Of a stretch of 64,000 nucleotides of DNA, positions 1 through 64,000 are shown one piece after another; the stretch's first letter is position 1, and the number at the start of each line of letters is the position of its first letter. The stretch is taken from positions 2,312,501-2,376,500 of the forward strand of contig JAXDDX010000059.1 in assembly GCA_034670405.1 (NCBI GenBank). Reading direction: 5' to 3'. Made by a program: the position numbers and the translations under genes. The notes beneath the pieces were generated by a model. That model was not told the DNA's origin and searched no databases. It saw nothing but the letters and a program-made list of their open reading frames with translations. The stretch is from Hoplostethus atlanticus (taxonomy: Eukaryota > Chordata > Actinopteri > Trachichthyiformes > Trachichthyidae).

Positions 1-86
1 TACACGTGTGTGTGATCTCCTGCTTCCATATATATCTGTACACACACTTGAGATCAAATCAATTCCATTACTGAACGCACAAGTGT

Positions 87-90
<4 letters not shown>

Positions 91-119
<29 letters not shown>
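91..119. repeat. (CA)n microsatellite
   Basis: An almost pure run of about 14 CA units, the first of a series of dinucleotide arrays at the left end of the window. Confidence 0.95.
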
Positions 120-120
<1 letters not shown>

Positions 121-176
121 CGATAGGGATGCATTATCACTCATTTTTGTTTTTTTGTTCCTTTTTCCCTCCCACG

Positions 177-180
<4 letters not shown>

Positions 181-227
<47 letters not shown>
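181..227. repeat. (CT)n microsatellite
   Basis: Continuous CT units giving poly-Ser/Leu in translation. One of three long CT arrays in the first 3.3 kb (others near 793-832 and 3233-3283). Confidence 0.95.
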
Positions 228-232
<5 letters not shown>

Positions 233-421
233 TTGTGGTCATGTGCAGCTCGATGGTTAGAGCACGGCTCCGTCGGCGTTACAGGTCACAGCACTGTGGT
301 GTGTTTTGTACCAGCGTCCACTAAAAGACTTGTTTTCCACCAAACGCCACACGCTCACTGAAATTCACCATCATTTCCGACATAATTGCATGAATGTTTG
401 AAAACCCACACCTCTCTCTCA

Positions 422-431
422 CCCACACACA

Positions 432-489
<58 letters not shown>

Positions 490-490
490 C
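422..490. repeat. (CA)n microsatellite, interrupted
   Basis: CA array with a few CC and CG interruptions; it encodes only a low-complexity Cys-Val frame on the minus strand. Confidence 0.95.
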
Positions 491-789
491 ACCACAGCCG
501 CAGAGCTTGTGGTTGTGTAGGGGTTGATTTATACAGAGGATGATAGGGAACTCACTTACTGCTCCACTGACACTAACCATGATGGAAGGAGTGGGAGAAG
601 AGAGGAGAAAGACTGGGTGGGGAGGGGGGGGGGGCGGGTATATACCCACACTATTCATTAGTTTCCATACTATCATCATCCACACACTGACACACACACA
701 CTCATAAACACACACACTCATAAACACACACCCTTAGGTGCATGCACAAACACGTAGGCATATTTTAACAAAACATCATTTCAGTCACC

Positions 790-792
<3 letters not shown>

Positions 793-836
<44 letters not shown>

Positions 837-866
837 CTCACATACCACACACCCCCCATATATATC

Positions 867-900
<34 letters not shown>
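793..900. repeat. Compound (CT)n / (CA)n microsatellites
   Basis: A CT array (about 793-832) is followed after 35 bases of mixed sequence by a CA array (about 868-899). Such closely paired arrays recur through the first 4 kb. Confidence 0.9.
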
Positions 901-902
<2 letters not shown>

Positions 903-1257
903 GCTACCTCTCAGTGTGCTCTTGTAGCTATTAGGATGGTATCATTAAAGCTCTTCAGGCTAATTATCTCCCCTGATGAGCTGCTGGTCTCAATTGGACA
1001 ACTGGGAGAGATCCAGCTTGATTGACTTGGCCTGCACTATTCTCAATGAGCCATTAGCCTAGCGAACATAAACACACACACACACACACACAGACACCAT
1101 CACGCCGCAGACAGGTGCACACACACACACAACACACACACACATACACTGGCAGAGAGTGGTTTCTGCTAATGTAAGTGAGCTGCCACGTAAATTTACA
1201 TCTCTGTGAAAAGACCTGTCAGTTGTTAAGAAGTAAACCTGCATAATGGAGGATTCA

Positions 1258-1307
<50 letters not shown>

Positions 1308-1406
1308 TAGGGAAGTTAGTTGTACACTTTTTTGTGCACACTCTCTTTCTGTCTCCCAGTGTGTGAATGTTCGTGTGTGTGTGTGTGTGTGTGTGGGTGT
1401 GTGTGT

Positions 1407-1438
<32 letters not shown>

Positions 1439-1439
1439 T
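1258..1439. repeat. Two neighbouring (TG)n microsatellites
   Basis: TG runs at about 1259-1306 and 1371-1438 separated by some 65 bases. The second is interrupted by GG and GC. Translations in all frames are simple Cys-Val or His-Thr. Confidence 0.9.
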
Positions 1440-1768
1440 CGCCTCTCCTATGGGCCAGGTGCCACAGGAGAATTCTGGGAATGTAAGCCGGCGATGAGTG
1501 ATGGGGACAGTTTGCCAGAGGAAGAGAGAGATGGAGGGAGATGGAAGGGGAAGGGAGAGCGCTGCCATGTTGCATGTAGCCGTCGGTGACCTTTGACCCC
1601 CCCGTGGATCGGCCTCCGCTTTAACTCCCTCACGAATCCGTTTACGCCGCGGTGTTTGGGCAATTGAGGATGGTATTTGTTTGCGTGGGCTGTACGTGCA
1701 AGCCTGAGCAATGAAAGCCAGAGGAGACAGCGAGGAAGGGAGGACAATGTGGGAATGATTTACAGTAG

Positions 1769-1804
1769 GGAGGGAGGGAGGGAGGGAGCGGGGGAGGGAG
1801 GGAG
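1769..1804. repeat. Purine-rich (GGGA)n tract
   Basis: Imperfect GGGA/GGAG tetramers on the plus strand: an all-purine strand of the kind able to form triplex or G-rich structures (inference). Confidence 0.8.
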
Positions 1805-1888
1805 AGTAGGACTAATGGATGACCATTAATAAGCATAATGCAGCCGACTGGGCTGGGGAAGAGGATTCCACAGTCAATGTGTTTGTGT

Positions 1889-1889
<1 letters not shown>

Positions 1890-1954
<65 letters not shown>
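1890..1954. repeat. (TG)n microsatellite
   Basis: About 31 TG units, one of the longer arrays in this part. Confidence 0.95.
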
Positions 1955-1957
<3 letters not shown>

Positions 1958-2138
1958 AGAGGGAGAAATAACCAAAATGGAAAGCGCTGCAGACCCAGAG
2001 ACGAGGAGAGCAGCACGGGGGGAGTCGGACGTGCGCCTGGAATTTATTCCCGGGCATAAAGATCCCTCTGACTCCCAAGGTCATCTTATCTTTACAACTC
2101 ATGATTGTGGCGGCCCGTTAAAGCCGGCTGAGAGCTGG

Positions 2139-2176
2139 GGGTGGTGGTGGGGGTGGTGGGGGTGGTGGGGGTGGTG
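2139..2176. repeat. GGTGGTGGGGGT minisatellite-like tract
   Basis: Short G-rich tandem of roughly 12-base units with several runs of five G, a candidate G-quadruplex-forming stretch (inference from the runs of G). Confidence 0.75.
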
Positions 2177-2560
2177 CCGCCGACCTTCAGAGGCCATCCA
2201 AGAGGTCCGAGGTGGTGTCGTTTTGAACTCGTCTAGTTTGGTTACTTTTCATCGCAGTGTGTTGATAATAACATGAGGAAGGCGTGAGGGATGTTGGGCT
2301 AGTAGAGTAGTAGAGATGAAACCAACCTTGTTTTATTTGTGACATTCAATTTGCCAACCATCTTTAAGCCAATCTAAATCTCTATAACACCAAGTCATAC
2401 CTGCAGGAACATTTTTCTGATACATATTTACAGGAGCTTTCTTCAGCTTCGCCTTCCAGCAGCTTTTGTCCTACCCAAAAATAACACACACACACAGCTT
2501 GAAAAAAAATGGGCACCAATAGATAACACACTGCTTTCTGGAGCAACATCCCAGTAACCC

Positions 2561-2562
2561 CC

Positions 2563-2602
<40 letters not shown>
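2561..2602. repeat. (CA)n microsatellite
   Basis: About 20 CA units preceded by a short C run. Confidence 0.95.
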
Positions 2603-2603
<1 letters not shown>

Positions 2604-3028
2604 CTCTCCCATATGCCTTCTGTCCCCTAATTGCACGGTTGCTTTTCCTCTTCCCTTGTTTTGTTTAAGATTTCCACCTGAACATGGTGCACCTTGAACG
2701 TCCCCCTATAGGTGTAGCTCGATCACAGCAGACTGATGGACGTTAACTATTAAACACATTCATACTGTTGTTTTTGTTTATATTGACGGTTGTTAGCCCT
2801 ATTGTGATGACCAACTGGAGTTCATAGTTTACCCAGCTTGTTATTTGGCACTACATCACTGGGAAGGGTGAAGTGAGGGGCCCAAAGGAGTGGAGGGTGG
2901 GGGGTGGGGGGGTGAGGAAAGGGAAAAAAAGGGGTGAGGAAAGGGAGAAATGTGCTGAGAACAGATGGTTGAGTGGCCTCTGTGTTCAGATGCCTGGGTG
3001 ATTATGGACACAGCTGTCAGTCACTCTG

Positions 3029-3037
3029 TATGTGTGT

Positions 3038-3071
<34 letters not shown>

Positions 3072-3072
3072 C
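3029..3072. repeat. (TG)n microsatellite
   Basis: TG array with two TATG interruptions. Confidence 0.9.
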
Positions 3073-3228
3073 TCCCCACCCATGTCTTTTCCACATTCTC
3101 TATACTCATGCGTCTTGGTTACACTGCATCAGATACGTAGGTTTATTGTTAACGTGGCTGCAGAGCTCAGATCAGGACACACCCACGCAAAACCTTTCAC
3201 CTGCCCACATCTCCTCGACCACTTGGGA

Positions 3229-3232
<4 letters not shown>

Positions 3233-3283
<51 letters not shown>
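3233..3283. repeat. (CT)n microsatellite
   Basis: CT array of about 24 units with one CCC interruption near the start. Confidence 0.95.
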
Positions 3284-3285
<2 letters not shown>

Positions 3286-3941
3286 CTGTTTGGCTGGATC
3301 TGATTCATTATTAGTCTTTACCCCCATCTAGTGGTGCAGTGGACCGATGGCTGTCACCCTTTTAATGTGGCAGCGATCATGCAAGACAATACAAACCTGA
3401 TTACCAAATTCAGATTTCATTCCATCTGATTCCATTTAATTTCATTTCAATTTATTTAATCTAATTGCTGTAATAAATGTAAATTAAGTTTTAATCCAAA
3501 ATGAGATTTCAAAATAAGACGCCTACTCTGACAAAAATGATTGCTGTCACGAGAGCGCACAGCACTGATATCATCATCTCTCTTGAGCCATTTACTTAGA
3601 AAGGATGTAGAGGATGAGTTGTGCTTTGAAAATATTTAACAATGAACATCAGGAAGAGAGTTTTGGACTGAAAGTTTCCACTCATTTTAATTGAAATGTC
3701 GTGACATAATCTCTCAGTGGTTTTGACATCTGATTCGAACAGAGCATCACCTCGCTGCCATGTCTAATCCAGCGTCACAGTCAGTCACCTTTAACCTTTG
3801 GAATCACTTTTCAAGTTGGCTGGTGGTGACAGAACCTCTGCTTTACACAGAGGACCGTCACACACCGCCGGTCTGCACTGATTCTCTGCAGAAGACATAC
3901 TTGAGACTCAGGTGGGTGGCATTTCCCCTCATTACACTCAC

Positions 3942-3942
<1 letters not shown>

Positions 3943-3981
<39 letters not shown>
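3943..3981. repeat. (CA)n microsatellite
   Basis: About 19 CA units. The downstream end of the trypsin-like gene lies a few hundred bases to the right. Confidence 0.95.
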
Positions 3982-3982
<1 letters not shown>

Positions 3983-4140
3983 ACAAGAGTACTTGGCACC
4001 ATGTGTGAAGGTACCGGCTAGTGTGAAACAATCAGAGCTCGTTAGCAGCCGTCATTAGCCAGCTGTGGAAACGGTTTGCTGAGGAAACGGGAGAAATCAC
4101 AGAAGAGAGGCTGCAGTAAAATCAATGAATAGAGCGTGGC

Positions 4141-4146
4141 TTTATT
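4141..4146 (-). terminator. Candidate poly(A) signal of the trypsin-like gene
   Basis: TTTATT on the plus strand gives AATAAA on the transcribed strand, about 190 bases beyond the stop codon. Assigned by motif and distance only. Confidence 0.5.
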
Positions 4147-4337
4147 TTTTGTGGTTCATATGTACATTTTGTTGCCCACATTTTGTGAGTGTGCATACAC
4201 ATTTTTTCTGCTGAGAATTGCATCTGCACATGATTCACACATTTGTTAATCGACGTGTTGGCCGTTGCAGGGATCAACCCTGCGTCCTTTGGGTTCCTCT
4301 AGGCCACCCTGGCCTTGTGCAGCATTTGGAAAGGTGT

Positions 4338-7046
4338 TTACAATGTTGCCCGTGGCATCGCCGTCGAGGTAGTGGGTGTAAAGCGGTCCATCACTCTGTT
4401 GATCCAGCTGGTGTACCTGCAGAGCTTGGTGTAGATGCTGGGGTTAGCTGGGTTTCTGCAGCCAAGTGAGAACCACTGCAGACCCTGCAACTGGCCATCG
4501 CACTCCAGCACACTGCCAGCGTCATTCTGGAGGAGGGAGAGGAAAAGGAGGATTACTGCTATTGTTTTCTTTTTGAATGCTATGTATTCACGTCTTTAGA
4601 CACTCTTGCAATCGCTCATAAAACATTCATGCCAATAAAGCAGGGTGAAGTGAATCGAAATGAGACAGAGCGAGAGAGGAAGAGGCAGAGAGGAAGAGCG
4701 AAAGAAAGAAGGTAGTACTGCAGGAGGATTATGGCAGTGTAGTCCACAGTCTACTTCTGTATACTGTATACTCACCAGGCAGTTGTCTGTGTTGTTTTGA
4801 CCAGCGCAGAGCATGCCATAACTCCAGAACAGGTACTCAGGTAAAGTGTTCATGCAAGTCTGGTCATCCACAATTGGCACAGTTATACACTTCAGGTACT
4901 GTTGAGCCTTGTCTGTGTCGAGGCAGAGGAAGGTAGGAAGGTAGGGTAAAGGGGAGAAGATGGGGTTTCTCACTCTCAACATCACATCATGTTCAGACAA
5001 CCCACTAGTTATACTGGATCCTCTCTCTGTATGTATCTCATCAATAAATGTCCAATAAAAGTCATATTCTTCACCATCATCGTCAACTCTGCCACCCATC
5101 CTATTAATGTGTGTCTTTCCTTCCCTCAAGAGATATTACTTCTTAACATGCACATCCTCATGCACTGCATCTTCCTCACCTGCTCTGTGGCTGTATTAGA
5201 GCCTGAGGACGAACCAGTGTGAGTTTCAAGGCCAATATTTTCTTAATGAACCTTGATTGCTAATTTGAAAATTTTAAAGGCGATTTGAAAACCTGCCGCT
5301 AATAACGGTATTAGAGGCATTTAAGCTGCGACTGAAATTGAATGCTCATACCTTGCTGGAGTTATAATGATCTGAATAGTGATCGGTTTTATTCTTGAGG
5401 TTTCTAGCAAATTGATGCCCACCGGCTAATCAGAATTAATGATAATAAAAAACATTAAAGGTGCATTTTGTCAAAAGTAAGACCACATTTCCCATAAACC
5501 CTGCTGCTTTCTGTCACAAAGAGGATGTTGCCACTACTTGCCCCCTCCCCCCCCTCCCTTTTGTGCCATAAAGCAATATCCCTTTGTGCCGCAAAGCAAT
5601 CCAGCAGATTTCCTGAGGAATCTGACCTGCCAATCTCTTCGCGGATGGTAATTATACTAATCTCTTAGTTAATGTGGTAACCATGTATTGATGTGATGCT
5701 ACATGTAGCACCTTTTAATGCACTCACATTGATTTGGGATGGTGGAGCCCCAGCCGCTGACGCGGCAGGTCGCTCCGGGCTGTGGGCAGTATGTGGGCAG
5801 GGGGATGGGCTGGACGTACTGGCTGAGGCGGGCAGGTTGAGCCAGGCGGACCATAGTGAGGCTGTGTAAGGGTGACCGATAAGGGCTGTGTTGGATCACA
5901 TCAGCCACCTGAATGTGCTGCTCTGTCCCCTCCTCCATCATCAGGTCATGTTCTCCCAGATATGCTATGGTGCTATCGGGTCTGCAGAGGACAGGAGGAG
6001 CGAGGGAGGAGAAGGAGGAGGCATAAGGAGAAGACAGGAGAAGAGAGTAATGGGGGAGAGTATATGCTCTAAAGTATGGAGCTCAATCAGACCCTGGAGG
6101 CCTCAGCCAGACATAGGGAGCACCTTGGAACAACAAGCCTCAGTCAAGGATGAAACAGAGACTGACAGCAGGGCAGTGATTCGGTTTCAATTAGGCAGGT
6201 ACACATGAGTGGGTCTGAAAGTGAAAGACAATCTACAGTGGTTCTGGCTACAATATATAGTGGTACAGTGTTCGTACAGCATGTTGTTGTTCACTAAACC
6301 AGAATACAGAATAGTAAAAATGGCTGAGAGAAAAAACATACTGTATTTTTAATCCCTTCAGTAGTTGGGTGAACCATCAGAAGATGGAAGATGGAAGATC
6401 ATGCTGAAACTGCAGTGATTGATTTAATGGTAGAGGTAGTGAGAAGTAAAAAACAAACAAACATGGTTTCTCATTTGTTGCATTTGTTTGTTATTTCTCA
6501 TTACCAAGATGTTCTGGGAAATTTGGCCTACATAAAACTATAGCTATGCTGCTATCAGACGAAAACATTACGAATCCCAAAGATAACATCTTCAGGAGCT
6601 GAGGAAAAACTGACTTTTTTTTTTTACATTAAATGTGTTTTGAACGAAAGGTCAAAGAATTACCACACAAAATATTTTCCATGCAGCTCATGGAAAACAG
6701 AAGACAAAAACACCAAGAATAATGTTGATTTTCACACGACATCAGCAACAGGTAAGTATACATTAGGAACTACTAGTCCCCTGCACCCACCTGAGTGAGA
6801 AGTAGGCGGTAACTAGCCACCACTCGTTGATCAGGGCACCACTGACGCTTTGTCCTCCACCGTGCAGATAGACCTGCCAGGGCCTGGAGTGAGGCGGACA
6901 GACCTTGTCATCCTCCACAGGAGCCGCCCCTACAACACACCAGCAAAAGAAACTCTATTACCATTTAAGAATAGAGTCTTTGAGGCAACACATGGCGAGT
7001 ACCTACCTGCCAACCCCAAAGCAATCACCGTTAGCAGTAGGTTCAT
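4338..7046 (-). CDS. Trypsinogen-family pseudoprotease (catalytic triad lost)
   Basis: Five coding exons joined in frame: 7046-7007, 6929-6791, 5981-5728, 4912-4776, 4526-4338 (759 nt, 252 residues). Exon sizes of 40, 254 and 137 nt and the intron phases are those of vertebrate trypsinogens. A signal peptide (MNLLLTVIALGLAG) is followed by a remnant pro-region ending EDDK; the IVGG activation sequence is absent, the chain passing from K-V straight to CPPHSRPWQV. The triad is replaced: TAYFS (Phe57) for AAHC, LHSLTMVRL (Ser100) for the Asp102 segment, NDAGS (Ala193) for GDSGG. The S1-pocket Asp is kept (TDNC, residue 187). Cys42 and Cys58, which normally bond to each other, are both Ser, while most other trypsin cysteines remain. 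No frameshift or splice-site damage is seen, so a maintained non-catalytic secreted protein is inferred. I recall fish proteins named trypsinogen-like protein 3 that may be the same family, but could not check. Confidence 0.9.
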
Positions 7047-7112
7047 GTTGTGTCTCTGTTGATTGTAGTGTTTGTCTATAGTTCTTATGGAGTGTGGTTA
7101 CAATCTGTGACT

Positions 7113-7120
7113 GTTTTATA
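7113..7120 (-). promoter_or_regulatory. TATA box of the trypsin-like gene
   Basis: TATAAAAC on the transcribed strand, about 70 bases upstream of the ATG at 7046, leaving room for a short 5' leader. Position and sequence fit a strong tissue-restricted promoter; inferred. Confidence 0.65.
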
Positions 7121-7259
7121 CCTCTCCACCTTGTTCGGGGGCCAATGAGAGGAACACATTTTTTATTGCCATCCAGCATCATTTCCCACTCACCTTTATC
7201 TCCGTCACGCTGTAACGTTATCACCACCACTTCTCGCCACTTGTGTTTACAGCAGGGTC

Positions 7260-8250
7260 AGTGAATGGAACACACCTTATTTATTGTAAATTATTAGCAA
7301 AGAAACAGGAGACAGAAAATGTTATTATGCTGGCAATGAATGTGTCAAAGTGGTCCAGATCTAACAGGGCGCAGACACTCTGAGGTGTACAGGAGATATT
7401 GGTTTTCAGAGGAGAGACATAATAGAGGATTCATTTATGTTGTTTTTGGTTTTTTTTTTGCTGAAGTTTGTGTCTCATTGCTCAGATTAAAGAACAGAAA
7501 AGGTGTGGAGCACAGAAGATTGTCTTGGCTCAGTGGGCTATATTAAACCATTTTTTATGGTCTGCATTTTATACAGTATGTGCACTTTAGAATGGACACT
7601 GCTGCCATTGATGAATAACTAGGACTTTGTGGCGACACAACTGTTGATAAAGGAAATGTTTCACCATGATGCAATATAAAAAGACTTGTTCTAATACCAC
7701 CAAATATCACAGATTGCACAACTTTGACAGGAAACCAAATATGAACTGTTTGTTTTTCAAAATGAATGATCAGATTGGCTCAAGGTGTCATATTACGGTC
7801 TGTGTTATTGATTTCCTGTCAATCCTTCAGCAAAAAGTAATAGGTTCAAAAGAAAAGCATGTTGCAAATCTCTGTATTGATTAGACGTCGTTGCAGTTTT
7901 GTTTCCCTCTCTGCTGCTGTCTTTACTCTCATGTTACCATATTGATGTTTTCTATCCATCCATGATTGATCACAGGTATTTATAGCTTCTGTTCTGGTGT
8001 TGCCTCTGTTGATAAAAGGCTTGTGCCTTGTTGTGGATGCATACAGACGTGAACATGTGATGCAGTACTGTGCTTCAGAGTAATTAAAGTGATCTCAGTA
8101 CTGCAAATATCACTCAGCTATATACTAGAAATATGTACTAACGGTACTTTTAGTCCATTAGAATAATATTATACAATTTGTCATGTCAAATTCAATTCAT
8201 ATTTCATGCTCCAATTTCCAAGACTGAAACACATTGACCACAGACTTTTC
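7260..8250. other. Intergenic DNA, nothing recognised
   Basis: AT-rich unique sequence between the trypsin-like gene and the 3' end of apoC-II. Only short unsupported open frames occur. Confidence 0.6.
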
Positions 8251-8260
8251 ATACAAATAT

Positions 8261-8266
8261 TTTATT
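8261..8266 (-). terminator. Candidate apoC-II poly(A) signal
   Basis: AATAAA on the minus strand about 525 bases after the apoC-II stop codon. Another copy lies slightly further upstream in the transcript (near 8292). Which one is used cannot be told. Confidence 0.45.
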
Positions 8267-8789
8267 TCAAGATGTGCAACATAAATATTTCAATTTATTC
8301 AGGGATGACCATCAAGTCTGAGTCAATGGTGGGAAACTACAAATACCACTAGGTGGCGCTGGATTATTAAATGAATCGTGTTATCTTCTTGGCTGCCGTT
8401 TTCCTGATGAATGAAACAGGTGGACAAATCCGTTGTAAATGGTGACGTGCTGTGTGCTCCTCTGCTTGTGCTCACTCAGTAGTTCTTCCCACTTTCCTCT
8501 GTGCAAGTTTTTGGTTGATTTTTTCAAAGCATTAGCGCCTCGGTTGGGTGGTTATCTTCGTTTAACACCAAATGCAGTGGCTCAAGAATGCACCGAAAAA
8601 GAGCACCGATAAAGTTGCTGGCTGAGGTTGCAGAGACTTGTGCGAGGTGAGATATGGCCAGTTCAGAGAGTAGAATGAGGTTTGGGGCTTATTTTCTTGT
8701 GGGGCTTGAAAGGTTTTAGGCTTTAAGTTCTTATGAGAGACTGAACTGTTGCCACTGGATGACACTGGAAGTAGGATGACAGTTGTTGT

Positions 8790-9364
8790 TTACTGCTGGG
8801 GGTAGAAGATGTAGTAAATCTGGTCCTGAATGATGCCAAAGTAGGTGCCCACAGCTGTGGTAGTCTCATCATAAATGTTCCTATGGAAAACACATAAAAA
8901 GAGAACTGTTTTAACTAGGAACAAATGAATGGTTTTATTATATTCCATTGCCAGCTATAAAGGATGTAAGTACATGCGATTGATGCATGATTGCACATGC
9001 CATACTGCAGTACAAGAATCTGTGTTTTGTGTCTCTTACTTGGCCTTCTCCTCCAGCTTCAAACCTTTGATATCCTCCAGGTAGCCGCTGGCAGTGTTGA
9101 CGGAGCGGTCATAGTAGGACTTGAAGGTATCTGTGATCTTGGTCAGGGCCCCCTGCTCCTCTTCAGCCTGCCTCGCCACACGGAAGCTTTCAGCGTCTAC
9201 ATAAAGCAGGTCAGAGGAGTCACGAGGTCAAAGCAAGGGTGGCATCCATCATCAAATCATCCCCGTTCCGAAATAAGTTTCACTGCAAACCCTTTCGGTT
9301 TGAAAGAGCACTTACTGAGAGCGAGGAGTGCAACCAGCACGGTGACGACCAACAGCTTGTTCAT
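8790..9364 (-). CDS. apoc2: Apolipoprotein C-II
   Basis: Three coding exons: 9364-9316 (signal peptide), 9196-9040 and 8880-8790, 297 nt, 98 residues, close to mammalian apoC-II. After the signal peptide (about residues 1-17) comes a charged amphipathic helical region with the apoC-II-like segment SYYDRSVNTASGYLED, then the C-terminal lipoprotein-lipase-activating helix TTAVGTYFGIIQDQ. Residues matching human Tyr63, Ile66, Asp69 and Gln70, known to matter for lipase activation, are all kept (Y82, I85, D88, Q89). The role is that of obligate LPL cofactor on triglyceride-rich lipoproteins in plasma. An upstream non-coding exon (about 9632-9670) with a TATA box completes the four-exon apolipoprotein plan. 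The C-terminus ends aromatic (YYIFYPQQ), unlike the human KGEE tail. Confidence 0.93.
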
Positions 9365-9631
9365 GGTGTCCGTATCTGTGAATAGAGGGGACAGACATGC
9401 TTAACTCACCTTGTCCACTAGGGTGAGATGACGGTGTGTGGTTGAGAGATTTGTGTTGACGTTGCTGAAAGTGTCTGAAATGTGCTTCTTAAAATTGTAT
9501 CTCTTTGCACAAATCTAATTCCCTTAGAGCTCTTCTCATTTCTCAGCGTTATAAATCTTAAAGACATCGCATTTCTATTGCTATTACATTCTATTCCACT
9601 TATTAAACCAAGGAAATGTAGCAGTACTCAC

Positions 9632-9704
9632 TGTTCCTCCTCTCCAGAAATGACTGTGAAGAAGAAAACAGAGTAAGGCAGCGCTGACCTGACCTGTATA
9701 TATA
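9632..9704 (-). promoter_or_regulatory. apoc2: apoC-II core promoter and non-coding first exon
   Basis: TATATATA at 9697-9704 precedes a short leader ending at a GAACA/GTGAGT splice donor at 9632. The acceptor (CACAG) before the ATG exon lies at 9376, so the first exon is non-coding, as in other apolipoprotein genes. Exact start site not determined. Confidence 0.6.
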
Positions 9705-9973
9705 GGAGTGTAGATGTGTTGACTTGTCGTTCCCAGAGGCAAAGTGCACTCAGCGGGAGATAAACCCCCGCTGCCGTCCGGTGTGTATGTGGGAGGTTGT
9801 GCGGCATTGCTTTTTGATAAAAGAGACAGTGTGACCATCTCTGTAAACAGAGAGGGTGGGTGAAGTGTCACGGGGTCAGAGGGTCATCAGCAGACACACA
9901 AAAGTTACTCTGATTTTATTTCATTAGCACAGGGATTGAAAGGGGGGCTCCTCTTATCATGAATGCAGTGCAC

Positions 9974-10000
9974 TCAATCAATCAATCAATCAATCAATCA
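9974..10000. repeat. (CAAT)n microsatellite
   Basis: Six tandem ATCA/CAAT tetramers upstream of apoC-II. Confidence 0.9.
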
Positions 10001-10532
10001 GTCTTTTTTTCTATTGATTAGTGCATCGGTTGCAATGCATGCCCTCTAACACCTTGCCCTGATCGCAACCTCCACAAGGAAGCACTTGTTACTTGCATAA
10101 CAGTGGTGATGCGTTCATGTGCCATTAGTCCTAAGTCTAGAGCATCTTGAACACGTCACCCTGGCTCTTACAGGTCAGACATCCGCTAGGCCAGCTCGAT
10201 TAGATTTATTGTGCTATAATCAAAAGATAACTTTTGTATGGATGGTCCAAGGATCTGTGAAATGTCCTTCACGGCCCTGAGAAAGACTTTCACAACCGCG
10301 AGAAAGTTGCACTTTGTAGTTTGTAATAGAAAGAAAACTTCCACCTCTCCATCTGATAGATCCCTGAACAACCTCTGTTCATCATCATGGTCTCAATCAG
10401 AAATCTGTTTCAGTACAAGATTTAAAAAAAACATTTTTTAGCTTCAACTCTCTCTGGGCTGAATAATAAAATTAATTTGACATCAAATGAAACTGGGCTG
10501 ATTGTGTTTGTTATTTTCTGTTCCTTTTGGTG

Positions 10533-11754
10533 TGTTTGTGTAACTTTTTTTTTTTTTTTTTTTGACAAATATATTTATTGGCATTTTGTTTTTTCAGCAC
10601 AATAAAACATATACAGATGTATCCCCCCAATCACCTTCGTCCCACCCCATCTCCCTCTTTCACACAAAATTCCCCAAAAATAACAGCAATAATAAAATAA
10701 CAGACATTAGTGAACCAAGTAGATAACCTAAACAAAAATAATAATTAAAAACAACAAAAAGAAGACAAATACATAAACAAATCAAATTAATTAAATGGAT
10801 ATAAGGCATATTACATGTAAAATGGTTATTAAGTCTTAACAATGACTTACAAAGCTGGCACACAAAGGAAGCACCACATTATGCAGTCATATCTTTCATA
10901 CTCCCTTGTCGAGGTTGCATCTTATTTTCCAAAAAATTTATGAATTTCCCCCATATTTTATAAAAGGTATCAGGCTTTCCTTTGATAGCAAAGGTTAATT
11001 TCTCTAAGGCAAGGCATTGAGAGAGGTTATTCAACCACTGACCAATAGAGGGTTTTTCTGGGTTTTTCCAAAAGACAGATATTGTATGTTTAGCTTGGAG
11101 AAGAGAGAAAACAATAATTTTTTTCTTTGTGTTATTAAGCCTTGGAAACTCAGAGAACAGACCAAGAATACACAGTTTTGGACATTCTGGTAGTTGGGCT
11201 GAAACTATTTGTGATAATGTGTCAAGTACATCTTTCCAAAATTCTTTGATTCTTGGGCAATCCCATAAACAATGAAACAGCATTACATTTCACACATTGG
11301 TCTGGATTATTGGCATGAAAATGGTGTAATAGGGACGGAGTTACATAAGTACGCATAATCCATTTGTACTGCAGGAGTCTGAATCTGGTGTTGATAGTTT
11401 GAACCTGGGCTTCAAGGCATACCTGCTCCCATTCATCTTTTGTTATCTCTGTATCCAGGTCACTACACCAAGCAAGTCTCCTATTCTCTGAGGACTCCTC
11501 TGATTTAGTTTTAAGTAGGTCATAGATTAAAGACACTTGACCATGACCGCCAGAGTGATGCACTATCACTTTTTCCAACATGGAAAGAGGTGGACGTACC
11601 AGTGAGTGATTTTGTGTTTTTGATATATAACTCCTAAACTGCAGATATTTAAAGAAATGTGTCGAAGGAATATTATGTTTATTCCTTAGAGTCTCAAAGG
11701 TCAGAAGTATGTCATTATCATATAGATCACTGATCTTGTTGTTTGTGTAACTTT
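10533..11754 (-). mobile_element. 5'-truncated L1-type LINE with target-site duplication
   Basis: The minus strand encodes the carboxy end of a non-LTR retrotransposon ORF2 in two frames: residues such as WIMRTYVTPSLLHHF (about 11300-11370), NPDQCVKC, then FHCLWDCPRIKEFWKDV (about 11225-11280), the Cys-containing tail typical of vertebrate L1-like elements. A poly-T run at about 10546-10563 on the plus strand is the poly(A) tail. The 15-base sequence TGTTTGTGTAACTTT occurs at 10533-10547 and again at 11740-11754, bracketing the element as expected for target-primed insertion. Only about 1.2 kb of the 3' end is present and the frame is broken, so it is a dead copy. Confidence 0.88.
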
Positions 11755-12319
11755 AATTTGTTATTTGATACAACTTGTATAGAAGATAGAGGTTTCTGGT
11801 GTTTTCAGCCCAGAGGTTTTGGGTTTGTTTTCCATTGCTTTTGTTTTGGTGATTCTTTTTTCAGTGACATTTATTTCTGAATCTTGTTTGCTGGCCGTGA
11901 CAGAGTACCCTAGGCTAATCATTTATAAGCATTGACAGATGGTAACTGTTAAGCAAGAATGATAAAAGGCCATTGGTGAAAATTATAAAACATAAGAACA
12001 AATGTTTTTCAATGATTTTGGAGGGCCATGAATTTATATTGTTTAGGACTGAACATCATTTTTATCTTTTGAGCATCTAGCCATAACCATAACCCTGACC
12101 CAAACATCATTGCCTCTATCCAGATTTAAAATTGCTGTAGTGATTTGGGTTGGGGGTGCACTTCCGTCTGTGTGCGCCATGCATTTATCCAGTCCTAAAT
12201 AAACCTCCCCGACCAGTCATGTGATCCAGCCTCATGTGATGTCACGTTGCCAACATGGCAACATGGACCCCAATGGTTTAGTAGTGAGATGTGGGTCAAT
12301 ATTAAAATGTTAGATATAT

Positions 12320-12372
12320 TTTCCAGAATTCCCCCCCGGTGATCAATAAAGTATCTCTCTAGATAGCTAGAT
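12320..12372 (+). repeat. Short LINE 3'-tail fragment (…TCAATAAAGTATCT…)
   Basis: AATTCCCCCCCGGTGATCAATAAAGTATCTCTCTAGATAG matches the 3' tail motif of the LINE at 33.9-34.5 kb, which ends in the same GGTCAATAAAGTATCTATC words on the opposite strand. Only the tail is present. Confidence 0.7.
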
Positions 12373-13286
12373 CTGTATTAACTGGATGCAGCTGATTCAG
12401 TGCAATGGTGTTGCTGCTGTATCTGGATATTGCAGCTGAAGGGGGCAAGGTTGCATTATGGCATTGCTAATGCCTACAGCGATAATGCCATGATATTCAA
12501 TTGGTTTTGCTATCTTGAAAAAGCAAGTGGCAAATCCTACTGCTCTTGCACAAAATACCATCATTAAAATGACCTCACACATGGCCCACAGGGGGCATCC
12601 ATTAACACTAAGTAATAAAATGCTTCAGTGGTTCAATCACATGTCAAATAGAGCATGTGGTGTAGTGTAATAACACTGACAAGTCAAGTTGCAGTTAATA
12701 GCAAGCAAATGTGACCTGCTCTCACAAAATGAGTCACATTGACCCCAAAACACATTGTGGGGTTTTCATATTACTTGAAAGAGGAGAATGTAGGCTTTCC
12801 AATGAGACCAAAACCATGTCACTCCTCCAAAAAATGATAAAGTTATGTGGCGTTATACAACGAGACACACAAAAGTGTGGTTTTGAGAAAAAGGCCTTTA
12901 AAAAAACCTTTCCATTATGACTCTGAACATTCCATTTGTGGGGGGCTGCCGCTTTGACATCTCAAACAAATGCTTAAGTGATTATTTTAAATAACAGATA
13001 TAACATTTAGGCATCTATGTAATGAGGAGAAATTGCTCTTTAAGGTTATATTACACACAGTACACTTTCACTATTTATCCACTATTAATGAATCTTTCAA
13101 AAGCACCTTGAAGACGTTGTGAAAAATCTGTGACTCCCCTCCCCAACCCCCCACAATTATGGTTACACATAATTCAATTGCGTAAAAAGAAAGACAAACA
13201 TACTGATATACGTTAGTGTTTATGTAAACACATTCTTTATTTGTAAATATATGCTTAATGTATACAGTAGCCTATACAGTGTAGAA

Positions 13287-13363
13287 GATTTATATCAATC
13301 TATAGCAATGTCTAGGTCAAAGTGTCCCTTTGACCTAGACATTGCTATAGATTGGTATAAATC
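13287..13363. repeat. Near-perfect 36-bp inverted repeat (hairpin)
   Basis: 13287-13322 and 13328-13363 are reverse complements with one mismatch, separated by five bases (TGTCC). The last 18 bases of the right arm are then repeated directly at 13364-13381 with one change. Lies within the DNA transposon. Confidence 0.93.
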
Positions 13364-13494
13364 TATAGATTGGTATAAATGCCAAGTGCCAAAATATTAA
13401 ACACATCAGATCCGGACGTCCCACCATAATAAACTTTTATGCATTGTGTATACGCTGCTTGCCCAAACTCTATCAAATCTCAAATCTATTGCAC

Positions 13495-13737
13495 GCCCAA
13501 CCGTCCTGGTAGGGGGATCCCTCTCTGAGTAGCCCCTCCAGAGGTTTCTTCCAATTTTCTCTAAAAAGGTTTTTTTGGGGAGTTTTTCCTTGTCCTCTGT
13601 TGAGGGTCTAAGACTGGGGGATGTCGTGTAGTAACCATTGATTGTTTCACATGTTGGGCACTGTGAAGCCTTAGAGACTGTAACGGTGATTAAGGGCTGT
13701 ACAGATACATGTGATTTGATTTGATTTAAACCCCAAA
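13495..13737 (+). mobile_element. Fish interspersed-repeat fragment with (TGATT)n tail
   Basis: Contains the words GAGGTTTCTTCCAATTTTCT, GGAGTTTTTCCTTGTCCTCT and GAGGGTCTAAGACTGGGGGA and ends GTGATTTGATTTGATTTAAA. I recognise this as a very common teleost short repeat seen in many 3' UTRs, but cannot name its family with certainty. It appears nested in the DNA transposon. Confidence 0.65.
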
Positions 13738-14226
13738 GTAATATTGCAAGAAAAGATATAACCATATTACACATATCACTAATTAAATCCTTAAATGATT
13801 CAATAATTCATCTAGACATTCATCATCTCTGCATATGTGATCACCATCAAAGTAAGAGGTCCTCTGGTGCATCCTTTCTTTTTGCTGCTTCCTTTGGAAC
13901 AAGCAGTTTCTTTGGATCAGTTCATTGTGCTGCTGACAGGATCATGTGTTTCTCACCTAGGAAACAAAAAAACATCTTAGGCCTACATTCAATTTGTCAC
14001 AATTAAAATAAATTAACAGAACTAATTTTGTCATTTCAGTGTGAGACCACTCATCTGTAGTTAAATACAACTACAGGGTCCTGTTGACCAGCTAGCTAGC
14101 TAGAACTACTCAAAACATTACCTACAGTGTTCATTATTACTGAGAACAAGGTTTAAAGAAGATAAGATAAACACACTTGTGTTTACTAATGTTGGCTAGC
14201 TCTATGGGATAAGTGGAAAAGTGCTT

Positions 14227-14690
14227 ACCAGCAGTCACATCTCATCTCTCGTTTTTCCACCATAGAGAAGAGGATGTAGCAAGACTTTCCCTGATGACAT
14301 TTGCAGCCACACTTGAAGCTACGAGCCTTCTCGATATCCCCTCCAGATCCGTAGCTCACATATTCATCCCATTCATCCGACTCACGGACGGCAGATATTG
14401 GGTCTGTTAAAACAAGTGGCTCGATGTCAACATCTTCATCGTTGTCGGTGTCTGAAATGGGCCTGTCAGAGTCCGAAGTGTCGCCGGAGGTTTCACTGTT
14501 GTTGTCCGTTCCCGTGTCGTCCGAGCCGCTCTCCTCAGCCGTCTCTCGGTCAGATCTCGGTGCCAAAAAGTAGTCGTCAATAAACTCTCGCCACCGATCG
14601 CCGGAATCCACAGACAACACTGGATTGCCGAGCGATTTCTTCTTATTTCCGAGACGCCATTGAAAGTCTTGATGATTACGATACTAGCTT
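14227..14690 (-). pseudogene. Possible transposon-encoded exon, acidic and Cys-rich
   Basis: Open on the minus strand from about 14690 to a good splice donor (TGCTG/GTAAGC) at about 14227. The translation has a basic start (residues FQWRLGNKKKSLG), a long Asp/Ser/Thr-rich acidic part and a Cys cluster FKCGCKCHQGKSC followed by FSMVEKREMRCDC. No ATG-led complete gene is evident and no partner exon was found. Cys-cluster exons like this occur in repetitive fish loci, so a remnant of a transposon gene is my best guess; function unknown. Confidence 0.45.
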
Positions 14691-15099
14691 GCTAACTTGA
14701 CAACCAACAGGTGCGGATGCAGCTGGCTAGTCGCCAAATGCCGCTGCCGCGATCAACTTCGCCAAATACCATATCTTGCTTTTATGCTTCAAAGTTATAT
14801 TTCCTCTCCAAAATAGGAAGTAATTCATACAGATTATGAAAGCCAAGGCTTTGTTTTATTAAAATTAGTCAAAATACCAAAATGGTCAAAAATAGACTTT
14901 TGACCTTAAAAGGCGTTTCTACGTAAATTGTCCATTGCGACTTCCGACTCATTTTGTGAGAGCACGTCACAAATTATATTTTGTTTAATTTGATAATCTT
15001 CAGGGTTTTGCAGCTTGGCCAGTGAGTGACAAGCAGAGTATATGTATAATTTGGTCAGAATAATCCACTGTGCTATCATTAATGTAGCTATCATCCTTT

Positions 15100-15600
15100 A
15101 CCACTTATTGGGCCTTAGTTCTGTTCAGCATATCGATGACAAAATATACTCAGATTATAAATCTGAGACAGCCTCATCTCATGTGTTTGCTGACTGAATG
15201 TTCCTCATTGTCGCTGGTAGTGTAAAATGACAGCTCACATTTGATTCCAGTTGCAGTGAACCAGTGATCTAAGATCCACTGGTGGCCTAGTGCAATGCCA
15301 ATCCCATAATCTTTGATTTTGGGATCCTCATCAGTGTAGTAACAAACTGGATCTGGAACCATGTCATCTGGATTAAAACTTGCCAAACAATGATTATAGT
15401 ACTGGCCTCAGGAACAGCTTATGTCCTATTCATAAAATGACAGGTTATGTCACAAGCTAACAGATATTTTACACTATGATCACTATTTTGCACACACACG
15501 TGTTTGATGTCCTTCTGACACTTTGTGCTTATAACATCCTATAAAGGTAAACCTTGAGTCTTTTCATCAGGAAATACAAACCCAAATCATTTCCAATTCA
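15100..15600. other. Intergenic DNA with one unexplained small open frame
   Basis: A minus-strand open frame at 15174-15386 (70 residues, starting MASFNPDDMVPDP) has protein-like composition and follows an acceptor-like CCAG, but it matches nothing I recognise and no adjoining exon was found. Treated as unsupported. Confidence 0.4.
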
Positions 15601-15602
15601 TT

Positions 15603-15608
15603 TTTATT
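15603..15608 (-). terminator. apoa2: Candidate poly(A) signal of the 14 kDa apolipoprotein gene
   Basis: AATAAA on the minus strand about 300 bases after the stop. A second AATAAA overlaps the stop codon itself at 15906-15911. Confidence 0.5.
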
Positions 15609-15906
15609 GAACACACTTTCACACACACATCCACACTCACACACAAACTTTGGTTAGTGTATCAAACACAAAATACTGTACATGCACAATAGCATAGGTG
15701 GTGTTGACATGTTTGCCATGCTTTTGAACTTTGCCCACTTTGGAAAAGATATTGGTTTGAACGGAGGCAAAGGACGCATTTGCGTTATGCATTGCTCTTC
15801 TCAGCCTAAACTGGTATACAGTTTCTATTAGCTAAAATCTATTACAAGCACTGCTAGCTTTTGGCCAAGACTAGCATGACGGGTGATTCGCTCCAGTCGG
15901 CGTTCT

Positions 15907-17192
15907 TTATTCAGCAGGCAGGAATTTGTCCAGGTAGAATTTGATGTTGTTGATGGCGCTATCCAGGTAGGGGCCAACTTGGGGGCGTACGTATTGTCCG
16001 TACAGACCCAGGCCTGCCATACGGGCCTTCTCCACCAGGGGAGCTGCCTCCTGGACAATACCACTGCACACAACAGTGAAGACAGACTTGTTGAAATAGT
16101 CATAGATGGATGCAGCATGTAACTCACTAGTTGAGGAAGCCTGTTATGTACAAATAGTAGGATATTTTCTACATATATCTATAACGAACTTATTTTGATT
16201 TAGAAATATTTAAGCACAGATTGCATTTTCCTTCATTTTCAGTCAAAGGGAACAGAATACGCATCTATTTGAGGACCATATCACTGAAACTGACAAACAA
16301 ACATATCAAACAAGCTATTCATTGGAAGGTTGGTTTGTGTGTAGTATTATTGGCCAACACTCACGTGGCGATCTTGACGGCGCTCTGGAAATGGGGCTTG
16401 CCCTGCAGATCCTCAATGTAGTCCTTGGTGACCCGGCCCTGTTCGCTCTCGCCAATGCTCGCCACAACGGGAGCAGCAGCGGCCTGAATCTTGTTGAAGG
16501 CATTCAGCAGCCTCTTGTAGAACACACTCTTCATTCCCTCGTATTTATCCACCAGCTCCTTCTCCGGCTCGGGAATCTGACACAGGCTCATGGAGACTGG
16601 GGCACACAATCGACAGTGAAATATGAGCGGTAGTTAAGAGTTAATATTTAAGTTAATCAAGAATAAATGTGTCATCAAGGCATGATCGTTTGAAAGAATT
16701 TTCTGTGTTACTAGCAACCTTTCAGACCTTGTTTTCTCTATCAAAGTCAGTTTGCTCCAATCCGTATTATCAGTGTAAAATGTTGTCTGCTTGCTCAATC
16801 TCATTTCAATGTCTATCGGTTTTTATAGTCCCAGACATAAAACTGTTGGTGCCAGTCATGCACTCAAATGCTACTGTCGCCATTATTATCCAAATACAAG
16901 TCACTGCAATTGGAAAAGTTCATTTTCAGGGAGTGTAAATTTGCCAGTGCAAAACAAAATTGCATTTCCATTCAAATTGAATTGCCCTGGATGTCTCTCT
17001 GTGTTTTTCCTTTCATACAGTCACTACTTTGAGTCCTCCAGAGTAAGAGTCGGAGTACAAATGCAGTCACATAGTTCAGCTTTAGTTCACTAAGTCCATG
17101 CTTTCTAATTTCTTGGCTTTCAGGATGTTTCTTTGATGTGCAGCCTTACCCTGCAGAGCGAGGACGAGCGCCAAGGCATATTTTCCATTCAT
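15907..17192 (-). CDS. apoa2: 14 kDa apolipoprotein (apoA-II-like)
   Basis: Three coding exons, 17192-17150, 16596-16365 and 16063-15907, 432 nt, 143 residues. A signal peptide (MNGKYALALVLALQVSMSL) precedes mature CQIPEPEKELVDKYEGMK. The protein is an all-helical exchangeable apolipoprotein with amphipathic segments and a C-terminal YVRPQVGPYLDSAINNIKF... region ending LPAE. This matches my memory of the fish 14 kDa apolipoprotein, an abundant HDL protein of teleost plasma that zebrafish nomenclature treats as apoA-II; the symbol is offered on that basis. It lies between apoC-IV and apoC-II, all on the same strand. A non-coding exon ending at 17453 and a TATA-like box lie upstream. The stop codon overlaps an AATAAA. 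Confidence 0.88.
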
Positions 17193-17452
17193 GTCTGAAA
17201 CAAAAATAAGAATTCGTATCCGTATCATGAATGGGTCACTCATAAAGGTGTTTTGGTTTGAATGTCATTTCCATGTTTTGACATCGTAACCTGAGGAGAG
17301 CTGATCAAAATGCAGACACACCAAATGCAAAATTAAAAATGTCTAAAAGTTTTATAAAAAGTAAATTCGGTGACGTGTCATACATACTTAAGTTAAGAAG
17401 CTGTTTGGTGAGAGAGGCTTCGAAGGTTCATGCATTAAGAGAGAAGGATTAC

Positions 17453-17549
17453 CTGCTGTTGTGTTGGATGTACAGATCCAAGAAGTGACAGTCTTCTCTG
17501 AAAGCGAGTTGTCTGTAGCTCGGCTCTCACATCTGGACAGGATGATATA
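17453..17549 (-). promoter_or_regulatory. apoa2: 14 kDa apolipoprotein core promoter and non-coding exon
   Basis: TATATCAT at 17542-17549 is followed by a leader of about 70 bases ending at the donor CAGCAG/GTAATC (exon end 17453). This mirrors the other cluster genes, which start with a non-coding exon. Confidence 0.55.
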
Positions 17550-17649
17550 GGGGGGGACTGCAAACAAACGTCATCTAACGAGCATACACACACCTACACA
17601 CACTCCTTCACACATGTGCATGCACATGCACGGAAGACCTGTTGAGCAT

Positions 17650-17650
17650 G

Positions 17651-17679
<29 letters not shown>
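17650..17679. repeat. (CA)n microsatellite
   Basis: Short CA array upstream of the 14 kDa apolipoprotein gene. Confidence 0.9.
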
Positions 17680-17683
<4 letters not shown>

Positions 17684-18163
17684 AAACGTTTACCTACACA
17701 AAGTCCGTTGTACTAACTATTCACATTATGTGGAAATATGAGTTGGAGGTTATGTAATGTTCCTCTAATGTAAGTTTATCTATGTTCATATGCTGGTGCA
17801 CTTGGTGCCCTACTGATAGTGCATGAAATGTCTGTCTGCAAAATATCAGTGCATGTCGTAATCGACAGTGTGATGTGGCAAATGCCTCTCTTGTCTCTTT
17901 TACATTAAAATGAAATCTTGACTTTATACACGCTTCTCAATCAGCATTCTCGCTGCATAATGTCTGCTGACAGAGATCAGGGTTAAATGACCGGCAGGTC
18001 AACTAAGATCAGTTCAGACAGACCTGCTGAACCCAGACCAGCACGTACTGGGATTTCTGCCCTCGCCTCTCACAATCAAACCCGGGGACAGACTGGATGT
18101 AGGCTAATGCTTGATCATTGTCACAATGCTTCATTCTTTTTTTTATCTCTGTGTGTCTCTTTG

Positions 18164-18169
<6 letters not shown>

Positions 18170-18197
<28 letters not shown>
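18170..18197. repeat. (CT)n microsatellite
   Basis: About 14 CT units in the spacer between the 14 kDa gene and apoC-IV; the rest of 17.7-18.58 kb shows nothing else. Confidence 0.9.
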
Positions 18198-18199
<2 letters not shown>

Positions 18200-18601
18200 T
18201 CGTTCTGCCTGCACTGTCTTTCTGTCCTACTGCTTCATTTTGATTGTAATTGGATGATTGAATGACCACAGCAAATGATATAATAAGATTTAAGTTTTCA
18301 TTCACATAAACACAACTGGTGACTTGTTCAGTGTTTCTGTTGAAATGTTACCTAACAGCTTTGCAGGCCCTTCAATAAGCATGGGCTAATCATATATCAT
18401 TATGTCCACTGATCACCTGAAGTATTCCCACTGATGATGTTTCCCTCTCACATTACATGGCAAGCTGGTCCTGTACTGTAACACCTTACATGTCTGTTAT
18501 GAATCCCTCTGTGTTTATCATAACCATCTTGGTGAAACCCTAAGATCAGATCCTTTCAGCAATGAGGGGCAAGACTCAGAAGTATGAATCACAATATTGA
18601 T

Positions 18602-18607
18602 TTTATT
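18602..18607 (-). terminator. apoc4: apoC-IV poly(A) signal overlapping the stop codon
   Basis: The stop TAA (18605-18603) is embedded in AATAAA on the coding strand, followed by a TTGTGATT U/GU-rich stretch. If used, the 3' UTR would be only about 15-30 bases. Confidence 0.55.
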
Positions 18608-19201
18608 GATCAACGGGACTGGTCCTGTTAAAGGGCATGTAGCTCCGGAGTCTCTCCCAAAAGGAGTCGCTGGCATCGGAGGCCCATTCAACGTAGGGGT
18701 CAATCACTGGTTTGATGTGCTCCTCATAGTAAGCACCAGCAAGGTCCGCCAGTCCTCCTCCCACTATCTGGACTTTAGCTGCGGCTTCCCTATGAGATAC
18801 ACAAGCGTACAAATGAGTCAGAAAGTACAAATAAATATGCCTGCAACTGCCCGCACGTTTGCACATGCGCACATACAAACAAACACACAACATTTTAGCA
18901 ATCTGATAAGTGGCAATCATTGACAGAGAGGTCCAACTTGATGCCATCGAGCAGCTACATGGAGACCGCGATCAGAGTGCAACTGGAAAATACCTGGCTT
19001 TCTCTGCCACCTTCTGCAGCATTCCTGGAGAGTCAGCTTCCTTTGGGCTCTGTGTCTGGGCTCGGAGTGGCAAGCATGCTGTGGAGGAAGATACACGTCA
19101 GTCGAAAACATAGCCATAAAGCAGCTGATGGATAATTGAGATGTAAAAATCATACCTTGCATTACTAAGATGAGAACACAAACAATTACTTTCTTCACCA
19201 T
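18603..19201 (-). CDS. apoc4: Apolipoprotein C-IV-like
   Basis: Three coding exons, 19201-19156, 19078-18994 and 18789-18603, 318 nt, 105 residues. Signal peptide MVKKVIVCVLILVMQA, then a short linker and an amphipathic helical body. The segment AGAYYEEHIKPVIDPYVEWASDAS aligns with human apoC-IV [24 protein letters not shown] in spacing and character, and the gene lies between apoC-I and the apoC-II side as in mammals. It is a minor secreted lipoprotein component whose function is poorly defined even in mammals. A cluster member by position, strand and exon plan; the assignment rests on one conserved segment plus synteny, so it is less certain than apoC-II or apoE. An upstream non-coding exon probably ends at the GGGGAAAG/GTAACA donor near 19452. 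Confidence 0.8.
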
Positions 19202-19914
19202 CTGCCGTGAACAAAGAGAAGGAGAGAGTTGGGAACATTCAGCATTCTTCACAATAATTCAGAAATGTCTTACTCATTGTGCCAACCAGTCAACATCATC
19301 TATCGGCATAGTTATACTGTATATTACATTTCATAAAAAAACATCCTATTTTCAGCAAAGAATGATAATACTTTTCTTATCTCAGTTACACTCGAATATT
19401 TTCTTCAACGACCGACAATATAACAAGAAAAACTGTATTTTTATTTGTTACCTTTCCCCTGGTCTGGTCAACAGGTATTGAATGGAGGGAGTGTGGCCGA
19501 GCCGCTTTATTTGTATTAGGTAACCACAACAGTGTACACATTGGCCCTGATCAGATGACAGTTCAGTGTTTCTTTTTATTGATCAGTGACTCAGAGATTT
19601 GGGAGCCTGATTTACAATAGTGTCAAAATGTCAAAAAAGAAAAGAAAAGACAGCAGGTCACGGCAAATGTGGATCTCCATCAAAGTAAAACAGAGGAAGA
19701 GATAGAGACAAAACATCAGCTTATATAGAAATAGATTGTTTTGGACCAGATAGTTTCTGACCTGATACATTAATGAACTCTAAGTCTTGTGGATGGCACA
19801 GTAGCTGACAGTCAGTACAGTTTCTCATCCCTACAGCACAACGCTAACTGCTTTGTCTTTCTGGTTTCACGTGCCTAGTGGTCTTCATTTCAGTGACCAG
19901 AGGGCTACTCTTCC

Positions 19915-20472
19915 CACTCAGGAGACTGAAGCGATTTGAGCCCCAAGATCCTCCGCAAGCTCTACAGCTGCACCACTGAGAGCATCTTGACTGGGTGCAT
20001 CACCGCCTGGTACGGCAACAGCACAGCCCTCGAACGCAAAGCGCTACAGAGTGGTGGTGCATCACTGGGGCCGAGCTACCCTGCCATTCAGGACATCTAT
20101 ACCAGGCGGTGTCAGAGGAAAGGCCCTGAAAACCAACCTCAGTCACCCAGCTCACAGACTGTTCACTCTGTTAGCGTCTGGCAAACGGTACCGGAGCATC
20201 GGCTCTCGGACCAACTGGCTCCGGGACAGCTTCTACCCCCAAGCCATGGGACTGCTGAACAGCTGACCGATGGCATCCCGGTCGATCCACTCCATCCCTA
20301 ACCTGCACTGAGTGTACGCACCTTACAGACCCCTGCCATTCATCCTGTACTTATACACTTTATATATACTCTTTTTTATATATTTGTGTTTATTGTTATT
20401 ATTGTACTGTATTTTTGATTCTGTATTATACCTGCTGTATTCACTACATGTGACAAATAAACTTGACTTGAC
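19915..20472 (+). mobile_element. L2-like LINE 3' end, degenerate
   Basis: Frames on the plus strand read LYSCTTESILTGCITAWYGN, IQDIYTRRC and GKRYRSIGSRTNWLRDSFYPQA, the conserved carboxy end of fish L2/CR1-type reverse transcriptases, broken by frameshifts. The 3' end runs TGTGACAAATAAACTTGACTTGAC, the short direct-repeat tail such elements carry instead of poly(A). The 5' part is missing. Confidence 0.82.
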
Positions 20473-20479
20473 ATTGCTT

Positions 20480-22560
20480 TTTAGATTTGCAGAAGCCATT
20501 AGTTTATTAACTGATGGGTTCAGGCGCCAGGATGAATCATTCAACGTTAAACTCTTGATGTACTTTCAAGATCAACATTAACTGTCCAAATGCACTTTGG
20601 TTCGGAGATGTCACTCCATTTGGCAGTTCCTGATGTGTATACAGGGCAGTCAAAGTCTCTGTCCTAGCAGAGGAGATATGGGTTTTAGTGAAGACTGAAG
20701 GGGGGTGAAATAGATAAACATTGATAGCCAAGCAAAGCATGTTTTGTGGGCAGAGTCCATCGCAGAATCAATTTAATCTTGTCAGTCCTTCAGTCCCATG
20801 CTTGCTACATGGTGATGGGGAATTGAAAAGAATGTTGACGTTAAAGGTCAAAGTAGCATTTTAATCATTTGGGGCTGCAGGCTCGATATGAAGGCACAAA
20901 GATTCATAGGCACAAGCAATCTGAAATTTTCAACTGTTTGTGTCATACTGTAGACCTGATCCTACAGCTGTCTAAACAGGAAAAAAAACTCATAGGATCA
21001 GATTTCCCCTGTTCTGATCTCTGCCAGGAAGGCTAACATTTAACATTTTGTGTTCCTTGCAGCCTTTCTCTACTTGTACAGCAGAAAGGTTATGTTTGAT
21101 TAAAGGTTTGCTGTTAATAAAAAAAAAATCTTTAATGAAAAGTATCTGTGTGCAGCACTTTTCCAAAGTTAGGGTCTAAATGGTTACAGAATATATAGGT
21201 ATATATATATATTGTTATAGGATGATAGAGCCCCTTTATTGTTGTTTTAGAAATTGATTGGTCTTCATAAGCACTATGTCTTTTCAGCCTCTTCATCTTT
21301 TTGATGGCTTTTAACCAGCAGTGGTTTGCAGAAAAGACAGAATTTATCTTGACATCACTGATCCAAGCCATTGTTGAGGTTTGCTCTCAATTCAATTCAA
21401 TTCAATTCAATTCAATTCAATTCAATTCAATTCAATTCTTCCAAATCAAATAATTGAAACGTTAGTTTTTCTTGAAAACATACTCTATCCTCTCGTGAAT
21501 GATAGAAAGGGGAATAGCTGCTCTATCACTCCACATCTTGAACTGACTGAAGTGAAAGTGACTTGGTCCCAGACGGCTGGAGGAATATGGTCATATTCAG
21601 TGCAGTGTGTGACCTCTGTGCCCTGACTGCTGACCCCTGACACTCTGTCCTCTCTTGCCAATTACAGGAGCAGATTCCAGTGAACTGGTACAACTGGTGG
21701 ATCATTAACCCAGCGTAAACAGTGACTTTAGCCCAGGTCTTGTGAAATGCCAGAAAAGCAGCCATGCTGGCACTTGCCCTTTGGTACCAGCTGTTGACAC
21801 ATATTGACTGTGTTGGTAGACTCTGCTGCTCTTTGATGAAATGATTGACTATAACACTAATTAGTACACTATTTAGCCTAGTATGAATTGATTCATTGTG
21901 AATGAATTGTAAAAAGTACCAGAAATGCATTGCATTACATCACATTGTATTTATTAAATATTTTTTGATTGATGAAGGTAATAGCAGATTTGCAAATAGC
22001 CGTCTGGATCTTCCCTTGTCGAAGTAATGGTTCACTATTCTACAGGACTGAAAATTAGCAATATCTTATAAACCTATGAGATATTGCTATGATCATTTGC
22101 TGCCTCCATTGTGCTAATGGCCAGTGTGGATCCCCTGGTTATCCACACCTCATGGTTATGATAGTAATAAAACACTTCAGTTCAATCTAGATGGAACTGG
22201 GATTATAATGACAGCATGTTTACTCCCAACATGAGGGGGAGCGTTGAATGTGTGCTTGTGTCTGTTTAATACTGTTTCATATTATTTCATATTCCCAATA
22301 CCCCTAGTTTTCATTTTTGTCTGAAATGAAAAATCCCTGTTTTATTAATCTGACATTTTGCTTGATGTATATATTTTCTTTCATGTTTAAGTCGTTATTC
22401 ATGAAAAGAAGTACATCTATAACCCGATACTGTCGTAGTCCGGAACTAAATGTTCGCTCCTTTACATTTAAGACAATCACCTGAACCTTTTCCACTCATT
22501 TATTCTGCACACTAAGAATTTCTTATTTTCTTAACAGGGAGAAATATTGACCCAAACACA
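20480..22560. other. Intergenic DNA
   Basis: AT-rich sequence between the LINE fragment and the 3' end of apoC-I. Apart from the TTCAA array at 21388 no gene or repeat was recognised. Confidence 0.6.
21388..21437. repeat. (TTCAA)n microsatellite
   Basis: Ten tandem TTCAA units. Pentamers of this kind are typical short-repeat tails, but no element body was recognised beside it. Confidence 0.92.
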
Positions 22561-22572
22561 GATTTCTTATAT

Positions 22573-22604
22573 AAAAAATTATCTTTATTGTTTATTTCTT
22601 TATT
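22573..22604 (-). terminator. apoc1: Candidate apoC-I poly(A) signals
   Basis: Three TTTATT words in this stretch (AATAAA on the transcript) lie 215-245 bases beyond the stop codon. Which is used is unknown. Confidence 0.5.
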
Positions 22605-22818
22605 GCACTTGTTTTCCCTTTCACATCATATCTTCAGAAATTACACTTCAATTTTCTAAATGAGTCTTGACAGAGGCACGTAACTGTTTTTTGTCTGATG
22701 GTCGACAGAACAAGGCATATCAGGGTGACATTGTGGGGGTCAAGGATGAGAGGTCATGGCTGGGGGTCACAACAAGGTGGTGGCGGTCTTGTAGGTGATG
22801 GTAGAGAGGCACAGCAAT

Positions 22819-22916
22819 CTATTTTTGGGACATCTCTTCAATCTTGGCCTTAACAGCCTGAAATTGATCCTGGAACCAGTCCCTGCAGAGAAGGACACAA
22901 ACACCCGGTGTTATGA

Positions 22917-23004
<88 letters not shown>

Positions 23005-23348
23005 TGTCTGTCTGTCTATGTAATTTATTTATTTTATATGTGTGTCTACCCACTTGGTGGTTCTGGCAAACTCGCTGGTGTTGATGTTTTCAAAGACGCT
23101 CTTGGCCTTTGCAGCCACGTCTCTGCCCATCTCAGTCATCTGGGTACCAAAATTGGAAAAATGCTCCTCAATAGTCGGGTCGTCTTGAGCCTCTGAAGGA
23201 AGGATGGATGGATAGAGCAGAGGGTTAGACAACAAGGAAAAGCAAGAGGGAGCTGACATTGTAGGATTTAAGTATAAAACTAGTAAGACCTACCGGTTTG
23301 TGCGACAAGAGCCAGCATCAGCACAGCGACTGCAAGGTACAGTTTCAT
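22819..23348 (-). CDS. apoc1: Apolipoprotein C-I
   Basis: Three coding exons, 23348-23294, 23192-23054 and 22882-22819, 258 nt, 85 residues. Signal peptide MKLYLAVAVLMLALVAQTEA is followed by two amphipathic helices; the C-terminal one, TTKDWFQDQFQAVKAKIEEM, matches the WFSETFQKVKEKLK segment of human apoC-I. The family members are small Lys-rich proteins of HDL and VLDL that modulate lipid-transfer and lipase activities. It lies directly downstream of apoE, on the same strand, as in mammals. Intron 2 holds a long (TG)n tract close to the exon 3 acceptor. A non-coding first exon and TATA box lie upstream. Confidence 0.92.
22921..23003. repeat. (TG)n microsatellite in apoC-I intron 2
   Basis: About 41 TG units, read as CA on the transcript, ending about 40 bases upstream of the exon 3 acceptor. 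CA-rich tracts near splice sites can influence splicing through hnRNP L (established for other genes, inferred here). Confidence 0.95.
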
Positions 23349-23873
23349 CTTGATTGTGGTCTGTGAGGAAAGAGGACAGATTAAGGTTATTTATTTATTC
23401 ACTCTCATTGTTGCAAAGAAGCTTTAATTCCACGGGGAGGTAAACACAAAGCAGCTTTTTGCTCTACAAATAGCGCCCCCTTCCGTCAGCACCCGTGCCA
23501 ATGGACAGCTCCCTTAGCGTCCAGACTGGGCAGGTTGGCTAAACACAAAACCCTGCTGGACATAAACTTGAAGTAAAGCGCTACTTCCATTATCTTTGTG
23601 GCTGAATTTTCACATTGGCTATTATTACCTTTGCAGTAGGTTGTTTACCACATGAACATCTAGTTGTCGCCACGATATCAGTTTTAAGAAACGTGCCACA
23701 TCAGGTTAGAGCAAAACCCTTTGATGGATAAAAACAATATTTTGGAATAACTCTCTTGTTTGGAGGCTGTAAGTATTAGTTGCAGTATCAATAACCTTTT
23801 ATAGGTGGCAAATCTATGTATTTTTTGTATCGGGTGTAGCAATGGAAAAGAAAAATAACTTACCTGCTTCACG

Positions 23874-23930
23874 TCTCAGAGAAAAAAAAAACCGAATGCG
23901 TGTTAGCGCCAATGGGTGCTCCTCTTTATA
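23874..23930 (-). promoter_or_regulatory. apoc1: apoC-I core promoter and non-coding exon
   Basis: TATAAAG at 23924-23930 lies just upstream of a leader that ends with the donor GAAGCAG/GTAAGT (exon end 23874). GC-rich sequence (CGCGCGGGCC) flanks the TATA box on its upstream side. Confidence 0.65.
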
Positions 23931-23949
23931 GGCCCGCGCGGTTAGAGGA

Positions 23950-26692
23950 AGGTGACGTAAAAGACGAAACCTTGGCCAACACTGACCTGTGGTGACCCGG
24001 AGGACGTTGTCAGCTTTGATTAGCTGTGGTGCGATGAGATCAAACGATCATTATTATGCGCGATAAGGATGCAATTGAAAAAAATCCCCGTGCAAAGGAG
24101 ATCAGCTCTGTAAATGGTCTGATTACTGCGTGTCACATCAGTCCATGTTTTCATATCAGATGTTTGTTCACTGTGATTAAACTGACCCTGTTTCTTTTTG
24201 AGTAGATTCCAGTATTGGAGGTTGATCGTGATGGGTCTAAGGTTTTCCCCTTAACAGTGGTATCATTTGATAAGGTGAGAAGTGATGTGGAAGGAACACC
24301 GAGGTCAGAGTTCAGCCGTTACTGATACTGATACTGTCTAGCAGTGATATTGCCAACAGCACTGCTAGTCATCATTCTTCAATAGACATGAGCTATCTAC
24401 GTGCTCCTTTTGACCTCAAGTGTTGATCAAGGATTGACTTGACTGTTTTAAACAGCTGTACTTTTATTGTCAGGTGGGTTATCATTTTTATGGCAAGCAG
24501 CCCAGACAGATAATTTCATCATTTTGAGATTTGATCAACTGAAGGTTTCTATACTACTGTCAACGGTTTGATAGCCAAACATTGAGAACTGATTAATTCA
24601 ATACAACAGACATTTTGCACTGCATGTATATTTGCTGTAAAATCACATGTTTGCTTCATATTCCCATATTGTTCTAATTGTTATATTTTGTATTTCTGTG
24701 TTTTGTAGTTCTGCTGCTATTATTCTGCACACCCTGATAATGCTGTAACACCTACCTAACACGTTCTAGTGTTTTATATACAATATTCTAGAAGTATAAT
24801 TTCAAGTATTTCATAAATACTTAAATGCATAATATTGTTTAAGTTTAATTGCTTGAACTTAATAAATGCTCAATTGAATTTTGAATTATTTTGTTAAAAT
24901 TCAGTTTTTCATTGTTATTATTAAAATGTGGTTACCTACTTTTGAAACACTTGGTATATTCCCATTTAGTAAGAAGCAGATGAAATAATGTTAGTATTAA
25001 ACTATTCTTTATTTCATACCCACTGCTTTTGGCCCACTGTGCCGATTCAATCCTATTCACATTACGATAACATGATTTCCTAATGGCCTTTATAGTGGAA
25101 AAGAACAAACTGTAATATTGCTATTTGTTCTACATTTCAGACACAAGTACCAAACTTTGCCTTGTATGTTTTTAAGGCCAGGAGGCTATCTATATTTCTG
25201 TCTTTTCAGTGTGTTTTACTGTCTTATATATGATAGATCAGATTTTCCCTTAGTGTATTTTTGCATTTGCTACTCTATTTAGTTTCATTGCTCCATTTTA
25301 ACTCTCTCACTATCATACCTCCAGACCAGTGCTGAAAGACATTAAGAGGTCAGTACAGTTTGACAGGCCCTAAACAGTTGATGCTTGTATAAATGTGATC
25401 GAAGTGCAATTTACTGCCCTTCTGACATATTTCTTGTAAGCATGGCAGATTGGCTATAAAGCTAATCAACTCCTCTAATAAAAAAGGTCCAGTCTAAAAA
25501 GGCTCGGTGCCCTTCCTTTTCGTGTGTCAAGCAGGAGATTAATTTATAACATCATCTCAAAAATGTATTTTGCCCTTCAGATATTTACGCATCACGAAAT
25601 CGACCAAGTCCTCTCGCACAAAGGGGAAGTAAGTCAGACAAAACAGTATGTGGTCCATCACATACTGTGTGTTAGCAGGCAGCAGAGGAACAGTTCAGCA
25701 AAGTTGGACGAACTGCAGTAACCTCTCATTACCAATTGTGAGGTGAGTAAGAAGCGACGTGTCTGTGTCTGAGGATTTGAAGGTTTTAAATTCCCCAGTT
25801 TGTCACATCTCTTTTCACATCAAGTAGTCTGCTGCCCACGGATACATGTCCATTTGGTGCTGACGATCAGGCCCACAAGGCGCCGTTGCTGTGACGTATA
25901 GCTTACCTTGGAGCTAAATGAGCCTTCACACGACTTAGCGCTCACACATTGCCTTTGAAAGAGGCTACATCTGCATCTTCTTTGGCCACAGGTGTTGTGA
26001 GAAGTGGTCAGTGGGTTTATGTATGAGCTGGTCCTTGCGTGCATATAAGCTCCTCTTGAATAATCGTAGGAGGCATGGGGCAGGGAAGTGCATGTCTTGC
26101 CTGCTCCCAATTTGCAATAACAAGCTTAGAAAAAGGGCTGTTTTTGTCTTTCGCCAAGGGGCCCTGCGGTGACTGACATTGTGTGCCAGCGCCGTAGGAG
26201 AGGGAACGGATGGAGGAGTGAGAGGGGTTGTTAAAGGAGGTAAAATCTCTGCAGGAGTGTTTTTCGGAGGGGTTACTAGCAGTCATGGGCTAGCTGGCAC
26301 CTGTTAGCTTGCTGGGACTTTTTGTTGTCAGGCAGGACTGGAGACTGGAGACACCCTAGGGCCAGACACAGCAGAAGTGCTGACTCGCAGGATGCTTGTG
26401 GTTTTCCTGTTTTTGCCATGGTCAGATGCCTGCAGCAGTGGCGAGTTTAGTGGAGGAGTTTCGCTGGTCTGTTAAAGGGGGAGTTGCTGGATTAACACTG
26501 GTTTCCTTATAATGGAATGATATCATCCCTAGTCAGCTACTTAGCCACTCTTTCATTTTGCATGCAATGCCCTTTAACATAGATATTACACAATGTAAGC
26601 ATGTTTGTTATGAATTACAACATGGAGTTGTTTTGCAGAAGGTGGGAGGCGATAGTTACAAAACACAACATGTGGCTGGGATGGGGAGTGTC

Positions 26693-26736
<44 letters not shown>

Positions 26737-28040
26737 TGTGTGTGTGTGGACAGGTTCTCACATATAGTGCAAATGGATGTTTCAGGACATAAAATGGACT
26801 GTGCATCACTACTCAAAATGAATTATTTTGTTGTAGGAATGTGCAGATCGATCAAAAGGATTATAGTCCATTGTTTGTGACCGTTATAACTCCTTGTGTT
26901 TTCTTTATCCATATTAGTAGTTACCAGCTCTGCTTTAAAATTAATCCCAAAATAATTTGATTCAGTTCCTGAAGTTCACAGACTGAATGTTTCTTTATGA
27001 AACCATTCTAGTTTACTCAAACTTCCAAGAAGGACAACACAGCTGCCTCTTTTTGCAACGACGGCGAGGGTCAGAGGGGGAGAGAGGAGGAACAAGGGAC
27101 AAATGGTGTCCTCTGCTGGCCTCTACTCTGCACTTCAAAGGAACAACCATGCTGTGTTTGATGCAACTTTCAGAGAAAGTGATGTGGTTTTAGAGCAATG
27201 TTGACAAATCTCCATGTGGTGGATTCCAATTTGTAGCAAACTGTACAGGCAATGCAGCAGAAAATCCCAATTTGGCTCTTCTCTCTTTTTTTGTTTCTTT
27301 TAGCGTCACTATAGAGAAGTGCAATAGTTTTGTTTTGGGTCACATTTGTTTCCTAAAGACTTTTACTTTGGATTACTGACTGAAGCTTATGTGTATTTGT
27401 GCACACGTGTACCAACAAACGTGTACCTGTCTGCATGTGTGTGCATATGCGTGCACTGATGCACACACGCTGCCTTCCTCTTTGAATTGGGCCACGCTGC
27501 AGGTAGATTATAGAATATCTACGTGAAAAGAACATCAAAACACTGAAACACTGGCACAGAATGTTCCCAAGTGCCTGCTGGGATCAAGAGAATGGAATCC
27601 GAGTGCAGATCCTAACAAGTCCGGACCAAAAAAAGGGAGGGGAGAGAGAGAATTCAAGCAGAACAAAGCATGTGCTGTGTGTGTGTGTAGAAGGGGGTGC
27701 GGGTACAAAGATGAGAAGGTACTCCTCAACGGACATTTCAACAAGTTGTAGATGAATGCCCTTATACATGTGAACTCTTCAGCCTTGTGTAGCAGCTGCT
27801 GAACATGATAAAGCGTGGTGGGGCTTTACAGGGGTGAAGAATGAGGGAGCTTTAAGAAGAAAGAAAGAAGTTGTTGAAAGTCTTAAAGAACTTAACTCTG
27901 TTACTCGAGATTAGATCTGACATTTCTGCATTTATTTATACTTAATATAGAACAGTGGACCAGTGGAGTCTCCACTTATTATTGTAACTGATCCTTAAAT
28001 AATGGATTGCTCTGATCGGAGAAGCAAGCACAAGCAACGC
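23950..28040. other. Intergenic DNA between apoC-I and apoE
   Basis: About 4 kb without a supportable exon. It holds a (TG)n array near 26695-26750. Since the cluster genes are liver or gut expressed, shared enhancers could lie here, but none can be identified by eye. Confidence 0.6.
26695..26750. repeat. (TG)n microsatellite
   Basis: TG array interrupted once by GCGC. Confidence 0.92.
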
Positions 28041-28057
28041 AGCATCTTTTTAGGTTC

Positions 28058-28063
28058 TTTATT
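28058..28063 (-). terminator. apoe: Candidate apoE poly(A) signal
   Basis: AATAAA on the minus strand some 870 bases beyond the apoE stop. No nearer canonical signal was noticed, which would give apoE a long 3' UTR. Confidence 0.4.
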
Positions 28064-28930
28064 CACTCAGCACTGTTCAGTACACTGCAGCCCATGCACC
28101 CTGAAAGGTGCACAGATACAGGTGATGTACTATGGGTGAGCAGCATGGTGGGCATGGGACATGTGAAACACCAGAAAAACTCTAGTCAGATTGAAAACAG
28201 GCAGACAGGCAGCGTTACACTTTACTCACTTAGTGGGTGTTGATACAGACAATACAGCAAGGCACTAGTGGTTCAGTATCATCTCTAGATAGACTGGTGG
28301 ATACATGTGCTCCCATCTGTTAACATCTTTCAGTGCATTTATTGAAATGAATTATTATTGCACTCTTGTGTGGGCGCATTCAGGGACGGTGTGCTCAAAA
28401 TGTGGATATAGTCATGATCCCTCCCCCGACCTGTTTTTGTGCACCAAACAAAATGTAGAAAACTCAAACACAGATTAGCCACAAAATGGGGAGTAGACAG
28501 AGAGAGCAGTTAACTCAAGGCAGACAAGCAAAGCATACTAAAAACAGTGGCCTCCTGTTTGTGCATGAAAGGCTGTTATTGAGTGTGGGGCTTGTGCTCG
28601 GCGATCAGGGGAGATAATACGAGAGGACGAGTTGAAAGATAAAAGCAATAACAGTGATCAAACAGAAGACAGGACCCAAACAGACGATAAGATCTGCTGA
28701 CTGCCCCCTCAAAGATCTGTCAGCCTCAGCCTCCCACCTTCCTCCAGGCAAACCCCTTAGCCCAAAACCACAAGAGCATCCACATAAATGAAGCTATGAT
28801 CAGTAACTCTCAACCCCCCTCCCCCTTTCTTTCAGGGTATAAAGAAATCAGCAGTCCAACACATTTCCCCTTTCTACTAAACAGTGGACCACCGACCATC
28901 TTAAACCCTTTCATAACCCTCAGAGTCTGT

Positions 28931-30213
28931 TTAGGCGGTGCTCTCCTTGACCGTGTCCATGACGTTCTGAATCTGCTCGCGGATCTTGGTGGCATAGGGG
29001 GAGATCCAGTCGCTCAGCTCGTCGATCTTTTCCTCCAGGGTGGAGCGCAGTTCCTGGGCGGTGGCCTCCAGCTGGACCTTCAGGCCCTCTGCCTGGGTCT
29101 CCAGCTGCTGGGTCAGGCCCTCCGCCTGGGTCTTCAGCAGGGTTGAGATGCTGCTCAGCTTCTCAGCGGCGGTTTCCTGGGCCTGGCTGATGTAGGGCTC
29201 CACGCGCTCCTTCACCATGTCCAGGTTCTGGGAGGTGCGGGACTGGAGTTCACCCAGGTAGGTGGCCACAGTGCTGATGGGAAGGGAGAAGGAAGAAGAG
29301 GCGGTTAGGTATCGTATGAGCAAAGATGGGAGTTCAAGTTCAAGACTAAAACCCCTCAATCCTACTTACTTGCGGATCTCCTCGGTGTCCTTGTTCAGGC
29401 GCTTCCTCAGCTTGCGGGTGTAAGCGTTGACGCGGTTGTGGACATCGTCGGCGTTCTGCTCCATCATGGTCTTGAGCTCGCCCAGATACTGAGTGCTGCG
29501 CTCCTTGGCATCCACCATGTCGCTCTGCAGCTTGTTGGACAGGAGCTGCATGTCCTGGGACAGCTGGCCGGCGGTTTCCTCGGCGTAGGGGCCAAGCTTG
29601 GTCTGGATGTTATCGCTGTACACAGTCAGCTCTGCCATGGTGTCAGTGATCAGGGTGCTGCAAGCAGAAAGAGATTGTCAGACATAGGGGACAAAATGGA
29701 AGGAATGGGTAGTGAAGGAAAAGTGGGGAGACGGGTGAATATAGTGCAAGGGTGGGAGGTTGGATATGGGAAATAAGGCTGAAAGAAACACAATTTGCAA
29801 GGGGAAATAAGAGAGAGGGGGAGAAGCATGGCTGTGGAGAAAGTGTAGACAGAGAAGAGAGGTAGAGCTGCATGTGGTCATTTTCAACCATAACTCAGGC
29901 ACACTTCTAGCACACTTACTCCAGTTCCCTGCTGAGCTGAGAGGCCTTGAGGTTCTCCACCACTCCATCTGCCTTCTTGTTCATATCAGAAATGTACTCC
30001 CAGAAACGATCCACGGTCTCCTCCCAGCGGTCTTTGGTGGCATCGGCCTGGCGCACAGCACGGGCATTGCAGCCTGTGGGCACATGTGGATAGAACGACA
30101 GACACTTAGGCCACCACACACACACCACAATAAAACACAAGGCTAGTAATGTCCAGATGAAGGTGCTTACCAGTGATGACTGCCAGAGCAAGGATCAGAG
30201 CTACGGTCTTCAT
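28931..30213 (-). CDS. apoe: Apolipoprotein E
   Basis: Four coding exons, 30213-30171, 30073-29920, 29657-29370 and 29273-28931, 828 nt, 275 residues. Signal peptide MKTVALILALAVITG, then the conserved DRFWEYISDMNKKADGVVEN block, a helical domain and the receptor-binding segment RKLRKRLNKD (about residues 147-156), almost the same as human RKLRKRLLRD. The carboxy half is made of 11/22-residue amphipathic lipid-binding repeats (TQAEGLTQQLETQAEGLKVQLE) and ends MDTVKESTA. Role: ligand for LDL-receptor-family uptake of lipoproteins. The ATG exon follows a non-coding exon. Fish often have two apoE genes (a and b); which this is was not decided. Strand and position upstream of apoC-I match the mammalian APOE locus. 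Confidence 0.95.
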
Positions 30214-30649
30214 GGTTGTTTGATTGACAGATACACCTATGGGCAACAGGCAAATAAATAAACTTATAAACAAATAAACTTCTTGAACTCTTGAACTTGA
30301 ACTCAGGCCAGAGTGTGAAACAAGAGCAAGACATGACAACAGATCAAATAGAGCAAGAGTGCAACATGGATGAAGTCTTCTTCAACTTCACTCATTTTGC
30401 TTGTTTTAGAATGCAACTTTTTCAATGTAATTAGTTCATTTTCACTTTTAGCAATTATCACTTTTTAAAATCATTATGCAAGATCTTTTTTTCTCTCAAA
30501 ACGTTTAACAAGTAAACATTTAGGTGTTTAGTTAGTGACTGGAGTGAAATACGAAACAGAACTAGATCAGATTAAACAGACTAAATGAAAGACATCATTG
30601 AAGACGCCGATATAAATCTCTCTCCGTGCTGTGTGGCGTCTTCACTCAC

Positions 30650-30703
30650 CTGAGAGTTGCTGCTCCCTCCGTGCTCCCGGTACAGCCGCCGAGGGCTTTT
30701 ATA
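30650..30703 (-). promoter_or_regulatory. apoe: apoE core promoter and non-coding exon
   Basis: TATAAAAG at 30696-30703 with a GC-rich flank, then a short leader ending at donor ACTCTCAG/GTGAGT (exon end 30650). A GGGGTGGGG-rich (CACCC/Sp1-like) stretch is just upstream at about 30722-30750. Confidence 0.65.
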
Positions 30704-30759
30704 GGGCGTGCTTGTCGCCGGGAGGGGTGGGGTCGGGTGGGGAGGGGTTGTTCGTCTGT

Positions 30760-33490
30760 CTGCGCGCGCGCGTTCACGTGCTAATCGTTATTTGTGTGCA
30801 GCTACTCGTTTCCTTCCACGCAACGCGGCCACCAACACCTCGTCCGAAGTTCTCATCTATTTGCATTGTGTGAGGCAGGGGGATTGAGCAATCGCCCTGT
30901 CAACGTAAATGACAACGTAATAAAGTTGTAGGTCCGGTGTCATGACTATAAGTAAGTTCAGTTCTTTTTGAGTGTGTTGTACAAATGACAATTCTTCAAT
31001 GAGATGTATGTTTTTGCAGCATATGGGCTCATATATGTTGATGTTATTCGTCTGTGATAGTTTTTCTTCTCAGTCACATCTCAGTGGTCTCAGACGCGCT
31101 TTTGAAGTCAGTAACAGTCCTGCCATGGCGCCACTATGTAGATTTCCCTATCACCTGGTACATGCATTTGAATCCAACTAACCCCCCCGCCCCCCGCCCC
31201 CCCATACACACACAGACACTAGTTCATGCACACACCCCACTGCATGGCTAAAAGCTGCCAGTGTGTGTAGCAAACTGTTTTTTAGCAACTGTCCTATGAT
31301 GTTTCTACTTTTTTTTGCAACTCTTTCCATGCTTGTGTCTCTAATTGAGCTGCACAGACTACAGCTGTAACTGACCTATTATAAGAGCCTGTAGTGATTA
31401 GTACATGGTATCAGCACAACAGGATGTTCAGGGACATGTTAGGGCTTGGGGACACAAAGGAAGGATTATGAGTGGGTGATCAACTACTGTGTGAGGACAG
31501 AACTAAAGAAGTTGAGTTTATAAAAAGCATAAAGCTGTTTTCATGTTATAACAGTATGAATTAGCCAACACTTCGATAGTGAACCATTAAGGCTATACTG
31601 GAGGCAACAGCACACAGGTTTGGGTCATTTTCAGGAATTTGTATGGTGTAGGAAAAGGGAAGTTTGAAGTTGCAAAGAAGTGCTGACTCCAGACTACTGA
31701 GTAACAAGTATCAAGGTTTTTCTTTTTAACTTCTCCCTATATTGAATTATTTTTAGGTTGTGAAATAGCTTACTGTAAGATGGGACCAGCAATGGTCTCA
31801 GTTGATGTTTTTACCCTCGTCACATCTTCGATTTTCACATTCAATTACCTGTCTGTGCATGTGCCTGTTGACCTGTGTGTTTCAGTATTGTGACAGTAAT
31901 CTGGAATACAGTGAAAGTCATTCCTTCGTCAGTCCCAGATATTGTAACGGCAGCGTGTGGATCTTGTTGCATGGCTACAGTATTTTACAGCACTGGACCA
32001 GAAAGCTGTGGCACCATGATTATTAGTGGCCTAGTAGAGAAACAGACCAGATATTACTGTGTGTGTGACAAGATGAACTGGAAACTGAGCCATAAACAAT
32101 GTTGTGAATAGAAGTAGATGTAAATGTTATCCCTTGTCTTCCTGTAATTATAGTTATACAATTAGACCGTCACCTCCGTGTATGTGTTCCTGACACCAAA
32201 AGTGAAAGTTATCAAGATCAATGGTGAGTCCATCATGGCCAGTGGGTAATGACCTTTGCCCTTTAGGACCTGGCCTCGTTACATCGTTACCCAGGAACAA
32301 AGTTTGAATTGGTTGGTCATGTAATTGGAGTGTGAACATGATAGTGTTAGTGTGTGATAACACACAGGGGTCAGCTATCTCTTCAGGGTTTGTTTTTTCT
32401 TCTCCTCTAAGGGCAACCAATCACCGACTGCATTTGATTGCGTTTGTTTAACCTCTGTATGTTGAGGTGTCACTTTTCTGGACATAAAAGACCTTTGACC
32501 TTGGTGTTCCATGACTGTAGCGTGTCACCCGGAGAAATATACGTTCAGCGAGATAACAAGTCCAGTCTAGCTCAACACACAAACTAAATGAGATTAGTAA
32601 TTTAATTCAAACACTTTTACTGATCCATAGTCACACAGTGGCTTTTTTTACACCTTCATCGTGTAATCCCAATATAATGGGCGGTTCTTCCCGTCTTATT
32701 CCGGATCTGAAGATCATGTTTAGTTTTGGCTCAGTCGTAATGTTCTGTTCTAGTGCTGACATGAACTCTATTTCACCTGCACCTTCACAGAGATGCACTT
32801 CCAGTAGCGAGATGATAGACATCAACTATATCTTTTATTAGAACATTGAAGCATTTTTACTTTTTTATTAGACAGCAGAGATGGAATGACATGCAACAAC
32901 GTTCATAAACCAGAATCAAACCCAAAGTGTCCTGAGGTTATAGTGTCTTAGTCCACTGATTCACCGGGTCAAAGAGAGAGAAAGCAAAGATAGAGAGGGA
33001 AGTGAGAGTATCAAGAAGAACTATGAGGTACAGTAGAATAACGGGCAGACACGCAGACATGGTTGTGTAAAACATAGCCTCTTCCTCTTTTGCTCCACAA
33101 TAGCCGGCTGAGATGCAGCGATGTCCCGTGTCTAACGGCGCTGTGTGCAAGAGCATCAGTGGATGGTGAACGGTTGTAACCCCGGCTTAATGATCTCTTA
33201 GTCAGCTGCAAGCTGGATGGAAGATTTTGTCTTTTGATTAAGTCTGGGTGATCTCAGATGTACAGAGGTTTAGAGGAGGCCAGACTGGCACCCAGCCATC
33301 TACGTGAGTCAGTGAGGTTACTACAGTTAAAGCCTGTGGGTTTAAGGCAGCTGAACTGGATGGTCGGGTTCAGAATTCTGTATTTTTCCGGTGAATGTTT
33401 GTGAGCATGTCTACCGTCATCTGGTTCTGAGTCACGGTAGGATCAGCTGATCGGGATGTGTGCTGCAGATCAACGTCTTCTCACAACAAC
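30760..33490. other. Intergenic DNA upstream of apoE
   Basis: Mixed unique sequence without a supportable gene. Short open frames at 32154-32420 and 32938-33211 lack family resemblance and splice context. Confidence 0.55.
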
Positions 33491-33500
33491 AATCATATGT

Positions 33501-33532
33501 AGATGGATAGATAGATGGATAGATAGATAGAC

Positions 33533-33568
<36 letters not shown>

Positions 33569-33584
33569 GGATAGATAGATAGAC

Positions 33585-33624
<40 letters not shown>

Positions 33625-33640
33625 GGATAGATAGATAGAC

Positions 33641-33703
<63 letters not shown>

Positions 33704-33704
33704 C

Positions 33705-33751
<47 letters not shown>

Positions 33752-33809
33752 CAGATAGATAGATAGATAGATAGATAGATGGATAGATAGATAGACAGAC
33801 AGATAGATG

Positions 33810-33864
<55 letters not shown>
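33501..33864. repeat. (GATA)n microsatellite
   Basis: About 90 tetramers, mostly GATA with GACA and GATG variants. It directly continues the 3' tail of the minus-strand LINE to its right (TATCTATC read outward), so it is best seen as an expanded LINE tail. Confidence 0.95.
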
Positions 33865-33865
<1 letters not shown>

Positions 33866-34490
33866 CTTTATTGACCCCCGGGGGGAAATTCATGGTTTGC
33901 AGCAGCATAACAGTATCAGAGAATTCACAAAATACAAAGGCAAGGTACAAAATACAAAAAACAAAGGCTTACAAAACAAAACAAAAAAATACTTAAATAG
34001 TGAATGAATGGATGGCACATGTATACAGACTTAAGGAATGGTAATGGTGGAATGAATGTGAAAGGGGAATGAAGTGGCTAAAGTGCGGGGCAGTGAATAC
34101 GTGTGAATGGGAATAGGTGGATAAAGTGCAGGGCAATGGCAATGAATGGATGTGAAAGGGAATGCAAGTGCAGGGTGCTAGGTGATAAGGGTTGAGTTGT
34201 CCTCAGTTGAGCTGTAGAGGGGGAGGGGAGGCGTTAAAAAGTCTGATGGCGGCCGGCAGGAAAGACTTCCTGTAGCGCTCTCTGTCACACCGTGGTGGGA
34301 TCAGTGGCCGGATAAGCTGCTTCATCACCAAGTCATGGAGGGGGTGGGAGACAATATCCATGATGGCCAGCAGTTTGGCCAGCATCCATCCATCCATGTT
34401 AATGCCCACAACAGAGCCAGCCTTTCTGATCAGTTTGTTCAGCTGAGCATGGCCAACCGCACAAGCTATCACTGTGCGTGCACCAAAATC
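33865..34490 (-). mobile_element. LINE fragment with GGTCAATAAAGTATC tail
   Basis: The minus strand reads HAQLNKLIRKAGSVVGI, KLLAIMDIVSHPLHD and RPLIPPRCDRERYRKSFLP, the carboxy end of a fish L2/Rex-like reverse transcriptase, then ends in CCGGGGGTCAATAAAGTATCTATC. The 5' part is missing and the element is inactive. Confidence 0.85.
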
Positions 34491-34589
34491 AAATCACTAG
34501 AAAACGTCGGGGGTTGGGACTTTCACTCATCTGACCTCCACCTCCTGTTTCACTATGTTGGTACGATTTCATACGAAATTACGGTTTCC

Positions 34590-35112
34590 TTTTTTTCATA
34601 AGTACAAATAGGAACTTGATTTGAGAACAACCTAGGACTGGGAAATCATGATATTAGTAACTGGGGGAACCTCCTTTAGCAGCAATAACCTCAACCAAAT
34701 GTTCCCTCTAGTTGCTGATCAGACCTGAACAACAGTTATATTTATATATATATATATATATAACAGGTATTTCAGACCATTCCTCCTTACAGAACTGTTT
34801 CACTTCATTCATATTTTTGGGATGTCTTGCATGAAGGGCTTGCTTCAGCTCACGCCACAACATTTCAATAGGGCTAGGGTCAGGACCTGGACAGCTTGCC
34901 ATCATTGGGATCAATGAATATTGATCAGCAGCAAAGCAGTTGCTTCACAGTTGGCAAAACATGTAAAAGTAAAATTATTGTTTTGTGTGTTATTTGTTAA
35001 ATCACATCATTGTTATGAGGTAGATGAAGATCAGACCATACTTTAGGAGCCATTTAGCAGGAATGCAGGTAATTCAAAAGGGTTCACAAACTTTTTCTCA
35101 CAACTTTGCTCT
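34590..35112 (-). mobile_element. Internally deleted Tc1-like transposon
   Basis: Minus-strand translation near 34740-34900 gives PDPSPIEMLWRELKQALHAR, the conserved carboxy motif of Tc1/mariner transposases (normally DLNPIENLW), followed by KEEWSEIP. To its right, 34975-35110 reads on the minus strand GAGAAAAAGTTTGTGAACCC..., the end sequence I associate with a common fish Tc1-like family. The middle of the transposase is deleted. An AT dinucleotide run (about 34741-34762) has expanded inside. Confidence 0.75.
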
Positions 35113-36512
35113 GTTCATTAATCTGTGCCGCAATATCGTTGACAGATATAATACATAATACATGTTGTATCATTACATGTGGCTTTTCTGACAACTGAAA
35201 AGATTAGATGAAACTTTAATGATCCATGTGAGTAAATCCAAGGTTAACTGGTTCAGTCATCTCTGGCTCAGAGAGGTTGTATCAGCCAGAAGTTGAAGTA
35301 GTTGTCCAATTAATTCTCCACCAACCAAATATTTTGCTAAATCCTTCACCTTCCCTAGAGGTATTAAATTTATCGGAATGATAGATGATAAAAAAATTGT
35401 CAATTGATTATTGTAAACCCATTACAAACAATCCTGAGAATACATAAACCGTCTATTGTGAATGCATGAGTTTGAATACAGCTCATAGTGTGTTGTTATT
35501 TTCCTTTATCTATCGTTTGTCTATTTTCTGCTGTGTGATAGTAAAATAATGAAATATAACTCTTTGCTTTTGGGGATCTATATTCATTCATACTTACTTT
35601 CAATATTAAAAATGTCTAAAAACATCAACATCAAAAACAGACTGAAAGAAGTTCAACCGCTAACTATCTTAATAACTTTCACAATTGAAAAATGTGCTTG
35701 GAGGGTTAAAGGTGTGTGTAGCCGGTGGCAGCTGGGGGCAGAACAGAGGAATGTTGTTTGCCACCGAGTAAGGCAGCGTGGGAGAAATCTGGCAACGGGG
35801 ATGGAGGGAGAGAAGGAGGACTCAGGGAGAAAGAAGTGGAAGAAGGAAGTGTTTATGAACTTCCAGACGTGTAGAGACAAACCCGAGCATGTCCTGTCCC
35901 ACTGCTGATACTTGTGGGAGTGTGGCAAGAGATTTTGCAATCAGATAGTGAACAAACACATCTGGCTGTGCACAACACTGATCTTGGTGTGCACGTGAAA
36001 GCTGCTCGCCTGCTCATGATTCTTTTCCTCCGTTCAACAACATTTGCAAAAAGCTGTTGCAAAAGGCGAAACTGGCTAGACATCATGTATGAAGTGACTG
36101 TGTATGTCACTAGGTGGCAGTCATTCTTCTGAAAGGCCAATGAATTAACCCCAGTGCTGTGTGAATGCCAACTTCAAAAGATGCCCTCAACATTTGTAAT
36201 GTTTTCAGTGTGTGTGACCTTTATAAAGTAGTTCAACTTCATGGTCAGAGTTTCAGTTTCCATTAGGATGTTGAAACAAATTGTAGTTTAGTTAACTGTC
36301 TTACGAGTCTTTCAAGTCTCACCGCTGAAGAAGAAAGTGTGAGTATCAATATAAGAAATAGAAATATATTAAAATCTGTTCCTGTCTTGTAAGGAGATTA
36401 TTGATCAGTAGTCACATGCAATAGAAGTGGTCAGAAGTTTGGGTCAGACAGTGATGGCATTACATTTCTTTCCTTTTACAAACCTTAAATGTAAAACACA
36501 GTGTTGGTGGCT

Positions 36513-36742
36513 CATATTGTGGCTCAGGGGGTAGAGCGGGTCGTCCTCTAATCAGAAGATCGGCGGTTTGATCCCCGGCTCCTCCTCTTGGGCAAGATAC
36601 TGAACCCCAAATTCGGTGTGTGTATGAATGATGCATGGTAGCCCCCTGCCATCAGTGTGTGAATGGGGTGCATGTGAACGTAGTGTAAAGTGGTCGGAAG
36701 ACTAGAAAGGCACTATATAAGTGCAGTCCATTTACCATTTTT
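36513..36742 (+). mobile_element. tRNA-derived SINE
   Basis: The head GTGGCTCAGGGGGTAGAGCGG resembles an A box and GGTTTGATCCC (36565-36575) a B box of RNA polymerase III promoters, with tRNA-like spacing. The body and 3' end (AGGCACTATATAAGTGCAGTCCATTTACC) match a widespread teleost SINE family as I remember it. Confidence 0.82.
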
Positions 36743-37034
36743 ACAAGAGTATCTTCATCGGGCATCTTATCAAGATTTACTTATGTAATTAACACAACAG
36801 ACTACCCAGGTTATGTTTTTCTTTTGTTTTATTTACATTTCATAGGAAGAGAACAGAAAATCACATGGTCACAGACCAGCACTCAACAACAATATGCTCA
36901 TATATATAAAAATATATCTATAGACATCTTAAACTTTAAAACTTGTGAATTTGTCCACTCTGTTGACAACATGGACGTGTTCTTGGGTTCAGAGAATTCT
37001 GTTGGAATTTGTTTAATGTAAAGGGAAATTTGAT

Positions 37035-38535
37035 TTACTTGGTTTTGCTGAAGGACTGGTAGAGGGAGGTGACCTGGGCATGGAGGTCCTGGGAATTGCG
37101 ATTCAGTGTTTCCCCCAGGTACTCAACATAGGGGGCCACCATCTGGTCCAACTGCTGGGCTTTGTTAGCAAGCTCATCCTGAACCGTGTCAACCATGGGG
37201 AACACATATGCCTGGAAGTCCTGCAGGCGCTGGTCCACTGTGTTCTTCAACTCCACGTTGAGGGGGCCCAGCTGAGCCTTCAGCTCCTCGACAGTCAGTA
37301 TCAGCATGGTCTTCAGGGCCGCGGCATCAGTGGACTCATAGGGGGCCAGCTCGTATTTGAGCTGCTGCACCCTCTGCTGGTACTTGGCCTTGATGCCCTC
37401 AGTGTAGGAATCCAGAGTGGCCACGACAGAGCTCAGATCCTGGTTCACATGCTCTATCAGCGCATCAGCCTGTATGATGATCCTCCTTATCAGCCCCAGG
37501 GGAGGCTGGCTGGCTGTATACTGGCTAGCATCGTCATCACCCTTTGGGAAATGGGCACTGGATGAGAGAGAGTTGGTAGAGAAGGTATAGCAAGACAAAG
37601 AGAAAAAGGCATAGTTGAGGTTGGGTCATCATCCAGGAGTTGGGAGTGACTGCATGTCAGACATACACTCACCGGCCACTTTATTAGGTACACCTATCTA
37701 GTACCGGGTAAGACCCCCTTTTACCTCCAGAACAGCCTGACTTCTTCACGGCATGGATTCAATAAGGTACCCTTCTGCACACCACTGTTATAAAAAGCTG
37801 TTATGTGAACATTTGTGGCCTTTCTGTTGGCTTCAGGTCTGCCCATTCACCTCTGACCTCGCTCAAGGTGTTTTTGGCCACAGAACTGCCGCTCTCTAGA
37901 GACTGTAGTGCGTGGGCAGCTGTTTCTGAGATGCTGGAACCACCACGTCTGGCACCAACAATCATGGTCACGCACCTTGCCTATTCTTATGTTTGGTCTA
38001 ACAAAAAACTGAACCACTTGACCATGTCTTCGTTTATATATTGAGTTGCAGCCACATGATTCGCTGTTTGGAGGAGCAATGAGCAGGAGTACCTAATGAA
38101 GTGGCCGGTGAGTACATATCCGTTATCGACATATTTCATGTGACCACTGGTCCCACTTTCATACGACCTACTTGATGTCCTTTCCAGCCGGAGACTTCCT
38201 AATCTGCTGGACAGTGTCATCAGCTGTCTGGGTTACTTTGGCAACGTAGCCCCAGAAGGCATCAGCCAGCAGCTGTGGCTTGGGCTCATTGGCAGAGTGG
38301 CTGGCATGGCAGCCTGTTGGGAGCATCATGTTTTTTGGAGATATGTGGATATTTACTCTAGTACACATTTACCCCTCAGCCAGATCTGAAGAACTTTGTC
38401 TCTAAATGTCTCTAGTGTATCAGGTAATAGTTTTCATGTTTTGTGTTGCACTTTTTATATTTTACTCCAGGAATAATGTTCATGTTCATACTCACCAGTG
38501 AAAGTGGCTAGAGCGAGCACAACAAGTACCTTCAT
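37035..38535 (-). CDS. Divergent apolipoprotein A-IV-like paralogue
   Basis: Three coding exons, 38535-38496, 38313-38172 and 37557-37035, 705 nt, 234 residues, all in frame. Signal peptide MKVLVVLALATFTG and first block NEPKPQLLADAFWGYVAKVTQ closely match the plus-strand apoA-IV gene at 40.1 kb. Compared with it, this protein lacks 11 residues after KTML (the unit around EELKSSLEQS), about six near ASQY, and several helix-punctuating Pro-Tyr pairs (LEPYAEE becomes LDSYTEG, LDPYAQD becomes LNRNSQD). It is intact, so probably still expressed and lipid-binding, but evolving faster. A Tc1-like MITE sits in the intron before the last exon. Opposite orientation to its neighbour suggests an inverted duplication. 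Confidence 0.88.
37664..38115. mobile_element. Tc1/mariner-type MITE in an apoA-IV-like intron
   Basis: Ends are CACTCACCGGCCACTTTATT... on the left and ...TGAAGTGGCCGGTGAGT on the right, inverted repeats of about 28 bases bordered by TA on each side. This is a common fish family with the phrase 'accggccactttattaggtac'. About 450 bp; the transposase is lost. Confidence 0.85.
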
Positions 38536-38660
38536 GGCTCTCAGATTCTATGACACAAACACCAGAGACGCAGTGGGTTAGCGCAGCATGCCCACCGAGC
38601 AATACTTCTCATCTGAAAGTTGCTAGAATGACTCCGCTTCTCTCATTTCTCCATCTTACC

Positions 38661-38733
38661 TGAGTTTCTCAGTATATCTGCAAGTCCAGTCAGCAGTGTG
38701 TGTTAAGTTGATATGATTGTGTCTGATTTTATA
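38661..38733 (-). promoter_or_regulatory. Core promoter of the divergent apoA-IV-like gene
   Basis: TATAAAAT at 38726-38733, then a short leader ending at AAACTCAG/GTAAGA (exon end 38661). The gap to the TATA box of the oppositely transcribed apoA-IV is about 1.17 kb, so the two may share regulatory DNA. Confidence 0.6.
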
Positions 38734-38876
38734 GGTAGCCAGTTTGTAATCAATCCAAAGTCCAGGAGCTGGTGCCTTGCTGTCACCCTGTCTCACCCTA
38801 TAACCCTCACAGACAGCTTGACCCACAGTCAGACAGCCACGTAGCACATGTGTACAAGCAAATACTCTTAAACACA

Positions 38877-38919
<43 letters not shown>
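38877..38919. repeat. (CA)n microsatellite between the apoA-IV promoters
   Basis: About 20 CA units in the shared 1.2-kb intergenic region. Confidence 0.93.
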
Positions 38920-38921
<2 letters not shown>

Positions 38922-39566
38922 CTGGGCACCATTTCACATAATCGCTAACACAATATTGAGATTTCTGTTTGATTTCATTTAGATAGCCAGGTAAATCAGT
39001 ATTACACCTTTCAATATTTCTGCTCATGTTAGTCATGATAGGCACAGTCTGCAGTGCTGTCTGTGAGGACAAGGTTAATTCAAGGTCATATTTATGGCTT
39101 TTACCACTCTTAATCCGTCCCAAATGACTTAGCCATTTCCTGCCTTTACTTAGTAATGGATACGTAGTGATAAAATCCATTTGTCTAGACAGACTGAATG
39201 TTTCTCCTCAGTTTCTTTGACGTCCAGTTTTGATTAGATAGGTGGGTTATAGTCCCTGTAAGCTTGATGTCCTGCCAGTTAAAGTCACAGTAACTCATGT
39301 TAACGGTGAAGTTCTAGTTTCTGTGTGATGTCAGTGTTCAGTCTGGCCAAAGGTTATCTGACCCATGCTCTGTCAGCTTCCAAGTGGCCAGTTTCAGGCC
39401 ATAGTTTACTATAGTTCACGGGTCAGATGAAATGGAAAACTGCCTTTCAAGAGCAGCATTTTAGATGATTTTCCATGCAGTCTTTCAAGACGTGTTCAGA
39501 AAATAGTAGAAGAAAAAAATCAAACATTTTAGATTTATCTGAATATTGAATATCTTGGTTTTTTTT

Positions 39567-39606
39567 GGTTATCTGGTTATCTGGTTATCTGGTTATCTGG
39601 TTATCT
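39567..39606. repeat. (GGTTATCT)5 tandem repeat
   Basis: Five exact copies of an 8-base unit in the apoA-IV divergent promoter region, about 300 bases upstream of the plus-strand TATA box. Each copy contains TTATCT, the reverse complement of AGATAA, a GATA-factor-type word, which may be relevant in a gut gene (inference). Confidence 0.92.
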
Positions 39607-39904
39607 GCGAGCCGTTAGCACTGAACTACATGGACAGTGAATTACCAGCTCCTAAATACCTTCCACAAAGGGTTTACAAGTAGCTGGTAAACATAGACAA
39701 AGTACCATAATGCATCACTATGGCGCAAGGTTACTTTTGCTGTTAATGAATTTCCAAAAGCAACTTAAGTTCAGCAAACAATGTTCATTCAAAGATCCAA
39801 GTCCTGTGACAGTAGCCAGGAGAAACAGGAAGTGGACAGGTGTGACAACATGGCAGGGACTCCTGGACTTTGGGCTCTCTGCTACAACTGTCACCTGGCT
39901 ACAG

Positions 39905-39989
39905 TATATATATACAGGAAACCACTGGCCTGACACTCACACACACCGGACACTCACCGAACACTCAGAGATACACAAGCGTACCGCAG
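39905..39989 (+). promoter_or_regulatory. apoa4: apoA-IV core promoter and non-coding exon
   Basis: TATATATATA at 39905-39914, then a leader of about 55 bases ending at donor ACCGCAG/GTGAGA (exon end 39989). The ATG exon begins after TTTTTCAG at 40086. Confidence 0.7.
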
Positions 39990-40099
39990 GTGAGAACTAC
40001 TCTAGGCCAGGGTAAAAACATTCAGTCATGTTTTAACCTTTTCAATGCTTTGATGTTAACTCGAACAATGGTCTCTGTTTTTCAGCAAGAGACTCAGTC

Positions 40100-41114
40100 A
40101 TGAAGGTGTTTGTGGTGCTTGCCCTTGCAGTGCTGTCTGGTGAGTAGCAAGTTTGTTTTATGAACTACATCAGGGTAGCATGGTTTCTTAAATAGCTCTA
40201 CATGTGGCTGAAAATCAGTATTGCTCATCAGACTGCCATGCTTTACACCCAACAGGCTGCCATGCCAACCTCTTCTACGCCGATGAGCCCAAACCACAGC
40301 TGGAAGTGTTGACTGATGCCTTCTGGGACTACGTAGCCAAAGCAACCCAGACAGCTGATGACACCCTCCAGATGATCAGGAAGTCTCAGTTCGGACAGGA
40401 CGTCAAGTAAGTAACGTGACATTTGGGAGCAGTGGTGACAGTGACCTATGATGGATATGTGTTGGATATCGATAAACATTGGTATTGGGAACTAACATGT
40501 GTCTTTGTCTCCCTCCCCTGCCCTCTCGCTCATCCAGTGCCCGTCTCACAGAGAGTGCTGACGTAGCTAGCCAGTATGCAGTCACCCTGCAGGAGCAGCT
40601 TCCCCCTATGGCCCAGGAGCTGATGACCAAGATCACCACAGAGGCTGATGTGCTGAGAGAGCGTCTGAACCAGGATCTGAGCTCTGTCAGGGGCAAGCTG
40701 GAGCCCTACGCCGAGGAGATGAAGGCCAAGGTCCAGCAGAGGGTGGAGCAGCTCAAACAGGAGCTGGCCCCCTACGCCGAGTCCCTGGACGCCGAGTCCC
40801 TGAAGACCATGCTGGTGCAGAAGAGCGAGGAGCTGAAGAGCAGCCTGGAGCAGAGTGTCAAGGAGCTGCAGGCTCAGCTGGGCCCCTACACAGAGGAGTT
40901 GAAGCAGACCGTGGACCAGCGCCTTCAGGACTTCCAGCAGAGTGTGGGCCCCATGGCAGACAAGGTCCAAGTTGAGCTGGCTAACAGAGCCAAGCAGGTG
41001 AAACAGCTGGTGGCCCCCTATGCTGAGGACCTGAAGGAAAAGCTGGACCCCTATGCCCAGGACCTCCAGGCCCAGCTCACCGCCCTCTACCAGTCTTACG
41101 TCAACGCCAACTAA
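40100..41114 (+). CDS. apoa4: Apolipoprotein A-IV-like
   Basis: Coding exons 40100-40139, 40256-40406 and 40538-41114, 768 nt, 255 residues. Signal peptide MKVFVVLALAVLSG, conserved N-terminal DAFWDYVAKATQTADDTL, then regular 22-residue amphipathic helices opened by Pro (LEPYAEEMKAKVQQRVEQLK, LAPYAESL, LGPYTEELKQTVDQRLQDF, VAPYAEDL, LDPYAQDL), the hallmark of the apoA-I/A-IV/E family. Function: an exchangeable apolipoprotein of chylomicrons and HDL, made in fish intestine and liver. A-IV rather than A-I is chosen from the overall resemblance to fish apoA-IV and the cluster position; an A-I-like name cannot be wholly excluded. Length fits fish apoA-IV. AATAAA at 41384-41389 is a likely poly(A) signal. 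Confidence 0.9.
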
Positions 41115-41383
41115 CTCAACCTCCACCTGCTCCATCATTTACTAAGATGTTGGCCTTGTTTGGCACCTCTGACTGACTCAGTGAAACATCTAAAGTAATC
41201 ATTTGTACTGTAAACCAAATGAAACCGGGAATTTCCCCTCAACATAATATTTATTTCTTAAGTGCACGGCAAGAAATGCGAATTAAACCTCGGCACAACA
41301 TGTATATACTGTATGAGTGTGTATCTTTTGTGAAGTCGCTGTGAAGTTTGAACATTATTTCTAATTATCTTAAGCTATCTTCA

Positions 41384-41389
41384 AATAAA
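41384..41389 (+). terminator. apoa4: apoA-IV poly(A) signal
   Basis: AATAAA 270 bases after the stop; an ATTAAA lies earlier, at 41282-41287. Confidence 0.6.
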
Positions 41390-42198
41390 GAGAAAAATCT
41401 GTGCAAAATAGACGTGGCAGTTCTGTCTTTCCTAATCTTAAACCAATCTTTTAGAGGGTAGATAGTTGTGTACACCGTGGCCCAGTAGAGTGTTTGCAGT
41501 GATAGCCTCATCAATTTCTACAGCCTGAACTCACAGTATAGGCTCACACGCGATCCACTGAAAATAAACCAAGTAATGCCAAGTAATGCTGAACACATGA
41601 AGGGACCACCATAACCACTAGCCACAGTCATGTGCTAATGTTTGCCCTCACAATTATGTTGACTGTACAGTACCGACACTCCTCCCAAGTCCTGACATGT
41701 CCTGTCACAGTTTAGTCTCACATGTCTCCTGCTGGTTTCTCCACAGGCAGGCCATTGTTGCTGTGCTTGTCACTGCTTGCCATAGACAAGCACAGGACTC
41801 ACGCACTCTTTAGTTTAATGGTGAGAACAAGGAAACTTTCCTAGAGTAACATGGATGACCAACGTGATGTGACAGAGGCCTGCAGTTGTCACTTATTAGT
41901 ACATCCCAGTTTCAGATGAAATTTATGTTATATTTACTCAATTTTTATATGTATGACGACAACTGAAATGAGTGATTTATTTGGATGATGTTTTGCATCC
42001 AGCAGTACATGGAAACAAAAGTTTCTGCGAACCCTAAAACTAATACTAGTGGTAAATTTGCAACAAGACATGAAGGGGGTTTCTATACACACACACATAC
42101 ATAAACACTACACACATTAGATAACGTCAAACCTCCTCCTTCTCCCTCTATCTACAATAGCAGGGTCCAACGTGGAGGGTCAGAGTCCATTGACAACA

Positions 42199-42250
<52 letters not shown>
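42199..42250. repeat. (CA)n microsatellite
   Basis: About 25 CA units. Confidence 0.95.
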
Positions 42251-44324
42251 TCATATTGGTTGTTACCTGTCTGCTTAAAAAAAAAACAGACAAACCCAAA
42301 AGCAGTCCAAAGAAACTAAATGTGTGTGAGACCCATGCTGGAGACATCACTAGTCAACCTCTCAAGAGGACCACTGACTCCACTGTGTTTTATACTTTAC
42401 AACCTCTGCTTTACACCTATTGCTTCTTCCATGCAGCGGAGCGCAGGACTTTGCTTAGACACTTAGTCCTTTTTATTTCCTCTTTCATCACAGACACTGA
42501 AACTGATTTGCTTTCTTCATACAACATAAGGCCACGGGGACCGGCCCACTTAGAGAGATGACAGAACACAATTATTTTGTGAATACGAACAGATGCGCCC
42601 TAGTAGGGCACACATCTTTCAGAATAACTATTCCTAGCCTGCCTGTGGTGTATTTCTATGTCAAACTCATACTTGTAATTGTTTTTTCCTTCAACTTTCT
42701 AGCACTATATCTGTGCTCCGTGGCAATTACAGCATTCTCCTCGTTGCCACATTACTCCAGACACAAACAAGCCAAAGCACTTTTATTGACTGCAATGCTC
42801 TGACCAACTAAACAAATGCAGATCTGAGATCACACCTCGTCCTGCTCCCGCCTGTCTACCTGTTTAGCACCTGTATGGGACCCTAGGGGGACCATTCACA
42901 CTGTGTTACTACTCTGTCGAACCAAAAGGCGCTGCTAGGCCCCGATCCCAATGGCCAGTTTGTAATAACAATAAGAACCTGGAGGCCAGATTGATGTCTC
43001 CCCCATTCAAAGGCGCCCCGACACTGGAGCCATTGAGGGCGGATGAAATGCTTCAGGGGGCTTGTTTTTAAACATGTCTTTAAACAAGCCCTGTCTTGCT
43101 TTGCCCACTGTAGCGACGCACAGAGAGGCAACGCTGTTTTGATGTAGATAAGAGGTTGTTACCAGAATATTGCTCTTGTTGATAAGCAGATGAGTACCTG
43201 TGGAGATAAAGACATTGCTGTCTCATGGTGACGGGTCATTGTAAAATCCCTGTCCCCTCTGGCTATGTTGTTCCTCCTGTAGATAAGACTGGATCCAGAC
43301 CAGTGGTGTGGTTAGACATGAAATTACACGGCTGCTCAAAAACAAGGTGGGATGTGGTACATTAGAGTTTATGTAGAGAACGTGTTTACTGAATCTCATA
43401 GCTTTGATTTGTGTTTTTATCACTGCAATGCTAGTTTAAACCAAGCATCGTGAAACAGCAGTATCAGATGTCCAGATAGAAAAGGCTACACTGCCACCCA
43501 GTGGTAGAACTGTGACACAGCGGTTTAAGGGCGTTAGACACTGATAGGTAGGGGTTCAGTTGTCTTTCTTAGGTAAACTTCAACAAGGCCACCATGTTAA
43601 AGGGTTAGGCCTACATGAATGATCAAATCTAAATTGGCTGCTGTTCGGAGCCATCAGCACATTTTGAATGTTATTTCATTCTGTGTAGCAAATCAATCTT
43701 TAATTTCAAGAAGTATTTTTTTTATCTGTTGGCAGTTTTCAGTATTGAGAGTAGGGGGAAAAGTCTGAATGCTTTGGGTGGCAATGGATCCCCGAGGCTC
43801 GACTAATGCTGGGGGTCAACCAACTAACCATATGAAGGGATGAAAAGCTTTCAGTGATCATTTTGCTCTTAGGTCTGAGGGCATGATTGTCCTTCTGCAC
43901 AGAGATAAGTGTAAATGACATAAACACAGACAAAAATAACTCATCTGAATTGGGTATAAAGACTATGGGCTGATTTTATTATCACTCATCAGACTCAAAC
44001 ATGGTGAAACTTTAAAAATTGGATCTTCGCGGCATCAGATAATAGGATGTAGATACAAATAAGACAAATAAATAGTACTGAAGATAATACAACAAGTAAT
44101 TACACCAATATAAACGATACAGCATCTTTATTGACCGATTTACTGGTTGAAGCAGATGCATCACTAGCGATTCACATTATCAGGTGTACAGATGGAGGAT
44201 CAATGTAGACTGTTAGCTATCATCTTTACAGAGTTACACATAGCATGTAGAAATGTGGATTAGGACTTACAAAGGGAAATAGCAGACATGCAGAGACGTG
44301 TCCACAACTATACTTTGACATGGC

Positions 44325-44396
44325 CTCATGGCTGATTGAACCCCGGCCCTCCATTTGGGTGACTAACCATTCGGCCATCCCAGCTCCGAGTGGCAG
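44325..44396 (-). other. Possible tRNA-like or SINE head fragment
   Basis: The minus strand reads GGGATGGCCGAATGGTTAG ... GGGGTTCAATCAGCC, resembling the D-arm/A box and B box of a tRNA-derived promoter. It cannot be folded into a convincing full tRNA by eye, so a SINE or tRNA pseudogene fragment is more likely. Confidence 0.35.
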
Positions 44397-44690
44397 GCAT
44401 TGTCCAAGATGGAGTACAGTTTAGACCTCATCCTCCCCTCTGCCACCCCACCAGTGTGTCAGCCCCATGAGTTAGAGCTTTTTTCCCCAGTTTATTCAGC
44501 CTGCTGCTTTTGATGTTGCCTTGCAAGCATGCAGCAGCCAAGAGTAGTTCTCTGGCCACTGCAGATATGTAGTAATTGTAGAGTAGCCTGTTGTGCAGCT
44601 TGAATGAGTTTGCAGGCGTTTCTCCTCACACCACATGATGAAACGCTTCACCAGACTTCCAACTCTGAGGTGTAGAGAGTCTAAAATTTA
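44370..44690 (-). mobile_element. Decayed LINE reverse-transcriptase end
   Basis: Frames on the minus strand give SRLNKLGKKALTHGAD and RMRSKLYSILDNACHS, which align with QLNKLIRKAGSVVGI and MLAKLLAIMDIVSHP of the LINE at 34.3 kb. Broken by shifts and stops, hence an old copy. Confidence 0.6.
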
Positions 44691-45501
44691 GTTTATGTAT
44701 TTAAACTACTATTTATTTAATACTACTATATTAATTTCATATTTAAACATGTAATACTCCCAGACAGCGAAGCCCTACCTTGACTCAGCTCACCACTGCC
44801 CCCTGGGGGTAGAAATCTGTGGCCACACTGGAGCTGCTGCCTGCAAGAAAATGAAAATGTTCAGGGTTGATGGTGCAGAGGCGAGGAGATGTGTTTGTGT
44901 GTGTACGTGTGGGTGGAGGCGCAGAGCAGTGTGGGCTCAAGGGGCTATGGAGAGCATATCAATGAGACATAGAGAGACAGTATCATGTTTATTTATCAGG
45001 ATCATCTTTATTTTCTGATTCTGACTCCGATACCCTGACACATCTCGATGTGAATGTAATATTTTCTATTTCTTCCTCCCTTATTACCTGTCAGTCACTG
45101 TGGAACTGGGGATAATATGGATCCAGGGCCAATACTGTTGTGGAACAATGGGGATGAGCATGAATAGAGAGAGAGTTGACATATATTTCATTCATTAATT
45201 TATCCATCAATCAAAAGTCAATCAGTTGTCCTACATGGGCTGGAAAGCCATAAAAACAATTGGCTCAGTTTGACATCTTTTAAAGTGTAACTTCCTCCCT
45301 GTTAATTTGTAGTCAGAAGCTTTGTAAGGATGAAGCATCTGGAGACGGTCCAAGGTCCGCTGGTCAACAGGAGGGTTAAATTGTGGTCATGTTGGCAGCA
45401 GCTTAACTTTCAGTGGAGCGTGTCCCTTGTGCAGTATCTCACACTGGCATGAATGTAAGTTTCAACTTATGTGTGTGTATGAATGCATGCGTGCGTGGAT
45501 G

Positions 45502-45551
<50 letters not shown>
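45502..45551. repeat. Compound (TA)n(TG)n microsatellite
   Basis: TA repeats running into a TG array, 250 bases upstream of the first meprin start codon. Confidence 0.9.
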
Positions 45552-45555
<4 letters not shown>

Positions 45556-45805
45556 GAATTCATCTTATTTCTGTCATCTTAGGTTTATGAGACATAGATT
45601 ACTTTTGAGCACAAGACAATTTTCTCCAATCATCGTAAAATGTAAGGTGGATAGGAGATATATGAACATCTCTACTTTACTAACTGACTTGTTGTGTTAG
45701 CTCCATGAGAAGTGTAACGCTATTACAATACCGCACCATGCCTGAAAGTCCAGGTTTTATCTGGCCTTGAATGTCTGAGAAGGTTTTTTCTCTTCTGGGC
45801 AGAAA

Positions 45806-48800
45806 ATGTGTTTTTGTATTATTCTCCTGGTGGGTCTGGCTTTGCAGCAGACATCGGCCCTGGTGAGTCTCTGAGGTCTCTGAAGCTCTTCATTCATATT
45901 ACTGATGATGCTTGTAACATTACCACTGTGATCAGATATGTGTCTTACATTTGTCTGCATGTGTCCACAGCCCACTGCATCAGTAGGAGGTATTGTAGGT
46001 GATTTCAAATTAAGACTAGAACACAGATAATGGCTGATGATGATTTGAACCTGCATGGCTACACATGATTTCTCATTTTCATTTAATTCATCATGGCTAA
46101 CTATGGAGTAACTTTCAGTGTGTGATCCTTGTCTCCTCTCATCTATCATTTTGTTGGGCAAAAAAATAAATATGTAATCAAAGCGCTGCAATGTAACTCA
46201 ATAACAACACCTTCCTAACAACCACTCAATGTGTGTGTTATTCTCTACTTCTGCCTGATGCTCTCTGTGGCTTGTTTTAACAGGAGCCGAAGGCGATGGG
46301 GATGAAGAAGGAGATCTAGACATTTTTGAGATAAACAAAGGTGTGTTTTAAAAGACCCTTTCTGAATTAAACAACAATTATATTTCTGCCATTTGCAGTC
46401 ACAGGGGGGATAAAAGATCGTATTTTGACCTTTTAGATCTGGATCTACATGAGGGAGACATACTACTGATGACTGTAAGGACTTTTGTTCTGGCATACTT
46501 GAGTTGATAAAAGAGAATACACAGTAACAGTTGAATATGTTGACTACGAGGTGACGATACTTCGCAGGGACGAGACAGGAGCATCATCCTCGGGGACCGA
46601 TTCAAATGGGAGCTTCCTGTCCCTTATGTGCTGGACGAGAGCCTCGGTGAGCTGCAGAGATACTCGATTCTCTGTGTTCGTTCAGCTGTGAAGAAAAGAG
46701 TGGAGGGAAAAAAACTGCGCCTACATTGTTTACGTAGCGGACTCATTAAACCGTATCACTGCATGTCTGCTCTGCTTGAAAACACAGACCTGAATGCCAA
46801 AGGGGTTGTTCTACGGGCCTTTGAGCAAATGCGGCTGAAAACCTGCGTTGATTTTAAACCCCGGGAAGATGAACCCAACTACATCTTGGTCATTAAAGAT
46901 GGCGGGTAGTGCACTATATCACTGACTATAATGCAGTAACATAGAAATAACATGACATTTTAATATATCGTATTAGTACATATTCTCCTCCATTCCTTTC
47001 TCATAATTCTCTCCATAGATGTTGGTCATATGTGGGGAATCAACGCTGGGGAAACCAAAGCCTCTCTATCGGACAACGGTGCGATCACATTGCCATAGTG
47101 GAGCATGAGTTCCTGCATGCACTGGGCTTCTGGCATGAGCAGTCCAGATATGACAGAGATGACCACGTGACCATTGTCTGGGAAAACATTGAAGAAGGTT
47201 TCCTTAAATTTGTGTTCATCGTGTTCATTTTGGATCAGCCAGCATGTCAAATTCACCAACACATTTAAACATGTTTGTTTTTCAGGGAAGGAACATAATT
47301 TCTTAAAGCACAGTTCTAACTACACCAGCACGCTGGGTACTCTGTATGACTATACATCCGTGATGCACTATGGTAAAGACGCCTTCTCTAATGGCAACGG
47401 GTCAACCATCATCACCAACCTACCAGAGTACCAGGATGTGATTGGTCAACGCCTAGAAATGAGCTCCAATGACGTTCTGAAGCTGAGAATGCTTTATAAC
47501 TGCAGTAAGTAGATAATCAATAGAACACTGATTTCATGGTACAATGTTATTTTTTGTTCAACAACATAAACATTAATGTGTTATCATTTGTGTATGTAGT
47601 GTTTCCTAGTGTTTCTGACTTAAGGAGAAATACATGCCTACTTAAGTGGTGGGCCGCCATGGCAGAATGCATACAGGGGAAACAATGGTACATGTATGTA
47701 GTGTTGATCTATACTTCTTCATTCTGCAGCATGTGCGGTCACCTTTCTGGAGTCATGCAGTTTTGAGGATGAGAAGCTGTGTGATATGACTCTTTGTGCC
47801 AGTGGAAATACCAGCTGGGAGAGAGTGGGCAGCACCAGAGACGGGCCCTTCTCAGACCACACCAGCTTGGGTGCTCAAGGAGGTATCAACCTGTAGGCCT
47901 GTATACACATGGCTGTCATCATCAATAGAAATCATTACCTGTGATTGTAAATGGTTGGTAATCCTAATCTAGCATTATGTTGCAAACAGATGTTCATGCT
48001 GTCATCTATTTTCCTCCCTGTTGTCTTCATAGTCAAAGACATTGCATTCCTGGAAAATAATTCTTCTCTCTCCAATGGCAAGTACAGCAACCTGCATTAT
48101 ATCTTTTCTACTTTTATAATGTAAAACTCAATTATTTATAGTATTTATTTTGCTTTCTCCTGGCAGCAGTCTCTGTGGTGCACTGTTCCCTTGTTTAATT
48201 TATCGTCTTGTTGTTTAACGGCATGGTGGATTTATCATCAAGAACCAACGAGGTGCTGCCTTCTCTAATGTTACACTGTGGTGTTGTTGTTTTCTTCACA
48301 GAAACGGCATCTAGTCCTGCAAACGACACTTCAACCAATCAAAATGGTGAGTTTGTTCTAAAAAGTTACTATGCATCAAATTTAGAGACACAGTGAATAT
48401 TTCTTATCAATATGGGCTGCTAAAGTCATTTTGGCACTAAGGTTGTTTATTCCATTAAAAGCCGATAGCATTACTGTAATGCTACGATGCTCAACTTGGA
48501 AACTGTGCCTGGATCTCATGTCTGTTGTTAGACGGAGGCTTCTTCATGCACTACAGCACGGCTTCTGGAGACGCCGGGGATGGAGCCAAAATGCAGAGCA
48601 GGAGAATGAATCCACAGAGACAGTTTCAGTGCCTCCAGTTTTTCTATTACCACAGCGGGGGTGACCAAGACCAGCTTAACATCTGGATCAGAGAGTATGT
48701 AGAAGAGGGGGATGGGACCGTCTGTCTGAAGGACCAGATCACAGGTGATTGCATGTATCTATACAGTATGTATCGGCCAATAATACACAGCAAACAGTTT

Positions 48801-50749
48801 CATTCCAAAATATCCACCAAATTGTGACACCTGCACAGTAAAATCGGCAGTGTTAGTTTAACGAGGCCAGTGTTTATTTCAGCCCACATCTATCAGTTAT
48901 TTTAACACTTTTAATAACACCTACCCCAGAGCCATATCAGCTCTGAGTGCAAAAGCAACTCTCCAATCAACACTTATAAATACTGCAAAAATGCTGTGTA
49001 CTTTTGGGATTTTTATATTTTGAATGTAAGAATGACTTGCACTGTGCACTCACACTATAGAGGACTTATCACACAGACAACATGCTGTGTGTACATTCGT
49101 TTTCATCTGCCAGGTTCACCAGAGTCTTTTTGGAAGCTCCGCCATGTTCCCCTGAATGCCACCAAGCCCTTCCAGGCGGAGTTCGAGGTTCGTAAAGGAG
49201 CAGGAAACTCTCCAGGCGGCTTTTCCATCGATGACATCAACCTGTCTGAGACGGAGTGTCCACACCATGTCTGGCACATCCCCAACTTTGATGAGTTTCT
49301 GACAAACAGCAGCGTCGGTGCAAGCTTACGGAGCCCGAGGTTCGTAACCAGACAGAGCTATGGACTCCAGCTCTTGTTGCAGCTCTACTCTGGTCGCTTC
49401 GGGGTCTTCTTCCGACTGGCGTCCACTGACTTTGACGACCAGCTCCAGTGGCCGTGTGCTTGGAGACAGGTGACGGTCCTACTACTGGACCAGAGCCACC
49501 ATATCCAGCAGCGGATGTCCAAGCAGTTCAGTATCACAACCAATTCAGAGAGAACATTCACTGGAGGTGAGAGACACCGTGATGCCAAAGACAAAAATGT
49601 TCAAAATCACTGAAAATGTCTCAGGAAATGTGTGATAACATGGAGGGTGTACATTTGGCTTTTGTATTATGTGTTTCACTACAATACAAGGTAATGGGGA
49701 GACATTTTTCTACTGGGACAACCCAAGGAAGGTGGGGCATCTTGTAAATGACTCCAGAGGAGACTCATACTATGCTGGCCCAAACCTTGGCTACCGGTAC
49801 TTCCTGTCTCTCGATGCACTCTGGTCAGGAAACTTTATAAAAGGAGGCGACATCTTCTTTCTTCTCAACTTTGATGGTAGGTGTTACTATAGCTAGTGTT
49901 GATCTGTCCTGGTGTGTCAAGTGCTCTGATTGTAATGTGGGAGTTTAAAATATAGTTAAAGCATCACCAGGTAACATCTCTCCAGTCAGCTTCTATTAAT
50001 CAGCAACTTTCTCATGACAGATTGTCCATGTAAACTGGAAGGTAAGTAGGTTCATAACATCGCTAGATGCAGTAAGGTATCTAGTGATGTTATGTACCAG
50101 GAAATAATTACACCTTTGACCAGGGCCGATGTGCTTGAATCACGTTAGTCATCATTTTTATTTAGTTACAGACTTTTTGACAAACATTAAATTCATCTTT
50201 GTTATTTTGATTTTCAGATTTATCGAGTCTGCATCTGAACAGCTCAGACATTCCTAAGCCTCGCCTGTGGACTAACTTCAGTCACGTCACACTGACGCAC
50301 ACAGGTGACAGAGGGACTTGCCTAAACCAACTGTAAGAGAAATAACTACAAATTTACTATAAAATAATCAAAACTGCTGAGTGTATAGACTGAAAGACAT
50401 AGGCAGGGAAAACACCTGATTACAAAACTACTAATACTGTCTCCCTCCTCTGTCAGGAAGGACAACAACACAACAGCCACCACCTCATTTGCTGTCAGGT
50501 AAGTTTGTCTTGTCTCTCATCTTCAATGAGGGCAGTGATCATAGCACCAGCATCATAGAAGCAAGTGTTTTACTTGTTGTCTCCAGCTGCCTTTACATCC
50601 AGTACTGCTGTAATGTAATCTCTACCATTATCACCATTATAACCACAACAACTATAATCATTGATCTTGCTTTTCCCAGTCTATCCCCAGGAACCATGTT
50701 TTCTCTGCTGACTGCCTCAGTGTTCCTATGGCAACAACCTTACCCATGA
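45806..50749 (+). CDS. Meprin-like astacin metalloprotease 1
   Basis: Eighteen exons in frame: 45806-45862, 45971-45989 (or -45998), 46284-46340, 46437-46474, 46568-46646, 46788-46905, 47019-47197, 47286-47504, 47730-47882, 48033-48077, 48302-48346, 48532-48744, 49114-49566, 49691-49876, 50021-50041, 50218-50332, 50457-50498, 50680-50749; about 702 residues. Order: signal peptide ([15 protein letters not shown]), acidic propeptide, astacin domain with zinc site [12 protein letters not shown] (about 152-163) and Met-turn SVMHY, MAM domain split by two linker exons, then MATH/TRAF domain ([27 protein letters not shown]). Meprins cleave peptides and matrix or mucus proteins at epithelia. Unlike mammalian meprins there is no EGF module or long transmembrane helix; the chain ends with a short hydrophobic stretch ([11 protein letters not shown]) and QQPYP. 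The catalytic motif is complete, so activity is expected. Alpha or beta affinity was not decided. Confidence 0.9.
48033..48346 (+). other. Two 45-nt linker exons of meprin 1, one with a GC donor
   Basis: Exons 48033-48077 (reading [15 protein letters not shown]) and 48302-48346 ([15 protein letters not shown]) are both 45 nt and phase 1-1, so each can be skipped without changing frame. The first ends AATG/GCAAGT, a GC-AG type donor; using the nearby GTACAG instead would shift the frame into a stop. They add Asn-X-Ser/Thr sites inside the MAM domain and have no counterpart in meprins 2 and 3. Confidence 0.6.
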
Positions 50750-51374
50750 CCTTCTGAACATGGCAGCTTCACACTGCAGGCAGAGGACGTGATATCATTT
50801 TACTGCATGGAGCATGCATGCTGTACTTTGTAATCCCAAGAGCCGTTTTCTGTGTGAATGGTTTAAACCTACAATTCTCATCTTGATTCCCTCTTGTTTT
50901 GAATGCAGAATCCAAAAACAGGATTTCCACCATAGAACTAGGATATTTCCACAGTGATATAGTATATTCGAGACCTTCTGTCTCCTCTATAGAAGATTAC
51001 ATTTCTCAAGATCATTGAATTGTTATGAAATATTACCATCGAAATTCCACAACAACATTTCAGCACAGTAATAGTCAAACTGATGTTGTCACACATATAC
51101 CGTCACAGAGCAACAGCGATGATCTTTGACACTGAACCTGGTGGGAAGCAAGTCTAAGATTGAGTAATGTCTCCTAAGTGGTAAAAATGTGAGGTTGCTC
51201 TCATAAAAACTAGACTAACCAGTTGAGGGAGACTTGTGTTTGTGCTCTATATAATTAAGGCTTTTCGTCCCCGAGGTCTGAAAACACTCTTATTGCCACA
51301 TGAATGAGAATGAAGGTGAAAAATGTAACATTTCTTTCCTTTTGGTAAGAAACGAATGCTGTGCACAACTAAGC

Positions 51375-51380
51375 AATAAA
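51375..51380 (+). terminator. Meprin 1 poly(A) signal
   Basis: AATAAA about 625 bases after the stop codon, the first clear canonical signal downstream. Confidence 0.5.
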
Positions 51381-51879
51381 AGCCTTTTTGAATCTTCTGC
51401 TTTTATTGTCCAATAGCATCAAAGTCTACAGTCACTTTCACTGCACACTTTCACTGCACACACAGATCTCTTTGGATAGTGAAGGAGTAATGTTTGTCAA
51501 GCATGCTGGAAAATGCAAAATGGGAAACCTAGAGGGGGAGACGTGGTATAATAAGGAGTTTATGTTTACAGAGGATCAAGTTAAGTCAAGTTACAGGGGG
51601 ACTGTCTTACTGCCTAAGACTTGTGAATTTAGTTGTTTTGGAGTTAGGATGCTCTGAATCCCGAAAGAAATTTTAAAGAATTCTTTGAGACGGTTTATGA
51701 ATTGGACACGTGCTAAAAAGACCCGATCAAAATCAGGCTGAGGAATCCAATTGTGCGTTCAGGATTTTATTTTTCAGACTTTTGGGCGTGTTGATCTTGA
51801 CGTTACATTTGTTTCATCCAGTTGACCAGATATTATCTGACAACTTATCTGACCACTTTGCGGACATTAATTGACAATA

Positions 51880-54800
51880 ATGTATAATTACATTATCCTT
51901 GTGGCGAGCATCATTCACCTGACGAAGGTAAGTAAGAGCATCATGTTGCTGTCTTCAAAGGTCAACTTTTCAAGAATTTAGATAAACAGCCTTATTTTCT
52001 GGTTGATAAATATTTTTTTATCATGGGTTTTAATTGGGTTTCATGGGCCTTAGGGTCATGAAAACTTTGTTAAGCCTACAGTTCAAGTAAAAACATGAAA
52101 AACAACAAAATTGGAGGGACAATGTTTTTTCTGTGACAGCAGAGATAAACAGTACAGGAAGTACAGTATTACAGGTATGCTACTGGGAATATAACCATAT
52201 GGAAAAGATGCTATTCTTAATATAATCTTTCAATTTACTCTCAATATAATCCTCATGATCTCTCATCATTCATCCCCAGGCTCTCCAGCCGTTGTTAAGA
52301 GGTGAGATATTCTTTTATTCTCATGAATAACTGCTATTGCACAACTATTGTCAACGTACCTGATGGCAAAACTTTGGTGAATGCTGACGTAAAAACCTCA
52401 GATGGTCGAGGAATTCGCTGAATGTGCCTTTGGAGGGTTACAAACAGGCCACCACACAAATACCACACAGCATTTTTGTATACATTGAATGACCAGGTAT
52501 GACTATTGAGTCAGTTTTTGGATAACTTCAATCATGTATTTCTATGTAAAGCTCAAAATGTATTCTATGTTTCATTTTTAAGAAATCGATGCTGACGACT
52601 TGGACATAAATGAAATAAACGAGGGTAAGTTTGAGTAGAGATTTGTGGTTAACAGCACTGAACTGAAGGTTTAGTCACAAACAATAAAGCAGAATTTGTC
52701 CCGGCTCCTTATGAATGACATCTGTGAGGGATAAACCTTAAATGGGGTGTTATTCTCTCTGAAACACCATCATTAACTGTGCAACCATCATCTGCAATGT
52801 ATCATTAGGGGAAGGGGCGTTGCCGCTTCCAGTGACAATGGCAAATTTCTTTTTGTTTACTTTCTAGGCCTGCATTTACTTGAGGGAGACATCATGCATG
52901 TAAGCATTGGACATCATTAGATATTGTATTATATCTTTGGTGGATATCAGGTTGTTTTCTTTTAACATGATTCATTTAATTCACTCCACCACATTAAGAT
53001 GAAGACAAGGGTTGCCAGGAACGCCGTTATAGACAGAAAGCGCCTGTGGGACCTCCCCATTCCTTACGTATTAGAGCACAGTCTTGGTGAGTGATGGTCT
53101 ATAAACCTTTTTCTCTCCAGTGTTTATAAATTGATGAGGCGCGGGTCAAACTGCAACCAACTCATGAGTCATATAATATATTCTCTCTGAACACAGATAT
53201 GGATGCTAAAGGAATCATTCTGCAGGCCTTTGAACATTTCAGGTTGAAGTCATGTATTGACTTCAAGCCCAGAGACTCTGAGGAACACTACATTTCACTC
53301 AGAAAGGATAAAGGGTAATCCAGTTTTCCTTCCCAAAACTCAACCTACTCACTTTGCACTATAGGATTTTGGCTCCCTCTGCTCAGTCGATTCATTCTGT
53401 CCCACTCTTCTCCCCTATAGGTGTTACTCTTATGTTTCAAGGCATATTAAAGGCGGACAAATTGTTTCCATTGGTGAAAATTGTAATCACCTTGGCACAA
53501 TAGAGCATGAGCTTCTCCACGCTTTGGGCTTCTGGCATGAACAGACGAGATATGACAGGGATGACCATGTCAACATCGTCTGGGAAAACATTGCAAACGG
53601 TTTGATAATGACTTCCTTATCAAGTTATCGTTTTTCAAGGCTGTATTTAAAATCACCTTTACACTACAGTAGTGCATAAACTACTTTAGCTACATAACAC
53701 AACCAACGCTCAACAGAAAAGCTATGTAAGATTTATTGTTCTGATGCATGAAATATTTTCTTTTTTACTTGTCTACAGAATACAAGTCAAATTTCAAGAA
53801 GTTACCCTCCAGTGTATTGACAACATTTAATACGTCGTATGACTATACATCGCTGATGCATTATGGCAAATATACCTTCTCCAAAAACAAGGGAGTAACC
53901 ATTACCACTAAGATACCAGAATACCAGGAAGTGATTGGCCAGCGAATGGAAATGAGCACAAACGATGTCTTCAAGTTGAATCAGTGTTATAACTGTGGTA
54001 AGGGAGGATGCACTTCTTACTTTCTGAAATGCGATCGTAATTGTTCATGGAAAAAAAGACTGAACTGAGCAATATTATGCTGTCATTTTTTTGTTACGCT
54101 GACACAGGTGCGTCCATTTCATTTCTGGAGCATTGCGACTTCTCCAAAGGGAATGCATGTGGGATGAGTCACTGTGCAAACGGTTTAGCAGGTTGGAAGA
54201 GAATGAGTGCTGCCGACGGAGGTCCTTCCACTGACCACACCAGCCTGGGCAAGACAAGGGGTAACACCCTGATTCTGTACAATCACTAATACAATTTTAA
54301 CCCAGAATAGGTGTTTCACGACAACCTTTCCCTGTCCTGTTCTAAGAAACTAGAAATTCTGAAGCTTTACTGCTGCTACATCTAATGCCAGATTGCTGAA
54401 CCCTCAAGTATTAAACGTTGCTGTGGAACGATACCGTCAGGCTGCCACCAGACGCCAGCTGAAAATGGTCAAATTGAAACTTTCCCCAGGTTATTTCATG
54501 CATGCTAGCACAGCATCTGGTCAGGAGGGGGACACCGCCTGGCTGGAGACCAAGAGGATGAGGCCCAGTAGGGAGTGTCATGTCCAGTGTCTCCAGTTCT
54601 ACTACTACCACAGTGGGAACCAGTCCGATCAGCTCAACATCTGGATCAGAGAGTTCGAGGATGAGAGGGACTCTACAGGAAAGTTACGTCTCATGGGGCA
54701 GATCACCGGTGAGGAAAAGGGATAGGAGAGGGAGGAGGAAATGATCGCTATGTAATGGGACATAGAATACATATCCAATTTTCATATGGATGACAAAAAA

Positions 54801-55794
54801 TACGAGCAACAATATGTACAAATATTCTACCCTCCAGGTGCACCAACATTTCACTGGCAGTTTCATCATGTTCCCCTGAATGCCGCCAAGCCCTTTCCAG
54901 GTGGAGTATGAGGTCCGCAAGGGAGCAGAAAGCTCTCCAGGAGGCTTTTCTATCGACGACATCAATCTGTCTCAGACTACGTGTCCACAGCATGTCTGGC
55001 AAGTTAAGGATTTTGAGAAGCTTTTGACCACCAGTGACTACAACACTCATCTGCTCAGCCCTCGGAAGTACTCCCCAGAGGGCTATGCCTACCAGGTGAC
55101 GATCGCTCTCCGAGAAACCTTCTTTGGAGTTTACGTCCGTTTAGTGTCAGGGGAATACGATGCGTGGCTGGAGTGGCCTTGCCCATGGAGGCAGGTGACC
55201 GTTGTATTACTGGACCAGAACCCTCATCTTCAGCAACATATGTCCAATCAGATCACTATCACCACTGACCCATCGGATGGTGAGTCTATTTTTAGAGATA
55301 TTTCAGTGGTCTATTTTGTTTGACACGATAATCCCTGAGACAAGTTATCATTATGACCACATGTGATATTGTCACCGAGATTTTCTTCCCCTTTTCTGCA
55401 GCTACGTTTGGCTGCCCTCATAATGTCGGAAAACTCATCAAAATGAATGAAGAGCATTTATATGTGAACTCTTACTTGGGTTTCAATTCATTCCTCTCCC
55501 TGGCGTCTCTGAGGGGCAGAGACTTCCTGAAGGGGGGCACCGCCATCTTCCTTTTTTCAATGCAAGGTGTGCTATTATAGCCTCAGATTCACTATCTATC
55601 CTTTCAGCTAATATTATTAGAATATAAACTTTATTGCAGAGGAAATTTTACATTTACCAAACTGTTTTCTGTCTCTAGATATCTCCAGTCTGCAGCAAAA
55701 AAGCTCTCTTCCTTGTCCAGAATTTCTGCCAATCAACTTTACTTCATACCCAAACAACCGTGACGAGGGCCCATGTGGCACAAAGAACTTTTAA
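51880..55794 (+). CDS. Meprin-like astacin metalloprotease 2, interrupted by a one-base frameshift
   Basis: Exons 51880-51927, 52280-52301, 52583-52624, 52868-52899, 52999-53086, 53197-53314, 53421-53599, 53779-53997, 54108-54260, 54490-54708, 54838-55279, 55402-55566, 55679-55794. Signal peptide MYNYIILVASIIHLTK, propeptide with a probable activation site R-N (ARNAVIDRKRLWDLPIPYVL), zinc site [12 protein letters not shown] (about 146-157), Met-turn SLMHY, MAM and MATH domains, and a short tail ending EGPCGTKNF without EGF or membrane helix. In exon 54838-55279 one extra T within 54894-54896 shifts the frame into TGA at 54909-54911, leaving about 397 residues. All other exons, phases and splice sites are intact (613 residues would result without the extra base), so this is a young inactivation, a polymorphism, or a sequence error. 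The protease domain itself precedes the break. Confidence 0.85.
54894..54911 (+). other. Frameshift and premature stop in meprin 2
   Basis: Meprins 1 and 3 read AAGCCCTTCCAGG at this place; here it is AAGCCCTTTCCAGG. The added T follows a short T run, a typical slippage site, and leads to TGA 12 bases later, near the end of the MAM domain. Confidence 0.85.
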
Positions 55795-56156
55795 AAAAGA
55801 CTGCTAAATGTTGAGCTATGGTACACTGGTATATTGTGATTATTTGTGATATAATTCTGTAATAATAATTCTGTGAAGCTGGTTGTTTCACTTTTTATAT
55901 GTAAAGCTTAAAGCCATTAGGTTTGTGATACTTCAGGTTGGACACAAAAGCTGAGTCATCTGCACGCCTGACTTTGTCATAGTTTAGCACCACTGAAGAA
56001 AAAACTCGGAATTCAGACAGGAAACTGCATTCGGTGTATGGGGGCAATACAACCACACAACTGACAGGTTCAGCAGCACAAACTAAAAGCTACCCAGGGG
56101 GACACATTTCAACCAACTGGCTATGCTCACCAGGCCACAACCAGAACTCGGTCAGA

Positions 56157-56162
56157 AATAAA
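56157..56162 (+). terminator. Candidate meprin 2 poly(A) signal
   Basis: AATAAA 363 bases after the stop. Confidence 0.45.
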
Positions 56163-56169
56163 ATTCACA

Positions 56170-58200
56170 AAGTTCACAGATGAAATGAAATCATCCAGAA
56201 AAACTCTTATTTGCCAGGGATATTACATTAAGAAGAGCCAGCTTAGCATTGAGTGCAATATATTTGTTATGAAAGTGCTTTCTGCCTCCGATGATGGAAA
56301 TGTTTTGCGACATAGAGAACAGTGAAACCTACAGTATGCATCCCATGCTCAAAAGAGCCTATGGGTGAAAATGGGATCATTTAGACCAATCACATATCTG
56401 CCCACATTGAGAAATAGATAATAGACACTTACAGTAAGCCTTGCATTTGCTCACTTTTAGTATTTTGGGTCAGGGCTGAGCTGATGTTTGCAAAACTAAA
56501 GTCAAATTAAATGTATGAGACTGCAAAGAGATATTAGTTCACTTATTTCTTGTGCAGAGGTTGGGTTTTACCCTTATAGTCAAACTGCATATTTGCTGTT
56601 GCATCATCTCTCCTCTGTAAATGTAAAGCAACACACCTCTACCACACACTGCTCCCACACACTGCTCTTGCTCAACACCACCAGAACGTCACTTAGCACT
56701 AACGTTTCGGGTGTTAACATCACAGTGGGTCTTGTATAGATTATTAGAGTATTTCCATAAAGTACTGAGGCAATGAACATGGATTGAGATGATTACTTCC
56801 TACAGTTTTATTATTTTCTAAGTAAAGGTCTGCAGATAGTTAGTAACTTATTAGTAACTAGTTAGTAACTTATTATAGTATACAGTGAATGGATACTTGT
56901 ATGACTGTATTTGTGAGTAGTTGTCACATCTTAGTACTAATAGTTAAGATATAATATATAATATATTAGTTGGTATCAGATTTCTCATCAAAATTTGATT
57001 CATAAATTAAAGTTATGAATGAAAGCTGCCGTTCATTTACAGAAAATAATAGCACAATCACAAATCTAGCCTTACTAGTTTAAATATCTAATTGCACAAA
57101 CTAGCCTACAATGTCATAAAACATAAAACATAATAGGTGGTTTATAGTTGTCAAATTAGTTGGATTTCAGTAGATCAAGAAAACATACCTGTGCTTCAAA
57201 ACATCAGGATATGAGTAAGAAGCCAGAGATACTGTGCAGGAAAAAATCATATGGGATTACAGAAATAATTCAGACATGTAGTCATCAAACAGTCTTCATT
57301 CAGTTACCCTTTTACCTCGTTAGCTACAATGAAAGAATAAAATGAACTGTGGCATCTAGTGTTACAACACAGATCCTATTGAACCACGGATTACACATTA
57401 AAAACAGGTTTGCTGTCTTTCAGCAGTCATTGAAATATATAAATGCAACCATGGCCTAGCAGCAAACTGGATCAACCATCCAACTACAAAAATATGGATT
57501 AAAAGGATCAAGCATTATGACTTACTAATGACCAAACCAAAATATAAAAATCAAAACAAGTTACATTTTTAGCATCATTATTATGGTTTATTTAACTCTC
57601 TCATAACTGTATTGTTAAAGGTAATAAGAAATGACTGCATATTTTATATTTTAGCTTTGGAACAAAGTCAAAATACGAAGCACAATAATGCAGGTCGATG
57701 AGGGCAAGGAGACAACTTAATTGCTGTGCTAATGATCGCCTGAGCCAGACTGAGACAGACTCCTTCAGAATCTTTAGAACCTTTAGAATCTTTGGAATGT
57801 TGTTTGGTCTACCTCAAACCTGTTTGGTCTAATGTGTTCCACCATAAATGCCATGTACTTCAGAGTTTCTCAGGTTCAGCTGAGGAAAAGACAAGGTGCA
57901 TGAAGGTAAACATTATGAATCAAATAGTTACTGTCGAATATTTTTCTGTCCTATACAGATTTTATGGGAAACACTTTCATATGGACATAATCATGATTTG
58001 TGTTATTCCTTATTTGTTATGAGGAAATCAAATGCATTTTGTTGCTTTTAGTAGCTTCATTTGATTTGTTATGAATAGATCAAGTAGCATAATGGGCATA
58101 ACAAATCAAATGAAGCTACTACAATGTTCAACCAGCGGATGTTCCTTTTAATGCATCTTCATATTACCACTGTTCAAAGTAAGTCTGGCCCAAGGACACC
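56170..58200. other. Spacer between meprins 2 and 3
   Basis: AT-rich, no exon recognised. It includes an imperfect inverted repeat near 58050-58125, where ATTTGATTTGTTATG(A) and its complement (CATAACAAATCAAAT) face each other. Confidence 0.55.
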
Positions 58201-58213
58201 TAATGTAAAGAGG

Positions 58214-58529
58214 ATGAATACCTATATTCTCCTTGTGGTGAGCTTGGCAGTTTCGTCAACATTCTCCAAGGTAAGACTTACTTTTTTGTTGTACCTTCTG
58301 TAAAATCATTATCTTTTTTATTTAATTTTACTTTAAGCAAAATGTGTGTTTCAAAGCCCTGAAATGATGTTGTTTTTACTTGTTTCGTTTGAGAATTAAA
58401 TTGATAATGAATTTATTTGTGTTTTGTAAGAACCCTCATTTGTATTATGGCTCAAAACATAATGTTGATATGATGAAATATGTTTGTTTTTTTCCCTACA
58501 GATTGAACTAATGATAGAGGGTAAGCTTT

Positions 58530-58581
<52 letters not shown>

Positions 58582-61500
58582 GTTTACAAGGTTGTATCTC
58601 CTCTCTGTTTTTTTTAGAAATCCGTGCCGGCAAGGACATTATTGATGCAAACAAAGGTAAAGTTGAACACAATGGGATTGAAAGGCAGCAGCATCATCAG
58701 TCACATCAAGTGACATCATTTAAATTCTAGTAATTGATTACCTTGGAAAATTCATCATACTCACGTTTTCTGCTTTGTCTTATAGATTTAAACTTAATGT
58801 ATGGTGATATTCTGGAGGTAAGTTTAACACAGTCCAATCATTAAAATATACCTTATGTGTGTCGGCTTCTCTGTTTCATAATCGCTTTCACCTAATTCCA
58901 GAAAAGGCAAAGTTCCAGAAAAGGCAAAATTAATAATAAGAATGATCTATGGACATATGGAGTCCCGTATGTTTTGGAAAATGACCTTGGTAAATATGAT
59001 TATACCTGCATAGTGACCCAGCACATCATTATTTGATCACTACAAGGCTCTCACACACCTGGTCCATCCATTTTTTTTTAATTGCCTAACATTTTTCTAT
59101 TTTATCATTGTGTGGACCATTCGTCTCTGTAACTCAATGTTGGCGTTACCCATGAACACATACTGAAGAGATGAATGCCAAAGGAGTCATCCTGAGAGCC
59201 TTTGAACAGTTCAGATTAAAGTCATGCATTGACTTCAAACCCAGGGACTCTGAGGAGTATTACATTTCTGTCCAAGGGTTAAACGGGTATGTACCAGCAC
59301 ACCAACACCTGATAACTGTCATAATAGTATTTCCAATGTTCATGTCCCCAAGGGTCTTCGGGCAAACTATCATCATACACATGAGATTTCAAGCAGGTAG
59401 GGGTTCAGTGTCATGCAGGAAAATTCTACCCTCAGATATTACACTGTTATATATCATCAATATGTGATGTCCAATGTATTCCGGGAGTTCTTTTGTGATA
59501 CATTTTGTAATTTACCTTTTTGTAATTTACCTCCGGACTGTTTTCTTCCATCACCAAATTGTCAGAGCACCGTGGCACAGAACGCACAGCTTTTAAAGGG
59601 AAGGAAAAGAGGTGATTTGGTTGGCCATGATTGAAGCCAGGCCCACCACACCCACTGATAATGTAATCCTCCTAATCCAACCCCATTTCCACTCGCGCCG
59701 TATGTGCGCCGCGAGCCTCTGTCCGCGAAATGACCAAAAATCAGTTGCCACACTTATACACTATTGATTCACGTAAATAGAGCTCGATATCTCAGATACC
59801 ACTGGTCAGATTTTTGAGACGTCTTGCATTTTGACGCTGGGTTTAATTATCATTTAATTATATTCTTATAATTAAATAATCTGCTTGTAAAATGAGAGTT
59901 TTTCATGGAGCCGTTGGTTCTTCTCCAGTCAGATCAATTCCTGCACTGCAGCAATATGCTTTCAAACTTGAGATTGTTAATTACATTGATTACCTTGAAC
60001 ATTACAAGCGTGCGGGCACTGTAGTGCTAAAATATATGTGTTCACTCCACTAGTATTTGACCCAGATAGGTGTGTTATCAGTGATATGAGTTAAGGTGAA
60101 ATTTACTGATGAGTGCCTTCTCCTTTTTAGATGCTACTCATATATTGGGCGAGTTATTCCAGACGGACAGGTCCTCTCCATCGGGCAATATTGTGATCAA
60201 ATTCACATCGTTGAACATGAATTTCTCCATGCTCTTGGCTTCCATCATGAGCATTCCAGATATGACAGAAATTACTATGTGACCATTGTATTTGAAAACA
60301 TCCAAAAAGGTTTGATTAAGATTCTGATTATGATACTGCTTTTCATTGCTATCACATATTTCTGGCAAATTATTACTATAGGGTAGGGGGATAATTGATT
60401 GTTTTATAGCCTATGTCTCTCGTCTAGGTAGAGAGAGGAATTTTGAAATAATCAGCAAAGATGCCAGCAACACTCATGGAACCACATACGACTACCTCTC
60501 AGTGATGCACTATAATAAAAATGCATTTACCAATGGCAATGGGTCTACAATCATCACCAAAGACCCAAAGTTCCAGGATGTGATTGGTCAAAAACTGGAG
60601 GCGAGTCCCAATGACATTTTCAGGCTGAACCGCCTCTACCAATGCAGTAAGTGCCATGAAATATCCAAGGTGTTAAACAAAATCACTAAAATGGTAATGA
60701 CACCCAGTTTAAGAATTCAGTATAATTCCGATGGCCGAGGTGGGTCAAGTCAGTATTTAGGAACATGACATGACTCTTATCATGTTCTTGTCTATGGGAA
60801 ATAGAAATAGAATAGAAATCATTCACATTCACCAATATAAATGACCTGGTGCCGCCCAGTTGGATCCATAGGAAACACGTTTTTCAAACTGCTCATTGAC
60901 AGCTGTGTTACAGTGGGACATTCAGCCACTTTCCACCTGGTCACTATATGGTAATTTGTTAAATAATGGTATATTCTCTTTTTAATAATGTCTATTTTCA
61001 TTTGGCTAATTGTGTCTATTTGCATTATCCAAGGTAAATTCATTATTTGATCAAAATGCTGCACGTAACTTTTGATCTGCAACAACAGGCTAGTGTGCAA
61101 GACTTAAAACAATGTGGGTCAGAGAATAGGACACTATTTACAGGCTGTAAAAGCTCATTCCAAACATTCAACCAGTCTCATATACAGTGGTGTCCTGATT
61201 GTAGTCATTAAAAGTGCATTGTATCCATCAAAAATGTCTAATATTGCAGGGAGAAATGAGGTGAGTGGGTCTCAAAGCCAAACATTTGCCAAAAATGACA
61301 TCCAGGGTGTAGCTCTACCAAGCCTTCCCATGGCTAAGTTCTCAGTCGCTAAGTCATTATCTTGCCTAACGTGTTTTTGACGAGCTAGGTTGAATCTCAG
61401 ATTGCACTAGCCCCAAGGTATAGGAGTAACCAATTCCCCAGCAATCACTACCATCATGCAATTTCTTCCCTTTTCTGCTCCTGCAGAGCACATAGATGTG

Positions 61501-64000
61501 TTGTGAGGCCTTCATGTTTTGATCTTTTTTGACCAAGACATATTTTTCCACACTGTGTTCTACATACACCTCTACAGACTCAACCATTACATTTAATATG
61601 CACTGCGACTTTTCTAATGGGACTATGTGTGGAATGAAACGCTGTGCAAAGAGTGGAGGCTGGGAGAGCGTAACACACATTGTTGGGGGTCTGAGCTCTG
61701 ACCACACCAACATACCCAGGCCTGGTAAGATTTCAAAATTAAACTGACTTTGACCTCATGATTTTTTACTATATAATATATAATAATACTACAACTACAA
61801 CTATAATTTTAACTTAACTTTTCATTTTAAACTTAACTTCAGTGTGGAATTAGTGGTCTTATTCCATTGTGTGTGTTTGACCAAAATAATACTTTGGCAG
61901 TACTTAATGAAAATCTCCCTAATACATAATGTACATACAAGGGTGTAAAAACACAAGGGCCGTACAATGTGTACAAAGGTAACCATTGTTTTTACATTTT
62001 GTTGTGACACCCTTGTATCATGTATTACAAAGATTTACAATACCTTTCCACCATTCCTCTAACATGTTGTATCAAATACATAAATCACTCAAAAAGACAT
62101 GCACGCTTGCTAAAGTAAAATTATTAGCAACTTTATAAAAGTTGTTTATAAAAAATGGAATACATTCCATTGCATTCAGTGACAACCTTCACAGTAGTTA
62201 AACTTCTATATAAACAACCCAAATTCATAGCCTTGGAAAACAAGTAAACATGTCACCCCCCCACGAATGATGCAGACACCCTTGGGCCAATCAGGAACAT
62301 AATCAATGCATCCTCCAGGTTTCATCAAGTGGACCAGTGGTGTAACAGTTTTGACCTTAAATTGTAGCGCCCTCATCAGACCAATAGTGCCACTGAACTC
62401 AACAGTGCCAAAATGCGTCATAACTTATAGCAAACTGATTGGGCCAAACAAGTAAAAGTTTTTGATGTTTAACCACACGAGAATGATTTACTATTTGGAA
62501 TACGTTTGTCATTTTGTAAGGCATAACTTTATATTTATAATTTCCTATAGATACATAGATGATAATATGATGATAATATGACATGATGATAACAGGTACT
62601 CTTGCACACAATAGTTATAAATGTGCAAATGTTATCTAAAAATACATAAATCTGAGGACATCAAATAGAAATATATGTAACATAGATACTACTAGACTAC
62701 CTACATGTATCCAATGTAAAATAATCTTGCTGTGTAAAATACTCTTGCAGAGTGGTGACACAAAAAAATAAATACCTGACTTAAACAATTGATGAGGATC
62801 AAAGGTTCCTAAAAAAAATCCATAGGAAATACAAATTGATCGTTTTAAGTCCCTCACGGACACTTAGTAGTAATAGGGAGAGTAATACTAAAACTTTTGT
62901 TAAAAAGTAAAATAAGTAGGTAAAACAATCTGAATGGGGGACATCAAAAACAGGATTTTGGAGTATGAAATGATGAAATGTTGTCATTGCAAAGACAAGG
63001 CATCTATAATTATAATTTAATTATAGTGCCCCCATCAGGCCAATTAGGGTAATTGAACACCAGAACCCAGTGCAAACGTGTCATCTCCTCCAAGTTTTGT
63101 CAAAATTGGACCAATGGTGTCTGAGATATCCCCAGAGATATCACGTTGGACGGATGGACACAGCTCCAATATAATAATATGATTGCAACATGGTATTTCA
63201 TGATACAGGTTACTTCATGCATGCTAGCACAGCATCTGGTCAGGAGGGGGACTCAGCGTGGCTGGAGACCAAGAGGATGAGGCCCGGTAGGGAGTGTCAT
63301 GTCCAGTGTCTCCAGTTCTACTACTACCACAGTGGGAACCAGTCAGACCAGCTCAACATCTGGATGAGAGAGTTCCAGGATGAGAGGGACTCTACAGGAA
63401 AGCGACGCCACATGGGACAGATCACTGGTGATGTCATGTTGCATGATTATCTGGTACTATCTGCTCTGAATGAATTTAGACTTTGAGGAATTTTGTCATG
63501 ATCTAGGTTCTACAGTTTCCATTTAGGGTTTATCTCATCTATTGCACCCTGTTACATTCAAGTAATTCAATAAGGTCATCGCAGTCACAGCACATACATA
63601 TATATATAATTGGAAGGATCCTCCCTCCAGGTCCACCAACATCTCATTGGAAGCTCCATCATGTCCCCCTGGATGCCACCAAGCCCTTCCAGGTGGAGTT
63701 TGAGGTTCAAAAAGGGGCAGGAAGCTCTTCAGGAGGCTTCTCAATCGATGACATCAACCTGTCTGAGACTGAGTGTCCACATCTCACCTGGCAGATTAAT
63801 GACTTTGAGAACCTTTTGCTCAACCGTGACTTCGGCGCATTTCTGGTCAGCCCACGGCAGCATTCCAGCGAAGGCTACGCCTACCGGGTAGTGGTATTTC
63901 TTTACAAGATTTATTTTGGAATAGCTGTGCATCTGGTTTCTGGTGACTATGATCACCAGCTGCAGTGGCCTTGCCCATGGAGGCAGGTGACCTTTCTAAT
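58214..64000 (+). CDS. Meprin-like astacin metalloprotease 3, 3' end beyond window
   Basis: Exons 58214-58270, 58502-58520, 58618-58656, 58786-58817, 58902-58989, 59169-59286, 60131-60309, 60428-60646, 61578-61724, 63209-63427 and 63631 to the window end. Signal peptide [18 protein letters not shown], acidic propeptide, astacin domain with [12 protein letters not shown] (about 147-158; His in place of the usual Trp or Tyr before the last His-Glu) and Met-turn SVMHY, MAM and the start of the MATH domain ([12 protein letters not shown]). The usual Arg-Asn/Ser cleavage site before the catalytic domain is not obvious: the segment is [12 protein letters not shown]. The exon 5 acceptor region is duplicated. 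No frameshift is seen up to the window end. Exon layout is the same as in meprin 2, indicating tandem duplication. Confidence 0.87.
58531..58581. repeat. (TATC)n microsatellite in a meprin 3 intron
   Basis: About 12 CTAT/TATC tetramers between exons 2 and 3, starting 10 bases after a splice donor. Confidence 0.95.
62260..62405. repeat. Interspersed repeat copy in meprin 3 intron 9
   Basis: Contains TCCTCCAGGTTTCATCAAGTGGACCAGTGGTG and GTAGCGCCCTCATCAGACCAAT. Related words recur, in a different order, at 63018-63130, showing two copies of one fish repeat family whose name I do not know. Confidence 0.5.
63018..63130. repeat. Second copy of the same intronic repeat
   Basis: Reads ATAGTGCCCCCATCAGGCCAAT ... 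CTCCTCCAAGTTTTGTCAAAATTGGACCAATGGTG, matching the 62.3-kb copy in pieces. It lies just upstream of the MAM exon at 63209. Confidence 0.5.

Follow-up and report, generated by a model that had tools for sequence, protein, structure and literature searches.

A trypsin gene of Hoplostethus atlanticus without its catalytic triad is intact and probably encodes a secreted pseudoprotease

A trypsin gene that has lost all three residues of the catalytic triad raises the question of whether it is on its way to decay or encodes a protein with a role other than proteolysis. Such a gene lies in a stretch of 64,000 nucleotides from the fish Hoplostethus atlanticus (genome of 633 Mb), namely contig JAXDDX010000059.1 (C59):2312501-2376500, called the window below. 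Our preferred reading, to which we give a probability of roughly two in three, is that the gene encodes a secreted trypsin without catalytic activity (an S1A pseudoprotease) that likely binds rather than cuts. By losing catalysis and keeping the fold, an enzyme can acquire new binding functions, and the triad-bearing paralogues on the same contig make this change from enzyme to binding protein traceable residue by residue. The neighbourhood (cbl, trypsins and a lipe gene) also houses the antifreeze glycoprotein genes in Antarctic fishes.

The gene reads from ATG to TAA through five exons on the minus strand (Table 1) and encodes 252 residues, with GT-AG boundaries at all four introns, intron phases of 1, 2, 1 and 0, and neither a premature stop nor a frameshift. 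The phases are identical to those of T2, a five-exon trypsin on the same contig, and together with the exon sizes (40/139/254/137/189 nt vs 40/154/260/137/153 nt in T2) they are those of the trypsinogen gene family; exon 1 matches that of T1-T4 in both length and phase. The frame is not a product of chance, since random stretches of the window with the lengths of exons 2-5 are seldom open in one frame (fractions of 0.12, 0.03, 0.13 and 0.06, respectively) and the phases are the same as in T2. A preliminary description of this locus had placed the gene at 4338..7046 with a length of 252 residues, which is exact in the spliced minus-strand reading, and its account of five exons of trypsinogen size and phase with no stop, frameshift or bad splice site is likewise confirmed. 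The Pfam Trypsin profile (PF00089) matches the translation across the whole domain, as in peptidase S1A homologues (E=4.5e-41, residues 23-232 against profile positions 6-220 of 220), and the closest solved structure is TRYPSIN I, PDB 1utj (E=2.8e-47), a salmon protein. No second copy was found among the 36 matches listed in its own genome, where the top match beyond its own exons had 43% identity over one exon. A search for orthologues in a genome-contig collection gave nine pattern hits, none of which was confirmed, and no hit in viral contigs, as expected for a fish gene. NCBIfam, which is built for bacteria and archaea, returned no family for the protein, and Rfam returned nothing at gathering scores in the 64-kb window.

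Table 1. Features of the triad-less trypsin gene and its surroundings (window positions, unless given in kb of contig C59)
Feature	Position	Strand	Remarks
Triad-less trypsin gene	4338..7046	minus	
Exon 1	7007..7046	minus	40 nt, phase 1; ATG 7044-7046 and most of the signal-peptide-like start MNLLLTVIALGLA
Exon 2	6791..6929	minus	Pro-peptide APVEDDK, then V-C instead of IVGGYE-C
Exon 2, changes		minus	V23 codon 6901-6903; residues 17-21 missing; C42V; H57F, codon 6799-6801; C58S
Exon 3	5728..5981	minus	D102S is residue S100, codon 5861-5863; C128 and C136 retained
Exon 4	4776..4912	minus	C157, C168, C182 and C191 retained; sequon N184-N185-T186 at 4788-4796
Exon 4, Asp189	4785-4787	minus	Retained; residue D187; adjoins the N-X-T sequon
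Exon 5	4338..4526	minus	S195A is residue A193, codon 4518-4520; G193N, S214W, W215F, G216S, G226S
Exon 5, rest		minus	C201, C220 and C232 retained; T/S-rich C-terminal tail; stop 4338-4340
TATA-box-like TATAAA	7115..7120	minus	74 bp upstream of the ATG (T1-T5: 53-65 bp)
Poly(A)-signal-like AATAAA	4141..4146	minus	About 190 bp downstream of the stop
Apolipoprotein A/E-type exon	37038-37625	minus	Pfam, below cut-off
Apolipoprotein A/E-type exon	40476-41111	plus	Pfam, above cut-off
Meprin-type MAM/MATH or MATH exons	48918-49610, 54880-55320	plus	Pfam
cbl (Cbl_N matches)	C59 2416-2421 kb		Profile matches
Trypsins T1-T6	C59 2425-2458 kb		Cluster
lipeb (HSL_N matches, taken as this gene)	C59 2502-2511 kb		

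To see which parts of the enzyme have been lost, we aligned the protein with nine paralogues from this genome that carry the triad (T1-T4, P16a, P6a, P16b, P16c and P6b). The replacements H57F, D102S and S195A and the retention of the S1 aspartate, Asp189, all named in the preliminary description, are borne out by this alignment. Beyond them, residues 17-21 and both C42 and C58 have gone, G193N and remodelled S1 walls are found, the 186-188 loop next to Asp189 at the pocket rim has gained an N-X-T sequon (N184), and the C-terminal tail is longer, with a Thr/Ser-rich stretch that is not in the aligned paralogues. An active trypsin has IVGG after the pro-peptide, the triad itself, Gly193 in the oxyanion hole and conserved S1 walls at 214-216 and 226. 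Here, the activation N-terminus reads DDK-V-C, the triad positions hold F, S and A, and oxyanion hole and walls carry G193N, S214W, W215F, G216S and G226S; Asp189 is as in an active trypsin, and Asp194 and C191-C220 are also kept. For two of the substitutions, G226S and Q192L, the columns vary among the nine paralogues. All 10 cysteines are at invariant trypsin positions (10/12 trypsin cysteines kept) and, in the usual trypsin pairing, would account for five of the six canonical disulfides. The remaining one, 42-58, has gone as a pair, both cysteines being lost with no orphan cysteine left behind. Of the four tryptophans that are invariant in the paralogues, only W215 has gone, with W51, W141 and W237 still in place. 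As read from the sequence, the gene is intact and of trypsin structure and has lost the triad, the activation N-terminus, Gly193 and the 42-58 disulfide; an S1 homologue with the triad gone and the frame intact would be classed as an S1 pseudoprotease (serine protease homologue).

The losses are concentrated around the active site. Among 72 columns that are invariant in the nine paralogues, the triad-less trypsin has lost 18/24 in a catalytic/activation set vs 11/48 elsewhere (Fisher p=3.3e-5), the set having been picked post hoc, with the alignment already seen, by chymotrypsin residue numbers (residues 16-21, 40-43, 55-58, 99-103, 141-143, 189-199, 212-217, 219 and 226-228). Within the set, the losses are I16V, G18 and G19 (with the rest of 17-21), C42V, G43S, A56Y, H57F, C58S, D102S, S190N, G193N, S195A, P198V, V213Q, S214W, W215F, G216S and V227I. 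Those outside, several of which are conservative, are S32Y, M104T, L105M, L158I, Y172L, T177S, G187N, G188N, V200E, A221R and V231L.

Constraint on the rest of the protein was estimated with a custom-written codon model (GY94-type, F3x4) on the triad-less trypsin and eight triad-bearing paralogues from the same genome. The tests left aside T5 and T6 (frame-shifted, with exon 1 of T6 not seen), P16c (a near copy of P16b) and the distant P63a, b and c, and P16a was trimmed at GCALRKKP, its last exon being doubtful. Columns were taken from the pro-peptide on and kept if the triad-less trypsin and at least seven of the nine rows have a codon. With the triad-less trypsin at a polytomy (star topology), omega on its branch over all codons was 0.25 (214 codons; 2dlnL of 23.4 vs omega = 1). 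Two other placements, over all codons, gave 0.04 (0.044, with the branch length at its upper bound; 2dlnL 31.8) and 0.35 (0.346; 2dlnL 11.4), such that omega = 1 is rejected under all three. Outside the catalytic/activation set, omega was about 0.17 (176 codons; 2dlnL 26.5 vs 1 and 0.16 vs the rest of the tree), and inside it was about 1 (1.03; 38 codons; 2dlnL 0.0 vs 1 and 5.99 vs the rest, a value that may be too high because the one-omega fit of this set stopped at a length bound). Five triad-bearing branches served as control foregrounds on a tree without the triad-less trypsin (T1, T2, P6a, P16a and P6b, with T3, T4 and P16b unused), and gave omega of 0.04-0.23 inside the set and 0.11-0.22 outside. 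By this measure, the remainder of the triad-less protein has been constrained over the branch much as in triad-bearing trypsins. The 38-codon set has little power, since omega = 1 inside it was also not rejected at 5% in two of the five controls (2dlnL of 3.66 for T1 and 3.79 for T2, with 10.22 for P6a, 5.15 for P16a and 8.38 for P6b). All these omega values are rough because the branch is very long and its synonymous change saturated, and each is a branch mean that includes the time before the triad was lost.

The branch measures 2.12 changes per column, which fits either an old divergence or fast change. In the tree, the triad-less trypsin is drawn beside P6a with support of 70/55, its position being unsure, and the AU test does not reject alternative clades with T1 and T2 (p=0.285), the P16/P6b group (0.193) or the P63 group (0.313). 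A reading of the gene and P6a as genome-duplication partners was dropped in view of this support and of the alternative clades that pass the AU test.

The strongest competing explanation is that of early decay: catalysis would have been lost fairly recently, constraint would have relaxed, and stops and frameshifts would be absent by luck. An omega of about 1 in the catalytic set, the very long branch and the single copy among the 36 genome matches listed are in keeping with it, and a branch mean would be compatible with constraint having relaxed late on the branch. In the trypsin cluster nearby, T5 and, by our reading, T6 out of six are frame-shifted, which counts for decay here but also against it, since it indicates that decaying trypsins of this region can bear marks. 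Against this explanation, the losses are concentrated at the active site, the omega outside the set equals that of other trypsins, and the 42-58 cysteines were lost together. The gene's GC3 is still 0.67 (T1-T4: 0.69-0.79) vs 0.41 for the GC of its own introns. In 2000 simulations of neutral drift, which included substitutions only and not indels, a stop had arisen by 0.09 substitutions per site in 95%, and 3.6% were stop-free by 0.1. We therefore consider decay unlikely; as far as sequence can tell, a secreted pseudoprotease of long standing accounts for the data better. The preliminary description had argued for selection for a non-proteolytic role over decay, and had counted the three triad replacements as independent evidence. 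Its case for selection is supported in part, by the constraint outside the set and by GC3. The count of three is weakened, because once the first residue was lost the others were free to change.

If the gene does encode an old secreted pseudoprotease, how might its product work? The most likely mechanism is that the protein carries a signal peptide and is secreted, given its trypsinogen-like signal and pro-peptide, and adopts the trypsin fold with one of the six disulfides missing. It would never be activated and would stay inactive. Its role would be to bind a partner, probably in the gut or another digestive epithelium, and the contact would be made by a part of the surface that lies outside the former S1 cleft. 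The cleft has been free to change and the rest has been held, which would place the retained function in the fold and outer surface and suggests binding instead of cutting. More tentatively, and at a little short of even confidence, we picture a long-established teleost trypsin whose entire machinery for catalysis and activation has gone and whose defunct S1 pocket has acquired a glycosylation site at its entrance. Its fold would since have been held as tightly as in working trypsins, making it a secreted binder with an undescribed partner.

A different use of the same protein was imagined in the preliminary description, in which the retained Asp189 would let it bind trypsin substrates or inhibitors as a decoy. 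Asp189, Asp194, C191-C220 and the EDDK of the pro-peptide are all kept, as this explanation would have it. The step from Asp189 to binding is nevertheless weak, because both the pocket and the strand to which canonical inhibitors bind are altered by S190N, Q192L, G193N, S214W, W215F, G216S and G226S, and the new sequon adjoins in the 186-188 loop. In trypsin, the new N-terminus drives the zymogen-to-active switch that shapes S1, and with residues 17-21 missing this switch should not occur. Binding through the S1 pocket is thus unlikely for an aspartate that sits in a rebuilt cleft beside a new sequon, and we regard the decoy as possible yet improbable.

The secreted binder that we favor differs from known systems in several respects. 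It shares with triad-bearing fish trypsins (1utj; T1-T4) the family, the gene structure (phases of T2), 10 of 12 cysteines, the signal-like start and the pro-peptide, and differs from them in being without the triad, IVGG and the 42-58 cysteines and in having altered S1 walls, the pocket-rim sequon and the C-terminal tail. The vertebrate S1 pseudoproteases haptoglobin, azurocidin, HGF/MSP and protein Z have kept the S1 fold for binding after losing catalysis, and by analogy the triad-less trypsin may do the same. Unlike them, it has a plain trypsinogen architecture and retains neither the activation N-terminus nor any residue of the triad, and its near-neutral pI of 6.3 sets it apart from azurocidin, which is basic. 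A search by title and abstract, with few subscription journals covered, found no paper on the function of such a fish protein.

For the site of action, the gut is our best guess, from the name of a sea-bass transcript and from weak promoter hints. In Table 4 of PMC5968468, where annotation was against nr and Swiss-Prot, a sea-bass transcript of the intestinal mucosa with the best-BLAST name 'Trypsinogen-like protein 3' is down 1.9-fold on one diet. This fish gut transcript is named trypsinogen-like, not trypsin, and may, by name only, be a relative of the triad-less trypsin. The Swiss-Prot 'Trypsinogen-like protein 3' is presumably a winter flounder entry without active-site residues; if so, that entry and the triad-less trypsin may well be orthologous, and databases already contain this class. 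Upstream of the gene lie an HNF1-like site at 7286 (palindromic, counted on both strands; 0.062 expected) and a CDX2-like site at 7161 (0.044 expected), which are a mere hint of gut expression as the motifs were chosen after the sequence had been seen. A bipartite PTF1-type pattern was absent upstream of the triad-less trypsin, and the scan is uninformative since the pattern was also missing from T1, T2, T4 and T5, with T3 alone having one.

The neighbourhood of the gene recalls a known locus. In their relevant passages, PMC10256766 and PMC10910785 place trypsinogens, tlp, cbl and hsl (lipeb) at the notothenioid AFGP/TLP locus, PMC11708224 does so for trypsinogens and tlp, and tlp is described as the gene that gave rise to the antifreeze glycoprotein genes (PMC10256766). 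Like that locus, the contig studied here carries cbl, trypsins and a lipe gene together, at 97-191 kb from the triad-less trypsin. That the latter is the counterpart of tlp, judged by locus position, is nonetheless highly improbable despite these shared names, as tlp and cbl are near each other in the account of PMC10910785, whereas the triad-less trypsin is about 97 kb from cbl and about 106 kb from T1 and is another gene than the triad-intact T1 of different exon structure that is nearest cbl (2425-2427 kb, with Cbl_N at 2416-2421 kb) and holds the cbl-side place. A clade of the triad-less trypsin with T1 and T2 is neither supported nor rejected (AU p=0.285). By position, T1 (C59:2425256-2426970, minus; exon 3 split by an extra intron) is a possible counterpart of tlp. 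Apolipoproteins and meprins, the types to which Pfam likens other exons of the window, are not among the genes named at the AFGP/TLP locus in those passages of PMC10256766 and PMC10910785. The list of neighbours is partial, Pfam having been run on 19 of the 218 window open frames of at least 70 codons. The two apolipoprotein A/E-type exons sit on opposite strands.

Several other trypsins of this genome have features of their own. T5 (C59:2446461-2447932, plus) is tryp1-like and has six exons, and an out-of-frame gap at its IVGG codons breaks the frame, which probably reflects either recent pseudogenization or a mistake in the assembly. T6 (C59 at about 2457138-2458265, plus) has, by our reading, a frameshift shortly before its fifth exon ends, and its exon 1 was not seen in the 340 bp upstream. 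P6b (C6:6572500-6577500) has an intact triad with D189S, G219D and G226S, and its S1 specificity is probably altered. Some 6 kb away from P6a (C6:9634500-9640000), a second lipe gene is marked by HSL_N matches (C6:9644671-9647234), an arrangement that mirrors the trypsins near lipe on C59 and is perhaps the trace of a duplicated region.
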